From Ruminiclostridium cellulolyticum H10 (lineage in GTDB: Bacteria; Bacillota; Clostridia; Acetivibrionales; DSM-1351), in assembly GCF_000022065.1 (NCBI RefSeq), contig NC_011898.1:3103501-3167500 (forward strand): DNA of 64,000 nt. Reading direction: 5' to 3'. The number at the start of each line of letters is the position of its first letter. Within the stretch, counting starts at the first letter, position 1. The notes below the pieces were generated by a model that was given only the letters and a program-made list of their open reading frames with translations, was not told where the DNA came from and did not search any database. Positions 1 to 64,000 of the stretch are shown here, piece by piece. The position numbers and the translations under genes were made by a program.

Positions 1-3000
1 CCGTTTCTCCTGTCAACCAGGTATTTTTCCACCGCACTCATAGCTTCCTCCACCCTGCTGTTTTTAGCCGCCCCGGTTATTGCAGCCCAAGACTGTGATA
101 GAGAGTCTATCTTACATTCATCATTTTCCATTGAACCCAAAGGTGTTCCGTCATCAAAATACGCTCGTCTGTACCAGCTTCCGTCCCATGCTTCTCTTTC
201 AATTGCTTCTATTATTGCATCTGCCTTTGTTTTGTAATTCTCTGCCCTTTCAACATCCCCCATTTTATTACAAATAGGAATCATCCTTAGCAGAACGCAG
301 TACATAAACCACCCCAGCCAAATGCTTTCGCCCTTTCCTTGAACACCCACAAGGTTCATCCCGTCGTTCCAATCTCCACCGCCCATCAACGGTATTCCAT
401 GAATTCCGAATTTCAAACCTTTGTCTATGGCCCTGATACAGTGGTCGTAAACTGTCCCTTTTAGACCTGAATCACTAGGTACTTCATATCTTTCGTGTTC
501 ATTTTCATTAAGGGTAGGAGACGTAATATACCGTTCTTCTAGGTTCAGGATTTCAAAATCTCCTGTTGCATTTATATAATCACATGTTACATAGGGCAGC
601 CATAACAGATCATCAGAATATCTCGTTCTGATACCGTTCATTTTTTGGTTATGCCACCAGTGCTGAACATCTCCTTCAACAAACTGATGTCTGCAATGCA
701 GAAGTATCTGGTTTTTAGTAAGCTCTGGCAAGCTATACACAACCGCCATTACATCCTGCAACTGATCGCGGAAACCGAATGCTCCTCCTGCCTGATAGAA
801 GCCTGTTCTTGCCCATATCCTACAGGAAAGCACTTGATATTGCAGCCATCCGTTCAACATCAGATTAATGGAATCGTCCGGGGTCTTAACCTGAATCTGT
901 CCCAGCCTTCTGTTCCAACTGTCTTTGACTTTTTCCATTTCATTTTTAGCATTTTCAATATTCCGAAACGCACTAATTACTTCGGTAACCTTTTCAGATT
1001 TTTCCTGTCCAACAATGAATAAAATTTCTTTTGTCTCACCGGGTCTAAGCCGTATACTTGCCTTTAATGCCGCACATGCATCAATACCCGCTCCTGTAAT
1101 GGAATCAAGTTCCTCCCTCATACCTGCCGGGTTTGATATTTCCATACCCGGACCAAAAAATTTCAAGCGGCTGCCGGTATAGGATACACCGCTCTCGGAA
1201 CAGGCAAGAAAGGCTCTTAATCCTCTAAAATCGGCACTATAAACATTATCAATAATAATAGCATTTGAAGTCTCATCAAATTCCGTGACAATATACGGGG
1301 ATGTCTGTGGAAACTCCGTTCCCAGTAGCGGCCTGAAATAATATGCTGTTTCCAGAAGCATCTCGCTTGTTGTGATATTTTCCAATTTCAATATACTGAA
1401 TTTAACTGCAGCTTCCGTAGCTGCAAACTGTGTAAGTGTCTGGTTAATTCCGTTGCTTTTGTGCCCGAAGCACGTATACCCGAAACCATGTCTTATGGTA
1501 TACGGCTCCGCTTCTCTTACTGGCAGAGGTGTACAGCTCCATACTTTTCCATTTTGTGTATTGCAAATATAAATAATCTCCGAAGGAGTATCCGTAATAG
1601 GGTCATTTATCCATGATGTTAACTTATTCTGACTGCTGTTAAGATGCCATATATATCCTCCGCCTGACTCGGTACATATGAATCCGAATCTTTCATTGGC
1701 AATTACATTTACCCATGGTGCAGGAGTACTCATTCCATCACTTAATTGGATAACATATTCTCTGCCGTCTTTGGTGAAACCGCCAAAGCCGTTGAAAAAC
1801 AATAGTTCAGCGGCGGTTACTACATCTTTTCCAGAGTATTCGCTTTCGCTTACCAATGACGGTGCACTGCTTTCTTCTGAAGGTTCTAAAGGTGTGTGAA
1901 TTTCAACATCCATAGACTTTTCTATACCTTCAATTATCTCCATCAGTGAAGGAATTCCCTCATCCGCATCAAGGATTATTTTTGCACTAGCAAATAGTAG
2001 ATTTTTTTGTTCTACCTTCATTTGTCTGGAGTTTCTGATGAATATACCACCTCTTTTATCGAGAAGCTCATAAGACCTTCCCGACACAGCCATATCCCTT
2101 ATCATTTCAAAAATTGGCTGTATATAGGATTCTTCATCTGTAAGAAGAATTACCAGATCAAATACCACTCCTTTAATTCTATAAAAATCATGAAGTTTTA
2201 AGGCCCAATCAATCTCTTCAAAGCTGTCTCTGCTTTTTACCGTAACAAGCACGATTGGCAGGTCTCCTGATATGCCAAAAGGCCATAAGTCAGACTGACT
2301 CAGTGAATTACTTAAAATGTATTCAGCCTGTTCTCTTCTATCAATACCAAATATCAAGCGTGGCAGAAGCTTGATATATGCTTTCTCTTCGTCAGCATCA
2401 ACATTTATAAAACCTTCCTCTACAATACTTCTCGTCCATGCCATATCAATAACTCTGTCCGCTGCCGCGGGATCACTGTATTTTGCAAGCATTTCAACTG
2501 CTGTCTTCCTGTTGTCGCACGCACCCATGCAAAAATTAACTATAGTACTTTCCCCCGGCTCAACAGTTACTCTTATCCTCAGACTGAATACAGGATCAAT
2601 TACAGATCCTACGGAATTTGACAAGGGTCTGTCCGGCTCCATTGCACGGGGGTACGCAAGATTTCTGTTTCTGCCTATGAAAAGTGAACGGTCTGTCTCA
2701 TATTCCACATGACCATACGCTTTTCCGTTTGTTGACGCAATATGATATCCCCATGAGGTCTGTTTTATATCATCCCTTTTTCTTCTCATTGCCAGAAGAC
2801 CGTTGTATTCATCCACGTACTCTGTCTTTACAAATAGCTTGCTGAAGGCAGGATGAGCAGAATCAGCTTCGTGCTGTGTCAGAACAACCTCCATATAGCT
2901 GGTGAGCTCTATTATCCTTTTTGAGCTACTATGGTTGTGTATGCTTACTCTTCTCACTTCGGTATTATCCTCGGAACTGATTATCACCTCTGTATTTGTT

Positions 3001-6000
3001 TCAATGTTACCTTCTCTCCTTACGAATTCTGCCTTGTGAGGTGCAAATATTACCTTGTAGGCCTCCGGCTTTGTATTCGTCGGATTATAGGTAGTCGACC
3101 AGAACTCATTGGAGTTTAGATTTCTGATATATATAAATGCTCCGCTGCTCTGCATATAATCGTTAATCCACCTGTATACCGCCATTGAATGATATTTGGC
3201 GTAACCTGACCCCTTATCCGTTATCATCAGGTAATAATTCCCATTTGATAAAAGATGTATACCTGGGTATGGTGAAAGCTTATTGTATTCTCTGATAACT
3301 GTATCCTTGTGATTAACGTTCTTTCGCATCCCCCCTACAGGCTGTTCCCTGTATTCCTTAGTTATCATAGCAGCCGCCGGAAATTTCTCCTGCAGCAGGG
3401 AATCTACCGCTTTTATAAGAGGATTGCCGTGAAAACGTTCCTGCATTATGTTATTCTTAAAGAAATTCACAAGAGCCAGCATACTCATTCCCTGATGGTG
3501 AACCATGTAGCATTTCACAACAGCATATGACTGATCCTTACTTATTCTGGAGTTTGTAAAATCAACTGCTTCATAAAGGCCAAAATTCCCAAAAGCACCA
3601 ATCTCCTTAAACCTGTGTATGTTTTCTAAACACTCTTGCGGTGCTATATCCAGAGCCATTACAGTTGCATAGGGTGCAGCAACAAAATCATTTGCTAGCC
3701 CACGTTTTAAACCCAGATGGGGAACTCCAAACGCCCTATATTGGTAATTCAATCCGATATCAAAAGCATAATAGCAGGATTCAGAAATTCCCCAAGGTGC
3801 CTTGTTTGCCAGTCCATATTTTATCTGTGTCTTTACAACAAATTCGTAGGTTTTGTCTATTAATGTGTTTGAATAACTCTTAATTAAAAGTCTTGGCATA
3901 AGGTATTCAAACATTGTACCTGTCCATGATGCAAGTCCCTTCATACCGTTTACCCTTACCAGCTTTCTCCCAAGCTTGAACCAGTGCTGTCTCCCTGCTT
4001 CACCTCTAGCTATGGCAACAAGACTGGTCTGTCTGGCCTCTGAAGCAAAAAGGTCATAATATGATTTGCTGGCATGTCCATCCTCTACATCAAAGCCTAT
4101 GGTAAAGAGATTTCTGGCCGGGTCAAACAGATATTTGAATTCCATGGCATCAATGAGCTGCTGAACTTTGGTTTGCAGCTGTTGGATTCTCTTTAGTTCC
4201 TGTGGAACATTTTTAAGTGGGGCAAAGAGAATTCCCCTGTATTTTGTATATTCAGAGTTAAATGTGTTAATATTGCTATCCAGCTTTTTGAACCAGTACC
4301 CTGTTCTCTTACTTTTGTCCAGTTCGTCAACTAATTTTAATACGGCAGGTAAGAGATTTTTAAAACTTTCTTCAATATTATCGCTGTCTGTAAGCTTTTT
4401 CAGGAGCTCAGTATCAAAATATGCTTTACTTCCCTCTATTTCAGAATTACATATTTCAAGCAGGTCAAATAACCCCTCAATTGTTGAGAAGTCATATATG
4501 GGGCTCTCCATCAGACCGGAAAGGCCTTCATGTAGCACCATCAAATATCCTATAAAATTCCCGCTGTCTACTGTTGATATAAACTTAGGACGAAGTACCT
4601 CCAAAGTGACAGTGTTATACCAGTTGTATAAATGACCGTTCCATTTATCCATTTTTTCAACCGTACTAATTGTATTTTCTATTCTTGCCAAAAAGTCTAA
4701 TGTATTGATATATCCCATATCTCGTGCTGCCAGATTTGATACGAGAAGTAATCCTATGTTGGTGGGGGAAGTTCTGTGTGCTGCTCCCTTATATGGTTCC
4801 TCCTGATAATTGTCTGCCGGCAGATAGTTTTCTTCAGGTCCAGCAAATTCATCAAAATAACACCAGGTTCTTCTAGCCAAGAGTCTTACCTCTTCAACTC
4901 CTGCTGAATCAAGAACAACTCTATTTTTTTCAGTCGGTACGCTGATATAGTAAGCTATCCACGGGGATAGTACCCATAAGACAAATAATAACGAAGCCAC
5001 AGGAACAAAACTTTGCCTATATAAAATTGACAGCAGTAATATAACCGCACCATATACAGGACAAAACCACATTCTCCTGTAATAGCTCCCCACTCCGTTT
5101 TTAAGGGACATTTCCATGTCCGCGGCTGTAACCCACTCAAGGAGATTCTTTTTCGTTATATATACTCTGAAAATAGATTTTGACACAGCATTGACCATTA
5201 GTTCTGCCTGATAGGGCAAAAAGGTCAAAAGTAGTCCCAATTGCAGAAGTATTGCTTTGAACCCCGTTATAATGGTAGTCCTTCGTTTTGCTATATATAT
5301 TTTGTAGTTGCCTGCAATCAAAAGCTGTACAAAATAATTCAAAACAGGAGAACACAGAGAAATAAGTGCAAGTATAAGCCACTCTCTGTAGCTGTTTCTG
5401 AACAACCATACAGCCAGTAATGCTATAAGAGCCAGAACAGGCTGAACAAGACTTCTCCGTAAGTTATCAATCATTTTCCAACGGGACAGCATTGATAGGG
5501 GATTTTTTCCCAGTATCCACGGAAGCAACTGCCAGTCCCCTCTTGTCCAGCGGTGAAGTCTCATCATAAATGAATTGTACTTTGCCGGGTATCCGTCAAT
5601 TAATTCTATATCAGTAACGAGAGCAGTTCTTAAAAAGCTGCCTTCTAACAGGTCATGACTTAATACACTGTTCTCAGGTATTGTTTTATCAAGAGCCGTT
5701 GTGAAAATATCAACATCATATATGCCTTTCCCAGTAAATATACCTTCACCAAAAGCATCCTGATATACATCTGATACTGTTGTAGTATATGGGTCAATAC
5801 CTCCCTGACCTGCAAATACTCTGGTAAAAAGCGATTTCACTGCACTTTCTATGTTTACGTCTACACGTGGCTGCATTATGCCGTAGCCTTTGGTTACTAC
5901 ACCCTTTTCCTTGTCAAAATATGCCTTATTTAAGGGATGAGCCATTGCCCCAACCATCTGTTTTGCAGTATCTAAAGGAAGCTGTGTGTCCGCATCCAAT

Positions 6001-7886
6001 GTTATTACATACTTGATATTAGGCAGAGAATCAATAGTAGCACTGTTAAATACATAGTCGGTATTCCTGTCTCTCCTGAGGAGTCTGTTGAATTCTAGAA
6101 TTGCTCCTCTTTTTCTCTCCCAACCAAGCCACTTTTTCTGTTTTTCGTTGTATCTTCTTTTTCTGCAGAAAAAATAAAATATGGGCTTGGCGTCTTTGCA
6201 GTACTTTCTATTTAAATCCTGAACCCTTTTTATTGCAGCCTCAACTATCTCGTTATCATCGGAAAGAGTCTCATCATCTGAATCCTTAAAATCTCCCGCA
6301 AGGGAAAAGTATATATTGCTGCCTTTATTTGCAAGATAAAAGACCTCCAGATTATCAATAAGTTCAACGGTTCTTTTTACATTAGGTATTAGGGTAGGTA
6401 TAATCACCATGGTTGCCCAATCCTCAGGAATGCCATCGTTGAGTTCTAGTTTTGGAAGTCTTGCAGGCTTTACAATTCTACTTATGCAGCTATTTAATAC
6501 GGATACAACTATCTCACTTGCAGGAATTATTGAAAGTATCCCCGTTAGCAGAACGATAAACGCCAATCTGCCATTCTCTCTCGAAAAACTGTTGACTGTA
6601 GGTATAAGTGCTATTACAACAGAAAATAATACTATAGCTGTAATATACCATTTCTCACAGTTCTTAAAGGAATGTTCCTTATATTTTCCGATTTTGTTGG
6701 AGAAGGCACTACGTCCTTTTCCCGCCAAATAATACCCTACATGGGTTTCAGCCGTTATGGAAGGGTTTTCATCGTATTTTTCCCTAGCCAAATCCAAGCA
6801 CAATCTGGCAATATTTATTTCGGTCGTGTCGTATTTGCTACCCAAATTCATTACTATGTCCCTGTAGTAGTTTCTGGAATCGAAATCCATTTGTGGGTAA
6901 ATACCGCAAGGATCAAGTTTGAGAAGTCTCTCGACTTCGCTTAATTGTTCAAACAAAACCGTATTATCAAAACCAGACAATGCTCTGAAGCTGTTTATGA
7001 CATTTCCTGTGGAAACCTGCAATGTTGCCTGATTAAAATGATCCTCTGAAATAAGGCTGTCCGTGGAAGTACTTTTCTGAACAAGAATACTGTCCAGACA
7101 TTCGATCATCCATAGAGTTTTTGCTCCATCCTTCCGCAGCTTTTTAATAAGATGCTCAGCAAAGGCAGGAGTTATCTCCTCAAGCTGGTCTATATGCCTT
7201 CTGAAATCGTCGCAGTTCTCATTATTATGCCTGATACCATTAACAATACCCTCAGCCCTGTACCAATCCTGACGGTTGGTAAACATTCTGTCACACACAG
7301 CCCATAGTTTTTCCAGCAATGCTGCCTTTAACATGGTTGACAACATCCAAAGTTCCTGTATCGATAAGAATGTATGCTTCTGGTATGCGGCTATAAAGTC
7401 CCTGATAATTTTTTCGTTGACATTACCATCACAGTGTGAGACTAAGTCGGCTGCTATGGCAAATACTCTTGGATAGCCTGCATAGGTACCCTCGGATATT
7501 ACCGGCAATGCCTGCTTTACTTCGCTTAATTCCTTCATAAGCATGCTTTTTTGCTCTTCTATGATATAGAAATTATCCAAGAGCCATTCCGCAGCGGGAG
7601 GAACAGGAAATGATGCAGAGATATCCAGATTGAATTTCTGATACATTTCCAGAACTCTATGAAAATTTCTTTCAATTCTTTCTCTGACTCTTCTGATACC
7701 CAATTTTCTTTTATCTGTAGTCTGTGTTTTTGCCAACTGCTCAGCATGTCTCATTAAATCATCAGAGTTTAGAAACACATCTTCTATCTGAACCTCATAG
7801 GAGGGTCTGTTCTTTAAAACAATTCCAATCAGGGCAGCAACAATGGCAATTAAAGTTATTATCAGGAGAATTAATATATTATTCAT
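1..7886 (-). CDS. Cyclic beta-glucan synthase (GT84-GH94, NdvB/Cgs-like), 3' end outside window
   Basis: Unbroken minus-strand frame of 2,628 codons from ATG at 7886 to the left edge, where it is still open, so the C-terminus is missing. Visible order: N-terminal membrane helix; helices near residues 410-470; a GT2-like glycosyltransferase core (GT84) with Asp-Ala-Asp-Thr-Gln near residue 630 and the HRWTRGDWQ motif near residue 780; more helices near 800-980; a glucoamylase-like domain near 1280-1500; then the GH94 region, with GGGDWNDGM (general-acid Asp) near residue 2504. Known family members (Brucella Cgs, Rhizobium NdvB, about 2,830 residues) polymerise UDP-glucose into beta-1,2-glucan at the inner membrane and cyclise it, with GH94 phosphorolysis setting chain length. 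The start has only a weak GGTGAT upstream. Linear beta-1,2-glucan or cellodextrin-type products cannot be excluded. Confidence 0.9.
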   Translation of the reverse strand, partial: MNNILILLIITLIAIVAALIGIVLKNRPSYEVQIEDVFLNSDDLMRHAEQLAKTQTTDKRKLGIRRVRERIERNFHRVLEMYQKFNLDISASFPVPPAAEWLLDNFYIIEEQKSMLMKELSEVKQALPVISEGTYAGYPRVFAIAADLVSHCDGNVNEKIIRDFIAAYQKHTFLSIQELWMLSTMLKAALLEKLWAVCDRMFTNRQDWYRAEGIVNGIRHNNENCDDFRRHIDQLEEITPAFAEHLIKKLRKDGAKTLWMIECLDSILVQKSTSTDSLISEDHFNQATLQVSTGNVINSFRALSGFDNTVLFEQLSEVERLLKLDPCGIYPQMDFDSRNYYRDIVMNLGSKYDTTEINIARLCLDLAREKYDENPSITAETHVGYYLAGKGRSAFSNKIGKYKEHSFKNCEKWYITAIVLFSVVIALIPTVNSFSRENGRLAFIVLLTGILSIIPASEIVVSVLNSCISRIVKPARLPKLELNDGIPEDWATMVIIPTLIPNVKRTVELIDNLEVFYLANKGSNIYFSLAGDFKDSDDETLSDDNEIVEAAIKRVQDLNRKYCKDAKPIFYFFCRKRRYNEKQKKWLGWERKRGAILEFNRLLRRDRNTDYVFNSATIDSLPNIKYVITLDADTQLPLDTAKQMVGAMAHPLNKAYFDKEKGVVTKGYGIMQPRVDVNIESAVKSLFTRVFAGQGGIDPYTTTVSDVYQDAFGEGIFTGKGIYDVDIFTTALDKTIPENSVLSHDLLEGSFLRTALVTDIELIDGYPAKYNSFMMRLHRWTRGDWQLLPWILGKNPLSMLSRWKMIDNLRRSLVQPVLALIALLAVWLFRNSYREWLILALISLCSPVLNYFVQLLIAGNYKIYIAKRRTTIITGFKAILLQLGLLLTFLPYQAELMVNAVSKSIFRVYITKKNLLEWVTAADMEMSLKNGVGSYYRRMWFCPVYGAVILLLSILYRQSFVPVASLLFVLWVLSPWIAYYISVPTEKNRVVLDSAGVEEVRLLARRTWCYFDEFAGPEENYLPADNYQEEPYKGAAHRTSPTNIGLLLVSNLAARDMGYINTLDFLARIENTISTVEKMDKWNGHLYNWYNTVTLEVLRPKFISTVDSGNFIGYLMVLHEGLSGLMESPIYDFSTIEGLFDLLEICNSEIEGSKAYFDTELLKKLTDSDNIEESFKNLLPAVLKLVDELDKSKRTGYWFKKLDSNINTFNSEYTKYRGILFAPLKNVPQELKRIQQLQTKVQQLIDAMEFKYLFDPARNLFTIGFDVEDGHASKSYYDLFASEARQTSLVAIARGEAGRQHWFKLGRKLVRVNGMKGLASWTGTMFEYLMPRLLIKSYSNTLIDKTYEFVVKTQIKYGLANKAPWGISESCYYAFDIGLNYQYRAFGVPHLGLKRGLANDFVAAPYATVMALDIAPQECLENIHRFKEIGAFGNFGLYEAVDFTNSRISKDQSYAVVKCYMVHHQGMSMLALVNFFKNNIMQERFHGNPLIKAVDSLLQEKFPAAAMITKEYREQPVGGMRKNVNHKDTVIREYNKLSPYPGIHLLSNGNYYLMITDKGSGYAKYHSMAVYRWINDYMQSSGAFIYIRNLNSNEFWSTTYNPTNTKPEAYKVIFAPHKAEFVRREGNIETNTEVIISSEDNTEVRRVSIHNHSSSKRIIELTSYMEVVLTQHEADSAHPAFSKLFVKTEYVDEYNGLLAMRRKRDDIKQTSWGYHIASTNGKAYGHVEYETDRSLFIGRNRNLAYPRAMEPDRPLSNSVGSVIDPVFSLRIRVTVEPGESTIVNFCMGACDNRKTAVEMLAKYSDPAAADRVIDMAWTRSIVEEGFINVDADEEKAYIKLLPRLIFGIDRREQAEYILSNSLSQSDLWPFGISGDLPIVLVTVKSRDSFEEIDWALKLHDFYRIKGVVFDLVILLTDEESYIQPIFEMIRDMAVSGRSYELLDKRGGIFIRNSRQMKVEQKNLLFASAKIILDADEGIPSLMEIIEGIEKSMDVEIHTPLEPSEESSAPSLVSESEYSGKDVVTAAELLFFNGFGGFTKDGREYVIQLSDGMSTPAPWVNVIANERFGFICTESGGGYIWHLNSSQNKLTSWINDPITDTPSEIIYICNTQNGKVWSCTPLPVREAEPYTIRHGFGYTCFGHKSNGINQTLTQFAATEAAVKFSILKLENITTSEMLLETAYYFRPLLGTEFPQTSPYIVTEFDETSNAIIIDNVYSADFRGLRAFLACSESGVSYTGSRLKFFGPGMEISNPAGMREELDSITGAGIDACAALKASIRLRPGETKEILFIVGQEKSEKVTEVISAFRNIENAKNEMEKVKDSWNRRLGQIQVKTPDDSINLMLNGWLQYQVLSCRIWARTGFYQAGGAFGFRDQLQDVMAVVYSLPELTKNQILLHCRHQFVEGDVQHWWHNQKMNGIRTRYSDDLLWLPYVTCDYINATGDFEILNLEERYITSPTLNENEHERYEVPSDSGLKGTVYDHCIRAIDKGLKFGIHGIPLMGGGDWNDGMNLVGVQGKGESIWLGWFMYCVLLRMIPICNKMGDVERAENYKTKADAIIEAIEREAWDGSWYRRAYFDDGTPLGSMENDECKIDSLSQSWAAITGAAKNSRVEEAMSAVEKYLVDRRN

Positions 7887-8003
7887 ATATGTATATCACC
7901 ATTAATCTTAAAAATTTTAAAACAAAAAACTAAACATTCAATAATTATGTTTCCCTAAAATTGAATCTTTAGTCATTTGGTGAAATACATATTTAATTTT
8001 AAA

Positions 8004-8585
8004 CTAATTCCCTTTAAGAATTGAGCTTGAAATATCTTTATTGTTCTTATCGTAAAATTTAAGCTCACTATTTTCAAGGTTTGATTTTATATTTTTGAAA
8101 GTGCAGATATAATAATCACTGTCAGATATTTCATTACTGTACTTTTTACCTTTAAGCTCCAAAACAAGTGTTTTAGCCATTCTATTTGTATTATAACCAT
8201 AAAAAATCACCATCGGCTCACTTTTATCATCAGAGTAAGATGCTACACCAAAATTTTTGTTGCTTGATGCAGAAGATACGTTTCTATATAGGCCCTTAAT
8301 GAAAGTAGCTTTTGAAATTGTGATTCCCAAATATTTCTTATCGGATTTCTCCTTAGAATAATTATATAAAACTATTCTCATACCATCATATGTTGAAGAC
8401 TTAACAACCTTAAAACCGCTAACTTTGCTATGTTCGACCCTTTCAACATAGGATTCCAAGCTTGAATCCGAGGCATAAAACGGCCGAATAAATAAAAACA
8501 AAGTAATAATTAACCCGACTAGAATTATTATAGATATTATTAAAATGAGGTTCTTTTTCCTATAATTACTAACAACATTGTTCAA
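8004..8585 (-). CDS. Hypothetical membrane-anchored protein, 193 aa
   Basis: Not recognised. One hydrophobic segment (about residues 14-34) follows a short basic N-terminus, so the remaining 160 residues are probably outside the membrane. The outer part is rich in Ser, Lys and Tyr, alternates polar and hydrophobic stretches like a beta-rich domain, and has one Cys. The start is TTG at 8585 with a GGGGG ribosome binding site 8 nt upstream; no ATG is near. It is a single gene, divergent from the thioesterase gene, with a 7-bp palindrome at 8624-8640 between them. Confidence 0.7.
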   Translation of the reverse strand: MNNVVSNYRKKNLILIISIIILVGLIITLFLFIRPFYASDSSLESYVERVEHSKVSGFKVVKSSTYDGMRIVLYNYSKEKSDKKYLGITISKATFIKGLYRNVSSASSNKNFGVASYSDDKSEPMVIFYGYNTNRMAKTLVLELKGKKYSNEISDSDYYICTFKNIKSNLENSELKFYDKNNKDISSSILKGN

Positions 8586-8623
8586 GATATTATCCCCCTA
8601 TTTAATAGAATTATATGGTTTTT

Positions 8624-8640
8624 ATGTAATAACATTACAT
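8624..8640. promoter_or_regulatory. Palindrome, candidate operator
   Basis: Perfect 7-bp inverted repeat ATGTAAT-AAC-ATTACAT in the gap between the divergent genes 8004-8585 and 8768-9214. Size and symmetry suit a dimeric repressor site. Which regulator binds is unknown. Confidence 0.35.
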
Positions 8641-8693
8641 TATAATTATCGGACTTTCTAGAACAAACTTTAATTTGTATCCCTCACAGCTTC

Positions 8694-8723
8694 TTGACAA
8701 TACAGCATTTTTTAATATATGGT
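8694..8723 (+). promoter_or_regulatory. Probable sigma-A promoter of the thioesterase gene
   Basis: TTGACA at 8694-8699 matches the -35 consensus; TATGGT at 8718-8723 is a weaker -10 at 18 bp spacing. It lies 45-74 nt ahead of the ATG at 8768. Confidence 0.4.
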
Positions 8724-8767
8724 ATTATAAGCTATCAGAATTCATCAATTTAACGGAGGCACTCATA

Positions 8768-9214
8768 ATGCAACAGGACCATATTTCATGGCTTTATAAA
8801 TATTTATTGGAAACATACCAAAGTCCCATACTTGAAAATTTTCTTCAGCTTGAAATAGTTGAGATGGCTGAAGGAAAATTTATATGCAAGACAAAAATTC
8901 TTGACAAGCATTGTAATATTTATGGCTTTGTCCATGGAGGGACTCTGGCTTCATTATCTGATATAGTTATGGGTGTTTCTTGTATTACACTTAAAAAGAG
9001 AGTTGTTACAATAGATATGAACAACAGCTATATAAAAAATTCACCTGTAGGCTGCAGCCTTACTGCGGTAGGCGAGGTAATAAGTAATGGTAAAACCATT
9101 ATGAGAGCCTCCGGTCAGATATTCAACGAAGATCAACAGCTTCTTGTACGGTCACAGGCATCATATTTTGTAACAGGTAATTTTTGTGAAAACGACTATC
9201 CCCGTATTAAATAA
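8768..9214 (+). CDS. PaaI-type hotdog-fold thioesterase
   Basis: Protein of 148 aa. The stretch YGFVHGGTLASLSD has the HGG signature of PaaI/YdiI-type acyl-CoA thioesterases, followed by the usual beta-strand pattern (VVTIDMNNSYIKNSP, then GEVISNGKTIMRASGQI). Such enzymes hydrolyse acyl- or aryl-CoA thioesters in the cytoplasm; the substrate cannot be told here. The frame extends upstream to a TTG at 8675, but ATG 8768 is chosen because a GGAGG sits 7-8 nt before it and because the extension lies over the likely promoter. Single gene; no pathway neighbours. Confidence 0.85.
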   Translation: MQQDHISWLYKYLLETYQSPILENFLQLEIVEMAEGKFICKTKILDKHCNIYGFVHGGTLASLSDIVMGVSCITLKKRVVTIDMNNSYIKNSPVGCSLTAVGEVISNGKTIMRASGQIFNEDQQLLVRSQASYFVTGNFCENDYPRIK

Positions 9215-9218
9215 AAAA

Positions 9219-9252
9219 ATGCCTCAGTGATTTATTTAAATCACGGGACATT
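9219..9252. terminator. Hairpin after the thioesterase gene
   Basis: GTGATTTA-TT-TAAATCAC (9227-9244), weakly extended by ATG/CAT, with A-rich sequence before it and TTTT after it. A modest, possibly bidirectional terminator. Confidence 0.45.
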
Positions 9253-9296
9253 TTCAACATATACCAACAATTCAATATTTGTAGGAGGGTTTGCTT

Positions 9297-9479
9297 ATGA
9301 AATCAAAATCAAACTGCGACTGCTGTATCAATTACCTTTACGATGAAGAATACGGCAGTTATTATTGTCAGGTCAATCTGGATGAGGACGATATGCTGAG
9401 GTTTATGACAAAATCCTTTGACAGTTGTCCCTACTTTCAATTTAACGATGAGTACAAAACCGTAAGAAAGCAAATCTGA
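9297..9479 (+). CDS. Small Cys-rich protein, DUF6472-like
   Basis: Protein of 60 aa, acidic, with Cys in a spaced pattern (CDCC near the N-terminus, then single Cys in YYCQV and SCPYF) that suggests metal binding. It resembles the clostridial DUF6472 family, which I recall lying near pyruvate formate-lyase genes; that is family recall, not a search. ATG 9297 is chosen because GGAGGG ends 7 nt upstream; a TTG at 9291 is too close. It converges on pflA, ending 4 nt from it, and both stop regions share one inverted repeat. Confidence 0.7.
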   Translation: MKSKSNCDCCINYLYDEEYGSYYCQVNLDEDDMLRFMTKSFDSCPYFQFNDEYKTVRKQI

Positions 9480-9493
9480 ATTTTTACGGTTTT
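9456..9493. terminator. Shared convergent terminator overlapping both stop regions
   Basis: Perfect 10-bp inverted repeat AAAACCGTAA (9456-9465) / TTACGGTTTT (9484-9493), flanked by T/A-rich sequence. It covers the last codons of the DUF6472-like gene and of pflA. Confidence 0.5.
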
Positions 9494-10206
9494 CCTGTAG
9501 TCAGGATGTTTTTGGCCCTGTCCACCTCTTCCTGTGTAGGGGAAGGAACTCCCTCCAGGGGATATTGTACGTTCAGCTTCTCCCATTTTGCCTTTCCCAT
9601 TATGTGATATGGAAGAACCTCTATTTTCTCTATATTTTTAAATCCCTTTAAATAATTGTATGCTGCCAGCAAATCCTCTTCACCATCTGTATAACCCGGT
9701 ATAAGCACATATCTTATCCAAACAGGTTTTCCGATTTCACCCAGGTAGGTTGTAAACAGCTTGATACGCTTATTCTCCACTCCTGTCAATTCCAAATGCT
9801 TCTGTGCATTTGCCTGCTTTAAATCAAGAAGAACAAGGTCTGTATACTCTAGTGTGTCCTTTACATCTTCCACATTGACGTAGCCGGAAGTGTCCACAGC
9901 GGTATGTATCCCAGCTTCACGACATAATTTAAATAGTTCCTTTACAAATTCATGCTGAATTAAAGGTTCTCCCCCGCTGACTGTTATTCCTCCATGAGAG
10001 GCATCTATAAAATTCCTGTATTTCTGGATTTCCTTCAACACCTCTTGAGGACTGTACAGTTTTGCACCCTCTGAACTCCATGCATCTCTGTTGTGGCAGT
10101 ACTTACAGCGAAGCGGGCAGCCCTTCAGAAACACAATAAATCTAATTCCGGGACCGTCCACGGTCCCAAATGTCTCAAATGAATGTATCCTCCCTTTAAT
10201 CTCCAC
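9484..10206 (-). CDS. pflA: Pyruvate formate-lyase activating enzyme
   Basis: Protein of 240 aa, full length for the family. GTVDGPGIRFIVF precedes the radical SAM motif CPLRCKYC (CxxxCxxC, 4Fe-4S) near residues 30-37; GGEPL and the DTSGY strand follow as in PflA. The enzyme uses S-adenosylmethionine to abstract hydrogen from the glycine of PflB and makes the active radical. Start is GTG 10206 with AGGAGG 8 nt upstream. It lies downstream of pflB in the same direction, separated by 113 nt holding a long imperfect stem (10266-10315). Oxygen-sensitive chemistry fits a strict anaerobe. Confidence 0.95.
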   Translation of the reverse strand: MEIKGRIHSFETFGTVDGPGIRFIVFLKGCPLRCKYCHNRDAWSSEGAKLYSPQEVLKEIQKYRNFIDASHGGITVSGGEPLIQHEFVKELFKLCREAGIHTAVDTSGYVNVEDVKDTLEYTDLVLLDLKQANAQKHLELTGVENKRIKLFTTYLGEIGKPVWIRYVLIPGYTDGEEDLLAAYNYLKGFKNIEKIEVLPYHIMGKAKWEKLNVQYPLEGVPSPTQEEVDRAKNILTTGKP

Positions 10207-10265
10207 TGAAATTACCTCCTTAAACTATAAACCAAAGTAAGTACTCTTATTACAACAGTTTAGAA

Positions 10266-10315
10266 CAGATTCTGCGGGATATGCTTTTTTAGCTAGCATA
10301 CCCCACGGAATACTG
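10266..10315. repeat. Long imperfect stem between pflB and pflA
   Basis: Left arm 10266-10284 and right arm 10296-10315 pair over 19-20 bp with a few G-U pairs and bulges around an 11-nt loop. No U-run follows in the direction of pflB, so it is more likely an mRNA-stabilising or processing element than a full terminator. Confidence 0.45.
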
Positions 10316-10319
10316 CTGA

Positions 10320-12548
10320 CTATATATTTTCATGTATCGTTCTGTTAATTACATCTAGCTGCTGTTCCCTCGTCAATTTTATAAAGTTTACCGCATAGCC
10401 GGATACCCTGATTGTGAGCTGTGGGTACTTTTCAGGATGATCCATTGCATCCAGCAGCATTTCTCTCTCAAATACATTGATATTAATGTGATGTCCGCCT
10501 TCTTTAAAGTAAGAGTCAAGCAGTGACACAAGGTTGTTGATCCTTGTATCTTCCTCTTTTCCAAGTGCCTTTGGTACTATTGAAAAAGTGTATGATATAC
10601 CGTCCTGTGCAAACTGGTAAGGCAGCTTTGAAATGGATTTAAGAACTGCAAGTGCACCGTTCAAGTCTCTTCCGTGCATTGGGTTTGCACCCGGTCCGAA
10701 GGGTTCTCCCGCTTTTCTTCCGTCAGGTGTATTACCTGTCTTAGCTCCGTATACAACATTTGATGTAATAGTCAGTATTGAAAGGGTAGGAACAGAGTGC
10801 CTGTAGGTTCTCTGCTTTTCCAGCTTCTCCATAAAGCTTTTTACCAGCATTACGGCTATATTGTCTACACGGTCGTCGTTATTTCCAAATTTCGGATAAT
10901 CACCTTCTATGTCATAGTCAACGGCAAGCCCCTCTTCATTTCTTATTACCTTTACCTTTGCATATTTAATTGCACTCAGAGAATCCGCAACTACAGATAA
11001 TCCTGCTATTCCGCAGGCCATTGTTCTTAATATGTCCTTGTCGTGCAAAGCCATCTGTAGTCTTTCATAAGCGTACTTGTCATGCATATAGTGTATTATA
11101 TTCAGAGTGTTGATGTAAAGTCTTGCAACCCATGTTAGTACTGCGTCGAACCTCTTTATTACATCATCATAATCAAGATATTCAGTCTCAATAGCCTGCA
11201 TTATAGGTCCTACCTGAACGCCCGATTTTTCATCACGCCCCCCGTTAATTGCATACAACAAAGCTTTCGCCATATTGCAGCGGGCTCCGAAGAACTGCAT
11301 CTGCTTTCCTATTCTCATGGCTGAAACACAGCATGCTATGCCGTAGTCGTCTCCCCAATAATACCTCATTATATCATCGCTCTCGTATTGGATAGAGCTT
11401 GTATTGATAGAAACATATGAGCAGTATTTCTTAAAGCCATCAGGCAGATGCACCGACCAAAGCACCGTCATATTGGGCTCGGGTGCATGACCCAGATTAA
11501 ATAGGGTATGCAGCATTCTGAAGGAATTCTTCGTTACCAGAGTACGTCCGTCAAGACCCATACCTCCAATGCTTTCGGTTATCCATGTAGGGTCACCTGA
11601 GAACAGTTTCTCATACTCTGGAGTTCTCAGGAATCTTACTAATCTAAGCTTCATAACAAAATGGTCAACAAGCTCCTGTGCCTCTTCTTCGGTAAGTGTC
11701 CCCTCCTTCATATCCCTTTCTATATAAATATCAAGGAATGTTGAAACTCTTCCAAGACTCATAGCCGCACCATTCTGCTCCTTTACTGCTCCGAGGAAAC
11801 CGAAATACAACCATTGAAATGCTTCCTGTGCGGTTTCAGCAGGCCTTGAAATATCAAAGCCATACATTTCAGCCATTTGCTTTAAGTACTCAAGAGCTTT
11901 TATCTGACTTTTTCTTTCTTCCCTTTCCTGTATGGTTTCACTGTCCATGTAATCCATTTCTAGGCTTGTAAGTTGTTTTTGCTTATCTCCGATAAGCCTG
12001 TCAACCCCATACAGTGCAACTCTTCTGTAATCACCGATTATTCTTCCTCTACCGTATGCATCAGGAAGCCCGGTTATAATACCTGCTTTTTTCGCCCTCA
12101 TCATTTCGGGAGTATAGACATCGTAAACACCGTCATTGTGAGTCTTCCTATATTCAGTAAATAGCTTTACAACACTTTCGTCAATCTTTTTGCCGTAGGC
12201 CTCTCCGCCCTTTACTACCATCCTGATACCACCGAAAGGCATTATACCCCTTTTTAGAGGTTTATCCGTCTGCAATCCTACAATCTTTTCCAAATCCTTA
12301 TCAATATATCCGGGTTCATGCGAAGTGATAGTTGATATTATTTTGGTATCAACATCGAGAACTCCTCCGTTCTCTCTTTCCTCGTCAAGGATACCACTGA
12401 CTTTTTTCCAGAGTTTTTGAGTCTTTTCAGTAGGGCCTTTTAAAAAGGAATCATCTCCTTTATATGGTATATAATTATTAATAATAAAATCCCTTACATC
12501 TATTTCCTCGGACCAATTTCCGTTTTTGAAATATCTCCATGGATCCAT
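10320..12548 (-). CDS. pflB: Formate C-acetyltransferase (pyruvate formate-lyase)
   Basis: Protein of 742 aa, the usual PFL length. The adjacent active-site cysteines are in GIACCVSAM (Cys406 and Cys407) and the glycyl radical site is RVSGYAV near the C-terminus (Gly717). It converts pyruvate and CoA to acetyl-CoA and formate in the cytoplasm, a main anaerobic route for C1 units and ATP via acetate. ATG 12548 is chosen over GTG 12557 because AGAGG lies 8 nt before the ATG and it gives the canonical N-terminus MDPWRYF. Followed by pflA. The CC pair argues against glycerol or choline relatives of the family. Confidence 0.97.
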
Positions 12549-12641
12549 GGTAAGCACCTCTTTTTTTATATTGTATTAATATATTTATACCCAAAATAAG
12601 AAGTGAAAACCGACAAAACTACTGGGAATTTATAGCACGCA

Positions 12642-12682
12642 CATTTAAAAGCTTCATCCAAAGTGGACGAAGCTTTTAAATG
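12642..12682. terminator. Strong hairpin downstream of the 12773 gene
   Basis: 18-bp arms (12642-12659 and 12665-12682) that differ only by one A-C/G-U position, with loop AAAGT. It lies between the end of the secreted-protein gene and pflB. There is no perfect U-run, but the stem is long enough to isolate the two transcripts. Confidence 0.55.
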
Positions 12683-12772
12683 CTGTTTCAGCGTCATATA
12701 TACTATTTTTTATTATTTGCTTTGTTTTCCATATTTAACCTATTTCGGACTTAATGTAGATTTATATTTTGA

Positions 12773-14242
12773 CTAGCCATGATAAATTGTATATGCGAGA
12801 TGGAAAATGGTTTCCTCATCTCTTACATTTGTATTATCGCTCAAATATGCCTGAACACCGCATACATCGAAATAATGGTAGGATCTAGTTGAAACGTACA
12901 TTTCACCACCCACTCCCGAAGGCAAACCAATTGAAACGTCGAATCTGCCGGAAGAGTCCGTTAAACTAGTACCGGTTCTAACAGCACATGAAGGTGTGTT
13001 ATTTCTATCCCAGTACGGATTGTAATACATTCCCGTAACTCCGACTCCTGCAACCGCATATGTAACATTTGTAGCTGGGTCCTTTACCGTAGCATACCCG
13101 GAAATTGTTAATGTTCCTGTGCCTGTTCTGAAGTGAGCTCCATAACCCGGATAATTAACTACATTATTCAAACCTTCTGTTCCGTTTAAATCTGTAATTG
13201 TAATAGTGTCTGCTCTTAATATCGGAGTTACTGTCAACGTATAGTTCTGAATATCTGTATCATTATATTCTTCCATGGTTTTTGCATTGCTGACTCTTAT
13301 ATAATATGTTCCGGTGCCGACAGAAAAATTATTTCCATTTGAAGATACTGCCTGCATTGCAAACCCTGCTGATGCAGCATTTTTATATATCTGAACTGAA
13401 CAGGTATTAGCAGACGGAGTAGTGGCAGTAATCTGCAATTTGTCATATATTCTGCTGCTTGGAACTGTAACAACATACCAATCGTTATCTATTGGTGAAC
13501 TTAAGTTTCTTGCGTTGATATATGCTCCGCCCGTTCCATATGTAAATGCAAGTGCCTGACTTGCTTGCTCATCTATTTCATAGTTATCACAAGCACCGCT
13601 TACTGAATAATCTAATGTAAATGCTTCGCTTACACTTCCGCCATTTGAAGAATGAACATACAAATAGTATGTAGCTGTTGCATCACCTGATGTTATATAT
13701 CCCAGAGCTTCCGGCAATGTTCCGTTGGTTCCGTTAATCTGTGTAAAATACTCTGAGCCGCAAAGAATATTTCCTTGTGAATCAAGCAAATACAAATCAT
13801 AATCCAAATTAGGATTAGCAGGAGTTGTCAACTGTGCTTGAAGGTATATTCCCGGCTGCAAACTTAAAGAATATAATTCTGCATCACTAGTAGCAGTTAA
13901 ATAGCCACTTACAGTTCCTGCCACTACTGTTGATTGAGCCGTTACGGCTGACTCGGAAGCTGCTACTTTTGCTGTCCCTGTGCCATTCTGCAGGTGCCCC
14001 TTCTTGGCACTTGAAATATCAACTTTTTTTTCCAGCTTTGTAGGCTTCTCTGTGTTTTTAGTAGAAATCAATTTTGTAACCTGTTCAGCTTCCTGACTCT
14101 TAATTTCTTTATTTGGTGCATACTCAACATGCATTTTTGATTCCGTTTTTTCTGCTGCAAGTACGTTCATTGGACAAATAATAGCTAAAGACATTGAAAC
14201 AACCATCAGAAATGATAGCAATTTATTTTTATTAAATTTCAT
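12773..14242 (-). CDS. Secreted protein with pre-peptidase C-terminal-like repeats, 489 aa
   Basis: Signal peptide (residues 1-30, LAII...VLAA). After a Lys/Thr/Ala-rich linker (about 31-105) come two beta-rich segments of roughly 110 residues (about 108-215 and 225-340), each with GxYLQAQLTTP or NDWYVVTVPS-type strands, Tyr-rich YYLYVHSS/YYIRVSN ends and Asp pairs; this matches bacterial pre-peptidase C-terminal (PPC) domains. The last 140 residues form another beta-rich domain (TITITDLNG to the end) with no recognised catalytic motif. Probably exported and binding to protein or polysaccharide rather than an enzyme. ATG 14242 has AAGGAGAG 8 nt upstream. It has its own promoter and a 150-nt leader with competing hairpins. 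Confidence 0.8.
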   Translation of the reverse strand: MKFNKNKLLSFLMVVSMSLAIICPMNVLAAEKTESKMHVEYAPNKEIKSQEAEQVTKLISTKNTEKPTKLEKKVDISSAKKGHLQNGTGTAKVAASESAVTAQSTVVAGTVSGYLTATSDAELYSLSLQPGIYLQAQLTTPANPNLDYDLYLLDSQGNILCGSEYFTQINGTNGTLPEALGYITSGDATATYYLYVHSSNGGSVSEAFTLDYSVSGACDNYEIDEQASQALAFTYGTGGAYINARNLSSPIDNDWYVVTVPSSRIYDKLQITATTPSANTCSVQIYKNAASAGFAMQAVSSNGNNFSVGTGTYYIRVSNAKTMEEYNDTDIQNYTLTVTPILRADTITITDLNGTEGLNNVVNYPGYGAHFRTGTGTLTISGYATVKDPATNVTYAVAGVGVTGMYYNPYWDRNNTPSCAVRTGTSLTDSSGRFDVSIGLPSGVGGEMYVSTRSYHYFDVCGVQAYLSDNTNVRDEETIFHLAYTIYHG

Positions 14243-14330
14243 ATAAAATCTCTCCTTGTTGTATATAGTTAGTCGTCCGACTATCTTGAAGTTATCAAGG
14301 AAAACCCTTTACTTAGCAAATATTATCTCT

Positions 14331-14417
14331 AAAAAAGCAGTACAGTTCAGCTGATTATCAGCAGTACAGTACCCTCCCTTCATTGTCATACTTACATCAT
14401 GACCTGAACACTGTACT
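14331..14417 (-). promoter_or_regulatory. Leader with mutually exclusive hairpins (attenuator or riboswitch-like)
   Basis: In the transcript, segment A (complement of 14404-14417) can pair over 8 bp with B (14362-14370) or over 12 bp with C (14339-14350, two-base bulge). C is directly followed by six U residues (14331-14336), so A:C looks like a terminator and A:B an antiterminator. No known riboswitch consensus was recognised. Directly seen: the repeats AGTACAGT/ACTGTACT and the U-run. Inferred: switching. Confidence 0.5.
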
Positions 14418-14420
14418 TTC

Positions 14421-14449
14421 TGATTTTACCAACTGCTCAAAATATTGTC
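14421..14449 (-). promoter_or_regulatory. Sigma-A promoter of the 12773-14242 gene
   Basis: On the minus strand TTGACA, a 17-bp spacer and TAAAAT lie immediately before the leader repeats; an AT-rich stretch precedes the -35. It places the transcription start about 170 nt ahead of the ATG. Confidence 0.6.
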
Positions 14450-14508
14450 AATATATTCCATATATGTAATTTGTTTATAATTCAATCTCTTTACCTTCTG
14501 AATGACAA

Positions 14509-14545
14509 AAAGGTATTTTATATCAAATCGATATAAAATACCTTT
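14509..14545. terminator. Terminator of the 14561-16316 gene pair
   Basis: Perfect 16-bp arms AAAGGTATTTTATATC / GATATAAAATACCTTT around a 5-nt loop, with T-rich sequence on the minus strand side (CCTTTTTG). Confidence 0.8.
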
Positions 14546-14560
14546 AAAGATTAAGCACAA

Positions 14561-14935
14561 TTATTTACTGTTTTTGAGCTTCTCCATTATAAATTTCTCC
14601 GCAAAGTCTTTACTAAACGGAAGAACAATCCTTTCTGTTCCTGAAACAAGAACCGTTTGCTTTTTTCCGTCCTTATCCTCGGTAATAACCTTTGCATTTT
14701 TTGAGCTGATAGTACGCTCCTGTCCCATAAGCTTTAAGGTAGCTGTACCATTGTCTACCGTAAAACTGGGAAGATTAAAATAGACTACTGCTCCAATTGC
14801 TATGACCGCAATAAGTATGCCAAGTTTCAGCAGTTTTTTTGCCACTTTTGCAATAATAAATAATACCAGTATAACTACAATAATTGGAACCAAGAAAGAT
14901 GCATTTAAAATACCGAGTCCCTTTAAAATCTCCAT
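14561..14935 (-). CDS. Hypothetical small membrane protein, 124 aa
   Basis: Not recognised. Two adjacent hydrophobic segments (about residues 10-30 and 36-57) are followed by a 65-residue polar, probably extracytoplasmic tail ending in a Lys-rich helix. ATG 14935 is preferred to the TTG at 14950 because the GGAGG sits 8 nt before the ATG and overlaps the would-be upstream start. It follows the M48 protease gene by 58 nt in the same direction and shares its terminator, so the two are probably co-transcribed. Confidence 0.7.
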   Translation of the reverse strand: MEILKGLGILNASFLVPIIVVILVLFIIAKVAKKLLKLGILIAVIAIGAVVYFNLPSFTVDNGTATLKLMGQERTISSKNAKVITEDKDGKKQTVLVSGTERIVLPFSKDFAEKFIMEKLKNSK

Positions 14936-14993
14936 TATTTTTTCCTCCAAAATGTAAAAATCATAAACCTTTTATTACTTCTACCACTACATG

Positions 14994-16316
14994 CTATTTT
15001 CCTTCTTTGATAAATTTCTGATATTTCAGCATCTGACCGTTTTCCCAAGGTCTATAATTATTGGCAAAGTCCACTCTGGATTTGAAAGTAGGGTGGTCAT
15101 AGGTCCAAAGCATATAAACGATCCCGGGTTCCGGCATGGTAAGACTTTGCTGGTGAAGCTTAACGGTTGCTGTTGCAGTAGCAAAATTATTCCTTGTAAG
15201 CTCCAGTTCAAAACGGTCTGCCTCAATTTCCATACTCCGGGAAAATGCATTAGTTATAGGTGTGGTAAAAAACATCATCAGATTTATAAGCAGGATTATT
15301 AGAGGAAATGCTGCTATATCCGATACCTTGCTAAAACCAAGTCTTCCTTTGGTTTTCCTCAATATGTATCCTATCATCCTGTATATCAGGTACAAAAAAA
15401 TAATACTTCCCAAGCCCCCGAAAACTATTGACTTCCAAACATGTCCCATAAGATAGTGTCCCATTTCATGGGCGGTAACCCCCAATACTTCGTCTGTGTC
15501 CAGATAATTTATTGTGGTATCCCACAGAACGATTCTCTTTGTATTAAATACCCCCGTCATATAGGCATTCATCAAATTTGTTTCCTTACTCTTGTCTACT
15601 TGATAAACCTGACAGTTTCCTATATGTGTTTTATGAAGCAAATCCTCAATTTTCAGGGACAGTTGACTGTCTTCAACAGGCTTATACTGATTGAATATAG
15701 GGTCGATTACCACAGGCTGTATAAACGATACAATAAACAGATATGGAATTGATATTAGAGCTATGTATAACCACCAGCGTTTCGGTGACTTTTTTATTAT
15801 AAGAAATGGAACCCATATAATTGCAGCAGTCAAAGTCGTATTTACAATGAAATTTTTGATTGTATCTATTAGCCATTGAGCGAAATTCTGGTTTGACAGG
15901 CCATATTGATGCATTCTAAAAAAACCCGTATATATATCCAGAGGCAGATAAATCAGGGTATCAATAACTGAATACGCAATGAAATAGAGAATAATTATTG
16001 AAATCCAACGGCGAGCTTTTCCGGCTGCCCAGTTTCTGATACCGATTGTAAGCTTTGAAAATATAAAAAAAGCAGGCACTGCAAAGCTGAGAAATAGCCT
16101 TATCAGCCATGTGGTTACCTTGCTTTTCTGAAAATCGAAAGCCGCCTGTGACGGCATAGTTACCTGAACATTGTCGGGTACAACTATTTGCCCTGGTTGA
16201 GGATACGTTCTTATGATATGATTGTAATTTACTATTTCAGATACTGTTACAGCAGCAGCAAATATTACAAACAGACTGATAAATACAATTATTACCTTAC
16301 GAAAATCCTTGGTCAA
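14994..16316 (-). CDS. M48-family (Ste24-like) membrane metalloprotease
   Basis: Protein of 440 aa. Several N-terminal membrane helices match the CAAX-prenyl-protease-like N-terminal domain; then comes the zinc site HEMGH (in GVTAHEMGHYLMGH) and downstream EADRFE, the third zinc ligand region (ExxxD type) of Ste24 peptidases. Bacterial members are membrane-embedded proteases thought to act in membrane protein quality control. The frame runs up to 16385, but TTG 16316 is chosen because CCTCC at 16326-16330 gives GGAGG 9 nt before it; upstream sequence lacks a site. Confidence 0.88.
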   Translation of the reverse strand: MTKDFRKVIIVFISLFVIFAAAVTVSEIVNYNHIIRTYPQPGQIVVPDNVQVTMPSQAAFDFQKSKVTTWLIRLFLSFAVPAFFIFSKLTIGIRNWAAGKARRWISIIILYFIAYSVIDTLIYLPLDIYTGFFRMHQYGLSNQNFAQWLIDTIKNFIVNTTLTAAIIWVPFLIIKKSPKRWWLYIALISIPYLFIVSFIQPVVIDPIFNQYKPVEDSQLSLKIEDLLHKTHIGNCQVYQVDKSKETNLMNAYMTGVFNTKRIVLWDTTINYLDTDEVLGVTAHEMGHYLMGHVWKSIVFGGLGSIIFLYLIYRMIGYILRKTKGRLGFSKVSDIAAFPLIILLINLMMFFTTPITNAFSRSMEIEADRFELELTRNNFATATATVKLHQQSLTMPEPGIVYMLWTYDHPTFKSRVDFANNYRPWENGQMLKYQKFIKEGK

Positions 16317-16407
16317 AATAATCAACCTCCAATTAACTATTAGGGATATGTCCCACCTGTTAATTATATGATTGTACCATGTCATTTAATGTATTAACTC
16401 ACCTTTT

Positions 16408-17538
16408 TCAGTACATTTTCCCTTTGGAGATAACATTCACTATATTGAGCCCGCTGTCGCATATAACACAATCTGCATCTTTCCCCACTTGCAAAGTACC
16501 CTTTTTATTATCAATCTTCAGCCGTTCGGCAGCATTTTTTGTTATAATGCTTATAGCCGTTTCAACCGGAATTCCCCTGTCTTTGATAGCTGTACGCACT
16601 TCATCAAAAAGTATTTTACAATTAACGGTCTCGGAAGAAACTACATTTCCGTTTTCATCAAAAGTAGGCACACTTCCGTATGCGTCGGAGCTGATTGTAA
16701 CCCCGGAAAAATCAAGGTCATTGTCTATAATAGTCTTTAATGCATCATAGGTAGCCACACATTCCGGGTCGCTGCCAGACGGGATAAAGCCTGCTGTCAA
16801 ATCAATATTACCGCCTTGCTTTAAATATTCCAAGGCTCTGTTAAAAAGCCCCTTGGTACGGTTAACATGTGTAGGAAGAATATGCTGTTTTGGTATTAAA
16901 GTTTCATTGGAAAGCCTGAACATATATTCCATAGCACTTTCGCCTTGTCCAAGATGGAAATGCACCAGTCCGGCTTTTCCTGAAATAATGGCACCGTTTC
17001 TGGTTTGTGCTGCAATTCTGCTTATTTCATCAAAAGACGGTTCAAAGGCCCTGCTGTCGGCAAGACAAATTTCTCCTACACCGATAACCTTATCTACAAA
17101 AACCATGTCGCTTTGCACACTGCCTGTTAACGTTATAACAGGCACCTGATATGAACCCGTATATATATAAGTAGAAAGGCCCTCTAGTTCCAGCTGCCTT
17201 GCTTTTGCATAAAGATTCGGCATATTTCTGGTAACCCCGTCTGCTCCAAGAACTCCTACAACTGTAGTTATACCGTATTTGAGAATGTCTTCTGCCTGTG
17301 CTTCCTCAGTCCTTGTTGTAAAGCCACCTTCACCGCCTCCGCCCGTTATATGGACATGAAGGTCGATAAAGCCCGGAAATATTATTTTACCGTCACAGTT
17401 GACAATTTCAATATCTTTAAAGCCTGCTGGGTTTACATTATCTTCAATTAAAGCCACCTTGTCAAAGCAAAGCAATATGTCTTTCTTACCCAGATATTCC
17501 GGTGAATATACAGTTGCGTCCTTTAACAGCCTGAACAT
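16408..17538 (-). CDS. iadA: Isoaspartyl dipeptidase (beta-aspartyl peptidase)
   Basis: Protein of 376 aa in the amidohydrolase fold. HVH in DLHVHITGGGGEGG gives the first metal ligands; GVGEICLADSRAFEPS and the late Asp in SSDAYGSVPTFDENG are typical of IadA rather than of N-acetylglucosamine-6-phosphate deacetylase. It splits beta-aspartyl dipeptides formed when proteins age. ATG 17538 has GGAGG 5 nt upstream. It lies 40 nt after an amino acid ABC importer operon in the same direction, which suggests uptake and salvage of amino acids or small peptides as the shared role (inference). Confidence 0.88.
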   Translation of the reverse strand: MFRLLKDATVYSPEYLGKKDILLCFDKVALIEDNVNPAGFKDIEIVNCDGKIIFPGFIDLHVHITGGGGEGGFTTRTEEAQAEDILKYGITTVVGVLGADGVTRNMPNLYAKARQLELEGLSTYIYTGSYQVPVITLTGSVQSDMVFVDKVIGVGEICLADSRAFEPSFDEISRIAAQTRNGAIISGKAGLVHFHLGQGESAMEYMFRLSNETLIPKQHILPTHVNRTKGLFNRALEYLKQGGNIDLTAGFIPSGSDPECVATYDALKTIIDNDLDFSGVTISSDAYGSVPTFDENGNVVSSETVNCKILFDEVRTAIKDRGIPVETAISIITKNAAERLKIDNKKGTLQVGKDADCVICDSGLNIVNVISKGKMY

Positions 17539-17578
17539 ATTTGCCTCCAAACGGTTTTTAGAACCTAGCTCATTTATT

Positions 17579-18301
17579 CTATAGTATTTTGCTTAAAAAC
17601 TCTTTTGTTCTTTCATCCTTAGGATTTGTAAAAATTTCAATGGGTGGCGCATCTTCCTTAATTTTGCCCTCATCCATGAAAAGTACTCTGGTCCCAACCT
17701 CTTTTGCAAAGCCCATCTCATGGGTAACAACCACCATTGTCATTCCCTCGGCTGCCAGCTCTTTCATTACTTCCAGAACTTCGCCTACCATTTCCGGATC
17801 AAGTGCTGATGTAGGCTCATCAAAAAGCATTACACCCGGCGACATTGCAAGAGCACGCACAATAGCTATACGTTGTTTCTGTCCTCCTGAAAGCTGTGCA
17901 GGATAGTTATTTGCCTTTTCTTCCAATCCTATACGCTTTAACAACGACATAGCGTTCTGTTTCGCCTGCTCAGGAGTCTGATTTTTGAGTTTGACAGGCC
18001 CTAGAGTTATATTGTCAATTATAGATAAGTGTGGAAACAGATTGAAATTTTGGAACACCATTCCCATTTTTTGCCTCTGTTTATTTATATCGTTGTTCTT
18101 ATCAGTAATATTTATGCCCTCAAAAATTATTTCACCGCCGGTAGGCTGTTCCAATAAGTTCAAACACCTGAGAAAAGTACTCTTGCCAGAACCGCTGGGG
18201 CCTATTACCACTACTACCTCGCCCCTTTCAATAGTTACATCAATCCCTCGTAAAACTTGAAGACTACCGAAAGTCTTGTGCAGATTCTTTACATTAATCA
18301 C
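17579..18301 (-). CDS. Polar amino acid ABC transporter, ATP-binding protein
   Basis: Protein of 240 aa with Walker A GPSGSGKS (near residue 33), the ABC signature LSGGQKQR, Walker [15 protein letters not shown] and the H-loop VVTHEMGFA. The closest functional class is GlnQ/ArtP/HisP, which drives amino acid import. GTG 18301 is preceded by GAGGG and overlaps the end of the permease gene by 8 nt, showing translational coupling. Substrate cannot be read from the sequence. Confidence 0.95.
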
Positions 18302-18959
18302 TTGCCCTCATCCTCCTTTCAGCAAATCCCAGAAGTCTTGTAAGACTAAAGGTTAAGACAAAGTAAATACACGCTGTTACAATTAATGGCTCAAAAGGCC
18401 TGTAAATTGCTGCTTTAACAATATCCGAGCTTCTCATAAGCTCAGTTATACTTATAACAGATAATATTGAGGATTCCTTTATTACTACCACAAATTCATT
18501 TCCCAGTGCAGGAAGAATGTTCCTGATTGCCTGAGGCAAAACAATATATCTCATAGCCTGCCCGCTGGTAAAACCGATTGACCTTGCAGCCTCCATCTGG
18601 CCTTTGTCCACAGCTTGGATACCTGCACGAATTATTTCCGCGACATAAGCACCGCTGTTTACAGACATGGCGATCACACCCGGTATATACCTATCCATTG
18701 CAAGACCAAAAATATGAAATTCAGGCAGTGAAATCAAGTAGAAAAAAAGTGTAATCTGAACAAGAAGAGGAGTTCCCCTTATAAACTCTATATATGACGA
18801 TGCAATTGCCCTTAAAATCTTGTTACGTGATATCTTCATTAAAGCAAGTCCAGTACCTATAATAACACCAAGTATTACAGTGAGAATTGCAATTACTATA
18901 GTATTTACGGTACCGCTTACAAAATAGTACCAATATTCACTTAGAAATCCGAAGTCCAA
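18294..18959 (-). CDS. Polar amino acid ABC transporter, permease
   Basis: Protein of 221 aa with about five membrane helices and the HisM/GlnP-type permease pattern: the start of the ABC-interacting loop is in [28 protein letters not shown] 18959 has GGAGGG 7 nt upstream. It is the only permease gene in the operon, so a homodimer is expected. It follows the solute-binding protein gene after 98 nt that contain a GC-rich hairpin. Confidence 0.93.
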
Positions 18960-19002
18960 GTAAATCCCTCCCTATTATAAAAAATCTCCAGAAACAAAAC
19001 AC

Positions 19003-19025
19003 AGGGGTGCCCTTGGACATCCCCT
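19003..19025. terminator. Intra-operon hairpin between binding protein and permease genes
   Basis: AGGGGTG (19003-19009) pairs with CATCCCCT (19018-19025) with one bulge. Such stems often leave more mRNA for the binding protein than for the membrane parts. Only moderate U-richness follows. Confidence 0.45.
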
Positions 19026-19057
19026 TTGCTTTGGCCTTCATATAATGTCAATGTTAA

Positions 19058-19864
19058 TTATTTGGTTGTAACATTCTTTTCATTGGCTTCCTGAACAAAC
19101 TTATCTATCAACCCATCCTTCATAAGTCTGTCAAGGGATTTGTTTATCTGCTCTACAAGGTTTGAATTACCTTTTTTAACTGCTATAGCAGATCCGCCTG
19201 TATCATCCTTTACAGGAATATCCGTAAGTGCCAGATCGTCGTTATTCTTAACGTAGCCGCTTGCTACAGGAAATTCAACAACCAGTGCATCTATCTTTTT
19301 ATTCTTCAATTCCATAACCAAATCAGGAATCTTGCCTAATGATACAAGGTTTACACCCTCAATTTGTTCTTTTACTATTTTCTCCTGTGTAGTTCCAAGC
19401 TGTGCACCAACCTTTTTATCTTTTAAATCAGCAACAGTTTTATATTTGTCTTTGTCCTCAGCTCTTACCATGACACCCTGTTTTGCCTCATAATAAATCT
19501 TTGAAAAATCAACTGATTTTTTCCTCTCTTCATCAGGATTCATACCGGCTATTACAATATCCACTTTGTTTGTGTTAAGTGATGACAATAGTCCGTTGAA
19601 ATCAGTATCCACAATCTGGAGCTGCACACCCATGTCTTTTGCAATCTCCTCAACAATAGAAATATCGATACCTACTATAGTATCCTTTCCATCTACCAGC
19701 ATGTGATATTCGTATGGTGCATAATCTGCACTTGTACCTACAACCAGCTTGCCGGTCTTTTCAATTCTCTTCATTGTTTCTCCCCCGCCGCAGCCTGCTA
19801 TAGATATACCGATAGCTGCAACAATAAACAAACAAAATAACTTCTTTAACATTCCTTTCATCAT
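19058..19864 (-). CDS. Amino acid ABC transporter, solute-binding lipoprotein
   Basis: Protein of 268 aa. Lipoprotein signal with lipobox IAGC (Cys near residue 25), then the family 3 binding fold: TGKLVVGTSADYAPYEY, VGIDISIVEEIAKDMGV, GMNPDEERKKSVDFSK and the hinge VGAQLGTTQEK. It captures a polar amino acid outside the membrane and hands it to the 18294-18959 permease. ATG 19864 has GGGGGAT 9 nt upstream. First gene of the importer operon, probably extended by iadA. Confidence 0.93.
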   Translation of the reverse strand: MMKGMLKKLFCLFIVAAIGISIAGCGGGETMKRIEKTGKLVVGTSADYAPYEYHMLVDGKDTIVGIDISIVEEIAKDMGVQLQIVDTDFNGLLSSLNTNKVDIVIAGMNPDEERKKSVDFSKIYYEAKQGVMVRAEDKDKYKTVADLKDKKVGAQLGTTQEKIVKEQIEGVNLVSLGKIPDLVMELKNKKIDALVVEFPVASGYVKNNDDLALTDIPVKDDTGGSAIAVKKGNSNLVEQINKSLDRLMKDGLIDKFVQEANEKNVTTK

Positions 19865-20214
19865 CTTGAAATCCCCCTATTATTTTCTACATAATAAAAC
19901 ACCAATGTGTTCAATTATAAATTATCATGCATAAAAATTCAATATAGTGTATAAATATTTTGCAGAATTTTGTCTCTTTTTGATACTTTTCAGTAATTGT
20001 CTCTCCTGAATTATTTCAGGAAATATTTTACTTGTATTTATTAAGCCCGACACCGTTACAGAGCCACTATCGGAGATAATCGCCTAAATCGCAAAAAATG
20101 TAACAGTAATGAAATTTTCATTTTGTCAGTAATATTAATATAATAAACTAATGCAGTGCTATATTTTCCCAAATAGAATATAGTAATAAATAATAATCAG
20201 AGGTGGATTGTATA
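19865..20214. other. Divergent intergenic region with small palindromes
   Basis: Besides the importer promoter it holds CCTGAA-TTAT-TTCAGG near 20004-20020, a GTTACA/TGTAAC inverted pair (about 20056 and 20100), and a perfect 15-bp palindrome AATGAAA-T-TTTCATT at 20108-20122 just ahead of TATAAT-like sequence near 20143, the likely promoter of the L,D-transpeptidase gene. No coding region or known riboswitch recognised. Confidence 0.45.
19914..19942 (-). promoter_or_regulatory. Sigma-A promoter of the amino acid importer operon
   Basis: Minus strand TTGAAT (19942-19937), 17-bp spacer, TATAAT (19919-19914); the start of transcription falls about 40 nt before the ATG at 19864. Confidence 0.65.
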
Positions 20215-21138
20215 ATGCTTAAAAGACTTTTATTGCTTGGCACACTAATAGTTGCCATACTATTTGAAAGTACAGCTGTTTGCGGTGCAGCCGACTCAAA
20301 AGACAAAAATCAGTACCCCGCAGTATCACAGTCGGCAGTCAAAATTGACACCACCGTGTTGGATAAAACACTCGATACTCAAAAAAAACAACAGGAAGCT
20401 CAGAGGAAAAAAGACGAAGCCGCTGCAAAGGAGAAATTACGAAAAAAAGTAGCCCAGCTTCAAAAAGATATCACCGCTAATACATATTTGAAATACATCA
20501 AGCAGCTTGGCTACTATAAAAAAGCTTCAAGTGATGAAAAACTCAATATCAGAAATGCTCTTCTTTTATTTCAAAGCAACCATAATATGAGTGTGACAGG
20601 TGCATATGACACTGCAACAAAAAATATGCTGGTGCAACGGCTATCCAGTAACAAATTTGTTTATCTTGATAAAGTTACAAAAGCCCCGACTAAAGGAAAA
20701 TGGGTTACTGTAAATAAGACCACAAGAGTTTTAACACTGTATGAGGGTACAAAGGTGTTGAAAAAGTATGCAGTTGCAGTTGGAAACCCCGCCTCCCTTA
20801 CAAAATCGGGCAAGTTTATTGTAACAAGCAAACTGAAAAACCCTGATTGGGGAGGGGGAGGCTTTGCAGACCCCGTAAAAGGAGGAACACCCCAAAACCC
20901 CTTGGGAACCCGTTGGCTCGGAATAAACAGAACGGATGGTTCCTATGGAATACACGGTACAAACTCGTTTTATTCCATTGGAAAATACATATCCCACGGC
21001 TGCATGAGAATGTCAAACCATTGTGTAGAGGAACTGTTCCCCCTTGTTCCTATGAAGGCACCTGTCTGGGTTGGAACTCAAACTGAGTTAAAGAACTGGA
21101 GCATTACTCAACCCCAGTTCAAACAGCAGGCCTCGTAG
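20215..21138 (+). CDS. L,D-transpeptidase with peptidoglycan-binding domain
   Basis: Protein of 307 aa. Signal peptide (1-25); a charged Gln/Lys/Ala coiled coil (about 50-90); a PG_binding_1-like segment (about 95-145, NIRNALLLFQ...VTGAYDTATKNML); then a YkuD domain with the catalytic signature: His247 in GIHGT and SHGCMRM with Cys263. These enzymes make 3-3 cross-links or anchor proteins in peptidoglycan outside the membrane. ATG 20215 is chosen over GTG 20203 because AGGTGG lies 8 nt upstream of the ATG. Confidence 0.92.
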   Translation: MLKRLLLLGTLIVAILFESTAVCGAADSKDKNQYPAVSQSAVKIDTTVLDKTLDTQKKQQEAQRKKDEAAAKEKLRKKVAQLQKDITANTYLKYIKQLGYYKKASSDEKLNIRNALLLFQSNHNMSVTGAYDTATKNMLVQRLSSNKFVYLDKVTKAPTKGKWVTVNKTTRVLTLYEGTKVLKKYAVAVGNPASLTKSGKFIVTSKLKNPDWGGGGFADPVKGGTPQNPLGTRWLGINRTDGSYGIHGTNSFYSIGKYISHGCMRMSNHCVEELFPLVPMKAPVWVGTQTELKNWSITQPQFKQQAS

Positions 21139-21288
21139 AAAATTTTTATTATTGAATTTTAAACTACATTGTGTTAAAATACACAGTACAAATACAAATG
21201 TCATTGAATGGTGGACACTTTATATTAACTTCCCTCCATTCAATATCCATTCAATAATAGAAAAATCTACGAATAGGAGGCATAAAGG

Positions 21289-22374
21289 ATGTCTAAGCTA
21301 AAGGTTGGTATAATCGGTGGTACTGGAATGGTCGGACAAAGATTTATTGCACTTCTTGAAAACCATCCATGGTTCCAAGTTGTTTCCATTGCTGCCAGTG
21401 AAAAATCTGCCGGAAAAACTTATGTAGAAGCTGTAGGTAATAGATGGAAGATGTCTACACCTATGCCTGAAAACGTTAAAAATATTATCGTAAAAAACGC
21501 AACAGAACAAGTTAAGGAAATTTGTGATGAAGTGGATTTTGTTTTCTGTGCAGTTGATATGAAAAAGGATGAGATTAAGAAGCTTGAGGAGGAATATGCA
21601 AAGAATGAGACTCCTGTAGTTTCCAACAACTCAGCACACAGGTGGACTTCTGACGTACCTATGCTGATACCTGAAATCAATGCAGATCATGTAAAGGTTA
21701 TAGATGCTCAGAGAAAAAGGCTTGGGACAAAATATGGTTTTATTGCTGTTAAGCCAAACTGCTCGATCCAAAGCTATGTTCCTGCCCTTACTCCTTTAAT
21801 GAAGTACGGTATTAAAAATGTCGTTGCAACTACTTACCAGGCAATTTCCGGTGCAGGAAAGAACTTCACCGACTGGCCTGAAATGGTCGATAACGTAATA
21901 CCTTATATCGGCGGAGAAGAAGAAAAAAGCGAGCAGGAGCCTTTGAAAATCTGGGGTAACGTTAATAATGGCGAAATTGCAAAAGCTACTTCACCGCTTA
22001 TAACTACACAGTGCATAAGAGTGCCTGTTACCGACGGTCACCTTGCTGCCGTTTTTGTTTCCTTTGAAAATAAACCTACAAAGGCAGAAATACTAGAGTC
22101 ATGGAAAAACTTTAAAGGTGAACCCCAACTGTTGGAGTTGCCAAGTGCACCAAAGCAGTTTGTAAAATATTTTGAAGAAGATAACAGACCACAAACCAAA
22201 CTGGACAGAGATACTGAAAACGGAATGGGTATTACTGCGGGAAGACTTCGTGAAGACACTCTTTATGATTATAAATTTGTTTGTCTGTCACACAATACTG
22301 TCCGCGGTGCCGCAGGCGGGGCTGTACTGATGGCGGAATACCTGAAGTCCCAAGGCTATATTAATGCAAAATAA
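21289..22374 (+). CDS. asd: Aspartate-semialdehyde dehydrogenase
   Basis: Protein of 361 aa. N-terminal Rossmann motif GIIGGTGMVGQRF, active-site Cys158 in KPNCSIQ, and the ending HNTVRGAAGGAVL. It reduces aspartyl phosphate to aspartate semialdehyde, the branch to lysine, diaminopimelate, threonine and methionine. The sequence is of the archaeal/fungal-like Asd type rather than the E. coli type. ATG 21289 has AGGAGG 8 nt upstream. It stands alone, without dapA or lysC, and ends in a strong terminator. CCATTCAATA occurs twice just upstream and pairs with ATTGAATGG at about 21203, but no lysine riboswitch is visible. Confidence 0.95.
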   Translation: MSKLKVGIIGGTGMVGQRFIALLENHPWFQVVSIAASEKSAGKTYVEAVGNRWKMSTPMPENVKNIIVKNATEQVKEICDEVDFVFCAVDMKKDEIKKLEEEYAKNETPVVSNNSAHRWTSDVPMLIPEINADHVKVIDAQRKRLGTKYGFIAVKPNCSIQSYVPALTPLMKYGIKNVVATTYQAISGAGKNFTDWPEMVDNVIPYIGGEEEKSEQEPLKIWGNVNNGEIAKATSPLITTQCIRVPVTDGHLAAVFVSFENKPTKAEILESWKNFKGEPQLLELPSAPKQFVKYFEEDNRPQTKLDRDTENGMGITAGRLREDTLYDYKFVCLSHNTVRGAAGGAVLMAEYLKSQGYINAK

Positions 22375-22436
22375 GTAATATTATCTATTTTTTCTTATAA
22401 ATAGGTAAATAAATTAGTACAATATGCCGATAAATG

Positions 22437-22463
22437 AGCTAGGTGAATAACCTAGCTTTTTTT
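22437..22463 (+). terminator. Rho-independent terminator of asd
   Basis: AGCTAGGT (22437-22444), 5-nt loop, ACCTAGCT (22450-22457) and a run of seven T. It overlaps the 5' extension of the next open frame, which supports the downstream start of that gene. Confidence 0.9.
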
Positions 22464-22529
22464 GTTATGTTCAAAACTATTTTACCACAAATGTTAATGT
22501 TCAATTTACAACTGATAAAGGAGAGCAAA

Positions 22530-24992
22530 ATGGGCATAAAATCAGACTATTCAGGGCAGTATTTGTCCGGTCAGAATGAAATGATTATTTACGAAGGTGA
22601 CAGGGCATCATCCGTTATATTAATGCTTCAGGGAAAGCTGGATGTTTTGCTGTCACCGCATGATACAATACCAGATAATAATGAAACTGCAGCCGATAAC
22701 AGCTGCCGACTTTTCACCTTGGAGCAGAATACTTTTCTGAGCGTTAATGACATTTTTAAAAGCGGAAAGAACTCCTTTAGTTTAAAATCACAAGAATCAT
22801 GTAATCTTTACTGTTTTCCGGCTACCTCGGCAAATGGAATCAGAGGAATCATGAATACCCAAAAGGACTATTCAACTTATATAGTCTCTTCACTTGCAAC
22901 ACTCATTGATCTGAGCTATGATTCATATCAGAAGCTTCTCCCAATTTGCAGAAGTCTTGATATATTGGCAAAAAACTTGTCCGTATATTATTGGGCGATA
23001 AAGGATAAGTACTACTTTAATTATTCTCCGGATATAGAGAACCTTGATCATTACAAAAATGTTTATCAGGATGCAAAGGACAGTGGTACCCGTTTCTTTC
23101 CTGTTGATACGGATTCCTTATCAAATACATACATATATGAAAACTCGGAAAACACTGAGAATGAAATTGATGATGCCGGCTTTGAGTACTTTTCCAAGCT
23201 TCTTAACGTACCCCTTGAGCAAAGAAAAGGCTTTTTCAATAGTGAAAACTATATTTGCGAATACCATATTCAAAAGGGGTCTGATCTTATGGAAACCCTT
23301 GTGGCTGAAATTAAGAGCAAGCTATCCCAGCTATATAATAATATCTATTGTCTTTATACCGCCCCTGTAAGCCTTATGTCTTCTTACGGCAAAATAGCGG
23401 TAGATTCTAAAGATGATAAAGAAGCAGCACTGACACTGTACAGTATTATTGAACAATCTGCGGTTATAATTGCAAATTGTATAGATAGGCTTCAAAATGA
23501 ATTTGACGGTTTTAGCTCTGTAAACACTTCCGATATCAACGGATTGGTAAAAACCGTTAAGGAGAAAGCATCCATAAGCCGTATACCCCAGAATGATGAC
23601 GGTACATATTCAGGAAATGAACTGCCAAAAGAGCTTGAAAACAGTCTTGATAAGATTTTAACCATATGCGGCTGTACACAGGATTTCAAAGACAGCTTTA
23701 ATAAACGTCTGAGTCATTTCAGAGCGTTAAAGGATAAATCCTCCAGTGATTCTGAAGCCAGAGAGCTCCGTTCTTCACTTACTAGCGATTTCTTTGCGGT
23801 TTACGAAACAGCATTTAAAAAGGCTCAGGAAAGCGGTCATTATCCAAAAGTAATAAGCATGTTTTTAAATTTTGGTTATATGGATGAACGTCTTGTGACA
23901 AAAGAACAGGCCATTTCTTTATACAGACTGTGTGATAAGGAGTATTCAAAATCTAAATTTACCATATATAGTTCAATAAAGTGGCTTCAGGAAATTTATA
24001 ATAATCGGAAGGAACCCTCTATCAATGATTTCGGACAGGACTACTACGATATTTTCAGAGATATGAAGAAGAGAAAAATGGTCACAGACCTTGATAAACC
24101 GGCATATGAAAAGGACTTTAACGGAAAGGTAAGCTTTGAAATAAATAATATGCTAAAAACAAACCAGAAAGTATGCCATGGTCACATGAGCAGCTACTTT
24201 CCTATCTTACATAAGGATATTATCACTCGTGATCTTGAGAAATCAGTTGTGACTCCACATAGGATTACGGATGCGATTATGAATATTCTTGAAACTGATT
24301 TTTCAGTCTTCTATCGAGAAATATGGTATAAAAACGAGAAGAAGTCCATCGAGAAAGAGCCAATAATGAAGGAAATCCTTCCTGACATTATTATAGTACC
24401 TACATTTGGCTCCCGTGCCTCCATGTGGCAGGAAATTACCGGAAGGGGCAGAAATACCCCCGGAAGATTCATATTTCCCGCATTCACTGATGAAAACATC
24501 TATGATATGGTGCTAAAACTTATGGGAACATTCAGATGGGAGCTGTGCAGAACCATGATGGGTGTGTCATGGAATGATATTACTGAAAAATCTTTGACAT
24601 CTGAGTATACCGATTATATTCAGTTCTATAAGAAAAACCATGATCTTTCCGAAGAAGCCAAAGCGAAAATCAAGGTACAGATACAGAAAAACAGGAACAT
24701 GATGAAGGACATATTCACAAGCGATTATAATATTTGGATAAATTACGAATCAAAGGGCATTTTGAGGCTCAATAAAATAGCAAGATCCATATTGTTCAGA
24801 TACTGCCCTCTTCCCAAAGAGCAAAGGACAAATCTGGCAAAGCAGCCTGCATTCTCGGATCTGAGTATGCAGTTAAATAACTCTAGAGCCAAGACGGCGA
24901 AGTCACTTACAAGCAAGTATAATAAATTATTCAAGAACGGTCCAATGGACGAGGATATGGAAGCTAATCTGATTTTCTACCGGGATCTCTAA
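22530..24992 (+). CDS. Cyclic-nucleotide-binding-like domain protein, 820 aa
   Basis: N-terminal 110 residues resemble a cNMP-binding (CAP-like) beta barrel: IIYEGDRASSVILMLQGKLDVLLS, then LEQNTFLSVNDIF and a late NLYCFPATS strand. The canonical phosphate-binding GE...R pattern is not clear, so ligand binding is uncertain. The remaining 700 residues are mainly helical, have no signal peptide or membrane helix, and no domain I recognise; no DNA-binding helix-turn-helix is evident, so it is not a normal Crp regulator. ATG 22530 has GGAGAG 5 nt upstream. Single gene between two strong terminators. Confidence 0.75.
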   Translation: MGIKSDYSGQYLSGQNEMIIYEGDRASSVILMLQGKLDVLLSPHDTIPDNNETAADNSCRLFTLEQNTFLSVNDIFKSGKNSFSLKSQESCNLYCFPATSANGIRGIMNTQKDYSTYIVSSLATLIDLSYDSYQKLLPICRSLDILAKNLSVYYWAIKDKYYFNYSPDIENLDHYKNVYQDAKDSGTRFFPVDTDSLSNTYIYENSENTENEIDDAGFEYFSKLLNVPLEQRKGFFNSENYICEYHIQKGSDLMETLVAEIKSKLSQLYNNIYCLYTAPVSLMSSYGKIAVDSKDDKEAALTLYSIIEQSAVIIANCIDRLQNEFDGFSSVNTSDINGLVKTVKEKASISRIPQNDDGTYSGNELPKELENSLDKILTICGCTQDFKDSFNKRLSHFRALKDKSSSDSEARELRSSLTSDFFAVYETAFKKAQESGHYPKVISMFLNFGYMDERLVTKEQAISLYRLCDKEYSKSKFTIYSSIKWLQEIYNNRKEPSINDFGQDYYDIFRDMKKRKMVTDLDKPAYEKDFNGKVSFEINNMLKTNQKVCHGHMSSYFPILHKDIITRDLEKSVVTPHRITDAIMNILETDFSVFYREIWYKNEKKSIEKEPIMKEILPDIIIVPTFGSRASMWQEITGRGRNTPGRFIFPAFTDENIYDMVLKLMGTFRWELCRTMMGVSWNDITEKSLTSEYTDYIQFYKKNHDLSEEAKAKIKVQIQKNRNMMKDIFTSDYNIWINYESKGILRLNKIARSILFRYCPLPKEQRTNLAKQPAFSDLSMQLNNSRAKTAKSLTSKYNKLFKNGPMDEDMEANLIFYRDL

Positions 24993-25010
24993 CAAATGTC
25001 TGCTACAAAT

Positions 25011-25060
25011 AAAAAATATCAATGAGGGCTTTAAGGTAAGCCTTCTCATTGATATTTTTT
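25011..25060. terminator. Bidirectional terminator between convergent genes
   Basis: Arms 25011-25031 and 25038-25060 pair over about 20 bp (with one bulge), with A-run on the left and T-run on the right, so it serves both the 820-aa protein gene and ridA. Confidence 0.85.
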
Positions 25061-25072
25061 GTACTTATTCAG

Positions 25073-25453
25073 CTACAATACTGCAATACATTCTATCTCG
25101 ATTAAAACATCCTTTGGAAGTCTTGCAACTTCTACGCATGACCTTGCAGGAAAATTGTCCGTAAAGAACTTTTTATATACTTCGTTTATCACGCCAAAGT
25201 CGTTCATGTCTTTTATGAATACAGTAGTCTTAACTACTTTTTCAAGTCCTGCTCCGGCCCCTTTTAGAACTTCTGCAAGGTTTTTAATTGCCTGTTCTGC
25301 CTGTTGGGCGACTCCTCCGGCAACAACATTCCCGCTGGCAGGGTCTACCGGAATCGCTCCCGAGGTGTATATAGTATTACCGCATTTAACAGCTTGTGAA
25401 TACGGACCTATTGCGGCAGGTGCCTTATCGGTTGAAATAATCTCCAATTCCAT
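25073..25453 (-). CDS. ridA: RidA family reactive-intermediate deaminase
   Basis: Protein of 126 aa, full length for YjgF/YER057c/UK114 proteins. Family marks: AIGPYSQAV at the N-terminus, GAIPVDPASG, and ARSCVEVARLPKD with the Arg that holds the substrate carboxylate, then IEIECIAVL. RidA proteins hydrolyse enamine/imine intermediates such as 2-aminoacrylate and so protect PLP enzymes. ATG 25453 has AAGGAG 8 nt upstream. It follows proA after 21 nt in the same direction and is likely in the same transcript. Confidence 0.93.
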   Translation of the reverse strand: MELEIISTDKAPAAIGPYSQAVKCGNTIYTSGAIPVDPASGNVVAGGVAQQAEQAIKNLAEVLKGAGAGLEKVVKTTVFIKDMNDFGVINEVYKKFFTDNFPARSCVEVARLPKDVLIEIECIAVL

Positions 25454-25474
25454 TGTAATTACTCCTTAATATTT

Positions 25475-26773
25475 TTATATCTCATCAATCTGTTTGTTCA
25501 TTCTTTCATGCTTAAATTGCCTCTTGTTTGTAGCGTAATCGTCCACAATCTGTCCGTTGCCAATCAGCATGTATTTGTAACTTAACAAACCGTCCAGACC
25601 TACAGGGCCTCTGGCATGAAGCTTGCTTGTGCTTATTCCTACCTCGGCACCAAAACCGTATTTGAAACCGTCGCTAAATCTTGTGGACGCATTCCAGAAA
25701 ACGTTTCCAGAATCTACCAGATTCATAAAATTAACTGCTTTTGCTTTATCCTTTGTAACTATACAATCTGTATGCCCTGAGCCATAGGTAATAATATGTT
25801 TTATAGCTTCATCCATACCAGCCACAATCTTTATGGATATGATGTAATCAAGGTACTCTGTTGCCCAGTCTTGGTCGCTTGCTGGTTTAACTTCTATGAT
25901 GTCCGCTGTTTCTTCATCTCCGAATATTTCAACATTCTTCTTGTCAAGTTCAGCCTTTAGTCCCGGTAGAAATTCCTTTGCCACCGCCCTGTCCACCAAA
26001 AGCGTTTCGGTAGCATTGCACACCGCAACGTACTGAGTTTTAGAATCCACTGTGATTTTTTTTGCCATTTCCAAGTCTGCACTTTCGTCCACATATACGT
26101 GGCAAATACCGTCTGCATGGCCCATTACGGGTATTCTTGAGTTATCCATTATATAACGTACAAAATCATTTGATCCTCTGGGAATTATAAGGTCAATAAA
26201 TTGGTCCATTTTAAGCATTTCGTTTACATCGTCCCTGCTCTCAAGAAGACCTATCCATCCCTTGGGAAGTCCTGCTGCTACGGTAGCTTCTTCTATAACA
26301 CCTGTCAGAACTCGGTTTGTTTCTTTTGCCTCAGAGCCGCCCTTTAGTAGAACACAGTTTCCGCTTTTCAGGCAAAGAGTCGATATCTGAACAAGTGCGT
26401 CGGGCCTTGATTCAAATATGATACCTATTACGCCTATGGGACAGGTAACTTTGTACAGTTCAAGCTCATCGTCCAGTTTATTTGCCAGAAGAGTTTTACC
26501 TATGGGTTCTTCAAGGGCCATCAAACTTTTGATACCTTCAACTACGTCATTTATTTTCTTCTCATCAAATTTAAGCCTTTTAAGTAGCGGTGACGCCAGA
26601 TTCTCCTTTTCGCTTCTTTCAAGGTCGTGTTGATTTGCTTCTATAATTCTTTTACTGTTTGCAAGTAGTGCATCAGCTATTTTCATGAGTGCATTATTCT
26701 TAACTTCTCCGCTAAGTGCCGCCATTTTTACAGAAGCAACACCGGCATTTCCACACAATTGTCTTATGTCCAT
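25475..26773 (-). CDS. proA: Gamma-glutamyl phosphate reductase
   Basis: Protein of 432 aa in the aldehyde dehydrogenase fold. LYKVTCPIGVIGIIFESRPDA, the cofactor loop LLKGGSEAKETNR, catalytic Cys in YVAVCNATET, and SRFSDGFKYGFGAEVGISTSK are typical of ProA. It reduces gamma-glutamyl phosphate to glutamate semialdehyde in proline synthesis. proB is not next to it here, which is unusual because proB-proA pairs are common. ATG 26773 has GGAGG 5 nt upstream. It lies between glpK and ridA with gaps of 9 and 21 nt. Confidence 0.96.
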   Translation of the reverse strand: MDIRQLCGNAGVASVKMAALSGEVKNNALMKIADALLANSKRIIEANQHDLERSEKENLASPLLKRLKFDEKKINDVVEGIKSLMALEEPIGKTLLANKLDDELELYKVTCPIGVIGIIFESRPDALVQISTLCLKSGNCVLLKGGSEAKETNRVLTGVIEEATVAAGLPKGWIGLLESRDDVNEMLKMDQFIDLIIPRGSNDFVRYIMDNSRIPVMGHADGICHVYVDESADLEMAKKITVDSKTQYVAVCNATETLLVDRAVAKEFLPGLKAELDKKNVEIFGDEETADIIEVKPASDQDWATEYLDYIISIKIVAGMDEAIKHIITYGSGHTDCIVTKDKAKAVNFMNLVDSGNVFWNASTRFSDGFKYGFGAEVGISTSKLHARGPVGLDGLLSYKYMLIGNGQIVDDYATNKRQFKHERMNKQIDEI

Positions 26774-26782
26774 TTTTACCTC

Positions 26783-28279
26783 CTAAATATCCCATTTCAT
26801 TGATTTTTCAACAGCTTTCTTCCACCTTAAGTATAGACTGTCATAGTATTTTTTATTTTCACCGGGCATGTATGCCTTGTCAAGATTCCATGCCTGTTCT
26901 ATTTCTTCCTTTGATGTCCATATCCCCACACCAAGTCCTGCCAGAAATGCTGAGCCGAGTGCCGTTGTTTCCCTTATCACAGGTCTTTGGACAGATATAT
27001 TCAGGACATCTGCCTGAAACTGCATAAGAAAGTTGCTTGCACTTACACCTCCGTCTACCTTTAGTGCATTGAGTTCTATCCCCGAATCCAGCTTCATGGC
27101 TTCAAGTACATCCCTGCACTGATATGCAATGGACTCCAGAGTAGCTCTTATAATATGTCTTTTGTTAGTACCCCTGGTTAACCCCAGAATTGTACCCCGG
27201 GCGTACATATCCCAGTATGGTGCTCCTAAACCTGTAAATGCGGGAACAACATATACTCCACCCGTATCGGGAACTTTTTTTGCCTCAATGTCACTTTCAT
27301 GTGCAGTCTTGATTATACCAAGCTCATCCTTCAACCACTGAATCGCCGCTCCGGCATTAAATACACTGCCCTCAAGTGCATATTCCACTTCACTGTCTAT
27401 GCCCCATGCAATAGTAGTTATTAAATTGTTTTTTGAAACAACAGGTGTCTTGCCGGTATTCATTAAAATAAAACAACCCGTACCATAGGTATTTTTGGCA
27501 TCACCCCGCTTAAAGCATGCCTGCCCGAAAAGAGAAGCATGCTGATCACCGGCTATTCCCGAAATCGGAATTCTCTCACCTAAAATTTTCTCGTGGGTGT
27601 ATGCACATACCCCGGATGATGATACTACCTCCGGCAGCATACACGCCGGAATTCCCAGTTCCCCCAGTAGTTCATCGTCCCATTTTAAATCATTTATATT
27701 ATACAACATGGTTCTGGATGCATTCGAATAATCCGTAATGTGTTTTCTGCCTCCGGTTAAATTCCAGATAAGCCACGAATCTATGGTTCCTGCGAGCAGC
27801 TCTCCTCTTTGAGCCTTCTCCCTCGCTCCCTCTACATGATCCAGAATCCATTTAATCTTTGTTCCAGAAAAGTATGCATCTATTACCAGCCCGGTTTTAC
27901 TTTTTATTTTATCCCTCAAGCCAGCCGTCTTTAAACTGTCACATATTTCAGAGCTTCTTCTGCACTGCCACACAATGGCTCTATGCACCGGTTTTCCCGT
28001 ATTTCTGTCCCAGACAACTACAGTCTCCCTCTGATTTGTGATCCCTATGCAGGCTATTGATTCAGTATTTATTCCGGCCATTTTTATTGCTCCGTTTATG
28101 GCAGACATCTGGTCCCTGAAAATATCATCTGCATCATGCTCAACCCATCCGGGCCGAGGATAAAACTGTTGCAGCGGCAAATTCTTTATTCCGGCTATAT
28201 TACCGCTCAAGCTGTCGAATATTACTGCTCTTGAACTGGTAGTTCCCTGATCCAAGGCTAAAACGTATCTCTTTTGCAT
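26783..28279 (-). CDS. glpK: Glycerol kinase
   Basis: Protein of 498 aa of the FGGY family: [16 protein letters not shown] phosphate loop at the N-terminus, [37 protein letters not shown] and the adenosine motif [18 protein letters not shown]. It phosphorylates glycerol to sn-glycerol 3-phosphate in the cytoplasm. No glpF or glpD lies next to it, and it heads a mixed glpK-proA-ridA unit. ATG 28279 has AAGGGG upstream. An extended -10 and a 10-bp inverted repeat lie before it. Confidence 0.97.
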
Positions 28280-28336
28280 GAATCTCGTCCCCTTTGTACA
28301 TTACAAAGTTGCTCACTTTTTGGTTCCGCTATCAAT

Positions 28337-28372
28337 ATTATAACATGAATTTGCAAAAATTAATGTTATAAT
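28337..28372. promoter_or_regulatory. Inverted repeat over the glpK promoter
   Basis: ATTATAACAT (28337-28346) and ATGTTATAAT (28363-28372) form perfect 10-bp arms 16 nt apart. The left arm contains the minus-strand extended -10 TGTTATAAT for glpK; the right arm puts a mirrored TATAAT on the plus strand. Fits an operator over the promoter; the regulator is unknown. Confidence 0.45.
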
Positions 28373-28402
28373 TGCCCAATGTGCATTTAGGCTTCAGCCA
28401 AA

Positions 28403-28452
28403 AATATGGCACGAACGGCTAATTTCCTCGAAGCGGTATAATACCATATTTC
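28403..28452. terminator. Loose hairpin downstream of azlD
   Basis: AAATATGG near 28402 pairs with CCATATTT near 28445 across a long loop. It may end azlCD transcription. The loop starts with a 17-bp near-copy of azlD coding sequence. Confidence 0.3.
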
Positions 28453-28762
28453 ACGCTCTGGAAAATATCATCTCACAAACGTAAACAACCGCTATGGCAC
28501 AAACGGCTACCTTTAACAGACTTTTTTCAAAGTAGGCCAATATAACTGCAACCCCAAGTCCTATGACAGCTGACACAAGATTCCCGGTTGAAGTAAGTAT
28601 GTCGGGAAATATCATGGCTCCGAGAACTGCATATGGTACATAGCCGAGAAATGCCGTAATAAACCGGGATTTTATTTTATTTTTAAACACAGCCATTGGA
28701 AGAACTCTAGGGAAATATGTAACCAATGCCATAAGAAGTACTGCAATTAATGTATCAGTCAT
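28451..28762 (-). CDS. azlD: AzlD-type branched-chain amino acid exporter small subunit
   Basis: Protein of 103 aa with four predicted membrane helices (about 5-25, 38-58, 63-80, 84-101) and the family-like VTYFPRVLPMAVFKN. It works with AzlC to export branched-chain amino acids or analogues through the cytoplasmic membrane. ATG 28762 overlaps the end of azlC by 8 nt, the usual azlC-azlD coupling; the longer open frame upstream lies inside azlC and is not used. Confidence 0.9.
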   Translation of the reverse strand: MTDTLIAVLLMALVTYFPRVLPMAVFKNKIKSRFITAFLGYVPYAVLGAMIFPDILTSTGNLVSAVIGLGVAVILAYFEKSLLKVAVCAIAVVYVCEMIFSRA

Positions 28763-29501
28763 TTGCCGTGTCCTCCATTGGAAAAAGCTTTGCACCGATT
28801 GTACATGCAATGAATGTGGCTATGATTATTCTCCATCCCCCCGAAACAGCCGAAAAAACAGGCAGCCACTTTATAACCGAGCTTATGAAAATGGCACAGC
28901 TAGCCACAATCAGAGCAGCTTTAGACTTCTTTGCCGCCGGAATTACAAGAGCGATAAACATTGCGTATAGTGCAATTCCCATTGAGTTCTGCAAAGCTTC
29001 GGGTAGTATGGTACAGACTATTGCACCTACTGCGGTACCTGCCGCCCACCCTATATACGGCAGTAATTCCAGCCCTGTCATAAAGGAAAAGGTTATTTCC
29101 TTTTTTTGCATAGCGGCTACAGTAAAGGTTTCATCGGTTATTCCAAAGGACATTATCCACCGTTTATATCCCGGTATACCCTGAACAATTTTCTGGGATA
29201 GTGACAGAGACATGAGCATATATCTGATATTTATAACAAAGGTAGTAATCGTAATTTCAGCAAGACCCGCTCCTGCTATAATCAGGTTTGTACCTGCAAA
29301 CTGTCCCGCCGAAGTGAGGTTTGTCATTGATATTAATATGACTATCCAAACAGGTATTCCTCCCTTTACGGCCATTAGTCCGAAAGTAAACGATACAGGA
29401 AAATACCCCAAGGCTATAGGAATACTCTGCTTTGAACCATCAATAAAATCATGCAATACTGTATGCTTACTATTTACTACTTTCTCTTGCTTAGTTAACA
29501 T
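28755..29501 (-). CDS. azlC: AzlC-type branched-chain amino acid exporter large subunit
   Basis: Protein of 248 aa with six to seven membrane helices; the N-terminal pattern SIPIALGYFPVSFTFGLMAVKGGIP and the middle TNLTSAGQFAGTNLI and ITDETF are those of AzlC permeases. With AzlD it exports branched-chain amino acids. ATG 29501 has AAAGGAT upstream. No AzlB-type regulator gene is adjacent. Confidence 0.93.
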   Translation of the reverse strand: MLTKQEKVVNSKHTVLHDFIDGSKQSIPIALGYFPVSFTFGLMAVKGGIPVWIVILISMTNLTSAGQFAGTNLIIAGAGLAEITITTFVINIRYMLMSLSLSQKIVQGIPGYKRWIMSFGITDETFTVAAMQKKEITFSFMTGLELLPYIGWAAGTAVGAIVCTILPEALQNSMGIALYAMFIALVIPAAKKSKAALIVASCAIFISSVIKWLPVFSAVSGGWRIIIATFIACTIGAKLFPMEDTAND

Positions 29502-29633
29502 TTCAACTATCCTTTTTGATTTTTATGAATTAACAACAAATAGTATTATAACATACCAAGGGCTGTTAACTCATAAAAAAACTCTTACCCCGGTTTAAAT
29601 GAGTAAGAGTATAAAAGCTTAACCAATCTATAA

Positions 29634-29918
29634 TTATGATATTTTCCTTAATTTAATTTGACTTAGTACAATTTCAAATATACCTCCAAATGTAGAAAAT
29701 TTGCCGTTGGCAATTTCCTCTTGAGGAATTGTAATATTGAATTGACTCTTTACATCAAAGTATATGTATAGCAAATCTCTAGCGGATAGCTGTATGTCTT
29801 CTCCTAAAAGATTTTTAGTATAATAATCCTTGTCCCATTTGGTAAAATCAATATTAAACCTTTGATTAAAAATATTTAAAAGTCCTTCTTTTATATTATC
29901 TGACACTAAATTATCCAT
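29634..29918 (-). CDS. Acyl-carrier-related protein of a peptide maturation system
   Basis: Protein of 94 aa. Its length, helical pattern and the segment LLGEDIQLSARDLLYIYFDVKSQF recall an acyl carrier protein. The usual Ser attachment motif DSL is replaced by LSARDL, where Ser is near residue 45 without the canonical Asp before it, so phosphopantetheine attachment is doubtful. It corresponds in position and character to TIGR04069 (acyl carrier-related protein of peptide maturation systems); this is family recall. ATG 29918 has AAGGAG 9 nt upstream. Last gene of the RiPP operon, 14 nt after the TIGR04066-like gene. Confidence 0.75.
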   Translation of the reverse strand: MDNLVSDNIKEGLLNIFNQRFNIDFTKWDKDYYTKNLLGEDIQLSARDLLYIYFDVKSQFNITIPQEEIANGKFSTFGGIFEIVLSQIKLRKIS

Positions 29919-29932
29919 AGTAAGTTTCTCCT

Positions 29933-31060
29933 TTATACTATCTGTACGCTACCGTACCCTGTAAGTTTTTCTATAGTTTGTTTCGCAATAGTATCGGAAT
30001 CATCTTTATTTAGAATATTAAATACGGGTATTTTGCTTTTGGTATATTTAGTTTTCTTTTCATCAATAAACTTGTAATCCAAAGAAGTATAAGACTTCAC
30101 ATGTTCCTGATTTGCTCTTTTCCAATCGAATTGCATGTTTGCAATGTTGAAGAAATCAACCTCAAATCCAAGCTTATATTTGACCAAATTCATATACGTA
30201 TCAAATCCCTCAGGCTTATAATCTTCATACAGCAGGCTGGCTATTACAACATCCGGAGTTATGGCCTGTGAGATTTCAAAGGCAACCAAGCCGAATTTGT
30301 TTGTAAACTCCCTGTTAAACGGCATTATGCCCCCGGGTATTCCGATAATTATTATATCGGGCTCCTCGGTCTCTTCAATTTTTTTAATAAACCTATTGAA
30401 CATCAATACTTTATTGACATCAGAAATAGCATTTCCATACATAAACGAAGGAAAGGGATGGAACCCCATCATTTCACAGTACGGCCTGGTACCTATCTGA
30501 CTTATTTTATATCCTGCTTTTTGAATTTTTTCTCTTAGTGCGAGCTGGATTTCAAATTTATTCGTTTTTTCAGTTATTCCAAGCGTCAAAATAACGGGTG
30601 TGTCTATTTCTTCTATACTTTCGTTCTCAATGATTATGTCCGCAGGCAGAACATTCTGATTTCCATCAAAATACTTGAAATACACTCCCTCACAATTACA
30701 CAAAGACGCTATTTCTTTAATTGCCTCTTTATTCAAATTTAATAAACATATTATGTTTTTTTTGGACCTTACTGCCACTTTAATTTTATTAAATATATAT
30801 TTATCAAAATCAAAAGGTAGATGTGATTCAACAATCATTACTGTATCACATAAGTCCAGTGATTTTTCAAAATCCGCGGATACCGAGATACCTATATCTG
30901 GTCCACTATCTGCAATACCTGCATCTTTTCCTGTAAAACCCCATCCATTTGGCGATACAAGGCATGATATGTCATATTCCGTAAGTAAAGACCTGTGCCT
31001 TAATACCGGAGTAAATTCCACATTGTACGGATAAATCAGAAGTCTTTCATTTTTCCCCAT
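29933..31060 (-). CDS. Peptide maturation system protein, TIGR04066-like
   Basis: Protein of 375 aa, soluble. It begins MGKNERLLIYPYNVEFTPVLRHRSLL and contains PVILTLGITEKTNKFEIQLALREKI and IIIGIPGGIMPFNREFTNKFG, a nucleotide-binding-like alpha/beta pattern. This matches the TIGR04066 family, found beside CcpM-type radical SAM enzymes and CLI_3235-type precursors in clostridia (family recall); its reaction is unknown. ATG 31060 is chosen over ATG 31090 because GGAGGGGG ends 5 nt before it. Middle of the RiPP operon, 26 nt after the maturase gene. Confidence 0.8.
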   Translation of the reverse strand: MGKNERLLIYPYNVEFTPVLRHRSLLTEYDISCLVSPNGWGFTGKDAGIADSGPDIGISVSADFEKSLDLCDTVMIVESHLPFDFDKYIFNKIKVAVRSKKNIICLLNLNKEAIKEIASLCNCEGVYFKYFDGNQNVLPADIIIENESIEEIDTPVILTLGITEKTNKFEIQLALREKIQKAGYKISQIGTRPYCEMMGFHPFPSFMYGNAISDVNKVLMFNRFIKKIEETEEPDIIIIGIPGGIMPFNREFTNKFGLVAFEISQAITPDVVIASLLYEDYKPEGFDTYMNLVKYKLGFEVDFFNIANMQFDWKRANQEHVKSYTSLDYKFIDEKKTKYTKSKIPVFNILNKDDSDTIAKQTIEKLTGYGSVQIV

Positions 31061-31086
31061 GTTAACCCCCTCCATTATTACAGCTT

Positions 31087-32547
31087 TCATTCCGCCATAT
31101 CGAAAGCATAAATTTCTTCGCCTAATTCAGCCCCAAATTCCCTTAAAGTACAAATATCCTTTAATATACTATCAGCTGTGTATATTACATTACTACATCT
31201 TGAAACCTTTTTTTCCGTTGACAGTCCATCGTTTTCATCTGCTGCTACTGCACATAAATTACAAAAGGTAAGTGCCCAACAGTTTATACACTTATTTTCA
31301 CTTATTTTCCCTATATTTAGCAAAGTCCTTATTTTATCAATATTAAAACCATCATCTATATTTCCTACTTTCATTTGCGGCGACGCTTCACTAACCCTTT
31401 CACAAGGGTAAAAATTACCCTCAACATCCACGAACAGTCTTTGAGCCCCAGGTACGCATGGTCCTCCATGATGAACTTTATCAGGTATCTCCTGTCTCAT
31501 TTGCAATAGTCTGTATCTAGTCTTTCTGTCGTTGTATTGCCTCGATAGTAGTTTTGATGTATATTTCTCATCCAGATAACCAAGCTTTGATAAAAATATT
31601 TTGAAAATTTCATATTCAATTTCAGAAATATAATTTCCAGATGTTTTTACAGAATCTTTTCTGTATAAATCAGTTATTTCTGAAGCCATAATGCTTGCTT
31701 CTTTTGCTAATTCAAAACCAGTAAAAAAATTATTTACACAGCTAAACTCATTCTGCGGATCTAATACAGCATTAAAAGCAATATTAGTACTTAAATAATC
31801 AGGAAATTTAGTTTTAATCATCTCCAAGTTTTCCATTACTTTTTCAAAAGTCCCTTTAGCACCATCTCTATATACCCTATTTCTGTTATGTACCTCAGAA
31901 GAGCCATCAAGACTTATTAGCAAATGTACATTATGCTTATGAAAATAATCTACAATCTCTTCAGTTAAAAGGGTTGCATTTGTTGTCAAGTTTAAGTGAA
32001 TATTTTTTCCCTCTGCTTTTTCTTCAAAGTACTCAATGCAATCTTTTATGAACTCAAATTCAAGCAGTGGCTCACCCCCATAGAATGCCAAGAAGCTATG
32101 CTCATTATCTTTTGAATGCTCAATATAAAAATCTATTCCCTTTCTGGCTGTATCAAGAGTCATTTTCCCACTTGAATGAACCCTATTTTCATAATTTCCA
32201 GAGTAAACGCAGTATTTGCACCTGAGATTACATTGCTTTGTTATTTGCAGTGTAATCATATTAACTTTATTATTGAGGTGGCTTAAAATCGTATCATTTA
32301 CAGGATGGTACATTTCCTTTGGTCTTTTTTCTGATAAGAAACCTAAATCACGCAAATGATTAATTGACTCTATAGCTTGTGCACTGAATTCCGAGGTGCA
32401 TTTATCGGCATCATCACTTTTTCTATAGTAATCGAGTATCTTGTATTGTTCTTCTGATAAGCCAAGAATCACGTTTTTATTGACATCATACAAATAATGC
32501 CCTCCAGGAGTTTTAAACAGGTGTATGAAAGAATCCAAAACTATCAC
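31087..32547 (-). CDS. ccpM: Cys-rich peptide radical SAM maturase (CcpM-like, SPASM domain)
   Basis: Protein of 486 aa. Residues 1-85 look like a RiPP recognition element (peptide-binding winged helix). The radical SAM core starts with CNLRCKYC (Cys106, 110, 113) and has GGEPLLEF. The C-terminal SPASM region holds Cys in GGPCVPG, FYPCERV, KCINCW and FCNLC, ligands for auxiliary 4Fe-4S clusters. Such enzymes install thioether or other cross-links on the Cys-rich precursor. The start is uncertain: GTG 32547 lies only 2 nt after GGAGG, TTG 32538 lies 11 nt after. It follows the precursor gene after a terminator hairpin, so partial read-through is expected. Confidence 0.9.
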   Translation of the reverse strand: MIVLDSFIHLFKTPGGHYLYDVNKNVILGLSEEQYKILDYYRKSDDADKCTSEFSAQAIESINHLRDLGFLSEKRPKEMYHPVNDTILSHLNNKVNMITLQITKQCNLRCKYCVYSGNYENRVHSSGKMTLDTARKGIDFYIEHSKDNEHSFLAFYGGEPLLEFEFIKDCIEYFEEKAEGKNIHLNLTTNATLLTEEIVDYFHKHNVHLLISLDGSSEVHNRNRVYRDGAKGTFEKVMENLEMIKTKFPDYLSTNIAFNAVLDPQNEFSCVNNFFTGFELAKEASIMASEITDLYRKDSVKTSGNYISEIEYEIFKIFLSKLGYLDEKYTSKLLSRQYNDRKTRYRLLQMRQEIPDKVHHGGPCVPGAQRLFVDVEGNFYPCERVSEASPQMKVGNIDDGFNIDKIRTLLNIGKISENKCINCWALTFCNLCAVAADENDGLSTEKKVSRCSNVIYTADSILKDICTLREFGAELGEEIYAFDMAE

Positions 32548-32565
32548 TTCCTCCTTATTAATTAA

Positions 32566-32603
32566 AAATAACCGGAATATAGACTGTATTCCGGTTATTT
32601 TTT
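32566..32603 (-). terminator. Terminator between RiPP precursor and maturase genes
   Basis: Perfect 14-bp arms (AAATAACCGGAATA at 32566-32579, TATTCCGGTTATTT at 32587-32600), loop of 7 nt, T/A-runs on both sides. Probably a leaky terminator that keeps precursor mRNA in excess. Confidence 0.85.
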
Positions 32604-32626
32604 AGCATGAGCTACCAACAAACTAG

Positions 32627-32788
32627 TTACATATTATTATTCACAAAGTTTCTGACATTTGCCATAAGATTCACCATAGCACTGGTATTCCCGCAGGCAC
32701 TATAATCACAGTGACAATAACTATAACAATCGGCGTATGCCTCTATAGTCCCCTGATAACTATGTAGTTTTTTACCTAATTTTTTCAT
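32627..32788 (-). CDS. Cys-rich RiPP precursor, CLI_3235-family bacteriocin-like
   Basis: Peptide of 53 aa. Basic leader (MKKLGKK), then GTIEAYADCYSYCHCDYSAC with four Cys at positions 21, 25, 27 and 32, followed by a Cys-free Asn/Val/Met-rich tail. The GxTIEAYA stretch just before the cysteines is a hallmark of the CLI_3235 bacteriocin precursor class (TIGR04065, from family recall). ATG 32788 is chosen because GAGGTGAGGAT directly precedes it; the longer upstream frame has no ribosome site. Substrate of the adjacent radical SAM enzyme (inference). No exporter, protease or immunity gene is adjacent. Confidence 0.88.
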   Translation of the reverse strand: MKKLGKKLHSYQGTIEAYADCYSYCHCDYSACGNTSAMVNLMANVRNFVNNNM

Positions 32789-32824
32789 ATCCTCACCTCG
32801 CTTTCGTATATACAGACTTATTAA

Positions 32825-32886
32825 ACAAGGTCTGACTTTATTTAAACTCATTGAGCTTTACCGCGGATAAACCTTGTGAGTTTAAA
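32825..32886 (-). promoter_or_regulatory. Interleaved inverted repeats in the precursor leader
   Basis: Two perfect inverted pairs cross each other: ACAAGGT (32825-32831) with ACCTTGT (32871-32877), and TTTAAACTCA (32841-32850) with TGAGTTTAAA (32877-32886). The crossing order allows a pseudoknot or two alternative stems. It lies 37 nt before the precursor ATG. Confidence 0.5.
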
Positions 32887-33023
32887 ACTAATTTAAACTG
32901 TACCATTCGCAAGCAAGAAATCTATATAAGGAATTATGATTATATGAGTATCTGTAGAAAATAACATTATGGCTTAATATTTTTACTTTATTTGTAAAAT
33001 TATGAAAATGTTGTTTTAATATT

Positions 33024-33052
33024 AATATATATCTATATCCATAATTTGTCAA
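33024..33052 (-). promoter_or_regulatory. Sigma-A promoter of the RiPP operon
   Basis: Minus strand TTGACA (33052-33047), 17-bp spacer, TATATT (33029-33024). It predicts a leader of about 230 nt before the precursor ATG. Confidence 0.6.
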
Positions 33053-33072
33053 ATATTAATTTTAAATACTAA

Positions 33073-33113
33073 AAGGCATATCAAGAACCCAAAGCAGGAA
33101 CTTGACATGCCTT
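33073..33113 (-). terminator. Terminator of the AIM24-like gene
   Basis: AAGGCATATCAAG (33073-33085) pairs with CTTGACATGCCTT (33101-33113) with one mismatch; on the minus strand TTTTAG follows. Confidence 0.7.
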
Positions 33114-33148
33114 CATTATTTATAAAAAATATATTTATGATTTATAAC

Positions 33149-33919
33149 TTAAAACTTATTATCTCCCCCAAAGAGTCCTCCCAGAATACCGCCTCCAAGG
33201 CCTGCAACACCAGATTGCTGGTCACGATGGCGTGCTCCTGCGGATGTAAGTCTATCTGACAATCTGGCAAGTGGCAGGCTCTGAAGGAATACAATACCGG
33301 GGCCTGTCAGTTTTGCAAGGAATAGTCCCTCTCCGCCAAACAGGGCATTTTTAAAGCCTCTCACTGACTCGATATCATAGTCTACGCTTGGTGAGAAAGC
33401 AACCAGACATCCTGTGTCAACTCTCAATGTTTCACCGGGAAGAAGGTTTTTCTGAATAATTGTTCCCCCTGAATGGACAAAAGCCAATCCGTCGCCAACC
33501 AACCTTTGGAGAATAAAACCCTCTCCCCCAAAGAAACCTGCACCAAGCTTTCTGGTAAAAGCTATCTCTATGTCTACTCCGCTGGCAGCACACAAGAATG
33601 AATCTTTTTGGCACAGAAAGTTACCTCCCAGTCGTGATAAATCCAATGGTATTATCTTCCCGGGGTAAGGTGCTGAAAATGCAACGTGCTGTTTTGAAGC
33701 ACCCGCATTGTAAAAAGTAGTGATAAAGAAGCTTTCTCCAGTAAGCATTCTCTTGAAACCCTTAAAAGCTCCTCCATCGGTGGAAGTCTGCATCATTATG
33801 TCATCTTCCATATACATCATTGCTCCCGCTTCAGCCCTGACGCCTTCGGATGGGTCCAATTCAATCTCCACTATCTGCATATCGTCCCCATAAATTTTAT
33901 AATCTATAACGTCTGCCAT
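33149..33919 (-). CDS. AIM24 / TIGR00266 family protein
   Basis: Protein of 256 aa, rich in glycine, of the tryptophan-RNA-binding-attenuator-like beta fold family TIGR00266 (AIM24). Visible marks: [31 protein letters not shown], and twice a GGEG(F/L)(I/F)L(Q/A)(R/K)L(V/T)G(D/P)G segment (about 130-145 and 195-210). The C-terminus is a Gly/Leu-rich tail. Function in bacteria is unknown; it is soluble here. ATG 33919 has GGGAGG 5 nt upstream. Monocistronic. Confidence 0.9.
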
Positions 33920-33980
33920 ATTAACCTCCCAAATTTATATTACTTTATTTAGATACAATATAATACGTTTTAAATAAATA

Positions 33981-34997
33981 TTAGTCTGTTCTTTTTACCC
34001 ACTGTGAGTATGGAACTGAATATTTGGCCGCCAGAAGTATCGCCTCTGACATACTTATCTCACTGGCAATCCCCTTTCCTGCAATATCATAGGCAGTTCC
34101 ATGGTCAACGGATGTTCTCAGGAACGGAAGCCCTAAGGTAATAGCTATTGTTCTTTCAAAGTCCAATGTTTTTGTAGCTATGTGCCCCTGATCATGATAT
34201 AGGGACAATACCGAATTGTATCTGCCTATTAATGCAAGATGGAACACAGAGTCCGGGCCTACAGGCCCTTCCACGTTAAAGCCACGTCTTTTGGCCTCAA
34301 CAATTGCAGGAGTAATGTTTTCACATTCTTCTACTCCGAAAAGACCATTGTCGCCACTGTGAGGATTTAAACCCGCCACAGCCATTGTCCCCCCTGTTAT
34401 TCCAAGGCTTTGCAAAGCTTGTGTGCATCTTTCCACGTAATCTAGTAATCTTTCCTTAGTCACCATATCACAAGCCTTCCTCAGAGATACGTGGCGGGTA
34501 AGAAAAAATACTCTCATTCCCCTGACTTCAAACATAGTAAGGGGGTCTTTTGTGTCTGTTAGTCCGGCAAGTATTTCCGTATGGCCGATAAACTCTATTC
34601 CAGCCGCTTTTAGTGAAGGCTTGTTTATAGGGGTTGTTGCTATTGCAGAAAGTTTTCCTTCCATTGCGAGCTCCACACTCTTTTTTATGTACTCGAAGGA
34701 AGCCCGGCCATTTTCCGCCTGAACCTTGCCGTATTCCAAACGGTCAGGATTAATTATTTTTAAATCCACTACGTTTATAGTACTTTTGTCTGAAGCTGGC
34801 ATGTCCGCCCCTGCTACTGGATTGACCTTTGTTTGTATACCGCATATCCGGGCTGCCTTTTCAATCACTCCGGCATCACCTATTACCAATGGATTGCATA
34901 CTTTGTATATTTCATTATTTGCCAGTGCTTTTACAATTATCTCGGGACCTATTCCGGCAGGGTCACCCATTGGAATCCCGATTACGGGTTTATGCAT
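33981..34997 (-). CDS. pdxA: PdxA family 4-phospho-hydroxythreonine dehydrogenase
   Basis: Protein of 338 aa. [15 protein letters not shown] at the N-terminus and the metal-binding histidines in [18 protein letters not shown] and LYHDQGH are those of PdxA. PdxA oxidises 4-phosphohydroxy-L-threonine in the DXP-dependent vitamin B6 pathway; the PdxA2 subgroup instead degrades 4-hydroxythreonate or erythronate. No pdxJ, pdxB or kinase gene is near, and most clostridia use PdxST, so the catabolic role is possible. ATG 34997 has AGGAGGGG 5 nt upstream. Confidence 0.9.
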
Positions 34998-35068
34998 TTT
35001 ATCCCCTCCTGTTAATACTATTATAATATATCTGTTTATATCATCAAAACATTTCTATACAAAAATTA

Positions 35069-35097
35069 TTGACATTTTGTTCACCTGATATTAATAT
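35069..35097 (+). promoter_or_regulatory. Sigma-A promoter of the first GntR-ABC operon
   Basis: TTGACA (35069-35074), 17-bp spacer, TAATAT (35092-35097). Downstream ACTGTA near 35101 and TACAGT near 35130 form an inverted pair that could be the GntR operator. Confidence 0.65.
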
Positions 35098-35151
35098 AAT
35101 ACTGTACTAAGTGTACTATTATGGTTAATACAGTTATAAGGAGGTGTGCCT

Positions 35152-35532
35152 ATGATACAATTGGATTTTAAAGACCCCAGACCACTTTATGAACAAATTA
35201 AAGATAAAATCAAGGAGCTGGTTATAAATGGAGCTGTTGAACCGGATGACAAAATACTGTCTGTAAGAGAGCTTGCTCAAACTCTTACAATAAACCCCAA
35301 CACCATTCAGAAGGCATATAAAGACCTTGAAGCCGAGGGAATTATTTATTCGGTTAAAGGCAAGGGCAATTTTATAGCCCCTCTGGATAAAAGCTCGGTA
35401 GACTCTAAACGAAAAGAGCTTTTGCTCAGTATTCAGAAAACGGTTGAAGAATTAATTTTTCTTCATACTCCGCAGCAGGAAGTAATTGATGTAATTCAGA
35501 ACACATATAAGAAAAAGGAGGCATCCAAATGA
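35152..35532 (+). CDS. GntR family regulator, YtrA/YhcF type
   Basis: Protein of 126 aa. N-terminal winged helix-turn-helix of the GntR family: RPLYEQIKDKIKELVINGAVEPDDKILSVRELAQ, then NPNTIQKAYKDLEAEGIIYSVKGKGNFI. The short C-terminal helical tail, without an effector domain, is typical of YtrA-type repressors that control ABC transporters. ATG 35152 has AAGGAGG 7 nt upstream. It overlaps the ATPase gene by 4 nt (ATGA), so it is the first gene of a three-gene operon and probably autorepresses it. Confidence 0.9.
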   Translation: MIQLDFKDPRPLYEQIKDKIKELVINGAVEPDDKILSVRELAQTLTINPNTIQKAYKDLEAEGIIYSVKGKGNFIAPLDKSSVDSKRKELLLSIQKTVEELIFLHTPQQEVIDVIQNTYKKKEASK

Positions 35533-36428
35533 TTGATGTTAAATCTTTGAGCAAATCCTACGGGGACTTTAAGGCACTTGACTCACTTGACATTCATATT
35601 AAACAGGGCTCAGTCTATGGGCTTTTAGGGCCTAACGGCTCAGGCAAAACCACACTGATAAAGCATTTGACAGGAATTTATAAAAACGAATCCGGCTCCA
35701 TAGCTATAGATGGTAAATCCGTTTTTGATAATCCTGAAACAAAATCAAAAATAGTTTATATATCCGACGATCTTTTTTTCTTTTCACAGTACAGTATAAA
35801 GGAAATGGCTTCTTTCTATGCCAGTATGTTCCCAGGGTGGAGCTGGGAGAGGTTTAATACTCTAAAACAGGTATTTCCCATCGATATAAAACGAAGAGTT
35901 GTAAAGCTTTCTAAGGGTATGCAGAAGCAGGTTGCCTTCTGGCTTGGAATCTCAGCGAAGCCAAAAGTAATGATTCTTGATGAACCCGTTGACGGACTTG
36001 ACCCAGTTATGAGAAAAAAGGTTTGGAACCTGATACTACAGGATGTTTCAGAATACGGTACAACAGTTCTTGTTTCCTCTCACAACCTGCGTGAGCTGGA
36101 GGACATATGTGATCATGTGGGTATTCTTTATCAGGGTAAAATGATGGTTGAGCGTGAGCTTGATAACATGAAATCAGATATTCACAAGCTTCAGCTTGCA
36201 TATTCAGGTAATACACCTGATAATTTATTCAAGGATGGAGAGGTATTACACCGTACCCAGAACGGAAGCGTGCTGCAATTGATTGTCAGGGGCAATAAAG
36301 ATGCAATAGTATCTCATGTCAAGTCAACAAACCCTGTTGTAATGGATATTCTGCCGCTTTCCCTTGAGGAAATTTTCATTTATGAATTAGGGGGTAAAGG
36401 TTATGAAATCGAAAACATCCTTATTTAA
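35529..36428 (+). CDS. ABC transporter ATP-binding protein (first GntR operon)
   Basis: Protein of 299 aa. Walker A GPNGSGKT, signature LSKGMQKQ, Walker B VMILDEPVDGLDP and H-loop VSSHNL. After the ATPase (about 215 residues) comes a C-terminal extension of about 80 residues as in ABC-2 exporters. It overlaps the regulator gene by 4 nt and the permease gene by 26 nt. Probable role: export or defence against a membrane-active compound, as for Ytr/Bcr-type systems (inference). Confidence 0.94.
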   Translation: MIDVKSLSKSYGDFKALDSLDIHIKQGSVYGLLGPNGSGKTTLIKHLTGIYKNESGSIAIDGKSVFDNPETKSKIVYISDDLFFFSQYSIKEMASFYASMFPGWSWERFNTLKQVFPIDIKRRVVKLSKGMQKQVAFWLGISAKPKVMILDEPVDGLDPVMRKKVWNLILQDVSEYGTTVLVSSHNLRELEDICDHVGILYQGKMMVERELDNMKSDIHKLQLAYSGNTPDNLFKDGEVLHRTQNGSVLQLIVRGNKDAIVSHVKSTNPVVMDILPLSLEEIFIYELGGKGYEIENILI

Positions 36429-38082
36429 GAAAGGCTTAATTTTAAGCGACCTGAAACGATATTGGTGGGTCAGTGTAATTTTTTCACTAGGACTTATCCT
36501 GGCTATGCCTCTGGCTCATTATATGCAGAAATTTAATATAAACGATGACAAATCAAATATTCAGTTTATTGAAGAGCTTATATCTCGCGAACTGAACTTC
36601 GATAGCGGAATAAGCACATTGTTTCCTGTTGTTATTCCTGTTATTATCGCAGTTTTAGCCTATAGGTATATTCAAAAGGGTCGTCAAGCTTCTTTATATC
36701 ACAGTCTTCCCGTTACAAGGGCAACACTGTTTTTTAACAGTTTAGTTTCTTCACTGATACTGTATATTTTACCTTTATTGATAAATGTTTTCGTTATGGG
36801 CTTGCTGAACTCCTTCAGCTTTTTGTCTGATTTTTATACAATGGGACTCATTTTCAAATGGCTTGGACTGGCGGTTTTTTATGGAATTTTGTTTATGTCC
36901 ATGACAATTTTTGTTGGCATGTTCACAGGAAGTTCCGTTGCTCAGATAGTATTTGTCTATATTTTGAATCTACTTCCTTTATTTTTCTTTGAAGTCATAA
37001 GAGCAAATCTATCTTCGTTTCTATATGGTTTTGCAACTTATTCAAATACCGGTTTTTACCGCAAATTACCTATGACGATGCTCCTTAGCAACAGCATAGA
37101 ACTTTCGCCTCAGATGGTGGTAGGTTATATAGTTTTATCAGTGCTACTTCTGGCGGGAGGTCTTGTTGCGTTCAAACTCAGACGACCTGAAACAGCCGGT
37201 GATATTATAACCTTCAAGCCCATACGTCCTGTATTTATATACGGAGTAACAGTATGTGCGACTTTAGTTGGCGGATCATATTTTCTAAATATAAGCAGAT
37301 CCTCCCTTCCCTTTGCCATATTCGGATATTTTCTTAGTGCATTAATAGGCTATGTAGTGGTTCAAATGATAACAAACAAAACCTTTAAGGTACTCAATAC
37401 CTACAAGGGTTATCTGGGGTATGCACTGGTATTAATAATTATTCTGCTGGGTATCAAGTTTGATATTTTCGGATATGTAAACAAAGTTCCTGCTGCTGAT
37501 GAGGTTGCAAACGTTTACATGGGATACAACATCTACTGGTGGGAAAACAGAGATAGTGAAAATTATATAGGTCCTTCACATGATAATACTACCCTTTATA
37601 AAGAAACTGCAAATATCAAGAGTATTACCGAACTTCATAAAATGATTCTTGAAAACAGGAGTAAGGAAGGTTCCTCAACTTACATTGCCTATACTCTTAA
37701 AAACGGTAAAAAAGTCGTTAGGTACTATACTCTGGATACTAACCTGTATGCTTCTGCACTAGGTCCCATATATGAAAGCAAGGAATACAAAAACGGAAGG
37801 TTTCCGGTACTACATCAGGAAGCGGATGATATAAAGTATATACAAGTACGCGATTATGTAAATAATAAGCAACCTATTGTCATTTCTGATAAGGAAAAGC
37901 TTAAAAGCTTTATTACTGAAATCCGGAAGGATATTAACAGTTTTAACTATGAACAGCTTTCGAATCAAGCTGATGATAAGCTATGGATTGAAATTAGCGA
38001 CAACAATGACAGAATTATTTCTTATGGAGTAAATTCAAACTATATGAACACATTGAAATGGTTTAGTGATAACGATAAATAA
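36403..38082 (+). CDS. ABC-2 type permease with extracytoplasmic C-terminal domain
   Basis: Protein of 559 aa. Residues 1-360 carry about eight membrane helices (first at 20-40; LYHSLPVTRATLFFNSLV is a typical ABC-2 coupling region). The last 190 residues, after the helix at about 340-358, are polar and Tyr/Lys-rich, likely outside the membrane (DUF6449-like by recall). ATG 36403 has GGGGGT upstream. Ends the GntR-ATPase-permease operon before a strong terminator. Confidence 0.88.
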   Translation: MKSKTSLFKKGLILSDLKRYWWVSVIFSLGLILAMPLAHYMQKFNINDDKSNIQFIEELISRELNFDSGISTLFPVVIPVIIAVLAYRYIQKGRQASLYHSLPVTRATLFFNSLVSSLILYILPLLINVFVMGLLNSFSFLSDFYTMGLIFKWLGLAVFYGILFMSMTIFVGMFTGSSVAQIVFVYILNLLPLFFFEVIRANLSSFLYGFATYSNTGFYRKLPMTMLLSNSIELSPQMVVGYIVLSVLLLAGGLVAFKLRRPETAGDIITFKPIRPVFIYGVTVCATLVGGSYFLNISRSSLPFAIFGYFLSALIGYVVVQMITNKTFKVLNTYKGYLGYALVLIIILLGIKFDIFGYVNKVPAADEVANVYMGYNIYWWENRDSENYIGPSHDNTTLYKETANIKSITELHKMILENRSKEGSSTYIAYTLKNGKKVVRYYTLDTNLYASALGPIYESKEYKNGRFPVLHQEADDIKYIQVRDYVNNKQPIVISDKEKLKSFITEIRKDINSFNYEQLSNQADDKLWIEISDNNDRIISYGVNSNYMNTLKWFSDNDK

Positions 38083-38090
38083 AAAACCTA

Positions 38091-38136
38091 TCGGGGCAGT
38101 AAAGGCGATTTTGCCATTACTGCCCGAACTCTTTTT
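38091..38136 (+). terminator. Terminator of the first GntR-ABC operon
   Basis: GGGCAGTAA and TTACTGCCC arms (within 38091-38127, with an inner GGC/GCC pairing) followed by TTTTT at 38132-38136. It lies between convergent permease genes. Confidence 0.85.
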
Positions 38137-38150
38137 ACAGCCAACTCTTT

Positions 38151-38870
38151 CTAATTCTCTTTTACGGGAGCTTTTCTTATCAACAAATACGACAGGGCAG
38201 ACAGGGCGACTGTCAGCACAAGGAAGGTAACTACTGCATTCATTGGTCTATACTCTCCGTTTACTCCAAACAAGGTACGTATTGTACTTTCCACACGGTT
38301 AATAGTTTCAATTGATGACCATTTGAAAGCGAAGTAAGGTAAAATCACAAAAAAGAAAGCGGGGACACCTATTGATATAATAATTTTTAATGTTTTAGCC
38401 ATCCTGTAATATGCTAGGGTTATAAAATATCCAAGAGTTATTGCAAACATGGACACTGTTATGCTCCACGAAATGGATATAGTGGAATTTACAGGACTCT
38501 GTGTTACCTGTTTATAAATCATATCAAACATATTATTGTAATTAATTACTCTGGTAAAAAGAGCTTCAAATATTCTATTAATAACCGCTATACCCGCAGC
38601 TACAGAAATTGCTGCCAGAAAAAAGCCCCTAAACTGGGTCCGCCTTGGTATACCATTGGACAATAAAAACAGATAATTTGTTTTAAAGGAATTCAAGCCA
38701 AGAACAAACAAAAATATTGAGGATGCCATTTCCATTCCGTTAAACGAGGTATTACCATCGGATGCTGAAACAGAAAAAAAGATTGTTATAAATAATATGA
38801 CTAAATAAAAAATCAAGATCGAATTCTTCATTTCTGATAACATGTATTTTGAAACTTTTTTTAATTTCAT
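38151..38870 (-). CDS. ABC-2 type permease (second GntR operon), 239 aa
   Basis: Six predicted membrane helices, first near residues 18-38; no catalytic motif. The N-terminal MKLKKVSKYMLSEMKNS and LLSNGIPRRTQFRG region is typical of short ABC-2 permeases. ATG 38870 is preferred to ATG 38885, because the GGAGGGG needed for initiation lies between them; the upstream ATG overlaps the ATPase stop. Last gene of the GntR-ATPase-permease operon facing left. Confidence 0.85.
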   Translation of the reverse strand: MKLKKVSKYMLSEMKNSILIFYLVILFITIFFSVSASDGNTSFNGMEMASSIFLFVLGLNSFKTNYLFLLSNGIPRRTQFRGFFLAAISVAAGIAVINRIFEALFTRVINYNNMFDMIYKQVTQSPVNSTISISWSITVSMFAITLGYFITLAYYRMAKTLKIIISIGVPAFFFVILPYFAFKWSSIETINRVESTIRTLFGVNGEYRPMNAVVTFLVLTVALSALSYLLIRKAPVKEN

Positions 38871-38884
38871 TTTTATCCCCTCCA

Positions 38885-39736
38885 TTATCTATTAGTCAAA
38901 TGAATAAATAGTTTCTGTAAATCGGGTTTGGTAACTTCAAGTCCGTCGGGAATACCGGCTTTAATCAAACTCCCCAGAACATATGCACATTTGAGGCCCC
39001 CTATTGTATCGGCTCCAAGTACGTTTTTATCATTTGTAAAGCTATCAACCGCCGATACGCTTCCTGTTATGGCATAACCCTGTGACAGAACATTCTCTAC
39101 CGGCTCCTTCACTATTAACTTCCCTGACTTTATTATAATAACGTCCTCTATTATGTCTGCCGCTTCTTCTATCAGGTGCGTTGAAATTACAATAGTTTTG
39201 GGCTTTTCACTGTAATTTATTAATAATTCCTTGTAAAACAAATCGCGGTGGTTTGCATCAAGTCCCAGAACAGGCTCATCCAGCAGAACAAAAGGCACAT
39301 TACATGCTAAAGCTAGAATCATTTTGAAAATGGATGTATATCCTGTAGATAAGCTTTTTATCTTTTGTTTTATATTTAGAGAAAACTTCTCGCACAAGTC
39401 AGCGGCATATTCACTGTCAAAATCGGGGTAAAACTCACTGCTCCACTTAAAAGCTTGTTTTACCGTCATATTCTCAGGATAGTAGTTATTTTCAGTCATA
39501 AAATATATCTTTGACAGAACCCTCTCATTCTCTATAACATTTTCGCCGTCTACAAGGATTTCGCCATCCGTAGGAAAAATTCTGTTTGTAATAAGGTTCA
39601 GCAGCGTGGTTTTCCCAGCCCCGTTACGTCCTAAAAGTCCATATATTTTGTTTTCTTCCAGCTTCAGGCTGATATTATCCAGGGCTGTCATGTCACCGAA
39701 TTTTTTCGTTATACTCCTGATTTCCATTTGACTCAT
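38885..39736 (-). CDS. ABC transporter ATP-binding protein (second GntR operon)
   Basis: Protein of 283 aa. Walker A GRNGAGKT, signature LSTGYTSI (diverged: STGY in place of SGGQ), Walker B FVLLDEPVLGLDA and H-loop ISTHLI. C-terminal extension of about 70 residues. ATG 39736 overlaps the regulator stop by 4 nt. Partner of the 239-aa permease. Sequence is clearly different from the 35529-36428 ATPase, so this is not a recent duplication. Confidence 0.93.
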   Translation of the reverse strand: MSQMEIRSITKKFGDMTALDNISLKLEENKIYGLLGRNGAGKTTLLNLITNRIFPTDGEILVDGENVIENERVLSKIYFMTENNYYPENMTVKQAFKWSSEFYPDFDSEYAADLCEKFSLNIKQKIKSLSTGYTSIFKMILALACNVPFVLLDEPVLGLDANHRDLFYKELLINYSEKPKTIVISTHLIEEAADIIEDVIIIKSGKLIVKEPVENVLSQGYAITGSVSAVDSFTNDKNVLGADTIGGLKCAYVLGSLIKAGIPDGLEVTKPDLQKLFIHLTNR

Positions 39737-40101
39737 ATTTCAAACCCTCTTTCCAACATTTTTAATATTTCCTCTTTAGAAATTGAAAGTTTTTTTGCCT
39801 CTGTAACAAGAGATTTTATATAGCTTTCAAAAAAATCAATCTTTCTCTGCTCAAGTATTTTTTCTTTTGCTCCTTTTGCAACAAACATGCCAAGCCCCCT
39901 TTTTTTATATACAATTCCGTTATCCACTAAAATATTTATTCCCTTTAATGCAGTTGCCGGGTTTATCTTATAGTTTACCGATATTTCAGTTGTTGACGGT
40001 ATCTGCGTTTCCTCTTCGTATGCTCCCGCTATTATAGCGTCCTCCAGTTCCTCGGAAAGTTGAAGATATATTGGTTTGTCATTACTAAAATCCAGGTTCA
40101 A
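39733..40101 (-). CDS. GntR family regulator, YtrA type (second operon)
   Basis: Protein of 122 aa with the GntR winged helix: DKPIYLQLSEELEDAIIAGAYEEETQIPSTTEIS, then NPATALKGINILVDNGIVYKKRGLGMFV, plus a short helical tail. TTG 40101 is the start, with AGGAGG 7 nt upstream and no ATG near. It begins the leftward operon; iterated TTGGTTA repeats lie between its promoter and start and are a likely binding site. Confidence 0.9.
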   Translation of the reverse strand: MNLDFSNDKPIYLQLSEELEDAIIAGAYEEETQIPSTTEISVNYKINPATALKGINILVDNGIVYKKRGLGMFVAKGAKEKILEQRKIDFFESYIKSLVTEAKKLSISKEEILKMLERGFEI

Positions 40102-40114
40102 GCCACCACCTCCT

Positions 40115-40150
40115 TTTTGGTTACTTGGTTATTTGGTTAATTACTTGTAT
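40115..40150. promoter_or_regulatory. Iterated TTGGTTA repeats, candidate GntR operator
   Basis: Between promoter and start of the second GntR gene, GGTTA occurs three times within 25 nt (TTGGTTACTTGGTTATTTGG on the plus strand), spaced 9 nt apart, then an AACTAACTA stretch. Position after the -10 suits autorepression. Confidence 0.4.
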
Positions 40151-40155
40151 AACTA

Positions 40156-40184
40156 ACTATAATACCAATTAGCCTTTTTGTCAA
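40156..40184 (-). promoter_or_regulatory. Sigma-A promoter of the second GntR-ABC operon
   Basis: Minus strand TTGACA (40184-40179), 17-bp spacer, TATAGT (40161-40156). Confidence 0.7.
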
Positions 40185-40311
40185 GATATTTTATAAACTT
40201 AATTTAAATAGCATACTTTTAAAAAGTTGATACCGTATAATTTTACATATCGAAAGAATACTATACATAATTACAAAATACATACTGATTGTCAGCGTAT
40301 ACGGAGGAAAC

Positions 40312-41304
40312 ATGCCTAATCTTGTTACTCATTACCTTTGCGGTTTAGAGGCTATTAAACTTATTGATAATAAAGAGTGCAAAGAACTGATTCAACGGAA
40401 TATAAATGTCTTTAATCTTGGAGTCCAGGGTCCCGATATCCTTTTTTATTACGGCATATGGCCGTGGTCTCCAAAAACTCAATATGGTCCTATTGGACAA
40501 GAATTTCACATATCAAGGGTAAATCTTGTTTTCAGAAAAATAATTGACTACATTTCAGCACAGAAGGGATACATCAAAGATACACTTACTGTTTATTTCA
40601 TGGGTTTTTTATGCCACAACTGTCTGGACAGTATGACTCATCCATACATTTTTTACCAATCAGGTTTCAAGACGGCTGATGATCCTCGCACGAACCTGTA
40701 TATTTACTACCACAGACGATTTGAGACTTCCATTGATGTATTGATGTGTCAGAGGCTTTTGAATAAAAAAGTTCACGAAATACGGATTGACAGGCTCATC
40801 AGTGTAACCTCCAAAGAACGTAAAATAATTGGCGAGATGTATGAAAGTGTTATAGATTCGGTATTCAATTATAAAATCCCCGGAAAATATATATCAAAAG
40901 CAATAAAGGATATGATTACCGTAGAAAAAATACTAAGGGACCCCCACGGTGTAAAAAGAAGATTTGTAGCTTTTTTTGACCATATTATTTACGGTTACCC
41001 TCTTTTTTCCAGCCTTATATTCCCATTAAAACTGAAGGATGGCCTAGATTACCTGAATCTCGCCCGCAAAGAATGGGCATTGCCATATGATAAAAACCAT
41101 AAAAGTACACTTTCATTTTTAGATATGTTTAAAGAAGCCTGCGATAAGACACAACGTTATTGTCAGGTACTGTACTCAACTATAACTGGAGACAAGTCCT
41201 ACATTCCCTATGCCTTGAAGCTTTTCGGGAACATTTCCTATACTACAGGAACTGACTGCGATTTGTCTGTCAAATTCAAACACCATGATATTATTTTTAA
41301 ATAA
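40312..41304 (+). CDS. Zinc-dependent phospholipase C-like protein
   Basis: Protein of 330 aa matching the Zn_dep_PLPC pattern (PF00882): N-terminal MPNLVTHYLCG, NVFNLGVQGPDILFY, then GFLCHNCLDSMTHPYI and YYHRRFETSID, which hold the His/Asp metal ligands. No signal peptide, so it is cytoplasmic, unlike secreted clostridial alpha-toxins; intracellular members have no known substrate. ATG 40312 has GGAGG 5 nt upstream. Its last 8 nt overlap the convergent glycerate kinase gene. Confidence 0.88.
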   Translation: MPNLVTHYLCGLEAIKLIDNKECKELIQRNINVFNLGVQGPDILFYYGIWPWSPKTQYGPIGQEFHISRVNLVFRKIIDYISAQKGYIKDTLTVYFMGFLCHNCLDSMTHPYIFYQSGFKTADDPRTNLYIYYHRRFETSIDVLMCQRLLNKKVHEIRIDRLISVTSKERKIIGEMYESVIDSVFNYKIPGKYISKAIKDMITVEKILRDPHGVKRRFVAFFDHIIYGYPLFSSLIFPLKLKDGLDYLNLARKEWALPYDKNHKSTLSFLDMFKEACDKTQRYCQVLYSTITGDKSYIPYALKLFGNISYTTGTDCDLSVKFKHHDIIFK

Positions 41305-42427
41305 CACGGTTTTTCATCAGCCTCAAAATCATGTCCATGGTATCGGCAAGGTCCTTTTTGCTTCTTGCTTTTGCCTTTTCAAAGGGTAAAGCAACCCTAT
41401 TAATACTAACAATAGCCGTCACTCCCATATCATAAACTGCTTCTGCTCCGTCGCCCACATCGCCGACTATTGCAACAACAGGAACATCCTTTTTAGCGGC
41501 TCTGGCAGCAACACCTATTACAACCTTTCCTCTCAAGCTTTGTCCGTCAATTTTTCCTTCTCCGGTGAAAATTATATCCGCATCTTTTACTTTGTCATCA
41601 AAGCCTATAAGATCAAGAATAGTTTCAATTCCGGGTTTGAGACTTCCATTAAGAAAAGCCACTATTCCGGCTCCCATTGCACCTGCTGCACCACTTCCCG
41701 GAATTTCCGAAACATCAACCCCCAGTTGACTTTTTATTGTATCGGCTAGTTCCATAAGATTTTTGTCAAGTAGTAAAACCATTTCCCCGTCGGCCCCTTT
41801 TTGGGGTGCATACACATATGCTGCCCCTGTTTTACCGTACATGGGATTGTCAATATCGCACATAGCCGTTATTTTACAATCCTTGAGGAACCGGTCTGCT
41901 AAAATAGTGTCAATATGAGCTATTTCTCCAAGTGTAGCACCTGTCGGAATAAACTCTTCCCCCTCCTTGTTCTTAAACCTCACGCCTAAGGCACTTGCCA
42001 TTCCTGTACCTGCATCGTTTGTACAACTTCCCCCGAGACCTATGATTATTTCACGACAGCCATTTTCTACAGCATGGCGTATCATAGTACCGACTCCGAA
42101 GGTAGTTGTACTCGCAGGATTTAGTCTGCCTTCTGCTAGCGTAAGGCCTGCAAACATAGCCGTTTCCAAAACAGCTGTATCTCCTGTTCTCGCATAGTAA
42201 CCTATCAGCTTCTCATTATACGGCCCTGTTGCTTCAATACAAACTTTTTCTGCTCCAAGCAACTGTATGAAACAATCAGAGGTACCTTCTCCTCCGTCAG
42301 CTATAGGTATTTCAACGACTTCACTGTGCGGATAGAATTCTTTAATCTTTGTTTTTATTATGCCGCAAATTTCAATAGAACTCATACTCCCTTTAAATGA
42401 GTCAGGAGAAATTATAAACTTTTTCAT
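41297..42427 (-). CDS. Glycerate 2-kinase (GarK/GlxK family)
   Basis: Protein of 376 aa. FIISPDSFKGSMSS at the N-terminus, IPIADGGEGTSDCF, GLGGSCTNDAGTGMASALG and FTGEGKIDGQSLRGKV are the family signature of glycerate kinase type 1. It phosphorylates D-glycerate to 2-phosphoglycerate, feeding glycolysis. ATG 42427 is chosen because GGTGA lies 7 nt upstream; the longer frame to 42466 runs through the pfkA terminator. Together with pfkA upstream it forms a small glycolytic group, although the terminator separates them. Confidence 0.93.
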   Translation of the reverse strand: MKKFIISPDSFKGSMSSIEICGIIKTKIKEFYPHSEVVEIPIADGGEGTSDCFIQLLGAEKVCIEATGPYNEKLIGYYARTGDTAVLETAMFAGLTLAEGRLNPASTTTFGVGTMIRHAVENGCREIIIGLGGSCTNDAGTGMASALGVRFKNKEGEEFIPTGATLGEIAHIDTILADRFLKDCKITAMCDIDNPMYGKTGAAYVYAPQKGADGEMVLLLDKNLMELADTIKSQLGVDVSEIPGSGAAGAMGAGIVAFLNGSLKPGIETILDLIGFDDKVKDADIIFTGEGKIDGQSLRGKVVIGVAARAAKKDVPVVAIVGDVGDGAEAVYDMGVTAIVSINRVALPFEKAKARSKKDLADTMDMILRLMKNRVI

Positions 42428-42454
42428 TTTTGATTCACCTTTCATTCGTATGTA

Positions 42455-42497
42455 TAAAAAGAACACATAATTCCTTTATGAAATCTGTGTTCTTTTA
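42455..42497 (-). terminator. Terminator of pfkA
   Basis: ATAAAAAGAACACA and TGTGTTCTTTTAT arms, 18-nt loop, U-rich 3' arm on the minus strand. Confidence 0.75.
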
Positions 42498-42529
42498 TGT
42501 TTATAAATAGCTTGTAAATTTTTATTATT

Positions 42530-43513
42530 TTATATTGAAAGTACGTTGCTTAGTTCAAGAAGATCATTGTCAATATCTTTCTTCATTGCTAAAGCTTCAT
42601 CTATATCTAAATCAATAACTTTTGAATCCTTGACGGATATGATTCTGTTATAAACACCGTCTTTTAGCAATTTTACAGCCTTTGCCCCCATAACACTGGC
42701 CATAACTCTGTCCTGAATAGTCGGGCTTCCTCCTCTTTGAATATATCCCAAAACGGTTCCCCTTGTTTCTATACCCGTAAGGTCCTCTATCTTCTTGGAA
42801 AGCTCCAATGCCCCTCCTATTTTCTCAGCGACGCCTTCGGCCAGTATGATTATATAGTTTTTCTTTCCGTTATTTCTCCCCTGTATTATTTTCCTGATAA
42901 TATCCTTATCAAAATCAAACTCTCTTTCTGGAAGCAGAATTACTTCCGCACCTCCTGCAATACCTACATTCAGGGCAATGTGTCCTGCACGGCGTCCCAT
43001 AACTTCCAGCACACTGCATCGTTCATGTGAGTATGCTGTATCTCTGATTTTATCAAGTGCATCCTGAACGGTATTCATTGCTGTATCATAACCTATTGTA
43101 TATTCTGAACTTGCTATGTCATTATCAATTGTTCCCGGCAGGCCCATAACCTTCATACCAAATTTGCTGAAATCCCTGGCTCCTCTATATGAACCGTCTC
43201 CTCCGATTGTAACAATTGCATCTATACCAAAGGCTTTTGAAATAGACATTGCTTTCTGCATGCCTTCATCAGTTGTAAATGCCTTACATCTGGCAGTCTG
43301 AAGTATCGTTCCTCCACGATGAATTATATCTGATACATCTCTGGCACTCATATCAAATATATCTCCGGTAACTAAACCGTTATAACCCTTTCTTATGCCC
43401 AGCATTTTTAAACCATAATATATGCCTGTTCTCACAACGGCACGTATTGCAGCATTCATTCCCGGTGCGTCTCCTCCGCTGGTAAGTACTCCTATTGTTT
43501 TGATGTCGCTCAT
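42530..43513 (-). CDS. pfkA: ATP-dependent 6-phosphofructokinase
   Basis: Protein of 327 aa. TSGGDAPGMNAAIRAVVR at the N-terminus, GGDGSYRGA and PGTIDND in the active site; the Gly in GGDGS and PGTIDND (not PKTIDND) indicate ATP rather than pyrophosphate as donor. It makes fructose 1,6-bisphosphate, the committed step of glycolysis. ATG 43513 has GGGGAGGG 7 nt upstream. Confidence 0.96.
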   Translation of the reverse strand: MSDIKTIGVLTSGGDAPGMNAAIRAVVRTGIYYGLKMLGIRKGYNGLVTGDIFDMSARDVSDIIHRGGTILQTARCKAFTTDEGMQKAMSISKAFGIDAIVTIGGDGSYRGARDFSKFGMKVMGLPGTIDNDIASSEYTIGYDTAMNTVQDALDKIRDTAYSHERCSVLEVMGRRAGHIALNVGIAGGAEVILLPEREFDFDKDIIRKIIQGRNNGKKNYIIILAEGVAEKIGGALELSKKIEDLTGIETRGTVLGYIQRGGSPTIQDRVMASVMGAKAVKLLKDGVYNRIISVKDSKVIDLDIDEALAMKKDIDNDLLELSNVLSI

Positions 43514-43632
43514 TTCAAACCCTCCCCGTAAAAAGTAAATCTGATGTCATATATATACTCAAATTTTTAATTAAGCTGAACCCAATTGAATTTATTATAA
43601 ACCATTAAACCATTAGAAACAATATAAATTGG

Positions 43633-44535
43633 CTACTTTGTTCTTTTATCAATACAATTACCAATTGCCTCCCCGGCTAGTACTTTAGTTTCAAAACCCT
43701 CTTTGGTCTGCATTATTATATCATCATCTATTTTTACCATATTCTTTTTAAAAATTAGTAGAATGGTTGAACCCCCGAATTTAAAAAATCCTTTTTCTGC
43801 ACCTTTTGAAATTCGTTCTCCGGGAATATAAGTCTGAATTATTGAGCCTACCGAGGTTGCTCCCACCTCTATAAATAGAACATCACCAAAATTGTCAGTT
43901 TTAAATATACTGTATTCCCTTTTGTTCCTGCAAAAAAGTTCAGGTATTTTACTTAGTGCAACAGGATTTACAGAATAGTACTCACCCTTAATTTTGCGGG
44001 TTTCCATACATTTACCGCTGTCAAAAAAATGGAACCTATGATAGTCTACAGGACAAAGCCTAAGTATAAGGTAAGTTCCTCCACTGTATTCCCGAGCCAG
44101 TTTTTCGTCTTGAAGGAGTTCGCTTAAGCTGTAGGTCATTCCTTTTATCTGGAGGAGTTTTTCCGTATCTATATTTTCCCAAGCCTGAAGCCTTCCATCC
44201 CCGGGCGACAGAAGCTTTTCTTCAGAAGTATCAAATACTCTTGCAGACGGTTTTAATTTTCTCGCAAAAAACTCATTAAAACTTTTAAACTCCTCTACCT
44301 TGCTTTCACATTCATTAGTATCTATTGAAAATTTTTCTGCAAAACCTTTTATAGTTTTCCGGCTTATTTTACTGTCGCAAAAAAATCCTGTTAAGGAAGA
44401 ATATATCTTACGCTTTACCAGCAGTTTCAGCCCAAGTCTTCCCCTCCCGGTGGTATACAGGGTATTAAGAAGCCGGCCCCCTGCTACCTGCTCGATATCA
44501 TATTGTTTTGTTTTTCTATTATAAATTTGAATCAT
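43633..44535 (-). CDS. psd: Phosphatidylserine decarboxylase proenzyme
   Basis: Protein of 300 aa. [28 protein letters not shown] (His of the triad), [10 protein letters not shown] and the self-cleavage site FGGST (residues 253-257, Ser256 becoming the pyruvoyl group; GGST instead of the usual LGST). It converts phosphatidylserine to phosphatidylethanolamine at the membrane. pssA is not adjacent. ATG 44535 has GAGA upstream. A hairpin at 44611-44651 lies further down in the next gap (upstream side of psd), not after this gene. Confidence 0.94.
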
Positions 44536-44610
44536 TGTATTCTCTTTTCTATAAATATTTTAGCACTTAATCTGAATTTTATAATATATAGAAAATTAAT
44601 GCAATTTAAA

Positions 44611-44651
44611 AACTCCCTCTTAGCATTTATTATTTATGCCAAAAAGGAGTT
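44611..44651 (-). terminator. Hairpin after the GH43 gene
   Basis: AACTCC...GCAT and ATGC...GGAGTT arms with G-U pairs, followed on the minus strand by TTTAAATTG. It lies downstream of the GH43 stop (44681) and upstream of psd, so it most likely terminates GH43. Confidence 0.6.
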
Positions 44652-44680
44652 ATTTTAGTTACTTATATTTTTATAACGAT

Positions 44681-45661
44681 TTACTTGTATGGATCTATTG
44701 TTTGAATAGTCCCATCCTCGTTATATTTCAGTTCGGTAAATTTTACACATCTCTTATTATCACGACCGCCTGATAATGAGCTGTCATGGTAAAACAGGTA
44801 CCACTTACCCTTGAATTGAACAATTGAATGGTGGGTAGTCCAGCCTACTACCGGGGTAAGTATCTTACCTTTGAATACAAAAGGTCCTTTCGGATCTTTA
44901 CCAACTGCGTATACAATGCTGTGAGTTGTACCTGTCGAGTAGGAAAGGTAGTAATTCCCATTATACTTGTGCATCCATGGGCCTTCAAAGTATCTTCTGT
45001 CTTCATCGCCGGCTAGGATTGGATTCCCCTCTTCATCAACAATGGAAATCTCTGTTGGTGCCTCTTTGAATGTAAGCATATCATCACTCAATTCAGCTAC
45101 TCTTGGACCTATGGCAGGTTCTGTTGCAGCGGGACCTTCTCCGTCAGGATTAAAGCTTCCTGTCTGCCATTTCTCAAGCTGGCCTCCCCATAAACCGCCG
45201 AAATAGATGTATGCTCTATTATCATCATCCACCAAAACAGCAGGGTCTATGCTGAAACTGCCGGGAATTGGCTCTTTTTGAGCTGTAAAAGGACCTGTCG
45301 GGGATGAACTTGTAGCTACCCCGATTCTGAATATATCATCTTTGTCTCTTGCGGGAAAGTACAAATAGTAGGTATTATTTTTGTAAGCAGCATCCGGTGC
45401 CCACATTTGTTTAGATACCCATGGAATGTCTTTCATATGAAGGGCCTCACCATTGTCAACGCAGGGCGAATTTAAATCATCCATGGACAATACGTGGTAG
45501 TCCTCCATCATGTACTGGTCTCCGTTATCGTTTGATTCTATATCCTCGTCAAGATCATGTGATGGATATACATATATTTTTGCGTCAAATACGTGAGCAG
45601 ACGGGTCTGCTGTATAAATGTGAGTTACTAAAGGCTCTTTTTGTTTTACAATTTTCTCCAT
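44681..45661 (-). CDS. Glycoside hydrolase family 43, intracellular
   Basis: Protein of 326 aa with the five-bladed propeller marks of GH43: TADPSAHVFDAKIYVY (catalytic base Asp), WAPDAAYKNNTYYLYF, SIDPAVLVDDDNRAYIYFGG (pKa-tuning Asp) and RRYFEGPWMHKYNGNYYLSYS with the catalytic Glu. Members act as beta-xylosidases or alpha-L-arabinofuranosidases. No signal peptide, dockerin or CBM, so it probably processes imported oligosaccharides in the cytoplasm. ATG 45661 has AAGGAG 8 nt upstream. Single gene. Confidence 0.92.
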   Translation of the reverse strand: MEKIVKQKEPLVTHIYTADPSAHVFDAKIYVYPSHDLDEDIESNDNGDQYMMEDYHVLSMDDLNSPCVDNGEALHMKDIPWVSKQMWAPDAAYKNNTYYLYFPARDKDDIFRIGVATSSSPTGPFTAQKEPIPGSFSIDPAVLVDDDNRAYIYFGGLWGGQLEKWQTGSFNPDGEGPAATEPAIGPRVAELSDDMLTFKEAPTEISIVDEEGNPILAGDEDRRYFEGPWMHKYNGNYYLSYSTGTTHSIVYAVGKDPKGPFVFKGKILTPVVGWTTHHSIVQFKGKWYLFYHDSSLSGGRDNKRCVKFTELKYNEDGTIQTIDPYK

Positions 45662-45853
45662 ATGACTTTCTCCTTAATTAACAAAATAGTTATAATAAAG
45701 TTAACAGTTACCATTATATCAATATTTTATTAACATTCAATCTTAAAAATACATTATAGTACCCATTTTATTAGTTATATTTTTTTGCCTTTCCTACCTG
45801 TACTGCCTTTCTTTGTGAATCTTCCTATGATCCAAAGTATAATCGTGGTATAT

Positions 45854-45883
45854 TTGACCATAAATTATTATGTATAGTATACT
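45854..45883 (+). promoter_or_regulatory. Sigma-A promoter of the RlmA-like gene
   Basis: TTGACC (45854-45859), 18-bp spacer, TATACT (45878-45883). Supports the start at 45937 rather than the earlier frame opening at 45883. Confidence 0.6.
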
Positions 45884-45936
45884 TGTACGGTATAAGAGCC
45901 ATCACTTTCAGGCCTTGTACATGGAGGTGTTCATTT

Positions 45937-46785
45937 TTGATAAGTAAAACATTATTTCAGTGTCCAAACTGTTCAAAACAATTAAAACAAGGGCAAAAAC
46001 AGTACTTTTGTCCAAACGGACACTGTTTTGATATCGCAAAACAAGGTTATGTGAATCTTTTGCTTTCCAGCCATATCGGAACCGGCAAACCCGGGGACAG
46101 TAAGGAAATGATTAAAAGCCGCAGAGAATTTCTTGATAAGGGTTATTACCAAGAGTTTTCAGACGCCCTTAATAATATGGTTATTGAAACGCTAACCGCT
46201 GAACAGTCTGATAATTTCAGTATATTCGACGCCGGGTGCGGTGAAGGCTACTATGTCAGCAGATTAAAGAAACAAATTTCGAAATTAGTCAACAAGAAGT
46301 ATTTGGATATTTATGGAATAGATGTGTCAAAATCTGCAATACAATATGCTGCGGGGCGTGATAAAGATATCCGGTTTGCTGTTGCCAGCAGTTACCACGT
46401 ACCCCTTTTAACAAGCTCCGTTGATTGTATTTTATGCATTTTTGCACCTAGAGATGAACAGGAATTTAAACGCATCTTGAAACCATCCGGGAAGCTTATC
46501 GTTGCAGCACCGGGCGCCAATCACCTTTACAGCCTAAAAGAGTTTTTATATGACAGCCCGGATATTATAGGCCAAAAGGGAACGGTGGGAGAAGGATTCA
46601 CTCTAGCAGAACATAAAAACGTGTCCTACTCTATTTCTGTTGAAAATACAGAGGATATGTATAATTTGTTTAAAATGACTCCGTACAGTCGCCATGCTGA
46701 TGCTAAAGCAGAAAATAAGCTTAAATCATCTGGATTTTTCAAAACAGAAGTTGACATTAACATACGGATGTACCAAAAAATTTAA
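45937..46785 (+). CDS. rlmA: 23S rRNA (guanine-N1)-methyltransferase, RlmA family
   Basis: Protein of 282 aa. N-terminal four-Cys/His zinc site (CPNCSKQLKQ, then FCPNGHCFDIAKQGYVNLL), the SAM-binding motif FDAGCGEGYY and a Rossmann-like core are as in RlmA(I)/RlmA(II), which methylate G745 or G748 in domain II of 23S rRNA. In Gram-positives the G748 form (TlrB) influences tylosin response. TTG 45937 is chosen because GGAGG ends 9 nt before it and the TIGR zinc region starts right after. Single gene. Confidence 0.85.
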   Translation: MISKTLFQCPNCSKQLKQGQKQYFCPNGHCFDIAKQGYVNLLLSSHIGTGKPGDSKEMIKSRREFLDKGYYQEFSDALNNMVIETLTAEQSDNFSIFDAGCGEGYYVSRLKKQISKLVNKKYLDIYGIDVSKSAIQYAAGRDKDIRFAVASSYHVPLLTSSVDCILCIFAPRDEQEFKRILKPSGKLIVAAPGANHLYSLKEFLYDSPDIIGQKGTVGEGFTLAEHKNVSYSISVENTEDMYNLFKMTPYSRHADAKAENKLKSSGFFKTEVDINIRMYQKI

Positions 46786-46915
46786 ACTGTTATTTGACAA
46801 AAATGCAAAATATTTTACAGCTATTGCTACTACAAGGAATGCTTATTGGAATCGGCTTTCTTAGATACAATATTGATTTTTATCGACTTGAATAAAATCG
46901 CCGCCATCAAGGAGA

Positions 46916-47827
46916 TCAAAAATACCATGACAGGAGCACAATATAAGAGAAACTCAGGCATATTTTTCCAGATGCATACCATCGGAAAATCAGAGCCACA
47001 ATCGACATATGGAAAATATAGATAAAAAGCGAATACTCCCGTCCTATTTTTTCAATAATTGTGTTTTTACCGATATATGGGTGTTGGAGTAAGAATAGTA
47101 CTATTGCTATTACTAGCAGTTCCGCACTTATAAATGGAGGTGCCACAGAATTATATATAGTAAATTCAATATAATTAGTAATTATCAATACAGTTATTAT
47201 AATTGGAATAAGCAGCTTATTGAGCCGTGTAAGAAACACAGCTTGGTATCTTCTTATTATACATCCGAACATAAAATAAGGTACCGATACCATAATGCAA
47301 TTACGCCAGACAATCATATCGCCTCCTGCCCGTAGAGGCAAGATATAGCATAGTAATAGCAAGGGTGCTGCGAACATAATATAATTTACTAATTTCAGTC
47401 TGCACAGTAACAGTATAATAATAAGCGCATAAAGGAGTGACCCCAAATACCACAGATGGTCCGCAAAAGGAGATTGATTATAAATTGCAAAGTCTAACCA
47501 TTTTTCAGAAGTAAAAAGTTGTTTTATATCATATATAGGATTACTACTGAAAATAAGCTGCAATACAATATCAACCAGTAAATACAGGATATTAGCCAAA
47601 ACCGTCAGTAGAGCTATTTTTCTGATTTGTTTTTTTAACCGCTTTGAAAATTCTTCTCTGTCTGTTCTATAGCAAAAGTATCCGCAAACTACTAAGAAAA
47701 AAGGAACAGCAATTTTACCATAAGCTATGACAATACTTCCTATTTCTCCATAAAATGGTATATGTATACAAACAACCAGAAATGCTGCTACTGCTCTCAT
47801 GTAATCAATTGAATGTATCTTTTCCAC
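46916..47827 (-). CDS. Acyltransferase 3 family protein, probably frameshifted at the 3' end
   Basis: 303 aa in this frame. KIHSIDYMRAVAAFLVVCIHIPFY holds the His of the acyltransferase-3 active site, and about nine membrane helices follow. The frame stops early at 46916. In the -1 frame, from about 47010 to a stop at 46830, runs WKNMPEFLLYCAPVMVFLI then SLMAAILFKSIKINIV, a typical final helix; a one-base indel near 47005-47020 would join them. So either a decaying gene or a sequencing error. GTG 47827 has AGGAGG 8 nt upstream and overlaps the next acyltransferase gene by 23 nt. Confidence 0.75.
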   Translation of the reverse strand: MEKIHSIDYMRAVAAFLVVCIHIPFYGEIGSIVIAYGKIAVPFFLVVCGYFCYRTDREEFSKRLKKQIRKIALLTVLANILYLLVDIVLQLIFSSNPIYDIKQLFTSEKWLDFAIYNQSPFADHLWYLGSLLYALIIILLLCRLKLVNYIMFAAPLLLLCYILPLRAGGDMIVWRNCIMVSVPYFMFGCIIRRYQAVFLTRLNKLLIPIIITVLIITNYIEFTIYNSVAPPFISAELLVIAIVLFLLQHPYIGKNTIIEKIGREYSLFIYIFHMSIVALIFRWYASGKICLSFSYIVLLSWYF

Positions 47828-48956
47828 TAATCTCTCCTCCTTTAGCTGTCTTACCAGGTAGTTTGCCCTTAGGGGTTATTAAGCCTATTAAAGTCCTGTT
47901 GATTATATGAAGAAGGAATGCCGCTGCAACAGATGATATAACTACCATTGTTACATATAAAAGGTTATTGGAGATATTTATTATTTCAGATTTATACAAC
48001 AACAGAAAAAGATAGTGTATCAGGTACAGTTCCAAAGAAATCTTTGAAAGGAACCTGAGTATCATATTACTAAATGTAATCTTCATAGAAAGTATGAAAA
48101 TAGACGATACAAAGAGAATCACCGCCGGAAGCTGAGTGGAAAAGCATATCAAGCTTTCTGGATACCCGGAAGCAATTGCAGTTTGTGCGTAATAGGAGAA
48201 TTTGTCAAGTGTATAAACTGAAACTTTAAACATTACAATCAATGCTGCAATGACTGAAGGTAATAACAAAACATAATATTTTTTGACCTTTACTATTAGA
48301 CCTTTTTCAATCCTTGCAATTATCATTCCCACATAAAAAAGAAAACAGGTATTGTACCACCATTCACCCTGCAGCCACCAAGGTCCATGTCTAAGGATAA
48401 GGCTGAGTATAGTGTAAAAGATTATAAATATTGCCATGGATACAAAAGCTATTTTTTCATTCTTTAAATAATTGAATATAAAATAAAATGCTAAATAAAA
48501 AATTACCATTGTCACTATGAACCACGCTTGAGGGTTAATTAGCTGTATCCCTGTAAGGTTTAAAAATACTTGCAATAGGGAGGGTTTAGGATTTAGTGCT
48601 AAAAATACTGCCATGTATATTAGCGTTGTAACATAAAACGGAACTAGGACAGACGGAAGCCTTCTACCCACAAAGCCTTTTAAATAACTATATTTTGTCT
48701 TATAGCTTTTTATTAACCCATAACCTGAACAGAAAAAGAATATACCTACGAATAAAACTCCATAATCGGCAAAGGGAGACAAAGCTTGAGAATCAGTTAT
48801 GATTTGAGAAATGTGATGAATAATTATCAGAACCGCACAGAATCCTTGAATTATCTTGGTATTACTGAGGGATAAAAAACCGTCGTCCCATCCCCTTATA
48901 CGGACTTTTGCTCCGAAAAGGAGAATCACTGCAAGTATTACATAAATACTTATCAT
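47805..48956 (-). CDS. Acyltransferase 3 family membrane protein
   Basis: Protein of 383 aa with about ten membrane helices; IIQGFCAVLIIIHHISQ carries the His pair of the OafA/acyltransferase-3 domain, and GIFFFCSGYGLIKSYK the typical second segment. These enzymes acetylate or acylate extracellular polysaccharides or lipids at the membrane. ATG 48956 has AGGTGA upstream. It is translationally coupled to the next acyltransferase gene; the two probably decorate a surface polymer (inference). Confidence 0.9.
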   Translation of the reverse strand: MISIYVILAVILLFGAKVRIRGWDDGFLSLSNTKIIQGFCAVLIIIHHISQIITDSQALSPFADYGVLFVGIFFFCSGYGLIKSYKTKYSYLKGFVGRRLPSVLVPFYVTTLIYMAVFLALNPKPSLLQVFLNLTGIQLINPQAWFIVTMVIFYLAFYFIFNYLKNEKIAFVSMAIFIIFYTILSLILRHGPWWLQGEWWYNTCFLFYVGMIIARIEKGLIVKVKKYYVLLLPSVIAALIVMFKVSVYTLDKFSYYAQTAIASGYPESLICFSTQLPAVILFVSSIFILSMKITFSNMILRFLSKISLELYLIHYLFLLLYKSEIINISNNLLYVTMVVISSVAAAFLLHIINRTLIGLITPKGKLPGKTAKGGEISGKDTFN

Positions 48957-49095
48957 AGCTTCACCTGTCTTATTATTTTTATAAGAACATTTTATTTCTA
49001 CATTTTTACATTTACAATAGATTAAATTGTTGTTTTGGTAAAAATACTATTGTAATAAATTGTAGTTATTTTAGAATACTTGCTCAGAATAAATA

Positions 49096-49152
49096 AAAAA
49101 ATACAACCCCCAAAATAAGCTACTTAAGCTTAATAGTGGGAATTGTATTTTT
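49096..49152. terminator. Bidirectional terminator after the SDR gene
   Basis: AAAAATACAA (49096-49105) and TTGTATTTTT (49143-49152) with an inner CCC/GGG pairing and an inner AAGCT/AGCTT element. A-run and T-run flank it. Confidence 0.7.
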
Positions 49153-49164
49153 GTTATATCTTGT

Positions 49165-49932
49165 TTAGATAGTTGTCCAACCACCGTCAACAGTCAGCAA
49201 CTGTCCGGTTGTGTAACTGGATGCATCCGAAGCAAAATACACAATAGCTCCGTCTAATTCACCATCTCTTCCTGCTCTGCCCATCGGACAGCTTGCTTTG
49301 ATAAGATTATGAAAATCTTCATTTGCAAGAATGTCATCTGTCATCTCGCTTGGGAAATATGCGGGGCCGATTGCATTAACTGTAATACCGTGTTTTGCCC
49401 ACTCATTAGCCAACGACTTTGTTAACATCTCTACTGCACCTTTTGTAGTACAGTATGCAGTAATAGGCAGTCCCGGCATTGCAACAGTACTGTGGATGGA
49501 ACCAATGTTTATAATTCTTCCATATTTCTTTTCAAGCATAATCTTTCCAACTTCACGGGCAAAATAGTAAACTCCATTTATATTGACACTCATCATAGTC
49601 TGCCATAATTCATCAGACTGTTCTTCTGCTGGCCCTGTTAATCCAATACCTGCATTGTTTACTAATATATCAATAGTCCCGAAATGTTCTTTAATCTCTT
49701 TAACTGCATTTGTAATATCAGCACTGTCCGATACGTCACATCTTACTGACAAACAACGTACGCCTAGTTCCTCGATATTTTTCTTTACTGCTTCCAATTT
49801 TTCAACTCTTCTTGCAACAATAGCAATGTCTGCGCCTTGCTTCGCAAGAGCCATTGCAAACTGAACTCCTAAACCTGAAGATGCTCCGGTAACAACTGCT
49901 ATTTTCCCTGTTAAATCGAATAATCCTGCCAT
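49165..49932 (-). CDS. Short-chain dehydrogenase/reductase (gluconate 5-dehydrogenase-like)
   Basis: Protein of 255 aa, classical SDR: TGASSGLG cofactor loop (residues 15-22), NNAG, catalytic Ser in GSIHSTVAMPG, and YCTTKGAVE (YxxxK), ending in LTVDGGWTTI. Closest pattern is gluconate 5-dehydrogenase or 2-deoxy-D-gluconate 3-dehydrogenase, but the substrate is not certain. ATG 49932 has AAGGGGAGA upstream. Single gene with its own promoter (TTGACA-16-TACAAT at 50020-49993). Confidence 0.88.
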   Translation of the reverse strand: MAGLFDLTGKIAVVTGASSGLGVQFAMALAKQGADIAIVARRVEKLEAVKKNIEELGVRCLSVRCDVSDSADITNAVKEIKEHFGTIDILVNNAGIGLTGPAEEQSDELWQTMMSVNINGVYYFAREVGKIMLEKKYGRIINIGSIHSTVAMPGLPITAYCTTKGAVEMLTKSLANEWAKHGITVNAIGPAYFPSEMTDDILANEDFHNLIKASCPMGRAGRDGELDGAIVYFASDASSYTTGQLLTVDGGWTTI

Positions 49933-50273
49933 AGTTTATCTCCCCTTCTGCTAATAGTTTTTAATAAGGTTTAATATATAGCTTATAATTAGATTGTACT
50001 ATTTGTTTATTTTTTGTCAATCTTATGTTGGTTTATGTGGCGGGATTTTACACATGTATTTTCAATTTATTCCCTTTGGTAGTATGTGTTGGAATACTGG
50101 ATTATATACCTTTAACGTTTAAAAAAGTTAGAAGGCTTTTCTACCAAGGGATATAAGCTTTTTATCTTCTTGTTAATAATGACAATATATAAACTCGTAT
50201 AAGAAGATAAGGCATTAACCATGTGGAAAAATAATTGCCGTATCTATAATAAGGGATTCTCCCATAAAGCTCA
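49933..50273. other. Gap downstream of infC
   Basis: 341 nt. Besides the SDR promoter it has a perfect 10-bp inverted repeat TTATCTTCTT (50162-50171) / AAGAAGATAA (50201-50210) with a 29-nt loop, possibly part of infC 3' end processing. No rpmI or rplT frame is present. Confidence 0.5.
49993..50020 (-). promoter_or_regulatory. Sigma-A promoter of the SDR gene
   Basis: Minus strand TTGACA (50020-50015), 16-bp spacer, TACAAT (49998-49993). Confidence 0.6.
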
Positions 50274-50789
50274 TTATTTTTTATTCGGACTCAATATGAT
50301 CATCATACTTCTTCCTTCAAGCTTAGGTTGTCTTTCTGCGACTCCAACTTCGCTAACCGCATTGGCAAATTTTTCGAGTACTTCTTTTCCATCCGATGTA
50401 TATTTCATTTCCCTGCCTCGGAATCTTATACTGACCTTGACTTTATCCCCATCTTTTAGAAACTTATAGGCATTTTTAACCTTGACATCAAAATCATGTT
50501 CTTCAATCTTGGCAGACAACCTTACTTCTTTGATTGAAACAACTTTCTGATTTTTCTTCGCTTCCTTTTCTTTTTTAGCCTGTTCAAATAAGTATTTGCC
50601 GTAATCCATAATTTTACATACTGGTGGTGCACCATTTGGCACAATCTTTACAAGATCAAGATTTTTTGTTATAGCCATCTTTTGTGCTTCCTTTGATGAC
50701 ATAACTCCTAACATGGCACCATCCGCATCAATTAGACGGACCTCTGGATCCCTTATTTCTTCATTAATTGGTACTTGGTTTTTCCTAAT
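50274..50789 (-). CDS. infC: Translation initiation factor IF-3, AUU start
   Basis: 171 aa from ATT 50789. NQVPINEEIRDPEVRLID at the N-terminus, the lysine-rich linker, VVSIKEVRLSAKIEEHDFDVK and KVSIRFRGREM in the C-domain identify IF-3. It binds the 30S subunit and checks the start codon. An ATG at 50804 is in frame, but the only good ribosome site (GGAGG) overlaps it and lies 8 nt before ATT; AUU starts are known for infC in E. coli and Geobacillus and allow autoregulation. rpmI and rplT, its usual partners, are absent here. Confidence 0.9.
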   Translation of the reverse strand: MRKNQVPINEEIRDPEVRLIDADGAMLGVMSSKEAQKMAITKNLDLVKIVPNGAPPVCKIMDYGKYLFEQAKKEKEAKKNQKVVSIKEVRLSAKIEEHDFDVKVKNAYKFLKDGDKVKVSIRFRGREMKYTSDGKEVLEKFANAVSEVGVAERQPKLEGRSMMIILSPNKK

Positions 50790-51144
50790 AAAAAACACCT
50801 CCATAGATATTTTTACACTCTTACAATTTTTTATAAACCCTTTTTATGCCACTCAATGCACTTCACCCTCACTATAAATAAAAGAGTTACCATACATCCT
50901 TTTTTGTAGCTATTTTATTATAGCATTAATCTGCTGTTTATGCTTGAAGAATATACGATAATCTGTTTCAGGGAAACGTGCGTATAATTGTGATGATTAG
51001 AACTATATAAAATAAAGCATAACAAGGTACTGCATATTACTATACAATACCTTGTCAGTTTGTTCAAATATAAGTATAAATTTATATTATAATGAATCCA
51101 AGAAACTAGACGACAAAATCCAAAAAATTAGTTAGAATAAAGCT
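50790..51144. other. infC leader and left flank of the IS3 element
   Basis: Contains the infC promoter and leader, an inverted pair ACAAGGTA (51022-51029) / TACCTTGT (51048-51055), and the left end of the IS3-family element. No coding region seen. Confidence 0.5.
50917..50925 (-). promoter_or_regulatory. Extended -10 promoter of infC
   Basis: Minus strand TGCTATAAT (extended -10) at 50925-50917; the -35 region is weak. It gives a leader of about 120 nt. Confidence 0.45.
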
Positions 51145-51471
51145 ATGAAAAAGAGAAGAACTTTTACCCCTGAACAGAAAACCAAAATAGTCCTCGAAGT
51201 CTTAAAAGAGGCACAAACATTGACAGAGATCGCTGCTAAGTACGAAATCCAACCAAATCAGCTTACGCGTTGGAAATCTGAGTTCATAAAGAATGCCAAC
51301 CGTGCTTTCAGTGATGATGCTGATGAAACCGAACAATTGAAGCAGGTACATGAAGCTCAGATTGACGAGCTTCACAGGCAAATAGGTCAGTTAACCGTAG
51401 AGCGTAACTGGCTCAAAAAAAAATCTGAACAATTCGGCCTGCCGACAGAGCCGCCAAAGCATGGTGGATAA
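51145..51471 (+). CDS. IS3-family transposase OrfA
   Basis: Protein of 108 aa: helix-turn-helix of the IS3/IS911 OrfA type (FTPEQKTKIVLEVLKEAQTLTEIAAKYEIQPNQLTRWKSEF read in two parts), then a leucine-zipper-like coiled coil (LKQVHEAQIDELHRQIGQL). It binds the terminal repeats. A run of nine A at 51415-51423 near its end is like a slippage site, but orfB lies in the +1 phase, so normal -1 slippage would not join them. Confidence 0.9.
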   Translation: MKKRRTFTPEQKTKIVLEVLKEAQTLTEIAAKYEIQPNQLTRWKSEFIKNANRAFSDDADETEQLKQVHEAQIDELHRQIGQLTVERNWLKKKSEQFGLPTEPPKHGG

Positions 51472-52294
51472 AAAACATAAAAAGCTGACCATTACTCGAC
51501 AGTGCCAGTTGCTAGGGCTTAATCGGAGTACGCTTTACTATCAGCCGCACGAACCTGATCGCAGCGAAGAATACCGTATTAAATGGCTTATTGATGAAAT
51601 CTATACGAGAGACTCTTCACTTGGGTATCGGCGTATGACGCATATCCTTCATAGGGATCATGGCATAAACATCAACAAGAAGCGTACCCGCCGTTATATG
51701 AGGGAAATGAACATTTATGGAATCTGCCCAGGACCCAACCTAAGTAAACGGGGCCGATTGAAGTATGTCCATCCATATCTTCTCAGAGGGCTTACAATTG
51801 ATAGGCCTAATCAGGTATGGTCAGTGGATATTACCTATTGTCGGATGCCCAAAGGTCATATGTATTTAGCAGCTATCATCGATTGGCATTCCAAATATAT
51901 CGTCGGTTATGAATTATCCAATACCATGGATAAAAGTCTTGTCCTCAATCTGGTGAAAAGGACTATCACAGCACATGGGAAACCCGAAATTATTAACAGT
52001 GATCAAGGATCCCAGTTTACCTGTGAAGATTATATAAATCTTTTGAAAGAGAACAACATAAAAGTATCAATGGATGGAAAAGGTCAAGCCCTTGATAATA
52101 TCTGTATTGAACGCTTCTGGCGCAGTCTGAAATGGGAGAAGCTATATCTTGAGGAATATTCCACGCCTAAGCAATTACGTAACATTATTCAGGAGTATAT
52201 AGCTTATTACAACATTTACCGTCCACATCAGACCTTAGAGTATAGGACACCAGGAGAAGTTTATTATAGAACCCTAGCAGAAAAAACTGCCTAA
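51461..52294 (+). CDS. IS3-family transposase OrfB (DDE integrase)
   Basis: Protein of 277 aa. HTH_21-like N-terminal region with YRRMTHIL, then the rve integrase core with the DDE triad: Asp in VWSVDITYC, Asp in INSDQGSQF and Glu in NICIERFWRSLK, ending YYNIYRPHQTL. Catalyses strand transfer. ATG 51461 overlaps orfA by 11 nt, suggesting coupling. The gene is intact, so the element may still move. Confidence 0.93.
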   Translation: MVDKKHKKLTITRQCQLLGLNRSTLYYQPHEPDRSEEYRIKWLIDEIYTRDSSLGYRRMTHILHRDHGININKKRTRRYMREMNIYGICPGPNLSKRGRLKYVHPYLLRGLTIDRPNQVWSVDITYCRMPKGHMYLAAIIDWHSKYIVGYELSNTMDKSLVLNLVKRTITAHGKPEIINSDQGSQFTCEDYINLLKENNIKVSMDGKGQALDNICIERFWRSLKWEKLYLEEYSTPKQLRNIIQEYIAYYNIYRPHQTLEYRTPGEVYYRTLAEKTA

Positions 52295-52305
52295 GCTTAG
52301 GCAGA
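52288..52305. repeat. 18-bp perfect palindrome after orfB
   Basis: CTGCCTAAG directly joined to CTTAGGCAG, overlapping the orfB stop. Probably limits transcription out of the element. Confidence 0.55.
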
Positions 52306-52453
52306 TATCTATTCTCGCTGTAAGGCAGGAGCCTTTATAAAGCTACCAAGAATAGACGTTGGTATCCAAACTTGTCAATTAAACAACATTTTTAAGACCT
52401 TGACAAGCTCTAACAAACACTATACACCCATCGAAAGGAGACCTAACTAAAAT

Positions 52454-54955
52454 TTAAAAATGTTTGTCTTGACATTGGGGGGCATTATATATTGTTAGTA
52501 ACAACTTCTTTAATTGAGCAAAATCTATAGCATTAACCTCGTTATCTCCGTTTATATCTGCCGCTTTCAGAGCATCTCCCGTAAAAGTCTCCTCATTAAG
52601 TATACCCTTTTTAAGCATAGCCAAATCTATGGCATTAATATCGCCATCACCATTGATATCACCAGTTTTAATGGAGTTTTCACCTGACAAATTACTGTTG
52701 GCGAATGCAGCAACGAAAGTCAGAATAGAATTCCAACCAGTTGTATGCTCGTTTGTACTCCATTCATCAGCACTATCTAGGTAGCATTTTGAAGGAAACA
52801 ATGAGAGTCCTACACCTTGATATCTGTTAATCCCACCTGGCATAAATCCTTTAGGTATTCCTGATTTTCCGTCATTATTAAAAGTACTGAATATAGTTTT
52901 AATACAATCGTCACCGTACCCGGATACAAAACTCTTTCTCATAGCATTTGCACCTAGAAGCCAGTTAAATGAAGAAAAAGTCATTTTGTTGATTTCATCG
53001 TTACTTATTCCAAGAACTTTGGAACCTATAAGAGCTTCCATACACATACCGAGTATTTGAGAGTTACTGCCCCAATAGTAATTACCGTTTGCAATTGTGT
53101 TGCCCCAGGTATTGTTCTTATATCTGTCAATTTTGTTATTTAACCAAATAGTAAACTCATCCTTAAACCATTTTTCCGCATCACCGTTTCGGTTATTAGC
53201 CTTCATGTAAGAGAAAAATGCAAAATTCCAGCTGCCTACCCAATCTCCGCTTACATTTTCATAAGAATTTTTACCCTTTGAATAATTTTCTAAGAAATAA
53301 TCATTATACTTTGCTTCGCCGGTAACCCTGTATAAGGTTGCTGCAGCCAAAAATCTGCTTTGAGAGTCGTCTGCTGTACTATAAGGCCCATCAGGGGATT
53401 TGATATTGCTTGGATTCTTTTCAAGATACGACCATGCACTTTTAGCAGCATTTAAACATTTAAGTGCAAATGCCGGATCATACTTTTCATAAACAATGGA
53501 AGCATGGGCTAAAGCTGCGGCGGCACATGCAGTATCCTCTGTTGACCTAATATTTGCGACATCTCCTTCTTTATCCTTTATAATTCTTTTTGTTATATTA
53601 CCATCATCATCAGACTGAACCCTGGCATAAAAGCCGCCGCTAGAAGTATCTTGCATTTTAAGAATCCAGTCAAGCTGCCATTTTGTCTCATCAAGTATAT
53701 CAGGGATACCGTTGCCGCTTTCAGGAATAGTAAACTGATTATCGGTATATACTTCCGGGAACATTTCATAAGACCAGAGTATATTTATCGCTGCCATTGC
53801 CCCAGTACTTACATACTTCCCTAGATCTCCGGCATCAAACCACCCCTGAGATACATCTCTTGTAGCTGAAGGATTTGAGTCATATATAGCTGCCGTATCC
53901 TGTGGTGTTCTATCTTTCCTGGGGTAATCAGGACAGTATTCTTCCGTTAGGTCTGTTCCTGAACGCTGAAAATAAAAATATCTTGCAACATCAGTCAATA
54001 AAGGTTTAAAAATATCATTTCCTATCTTGAACCTGGGGGATTTTTCAATACCGTCTTCGTTAACCGTTATATAATATTCACCCGGCTGCTTCAGATCTGA
54101 AAATACAGCTTTAAAAACCCTCTCTCCGGATTCGGCATCATAGTCCTTAACAAGAACCAATTCATCGCTGTAAACAACCTGATCGTCAGAAACCCTTTTT
54201 ACTTGAAATTGAGTTCCTGCTTCAGCTTTTAGTTCGTCCTCAAATCCTGAAACATAGGCATATTTCTCAGAAGATTCACCAAATCCTACCTGATTCACTT
54301 TAATAGCCGGATATGCTCTTTCCTTATCTGGAGAAGTTATTTTGAGCTGATTTATCCAGACGCAAAATGGATTCAGATCTACTTTATCCAGAACAATTGC
54401 TTTTGCGTTATATGGATCCATGCCAAGTGACGGGTCCAAAATATCTTTTAAGGGGATTTTTACGTGCTGCCACTCAGTAGTAACTGTACAATAATCCGTT
54501 ATTGGCTTTGCTATTGTATGTTCTACGCCGGACGCACGCTCACTTACATGATCCACTGCTCCTATTACAAACTGCTCCCCGCCGACATTACCTTTTACAT
54601 TAAACTCCAGATATCCATTGGCAACATACTGTGATACATCATGGCAGGCCCATTCTGCCATTACAAGTACGACAGACATCCAATATGATGTTAGTTCCTT
54701 TGAAAGATTAAACCTTAAAGACGGTAAATTTTCATATGTAACTTGAGTATCAACAGGCAAATTACCGTTTTCAGTTTCCAATTCACCTGCTCCGCTTCCA
54801 GACCATCCATTCACCTTGTCTTTGAATACATAAAAATCCTGCAGGTTTCTCCACCCTTCGGGAGCAGTTGCATTGATAACACTCATAGATGTAATTAATG
54901 ACGTACATACTATTGCAACACTTAAAATCAGGGCTAATAGTTTTTTTCGTTTCAT
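52454..54955 (-). CDS. Cellulosomal endoglucanase: CBM30-Ig-GH9-dockerin
   Basis: Protein of 833 aa. Signal peptide 1-30; residues 35-208 match CBM30 (as in C. thermocellum CelJ: WSGSGAGELET, VANGYLEFNVKG, VTTEWQHVKIPL); Ig-like CelD_N domain about 215-310; GH9 about 315-755 with DAGD (Asp374/Asp377) and acid Glu736 in STNEHTTG; type I dockerin 764-823 with two Ca loops, DINGDGDINAID and DINGDNEVNAID. The Ala-Ile pairs indicate R. cellulolyticum-type cohesin binding. It cuts beta-1,4-glucan on the cell-surface cellulosome. ATG 54955 has AGGAGG 6 nt upstream. The extra tail after the dockerin ends near the IS3 element. Confidence 0.95.
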   Translation of the reverse strand: MKRKKLLALILSVAIVCTSLITSMSVINATAPEGWRNLQDFYVFKDKVNGWSGSGAGELETENGNLPVDTQVTYENLPSLRFNLSKELTSYWMSVVLVMAEWACHDVSQYVANGYLEFNVKGNVGGEQFVIGAVDHVSERASGVEHTIAKPITDYCTVTTEWQHVKIPLKDILDPSLGMDPYNAKAIVLDKVDLNPFCVWINQLKITSPDKERAYPAIKVNQVGFGESSEKYAYVSGFEDELKAEAGTQFQVKRVSDDQVVYSDELVLVKDYDAESGERVFKAVFSDLKQPGEYYITVNEDGIEKSPRFKIGNDIFKPLLTDVARYFYFQRSGTDLTEEYCPDYPRKDRTPQDTAAIYDSNPSATRDVSQGWFDAGDLGKYVSTGAMAAINILWSYEMFPEVYTDNQFTIPESGNGIPDILDETKWQLDWILKMQDTSSGGFYARVQSDDDGNITKRIIKDKEGDVANIRSTEDTACAAAALAHASIVYEKYDPAFALKCLNAAKSAWSYLEKNPSNIKSPDGPYSTADDSQSRFLAAATLYRVTGEAKYNDYFLENYSKGKNSYENVSGDWVGSWNFAFFSYMKANNRNGDAEKWFKDEFTIWLNNKIDRYKNNTWGNTIANGNYYWGSNSQILGMCMEALIGSKVLGISNDEINKMTFSSFNWLLGANAMRKSFVSGYGDDCIKTIFSTFNNDGKSGIPKGFMPGGINRYQGVGLSLFPSKCYLDSADEWSTNEHTTGWNSILTFVAAFANSNLSGENSIKTGDINGDGDINAIDLAMLKKGILNEETFTGDALKAADINGDNEVNAIDFAQLKKLLLTIYNAPQCQDKHF

Positions 54956-55037
54956 AATTTTCCTCCTAACTTATTGTCCTTGTCTAAAGGATTTTTTTAC
55001 TTTATATATATATTTTATCATTCATTAGGAGGAAATT

Positions 55038-55070
55038 ATGAAAACATCTAATTTTAGTAAAAAAATCTAA
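55038..55070 (+). other. Ten-codon open frame with strong ribosome site
   Basis: AGGAGG, 5-nt gap, then ATG and MKTSNFSKKI before TAA, in the gap upstream of the cellulase gene and on the opposite strand. ATCTAAT recurs on both sides of a TTAGTAAAAAA stretch. It may be a leader peptide or the remnant of a lost gene. Confidence 0.25.
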
Positions 55071-55185
55071 TATTGTAATAAAAAAATAGATTGAATATAC
55101 AAGAGTTATGTTTGAATTGCGAAAAATGGTTATCTGAATATTTTTATGTAGTTATATTGAGTAATAGATAGACCGATAAGACTGA

Positions 55186-55860
55186 TTAAAATATACCCCT
55201 ATTCACCAATACAAGTATATTTTCTGATGTTCCTACGGGCCAGCCCGAAAATTCTATTTTGTCTCCCTCTTCAAATTGGTTTAAAATACCGAAATTTCTA
55301 TATGTGTATAGCTTAACTTTCTCATCTTCTATTCCAAGATATACTTCAGCAAACTTTTCACCGTCGAACATTTTATCTATTGACTCTTCTTTCACATTTT
55401 TAGAAATTTTAAGTATCCTGCCAGTAAAATTGATTTTTTCACCATAATATTTGTCCATATTTTTCAAAATATCTTTTACCTTGGGCTTTAGAACGGTATA
55501 CCTTGGAAGTTCCGGATCCTTAAAATTATTCAATACACTAACTAATCTTTCTATATTACCATTTTTAAGGATATCATTTTCAGATACATTCCATTTTTCA
55601 CTTCTAAGAAGCTTGAGCTGTTTCTTGAACTTTTCTTCAGTTATTTTCATTGATTCATCTTCTGTAAAGGGTTTAGCATTTTTTAATTTGTCTTCAAAAG
55701 ACTTTTTATTGCTGCGATTTACACCCGTTTCATTTTTCTGTTGCCTTCCATTAAACTGTGAATTTTCACTATCTTGGGAGCTACACCCTGAGAAAATAAA
55801 TATTGAAATGAGTATTAGAAATACAATTTTCACTTTACATAAAGTTCTTTGACTACACAT
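55186..55860 (-). CDS. Lipoprotein, accessory of the ABC operon, 224 aa
   Basis: N-terminal lipoprotein signal with lipobox FSGC (Cys near residue 26), a charged Asn/Lys/Glu linker, then a C-terminal domain (about 120-224) of OB-fold-like strands: YYGEKINFTGRILKISK, AEVYLGIEDEKVKLYTY, EGDKIEFSGWPVGTSEN. Function unknown. It shows a spacing pattern like the 55911 product (S-KWN, GNI, G...EF/GIF). Last gene of the leftward ABC operon, 50 nt after its paralogue. ATG 55860 has a poor ribosome site, so the start is uncertain. Confidence 0.65.
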   Translation of the reverse strand: MCSQRTLCKVKIVFLILISIFIFSGCSSQDSENSQFNGRQQKNETGVNRSNKKSFEDKLKNAKPFTEDESMKITEEKFKKQLKLLRSEKWNVSENDILKNGNIERLVSVLNNFKDPELPRYTVLKPKVKDILKNMDKYYGEKINFTGRILKISKNVKEESIDKMFDGEKFAEVYLGIEDEKVKLYTYRNFGILNQFEEGDKIEFSGWPVGTSENILVLVNRGIF

Positions 55861-55910
55861 TTATTATCCACATCCTCACTTTTAATTCTATTCTACAAAA
55901 CAGTTACATC

Positions 55911-56588
55911 TCATCTACCTACAAAAACGAATAAGTCCTTATCATTTGTTTTTGATATCCCTGCAAAAATCCCCTGTACTTCGCCTATCCCATCAAGAAC
56001 TCGGTTTTTATCATTGTTCATGTAAACAACTGCATTTCCTGAAGACAATTTAAAAAATAATTCAACCTTTTGTGTACCAAATATTTTAGTTATTTGATCT
56101 TCCTTGCCCAAAACCTTATAAGATTCTAAATCACCCTCAACCAAAAAAGGAACTCCAATATACTTTAATGGGTTTGTCTTTAATTCTGCGAGACACCCTT
56201 CAAGCTTCACAGTCATACCTTCCCTGATTATTGCTTTTCTTAGAACTTCCGCTGTAAGCTTTATATTTCCGCTCTCTATAGGATCAACTATAGTTTTATT
56301 CCATTTTGATGAAGTAATAATATTCATCTCAAACTTATTTCGTCTTTTATCATAACTACTTAATTCTCTATTTCCTGTTTGAACTTCTTCATCCTTTTGG
56401 GTTATTTCTGTGAGTTTTGTCTCAATAGATTGTTCATTTAAAGCGGATGCGACAGCGAGTACAACGAAAAAGCTTATAACTAAAACTAAAAATGGAAGTT
56501 TATTTTTTCCCATTATATCGGCTCTGATAAAAAATATTATAAATAGTAGTATCAAAAAGAAAGATAAAATACATACATATGTAGTCAC
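55911..56588 (-). CDS. Membrane protein, accessory of the ABC operon, 225 aa
   Basis: Two hydrophobic helices (about 5-24 and 31-50), then an outside domain with SSKWN...SGNIKLTAEVL and strands KYIGVPFLVEGDLESYK, KVELFFKLSSGNAVVYM and GEVQGIFAGISK. No known family. GTG 56588 is preferred because GGAGG lies 8 nt upstream; an in-frame ATG 56603 overlaps the stop of the broken ATPase gene (TAATG), which shows the former coupling in one operon. Now cut off from the upstream operon by IS66. Confidence 0.65.
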   Translation of the reverse strand: MTTYVCILSFFLILLFIIFFIRADIMGKNKLPFLVLVISFFVVLAVASALNEQSIETKLTEITQKDEEVQTGNRELSSYDKRRNKFEMNIITSSKWNKTIVDPIESGNIKLTAEVLRKAIIREGMTVKLEGCLAELKTNPLKYIGVPFLVEGDLESYKVLGKEDQITKIFGTQKVELFFKLSSGNAVVYMNNDKNRVLDGIGEVQGIFAGISKTNDKDLFVFVGR

Positions 56589-56602
56589 TTTGTGCTCCTC
56601 CA

Positions 56603-56692
56603 TTATCTAAGTTGAGTTATTTTGCCCTTATCCATTTCATATACATAATCGCACAAGATATTTATATCTTCCGAATTATGACTGCAAATAAG
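56603..56692 (-). pseudogene. 3' fragment of the ABC ATPase gene cut by IS66
   Basis: Reads CSHNSEDINILCDYVYEMDK plus a short tail to TAA at 56603-56605. This is the H-loop (SHN) and C-terminal strand of an ABC ATPase. Joined to 59189-59745 after removal of the IS and one target copy, the frame is continuous: ...GRTILI-CSHNSED.... Confidence 0.9.
56685..56692 (+). repeat. Target site duplication, left copy
   Basis: CAAATAAG directly before the IS66 left end; identical to 59189-59196. Eight bp is the usual IS66 duplication. Confidence 0.95.
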
Positions 56693-56826
56693 GTAAGCGC
56701 TTAATCTTGGGGTGCATAGTAGTTTATCCATCTGTATGAGATAATCCTTTCAAATTGTCTTTAGACTTTTTAAAGTTTTTCGACTTTGTCTAAAAAGTCT
56801 GAAATCACCAAGGAGGCTATCCCCAA

Positions 56827-57165
56827 ATGGATAAAATAACAGATACTAAAACTGAATTTAGACTCAAGCAGTGGACTCAGATAGTCCAGACGTGCCAAGC
56901 CAGTGGAATGACGGCTGTCAGTTGGTGTAATCAGAACAATGTAAATATCAAATCATATTACTATTGGTTACGCAGAATCCGCACTCTGACTATCGAAAAT
57001 GGACCTCTTGAGCTTCAAAGTAAAGGACAGCAGATTGTACCCGTATCTTTCCGGCAGACAGCAGCAGTTACAATTCATATTAATTCCGTTTCTATAGATA
57101 TCCCTGATGGAACTTCCAAAGATACAATTGCGGCAGTTCTGTCGGCATTGAAGACCATATGTTAG
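56827..57165 (+). CDS. tnpA: IS66 accessory protein TnpA
   Basis: Protein of 112 aa. N-terminal helix-turn-helix region with WTQIVQTCQASGMTAVSWC and YYYWLRRIR, typical of IS66 Orf1. Needed for IS66 transposition, role in detail unknown. ATG 56827 overlaps nothing upstream; its end overlaps tnpB by 7 nt. Confidence 0.9.
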   Translation: MDKITDTKTEFRLKQWTQIVQTCQASGMTAVSWCNQNNVNIKSYYYWLRRIRTLTIENGPLELQSKGQQIVPVSFRQTAAVTIHINSVSIDIPDGTSKDTIAAVLSALKTIC

Positions 57166-57515
57166 GCGATATTTCAAAAGCAGAAGACATTTACATTGTA
57201 TGTGGTTACTCTGATATGCGCAAGTCAATCGACGGATTCGCCGCCATCATAAAGGGAACTTTTGGTATGGATCCGTTTTCACCGAGCCTGTTTTTGTTCT
57301 GCGGTAAAAGAAGGGATCGGTTAAAAGCTCTCTATTGGGAAGGGGACGGTTTTGTCCTGCTGTACAAGCGTCTGGAGAACGGGAGCTTCAAATGGCCTCG
57401 GACACCAGAGCAGGCAAGACGTCTTACAATGCAGGAATTTCGGTGGCTTATGGATGGCTTGGCTATTGATCAACCTAAGGCAATCCGGGAAGCGAAACAG
57501 GGTGATATCTATTGA
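57159..57515 (+). CDS. tnpB: IS66 accessory protein TnpB
   Basis: Protein of 118 aa with the Orf2 signature: YIVCGYSDMRKSIDGFAAII, LFLFCGKRRDRLKALYWEGDG, FVLLYKRLENG and FKWP. All IS66 elements with three genes carry it. Full length. Confidence 0.95.
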   Translation: MLGDISKAEDIYIVCGYSDMRKSIDGFAAIIKGTFGMDPFSPSLFLFCGKRRDRLKALYWEGDGFVLLYKRLENGSFKWPRTPEQARRLTMQEFRWLMDGLAIDQPKAIREAKQGDIY

Positions 57516-57590
57516 TAAAAAGTGCTGAAAAGTGTGGGTTCTACTGTATTTTAGTTGGAATTTTCAGTCCAATAATGGTATAATTAACTT

Positions 57591-59180
57591 ATGCAAAAGA
57601 TTGATATTACAGGGCTTTCGCCCAATCAAATTGAATATGTTTCCTCTTTGGAAAAAACAGTAGAAAACCAGCAAGTTCGTATTGAACAACTTACTGAGCT
57701 TCTTATTAAATCTCAAAAAGCTTTATATGGTCAATCCAGCGAAAAGCGGCGTTATGTTTTTGATGAAGACAGCGGTCAGCTTTCCTTATTCAATGAGGCA
57801 GAGGTCGAAGCTGGCAACAAGGCAGAAGAACCGACCGTGCAGACAATTGTGGCAGCACATACCAGAAAACCCAAGCGAACCAAGGAAGAACTGGCAGAAA
57901 CGGTACCAGTGGTGGAAGTCGTTTGTGATCTGGATAAAGATAAACGCACCTGTAACATTTGCAACACTGATCTGAGATATCTCGGAAAGGAATATGTCCG
58001 GGACGAACTGGAGATTATCCCTGCCCAGGTACGCATATTGAGATATATTCGTTTAAATTATGTATGCAAGGAATGTGAGAAGGAGACCTGCGAAGCCAAT
58101 ATTGTTAAAGCTCCTGTCCCAAAACCTGTTATGAAGCGCAGCCTTGCTTCTGCCTCAACCGTAGCTTATGTAATGTATCAAAAATATGCAAATGGAATGC
58201 CTTTATACCGACAGGAAAAAGACTGGGCGAACCAAGGAGTGAAACTCTCCAGAGCTACTCTGGCCAATTGGATTATACGTCCAAGTCATGAATGGCTTGA
58301 ACCAATGTATGATGCTATTAAGAAAAATCTGGTGACCGAACCGTTGATACATGCGGACGAAACCGTCCTGCAGGTATTGAAAGAACCGGGACGGAGAGCA
58401 ACCACCGAATCTCGAATGTGGGTCTACACTTCCGGTCAAAGTCTGACTCCGGCGGTTTTGTTTGAATACCAGCCGACACGATCCGGTCAGCATGCCAGAC
58501 GGTTTCTGGAAGGGTTTTCGGGTTATCTTCAAACAGATGGCTATAGTGGTTACAATGCAGTACCTAATGTCATACATTGTGGATGTTGGGCTCATTTACA
58601 GCGTAAATTTGAAGAAGCAATTCCTAATGGAGCAGATAACAAAAGCTCCAAGGCGGCTATTGGATATGATTACTGTAACCGCTTATTTGCCATGGAAAAG
58701 AAATGGATAGAATTATCCTCTGAAAATCGGCACCAAGAACGGCGAAAAAATGCAAAACCTCTTCTTGATGAGTTCTGGCAATGGGTATCGCATTTAAATC
58801 CTCTCCAAAACTCAAATCTGGGAAAAGCAGTTACCTATGCGTTGAATCAAAAGGAAACTCTGATTAATTTTATGCTGGATGGGTGCATCGAAATTTCCAA
58901 TAACCGTGCTGAAAATGCCATCAGGCCTTATGTCACAGGTCGGAAGAACTGGCTCTTTGCCGACACGACCCGTGGAGCCAAAGCCAGTGCCATTGTATAC
59001 AGTATGATCGAATCAGCTAAAGCAAATCAACTCAATCCATATATGTATTTGGTGTATCTACTGTCAAAATTACCGGACTTGAAAGAATTAACGCAGAAAT
59101 CTCTGACACCTTATCTGCCATGGTCACCCGAATTGCCATGCTGGTGTCATAAAGATTCAAACAAGGCACCCCAAGATTAA
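57591..59180 (+). CDS. tnpC: IS66 transposase TnpC
   Basis: Protein of 529 aa, full length. N-terminal coiled coil and leucine-rich zone, zinc-finger-like CNICNTDL...CKECEKETC region, and the DDE core: Asp in LIHADETVLQVL, Asp in YLQTDGYSGYN, Glu in ISNNRAENAIRPY, then the IS66 C-terminal helix NPYMYLVYLLSKLPD. The stop codon lies inside the right terminal repeat. Likely active. Confidence 0.96.
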   Translation: MQKIDITGLSPNQIEYVSSLEKTVENQQVRIEQLTELLIKSQKALYGQSSEKRRYVFDEDSGQLSLFNEAEVEAGNKAEEPTVQTIVAAHTRKPKRTKEELAETVPVVEVVCDLDKDKRTCNICNTDLRYLGKEYVRDELEIIPAQVRILRYIRLNYVCKECEKETCEANIVKAPVPKPVMKRSLASASTVAYVMYQKYANGMPLYRQEKDWANQGVKLSRATLANWIIRPSHEWLEPMYDAIKKNLVTEPLIHADETVLQVLKEPGRRATTESRMWVYTSGQSLTPAVLFEYQPTRSGQHARRFLEGFSGYLQTDGYSGYNAVPNVIHCGCWAHLQRKFEEAIPNGADNKSSKAAIGYDYCNRLFAMEKKWIELSSENRHQERRKNAKPLLDEFWQWVSHLNPLQNSNLGKAVTYALNQKETLINFMLDGCIEISNNRAENAIRPYVTGRKNWLFADTTRGAKASAIVYSMIESAKANQLNPYMYLVYLLSKLPDLKELTQKSLTPYLPWSPELPCWCHKDSNKAPQD

Positions 59181-59184
59181 GCGC

Positions 59185-59745
59185 TTACCAAATAAGTATT
59201 GTTCTGCCCTCTTTTTTATAATTTAAGAGAAGGTTTCTTATACTTTCAACACCTTCCTTATCGAGGCCATTTAAAGGTTCGTCAAGAATAAGTATTTCAG
59301 GGCTCTCCATAATAGCCTGAGCTATCCCCAAGCGCTGTTTCATCCCAAGAGAATACGATTTAACCTTTTTTTTATCTTCCTGATCAAGGCCGACTTTAGC
59401 CAATGCATCTTTTATTTCTTTGTCAGTAATAATATTTTGTATTTCTGATAGGTATTTCAAATTTTCAAACCCGTTAATGTCAGGTAAAAACCCGGGGTGT
59501 TCAATTAATGCACCGACTTTTTCCGGAAAATCTATATCCTTACCAATTCTTTTACCAAAGATGTAAATTTCCCCTTCATTCGCTTTGACAAAACCACAGA
59601 TAGCTTTAAACAGCATACTTTTTCCAGACCCGTTGTATCCTATAAATCCGTATGTTTTTCCACCTTCTATATCAATTGATACATTATCAATTACTTTTTG
59701 TCCCTTAATTACTTTTGTCAGATTTTTTATTTCTATAACGTTCAA
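59185..59745 (-). CDS. ABC transporter ATPase, 5' part, truncated by IS66
   Basis: 186 codons before a stop contributed by the IS end. Walker A GYNGSGKS, signature YSLGMKQR, Walker B ILILDEPLNGLD are present; the H-loop and C-terminus are on the other side of IS66 (56603-56692). Without the switch His the product should not hydrolyse ATP normally. TTG 59745 has GGGGGG 8 nt upstream. It is the ATPase for the three membrane proteins encoded just upstream; the intact gene had about 216 codons. Confidence 0.9.
   Translation of the reverse strand: MNVIEIKNLTKVIKGQKVIDNVSIDIEGGKTYGFIGYNGSGKSMLFKAICGFVKANEGEIYIFGKRIGKDIDFPEKVGALIEHPGFLPDINGFENLKYLSEIQNIITDKEIKDALAKVGLDQEDKKKVKSYSLGMKQRLGIAQAIMESPEILILDEPLNGLDKEGVESIRNLLLNYKKEGRTILIW
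59189..59196 (+). repeat. Target site duplication, right copy
   Basis: CAAATAAG, identical to 56685-56692. Confidence 0.95.
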
Positions 59746-59764
59746 TTTTCTTCCCCCCAGTTTT

Positions 59765-60601
59765 CTACTTTTTTATACTCAAGTCCATTTTGGATAATAA
59801 CTTATACCCTATGAACAGTACTAAAACCACTGAAATAATATTAATAAATAAAGTAAAAATAAAAGTACTAATATCCATGCTATTTGAAAGAATACTTTTT
59901 TGAAGTACTATATTTTTGAAATATAAATTATTGCTTGTAAACAAACTAAAGAGAATGCTGATTACTATAAGCAAAATTCCTGTACTAAAGCCTGCAAAAC
60001 TTCCTTTTAAAAACGATAAAACATATTGTACGCTTACAACAACAATTATACAGCTGCATTGCAAAACACAGAACAGTGCAAGCAATCTCGGCATATCACC
60101 ACTTTGCCTGGTCAGTCCAAGAATACTTGAAGCGTACATGCTATTAGATTCAAATGTCGTTATTAATCCGGAGATAAAATAGAGGCTAAAATTAAAAATA
60201 AAAAAATAAAGAATAGTGGAAACTGAAAGCACAGTGAAATGTCGGAAAAACCATTTTAGCAGACTCTTAAATCTTATGGTGGAAAAATAGCAGTGTTGCA
60301 GCACATATGTATTAATATAGCTACTTACAATATAAATTGCTATTGTAAACGGCAGTGTCATTATTAAAAACCTACCTAGTAAATTTACATTTATACCTGC
60401 TTTCTCTTCTGCCGAAAAAATTCCATATATAGATGAAAGCATATCTGAAGCAGATACCGTAAAATTCAACCTGATATAGTTTTGCAAACGGCTATAAGAA
60501 ATATAAGCTGAAAATACCACAACTAGAGCCAGCAAGAGTATGTTTTTAACACTCAAAAAATATCGTATACTGCTTTTTATATTGCATAATATTTGATACA
60601 A
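59765..60601 (-). CDS. Membrane permease of the ABC operon, 278 aa
   Basis: About six helices (first near residues 18-36), no catalytic motif; CNIKSSIRYFLSVKNILLLALVVVFSAYISYSRL resembles the N-terminus of ABC-2-like permeases. TTG 60601 has GAGGTG 8 nt upstream. Nineteen nt before the ATPase start, third of three consecutive permease genes with no obvious similarity between them. Confidence 0.75.
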   Translation of the reverse strand: MYQILCNIKSSIRYFLSVKNILLLALVVVFSAYISYSRLQNYIRLNFTVSASDMLSSIYGIFSAEEKAGINVNLLGRFLIMTLPFTIAIYIVSSYINTYVLQHCYFSTIRFKSLLKWFFRHFTVLSVSTILYFFIFNFSLYFISGLITTFESNSMYASSILGLTRQSGDMPRLLALFCVLQCSCIIVVVSVQYVLSFLKGSFAGFSTGILLIVISILFSLFTSNNLYFKNIVLQKSILSNSMDISTFIFTLFINIISVVLVLFIGYKLLSKMDLSIKK

Positions 60602-60615
60602 ATTTAAATCACCTC

Positions 60616-61401
60616 TTACTTTATTTCAAATTTGTTAATGTTATCATAGATTATCGAAGAACTAGCTATAATGAAAACTATTCCTCCTCCCAGTATGTAT
60701 AGGAAGCTTAAGTACGGACTAACAGACTCAAAATATGTAATGGATATACCTCCAAGTATTGTAAAAGGCTTGCTAACTTTAATAGGAATAAATGCATTAA
60801 AAACATAACAAACGCTGTAATATCCCAGGCTTATTACAAATGCTTTGTAGATATTCCTTGTTAATATGTATAATGCAGTAAATATCAAGCTTAAAATGAA
60901 TAATAAGAATATTTTTACGAAATAAGTCAGGATTATCCCCTTTATAGGACTAAATATACTTACCTTGTAGCTTCCCCAATCAGACGATTCGGGTAATCCA
61001 AAGTAAAATATATTTCCTATCAACATTATCAAAAAATATATACTTGTATATATAAATGGAAATAATGACAACAATATTATCTTATTGGTAACCCAACCCT
61101 TCAAAGATCTTATTCTCAACATAAAAAACTTATTTTCAAAATCATTAATAATATGAAAAGTGAATAACAAATAAAATACTGCAAAAATAAATAGGACAAT
61201 ATAATTTGAATTGAGACATTCATAAACACCATGCCAATAACTTACATCTTCTATTGGAATTTTATAAAATTTTGATATCCTTATTGCCGCATCACTTAAA
61301 ATAAAATTAGCTCCTATTACGGCTAGTATAAAAATCAAAAATAATTTATTTCGAATGAGTAATTTTATCTGAGAAAAAACAATCTTATTAGTATTAAACA
61401 T
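60616..61401 (-). CDS. Membrane permease of the ABC operon, 261 aa
   Basis: Six predicted helices; begins FNTNKIVFSQIKLLIRNKLFLIFILAVIGANFILS. Not assigned to a known family. ATG 61401 (GAAGG 6 nt upstream) or TTG 61407; either overlaps the end of the first permease gene, so coupling is expected. Confidence 0.75.
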   Translation of the reverse strand: MFNTNKIVFSQIKLLIRNKLFLIFILAVIGANFILSDAAIRISKFYKIPIEDVSYWHGVYECLNSNYIVLFIFAVFYLLFTFHIINDFENKFFMLRIRSLKGWVTNKIILLSLFPFIYTSIYFLIMLIGNIFYFGLPESSDWGSYKVSIFSPIKGIILTYFVKIFLLFILSLIFTALYILTRNIYKAFVISLGYYSVCYVFNAFIPIKVSKPFTILGGISITYFESVSPYLSFLYILGGGIVFIIASSSIIYDNINKFEIK

Positions 61402-62281
61402 TAACAACCTTCTCCTTGGTTACTTTGACAGAGTAAATAATCAATGACACAATAATTATCGTTGATATTGCAATCAGTATGTTCGGAGTCGAATTATTTG
61501 CTTGACTGAAATATGAAATCAATCCCAATATACTGTAATGCTGGATATGGAAAAAATCCATAACAGTAGTAACCAAGTAGTAGTAGCCCAGTGGAGCAAC
61601 AAATAATACTGCCTTTTTGGAAACTATATTTGCAAAAACAAAGGTTAAGAATGAGATGCAGATTCCATAGATTCCTATCATTACAATGTAAACCAGCCAA
61701 TACAGTTTTAATTGCTCAACAGAAATATGCAAGAAGCTAAATGGGTTAAAGCTTTGATACTCTCTAAAATAGGTTTGTATTAAGCCCATATCTTCCCCAA
61801 CATTATTAGGAATAAATATTGCTCCTAACAACCAGTATACGAAGTAAGGAACGAACGCAATTATTCCACCCGCAATCGTAATACTCAATCCTTCACGCCA
61901 AAGATACTTTTTAAAATGTGTACGCATGAGTACAGATTTCAGGTAACCCGATTTTCTTTTGTCAAAGTACCTTATAGAAGGCAGAATTGCGAATATATTT
62001 ACTAAATACAAGTAAATCCACTGAGCAGACCTGATATAACTATCAAAGTTAAAAAGATCTACACATAAGAAATCTCTATGCTGTTTACTTTGACGTAATT
62101 TTGCTGCCATGTCTAATCCTTGAGATTGCATTGTATTTATGTTTGGCTTAATAAGCTCTTTTAAAGTATCATAATTACGGACAACGAAGGAAACAATCAA
62201 GCAAAAAAAACCGATTCCTATTACTATTAGCGTAGATCGGTTAAATATGTATTTTTTTAAATTTTTGAGAAAATACTGCAT
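61394..62281 (-). CDS. Membrane permease of the ABC operon, 295 aa
   Basis: Six or so helices with a large segment (about 40-95) between helix 1 and 2, as in ABC-2 type membrane subunits (IRYFDKRKSGYLKSVLMRTHFKKYLWREGL is a coupling-loop-like stretch). ATG 62281 is chosen because AGGAG lies 7 nt upstream; the open frame up to 62356 crosses a hairpin. First transporter gene after the secreted-protein gene. Confidence 0.78.
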   Translation of the reverse strand: MQYFLKNLKKYIFNRSTLIVIGIGFFCLIVSFVVRNYDTLKELIKPNINTMQSQGLDMAAKLRQSKQHRDFLCVDLFNFDSYIRSAQWIYLYLVNIFAILPSIRYFDKRKSGYLKSVLMRTHFKKYLWREGLSITIAGGIIAFVPYFVYWLLGAIFIPNNVGEDMGLIQTYFREYQSFNPFSFLHISVEQLKLYWLVYIVMIGIYGICISFLTFVFANIVSKKAVLFVAPLGYYYLVTTVMDFFHIQHYSILGLISYFSQANNSTPNILIAISTIIIVSLIIYSVKVTKEKVVNV

Positions 62282-62305
62282 TCCAGAACTCCTTGTATAA
62301 TAATT

Positions 62306-62356
62306 ATGATTCCAAATGCAGAAGGAGAATTGCGCCCCTCTCTGCATTGGAATCAT
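62306..62356. terminator. Long hairpin between the secreted-protein gene and the transporter
   Basis: 16-17-nt arms (62306-62322 and 62341-62356) with one bulged A, no U-run after it. Probably reduces or processes read-through into the permease genes. Confidence 0.6.
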
Positions 62357-62392
62357 TACCGCTTTTATCTGTTATATAATGCTAAAAAGATT

Positions 62393-62806
62393 TTAATAAT
62401 CATCTGCTGCATATGTACCATATGCATGGTAAGATGGGGAACTACTACTGTATCCGGCAATCAATACAAGAGCATGATAAGGATAGCCGACTTGCTGTTG
62501 TCCATCCCAGTTAATTAATTTCCTTGTGTTACTCGCATAATCCCTTGCAACACCTCTATTTTCATGTGCTGAATTATGTAAAACTGTGTCCAAGTTTTGC
62601 CAGTACTCAACATAGCCCCCGTCACTTGCTCTGGTATTTATTACTGCTGGAGCATCTGTATGAGCCTTCACGGATGCCGGAGTCTCAGCATAATTGAGTT
62701 CCGAAATATAAAAGTCGAAGTTTTTAACATCGTGAGCAGTAACACCTACAGTAAGGATAGTCAGACCACAAAGCAAAATTGCCAGGCCTCTTGAAAATAA
62801 CTTCAC
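62393..62806 (-). CDS. Small secreted protein, possible DUF2712-like, partner of the ABC operon
   Basis: Protein of 137 aa with signal peptide (residues 1-25, LLCGLTILTVGVTA). The mature part has no Cys, is rich in Tyr, Ser, Ala and Asn, and ends SYHAYGTYAADDY; it contains NTRASDGGYVEYW and ARDYASNTRKL. The arrangement recalls DUF2712 exported peptides, but that is weak recall. The only start, GTG 62806, has no Shine-Dalgarno sequence, which is odd. It heads the operon behind a promoter with a 17-bp inverted repeat, then three permeases and the ATPase; a bacteriocin-like or signalling role is a guess. Confidence 0.7.
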   Translation of the reverse strand: MKLFSRGLAILLCGLTILTVGVTAHDVKNFDFYISELNYAETPASVKAHTDAPAVINTRASDGGYVEYWQNLDTVLHNSAHENRGVARDYASNTRKLINWDGQQQVGYPYHALVLIAGYSSSSPSYHAYGTYAADDY

Positions 62807-62845
62807 TTTGTATTAGTATCGAATAGTAGCTGTTTAATCGCGATT

Positions 62846-62894
62846 TTTGACAACTACTTGTATAAATATACCATTTTTACAAGCAGTTGTCAAA
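62846..62894. promoter_or_regulatory. Promoter with overlapping 17-bp inverted repeat
   Basis: Arms TTTGACAACTACTTGTA (62846-62862) and TACAAGCAGTTGTCAAA (62878-62894) match in 16 of 17 positions. The right arm contains the minus-strand -35 TTGACA (62893-62888); 17 bp on lies TATATT (62870-62865). A repressor on both arms would block the promoter of the secreted-protein operon. Confidence 0.6.
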
Positions 62895-63051
62895 CCATAA
62901 ACTGTCGAGTCTTATATATAAAATTGATACAATCTATAATTTCGCCTTACGGCCAGTGTGCTTTCCATTTAAGTTTCCAATTCCGTTGGTACATTGTCAT
63001 AACAGTTGCCTTTCCTGTTGTCAATCCTTCGTTTGCTTCGGTTGCCTCTGA

Positions 63052-64000
63052 TTACTGGCTCTGCGTATAAATCAAATCATCTGTAGCTTTTCCTCGAATA
63101 TAGAAAACCTGCCTTAATGTATTACGGCTGTCCCATGTGTCAATCCATTTTTCGCTGCCATAGGTGGAAGCCCCTTTCTTCGTCACCAGGTCAAAGCTTA
63201 CAAAGGTTTTATCATCCGTCTCCAGCGGAATAATCCATTCAAATGTATAGGTGTCCCCAGAGATTCTTGTCAATTTAACGGCATCAGTGTGTGTTTTCCC
63301 TTTGATAATATAATGTATCTTAAATGCCGCATAATCCGGCTCACCCTGTATGTCTATCCTTCCTTTTACCTTGTAACCCGCCTTTATATACGTCCTGCTG
63401 TGTCCTACAAGAGAGTAATAATTTATTGGCATTTTTATCGTAGGGATATCTGTGTTGCTTTTTCGCGGATACCTGTCAATTTTGCCATCCCGATTGTCAT
63501 CCACACCCTTGCTTGTATCAAAATAATAGGATCTCCAGCCGGGATCCAGCATCATTGTAACTGCAAAACTGTATGCCCTGATTCCTACGATTTTATAGTC
63601 TACATTATCTGTTTCACTCATTCCGGAAGGAAGCCATGCTTTAAATTCAGCACTCCCAAGCTTTCCGTCCGGGTATGCCCCATCTGAAATATCAAGTCTT
63701 AATTCCCAGGTTTTTACTGACCCTGAATTGGAGATTAGTTTTATGTTTCCTGAATTCGAAGTGTATGTACGTCCTTCAAAGGTTAATTGGGTTTTTGATA
63801 CATATTGTGATGTTGTAAACTTAAACAGATTTGTATCCCCGGTATTAATCTGTGCTGCGGTTTCCCTTCCGTTTATGTATCCTTTTAAGTTAATTGGGGT
63901 TTTTACTGTAACCGGGAAGGTTATGGTCTTGCTCTGTTCCGCATTTGCTGTTATCTTAAATATATAATTACCATCTTTAAGGGTATGGGGTACGTTATAA
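63052..64000 (-). CDS. Large secreted protein of unknown function, 3' part
   Basis: The minus frame is open from the right edge to the stop at 63052, 316 codons; the N-terminus lies outside the window, so the ATG-like codon at 63621 is internal. The visible part is beta-rich, with Ig-like stretches (DGNYIFKITANAEQSKTITF, then TPINLKGYINGRETAAQINTG) and a Ca-loop-like DDNRDGKID before a second beta domain ending IRGKATDDLIYTQSQ. The late ATDDLI ending resembles DUF5704-type exported clostridial proteins, with low certainty. Not part of the neighbouring ABC operon, which has its own promoter. Confidence 0.75.
   Translation of the reverse strand, partial: YNVPHTLKDGNYIFKITANAEQSKTITFPVTVKTPINLKGYINGRETAAQINTGDTNLFKFTTSQYVSKTQLTFEGRTYTSNSGNIKLISNSGSVKTWELRLDISDGAYPDGKLGSAEFKAWLPSGMSETDNVDYKIVGIRAYSFAVTMMLDPGWRSYYFDTSKGVDDNRDGKIDRYPRKSNTDIPTIKMPINYYSLVGHSRTYIKAGYKVKGRIDIQGEPDYAAFKIHYIIKGKTHTDAVKLTRISGDTYTFEWIIPLETDDKTFVSFDLVTKKGASTYGSEKWIDTWDSRNTLRQVFYIRGKATDDLIYTQSQ

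Follow-up and report, generated by a model that had tools for sequence, protein, structure and literature searches.

A CcpM-family cysteine-rich RiPP locus with a deleted exporter in Ruminiclostridium cellulolyticum H10

How is a RiPP matured, and where does it go, when no gene beside its precursor codes for an exporter or a protease? The question is raised by four genes at 29634-32788 on the minus strand of a 64,000-nucleotide stretch of the chromosome of the cellulose degrader R. cellulolyticum H10, the whole of which is called the window here. Their order is precursor, CcpM maturase, TIGR04066 protein, TIGR04069 protein. The original prediction, made from the sequence alone, had described a compact four-gene locus of the CLI_3235/CcpM/TIGR04066/TIGR04069 kind, with no exporter, protease or immunity gene nearby. 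All four genes were found where they had been placed, and profile comparison with TIGR04065, TIGR04066, TIGR04068 and TIGR04069 put every product above the curated NCBIfam cut-off. The locus is thus a member of the CLI_3235/CcpM RiPP system, a kind already known; what is new is the scar of a deleted exporter, a distant subtilase, and folds without active-site motifs for the TIGR04066 and TIGR04069 proteins. Three loci with CcpM, TIGR04066 and precursor all above their cut-offs are present in H10. The features of this one are:

29634..29918, minus strand: TIGR04069 protein, 94 aa, predicted acyl-carrier fold without the carrier Ser (TIGR04069, 119.8 bits, cut-off 70)
29933..31090, minus strand: TIGR04066 protein, 385 aa, predicted DUF1611 fold (fold search) with a degenerate P-loop (TIGR04066, 497.3 bits, cut-off 200)
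31087..32547, minus strand: CcpM radical SAM/SPASM peptide maturase, 486 aa, GTG start (TIGR04068, 660 bits, cut-off 500; PF04055)
32564..32599, minus strand: hairpin and T-run between precursor and maturase genes, a possible partial terminator (RNA fold of 32540-32640)
32627..32788, minus strand: precursor, 53 aa, conserved leader and four-Cys core (TIGR04065, 62.7 bits, cut-off 26)
32893..32967, minus strand: vestige of an ABC exporter gene, 24 codons, its start and first codons fused in frame to its last codons and stop (blastn to loci L059 and L060)
33024..33052, minus strand: promoter-like site TTGACA-17-TATATT, 11/12 match, once before the exporter gene and now before the precursor operon (alignment)

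As predicted, the 53-aa precursor carries four cysteines within 12 residues (CYSYCHCDYSAC) after GTIEAYA, the core following TIEAYAD. Cysteine conservation among homologues, on which the prediction had been made to depend, was seen in all 61 aligned rows (2 to 9 Cys each in the frame shown). A few of the cysteines counted belong to the leader or precede it, including one in the row of the window, and some likeness among the rows is built in, as the profile used to collect them had been started from three seeds. In these rows a block of cysteines is followed by a Cys-free tail.

The lack of a neighboring exporter and protease was confirmed, and the cause of the former was found. Based on blastn against L059 and L060, both ends of an exporter gene are retained in H10 without the roughly 1.66 kb that separates them in L059: window 29000-32929 aligns with L059 7037-11001, including the final 37 bases of the L059 exporter, and window 32948-33061 aligns with the start of that exporter. 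The gene is intact at the same place in two sister species. The dedicated exporter has therefore been deleted, its promoter, start and stop surviving as a scar; the locus is indeed compact, but because it lost its exporter and not by an exporter-free design. A working-size exporter remnant in the window was rejected, since the four partial matches obtained by tblastn with the L059 exporter (E < 1e-3) each cover about 190-205 residues of the ATP-binding part and none is at the locus. No immunity gene was recognised near the locus with the models used, none of which was immunity-specific, and Rfam gave no matches at gathering score in 29000-34000.

The promoter-like site has an aligned counterpart ahead of the exporter gene in both L059 and L060; it is the best (11/12) of 21 sites in 29500-33200, where shuffled sequences average 18.5. 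The hairpin folds with a z-score of -3.4 against shuffles, and inverted matches to its palindrome occur in L059, L060, L061 and L063 as well; a terminator scan did not list it. The two elements may direct and partially attenuate transcription, respectively.

A linked ABC exporter and subtilase are frequent but non-defining traits of the system, and both are absent at the H10 locus. The search for linked transporters called for by the original prediction found an ABC exporter at 37 of 68 mapped loci elsewhere; a subtilase is often present too (Pfam checked on two subtilases). In a tree of 48 ABC proteins, 27 of the 40 cluster-linked ones formed one group (support 100/100). None of the eight best H10 matches, the eight of 90 placed in the tree, fell inside it; the top H10 match is 28% identical, and no H10 match to the second exporter type was obtained at E 1e-85. 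As judged from these comparisons, the H10 genome has neither exporter type seen beside such loci. Since 13 of the 40 linked proteins lie outside the main group, the cell could make use of one of its own transporters belonging to a different branch. Genomes G020 and G022 have no main-type exporter but carry an unlinked second-type one (86% identical to each other), and that of G022 shares 49-53% identity with the linked exporters of L088 and L089; these two may export another way, and are not proof that export is dispensable.

The gene for the leader-cutting protease seems to lie at a distant chromosomal site. A family-type subtilase (L133, 7557-8771) lies about 0.9 Mb from the locus. It shares 43% identity over 434 columns with a cluster-linked subtilase (L065), and its Asp, His and Ser motifs are preserved; relatives occur in 11 of 11 genomes of the genus, and an orthologue lies among same-sized neighbors in four sister species. 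Its nearest NCBIfam family is QhpE (93.4 bits, under the cut-off of 165), described as a cytosolic protease that takes off a leader once the radical SAM thioethers have formed (PMC7876137).

The maturase has the expected CxxxCxxC (residues 106, 110 and 113) and a Cys-rich SPASM end with seven cysteines between 364 and 451; the Pfam SPASM model scored 16.6, under its gathering score of 21.5. An anti-phage role was considered and rejected: PADLOC gave only two viperin models, on the radical SAM part, which is read as a shared fold.

For the TIGR04066 protein, a structure model (pLDDT 77.0) was compared with known folds. The top Foldseek matches were 2g0t and 2obn (best E 2.5e-11, for 2g0t), with query TM-scores of 0.55-0.61, rmsd of 5.2-7.2 and 12-14% identity over six chains. 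The model thus has the two-domain DUF1611 fold, supported by the fold match and by a sequence link through fused relatives. The profile searched directly against PDB sequences gave nothing (best E 0.41), and a PDB search started from the fused relatives (A5) gave 102 matches, of which the 60 listed were subtilisin-type proteases. A home-made TIGR04066 profile drifted on iteration because fused subtilases had entered it, and it was dropped as evidence on the C-terminal region of ordinary subtilases; a relationship of that region to TIGR04066 is at most hinted at by an alignment. The Walker A motif GxxxxGK is broken, its Gly column being N177. A part in immunity, as an ATPase subunit, has been proposed for TIGR04066 in the account of SacP23 (PMC10731318); no support for it was found, and the DUF1611 fold does not suggest it.

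The AlphaFold model of the TIGR04069 protein (pLDDT 92.6) has an acyl carrier fold, its best PDB matches being carrier proteins. Among the 50 matches listed, 39 titles name acyl or other carrier proteins and the remaining 11 comprise PltL and chains from large complexes; query TM-scores were 0.56-0.75, with no E-value below 0.001. The doubt cast earlier on its carrier serine was well placed: the phosphopantetheine Ser column is A46 in H10 and, over 62 aligned rows, reads P in 32, A in 14, S in 8 and others in 8.

The closest described relative, SacP23 of Paenibacillus polymyxa #23, has been expressed and found active (PMC10731318) and was not mentioned in the original prediction. Its cluster (23sacA-H), as presented there, shares a CLI_3235-family precursor, CcpM, TIGR04066 and TIGR04069 with the H10 locus but also encodes an ABC transporter and a subtilase; Roseburia clusters hold the same set, exporter and subtilase included (PMC10731318, PMC4573289). 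The core also differs, a 61-aa P. polymyxa precursor of equal length and computed core mass (PMC7343975) having seven cysteines; when the SacP23 m/z of 3404 was scanned over start, end and cross-link number, seven combinations fitted within 1 Da, so that neither one cleavage site nor one cross-link number stood out. Within H10, the Ccel_0328 cluster (PMC3132745, PMC4289311) corresponds to locus L020, with CcpM, TIGR04066 and a 63-aa CLI_3235 precursor; it differs in its separate chromosomal site, its core and a diverged carrier-like gene with no TIGR04069 match. QhpCDEF of quinohemoprotein amine dehydrogenase resembles the system in that radical SAM chemistry forms thioethers on a polypeptide with a leader, a cytosolic subtilase cuts this leader and an ABC exporter is present (PMC7876137), but is another family whose product is an enzyme subunit, and no TIGR04066/TIGR04069 pair is named in the sections of that paper dealing with it.

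Loss of the exporter could mean that the peptide is useless and the locus decaying, with too little time gone by since the deletion for the remaining genes to have broken down. In G024 the exporter next to the related locus is indeed broken (147 and 261 aa), and at the syntenic site of G022 both precursor and maturase are gone. H10 is, moreover, alone among complete genomes in having neither exporter type, because the two others without the main type carry another. In pairs with H10, dN/dS is 0.23-0.34 for the maturase, 0.13-0.21 for TIGR04066 and 0.19-0.28 for TIGR04069, and flanking genes, at 0.04-0.09, are more constrained, so that the locus genes evolve faster than their neighbors. Yet the values about equal those of the exporter-bearing pair G021-G019 (0.24, 0.16 and 0.17); every reading frame is intact, cysteines and cluster residues are retained, and H10 keeps its three loci and the subtilase. 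By pairwise dN/dS, then, purifying selection acts on three intact genes, those for the maturase, TIGR04066 and TIGR04069; as the exporter loss is undated, this selection need not have continued since then. We regard decay as rather doubtful.

Two further alternatives concern the chemistry. A ranthipeptide-type system, with thioethers to side-chain carbons, is unlikely. PapB (196.6 bits) is among the next-best NCBIfam maturase families of CcpM, H10 also encodes a SCIFF maturase, and the closely spaced precursor cysteines leave donors and acceptors undefined; but the maturases of the sactipeptide ruminococcin C, RumMC (224.1 bits, the second-best match, though far under its own cut-off of 720), and of lachnocin (212.7) outscore PapB. 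The Cys block with its Cys-free tail also resembles hairpin sactipeptides such as thurincin H. The product is most likely sactipeptide-like. It seems quite improbable that the TIGR04066 and TIGR04069 proteins remain catalytic and, as an acyl or aminoacyl transfer pair with altered active sites, add a group to the peptide. DgcN, which bears the title of an N-acetyltransferase, comes third among the distinct PDB entries that the TIGR04066 model matched, the P-loop Lys is largely retained in aligned proteins, and the N-terminus of SacP23 is reported as blocked (PMC10731318). A block is also expected from cross-links near the N-terminus, however; the carrier Ser is missing in 54 of 62 rows, and all seven aligned proteins with the P-loop Gly score under the TIGR04066 cut-off. 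Where related loci have an intact P-loop, the nearby carrier retains its Ser in four of the four that have one. Tentatively, and with less than even confidence, the two may derive from an acyl-transfer module made up of a P-loop enzyme of DUF1611 type and an acyl carrier protein, whose active sites were lost together as the CcpM family arose and which, now dead, handles the precursor non-catalytically; living versions, with P-loop and carrier Ser intact, would then persist beside other radical SAM proteins (L100, L101, L112, L113).

On balance the locus probably makes a CcpM-family, sactipeptide-like peptide that is formed and trimmed inside the cell. The old exporter promoter would drive all four genes, the hairpin 3' of the precursor gene giving more precursor than maturase message. 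CcpM would recognise the leader MKKLGKKL...TIEAYA and, with SAM and iron-sulfur clusters, tie the four core cysteines to backbone carbons of residues further along, while TIGR04066 and TIGR04069 would hold or present the precursor as non-catalytic helpers. The leader would be removed in the cytosol by the distant subtilase, common to the three H10 loci, and the product would leave through an unrelated transporter or remain inside.

TIGR04066 loci are found across Clostridia and beyond, and one product of such a locus is described as antibacterial (PMC10731318). The fold and active-site results make TIGR04066 and TIGR04069 a testable pseudoenzyme pair. A scar beside maintained maturation genes, with the subtilase kept and neither known exporter type present in a complete genome, asks whether such a RiPP may be exported by a borrowed transporter or may work inside the cell, a question that can be settled in a bacterium that is culturable and non-pathogenic.

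The original prediction of four genes, for a precursor, a radical SAM/SPASM maturase (CcpM) and proteins of families TIGR04066 and TIGR04069, was borne out: all were found on the minus strand, in this operon order. All four proteins exceed their curated NCBIfam cut-offs, and chance is excluded.

32788-32627, minus strand: precursor (TIGR04065, 62.7 bits, cut-off 26)
32547-31087, minus strand: CcpM maturase (660 bits, cut-off 500)
31090-29933, minus strand: TIGR04066 protein (497.3 bits, cut-off 200)
29918-29634, minus strand: TIGR04069 protein (119.8 bits, cut-off 70)

Between precursor and maturase lies a hairpin followed by a T-run (RNA z-score -3.4). It was not listed by a simple terminator scan; its palindrome is present too in loci L059, L060, L061 and L063.

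The exporter of this locus has been deleted. Window positions 29000-32929 align at 87% with 7037-11001 of L059, the syntenic locus of G021, reaching the last 37 bases of its exporter gene, and 32948-33061 align at 72.5% with that gene's opening codons and the sequence upstream of them. The window lacks the 1.66 kb that separates the two aligned stretches in L059. Two features mark the place:

32967-32893, minus strand: exporter vestige, a 24-codon frame retaining the exporter's start and stop
33052-33024, minus strand: best promoter-like match of the region, formerly the exporter's and now ahead of the precursor

The exporter is intact at the syntenic place in the sister species G021 and G019. 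At that site G020 has no exporter and G022 no longer has precursor or maturase; the broken exporter of G024 stands next to a related locus located elsewhere. In a tree built from three flanking genes, the own genome (G000) pairs with G019 (support 0.976) and G021 with G022 (0.963); given vertical inheritance, G000, G020 and G022 would appear to have suffered their losses independently.

Of the 40 cluster-linked proteins in a tree of 48 ABC proteins, 27 formed one fully supported group, the main exporter type, and 13 lay outside it; none of the own genome's eight best matches fell inside that group. The L059 exporter had no match in G000 at E 1e-75 and only 29-33% identical matches in G020 and G022 (31% in the fragmented G023), and the main type is present in the other seven genus genomes searched. 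Outside this group, the ABC protein of L140 (G022) shares 53% and 49% identity with the L089- and L088-linked exporters, respectively; this second type, as the protein itself or relatives of at least 64% identity, occurs in G017, G018, G020, G022 and G025, with no match in G000 at E 1e-85. Among genomes at least 99% complete, G000 is thus the only one to lack both types. Since G020 and G022 carry the second type, they are unusable as proof that export is dispensable. At L140 (1631-5496) this exporter adjoins a 231-aa subtilase-like gene and for that reason may serve a different peptide, perhaps another peptide pathway.

The own genome (one contig, 4,068,724 bases) has three CcpM loci above the cut-off, namely the window's, L019 and L020, each with a TIGR04066 protein and a TIGR04065 precursor and none with an exporter; the fourth radical SAM match is the SCIFF maturase. 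TIGR04069 exceeds its cut-off at two of the three, L020 having in its place a 101-aa gene without family match. Just upstream of L019's maturase locus are transposase genes (11432-12870; integrase core, HTH). At L020 (1533-9229) the locus sits immediately downstream of a row of mcsA-mcsB-clpC-like genes, in which Pfam recognises UVR, ATP:guanido phosphotransferase and Clp domains and which is presumably headed by ctsR, judging by gene size and the usual gene order. The same arrangement occurs in four sister species (L087, L090, L092, L093), and no exporter was found in the mapped surroundings of these five loci. L020 matches the published Ccel_0328 cluster of C. cellulolyticum H10 in its 63-aa candidate precursor (Ccel_0332), adjacent glycosyl transferase and CNLRCNYC motif, although its maturase is 479 aa as read here and 486 aa in print; the own genome is accordingly taken to be that of R. 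cellulolyticum H10. Ccel_0328 is listed for strain H10 in the available portions of PMC3132745 and PMC4289311, which do not mention the window's locus.

At at least 37 of 68 mapped loci, an ABC protein of more than 500 aa lies no more than 3 kb from a core gene, a lower bound given several short contigs. Among 58 genomes of the order, 17 had a TIGR04066 match at E 0.001, 16 of them above the cut-off. In a draw of 391 genomes from the class the figures were 21 and 15, and in one of 398 from the phylum 6 and 3; these sets overlap and include the own genome. Named relatives reached through the TIGR04066 alignment were Ruminiclostridium in 4 of 7 loci. Solute-binding proteins of about 860 aa (L068 by Pfam, L065 and L073 by clustering) stand beside three CcpM loci and may act in immunity or sensing.

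The leader was present in all 61 precursor rows, which include two identical L062 copies and the identical L068 and L073. Each row has 2 to 9 Cys, a few of those counted lying in or before the leader; by eye, most are grouped in a block immediately behind the leader, and the tail that comes next is rich in Ser, Thr, Asn, Gly and Tyr. Two core types occupy the syntenic place, one with four Cys (window) or a longer six-Cys form (G021), the other with two (G019, G020). Synonymous divergence between G000 and G021 was 0.21 for the maturase, 0.30 for TIGR04069, 0.55 for TIGR04066 and 0.59 for azlC; the low maturase value suggests that precursor and maturase were exchanged together between species. 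Across the precursor-maturase stretch (window 31087-32788), the maturase gene is likewise less diverged at synonymous sites among G000, G021 and G024 than TIGR04066. In pairs with G000, dN/dS was 0.23-0.34 for the maturase, 0.13-0.21 for TIGR04066 and 0.19-0.28 for TIGR04069, and in the exporter-bearing pair G021-G019 it was 0.24, 0.16 and 0.17; in three flanking genes it was 0.04-0.09 for pairs that include G000 and 0.03-0.11 when every pair is counted. By these ratios the three locus genes are under constraint and show no clear sign of relaxed selection, though this constraint may predate the deletion.

The TIGR04066 model (pLDDT 77.0) first matched the DUF1611 proteins 2g0t and 2obn (best E 2.5e-11; TM 0.55-0.61 on the query) and next DgcN 7xrj, titled an N-acetyltransferase. 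The sequence link to DUF1611 passes through subtilase fusions: the C-terminal part of the L113 fusion matches TIGR04066 (6.4e-20), and the L112 fusion, 43% identical to it, matches the PF07755 DUF1611_C P-loop (2.8e-8). Profile comparison of TIGR04066 with three fusions gave 98.9% probability, aligning GTSSKQGKFT to GITEKTNKFE; the P-loop Gly column is N177 in the window's protein. Among 93 aligned proteins, ordinary subtilases included, GK stands at this column in seven (two each in L089 and L101, one each in L100, L112 and L113), and all seven score below the TIGR04066 cut-off. L100, L112 and L113 each encode a subtilase that carries a DUF1611-like domain, its P-loop intact, as a fusion; a radical SAM protein from a different family (nearest in L112 to TIGR04463/Clo7bot, below cut-off) and a Ser-bearing carrier protein lie next to it. 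In L089 (7578-9932) and L101 (5484-7877) a family 2 glycosyltransferase carries at its C-terminus a TIGR04066-like part whose P-loop is intact, and each has a second, stand-alone protein of this kind nearby. The lachnocin maturase locus L114 (NF038170, 805 bits) and the similar L115 also carry an ABC protein and a subtilase-like protein whose C-terminal part resembles TIGR04066.

The TIGR04069 model (pLDDT 92.6) matched carrier proteins, named in 39 of 50 listed titles, the rest being PltL and large-complex chains; no match among those listed fell below E 0.001. Over 62 rows, the carrier Ser column holds P in 32, A in 14, S in 8 and others in 8. The Ser rows are L100, L101, L112 and L113, beside intact P-loops, the ordinary-looking carriers L030 and L019, and the close pair L068/L073, which argues against a strict P-loop/carrier-Ser rule. 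Four of the five intact-P-loop loci have their own nearby carrier, all four keeping Ser; at L089 only the adjoining cluster's TIGR04069 was found.

The own genome encodes three S8 proteins, one of them a distant subtilase:

L133 7557-8771 (contig C1 4,011,559-4,012,770): subtilase, 43% identical over 434 columns to the L065-linked subtilase

It retains intact Asp, His and Ser motifs. Its orthologues in G019-G022 are flanked by similar-sized genes, and no precursor, maturase or TIGR04069 match was found in the surroundings searched. Relatives (E 1e-20) occur in 11 of 11 genus genomes, some matches spanning the protease domain only and that of G023 being cut by a contig end; dN/dS among five orthologues was 0.14-0.26. 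The nearest NCBIfam family is QhpE (93.4 bits, below the cut-off of 165), which, according to PMC7876137, removes the leader of a polypeptide cross-linked by a radical SAM enzyme, acting in the cytosol and ahead of ABC export. From homology, intact motifs, genus-wide presence and QhpE likeness, we infer that this subtilase most likely serves all three CcpM loci.

In the available portions of the literature, SacP23 (mass 3404, N-terminus blocked, linkages undefined in the paper) was obtained by expressing in B. subtilis an eight-gene cluster that comprises these four families, a transporter and a subtilase (PMC10731318), the same gene set is described in Roseburia (PMC4573289), and CcpM is named only as a group annotated before (PMC9062424). 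Those portions, with those of PMC3132745, PMC4289311, PMC8172795, PMC12363236 and PMC7343975, describe neither a fold for TIGR04066 nor any loss of an exporter. The locus is a further member of the CcpM family whose exporter history is unusual, and it offers a new interpretation, open to test, of two proteins of the family.
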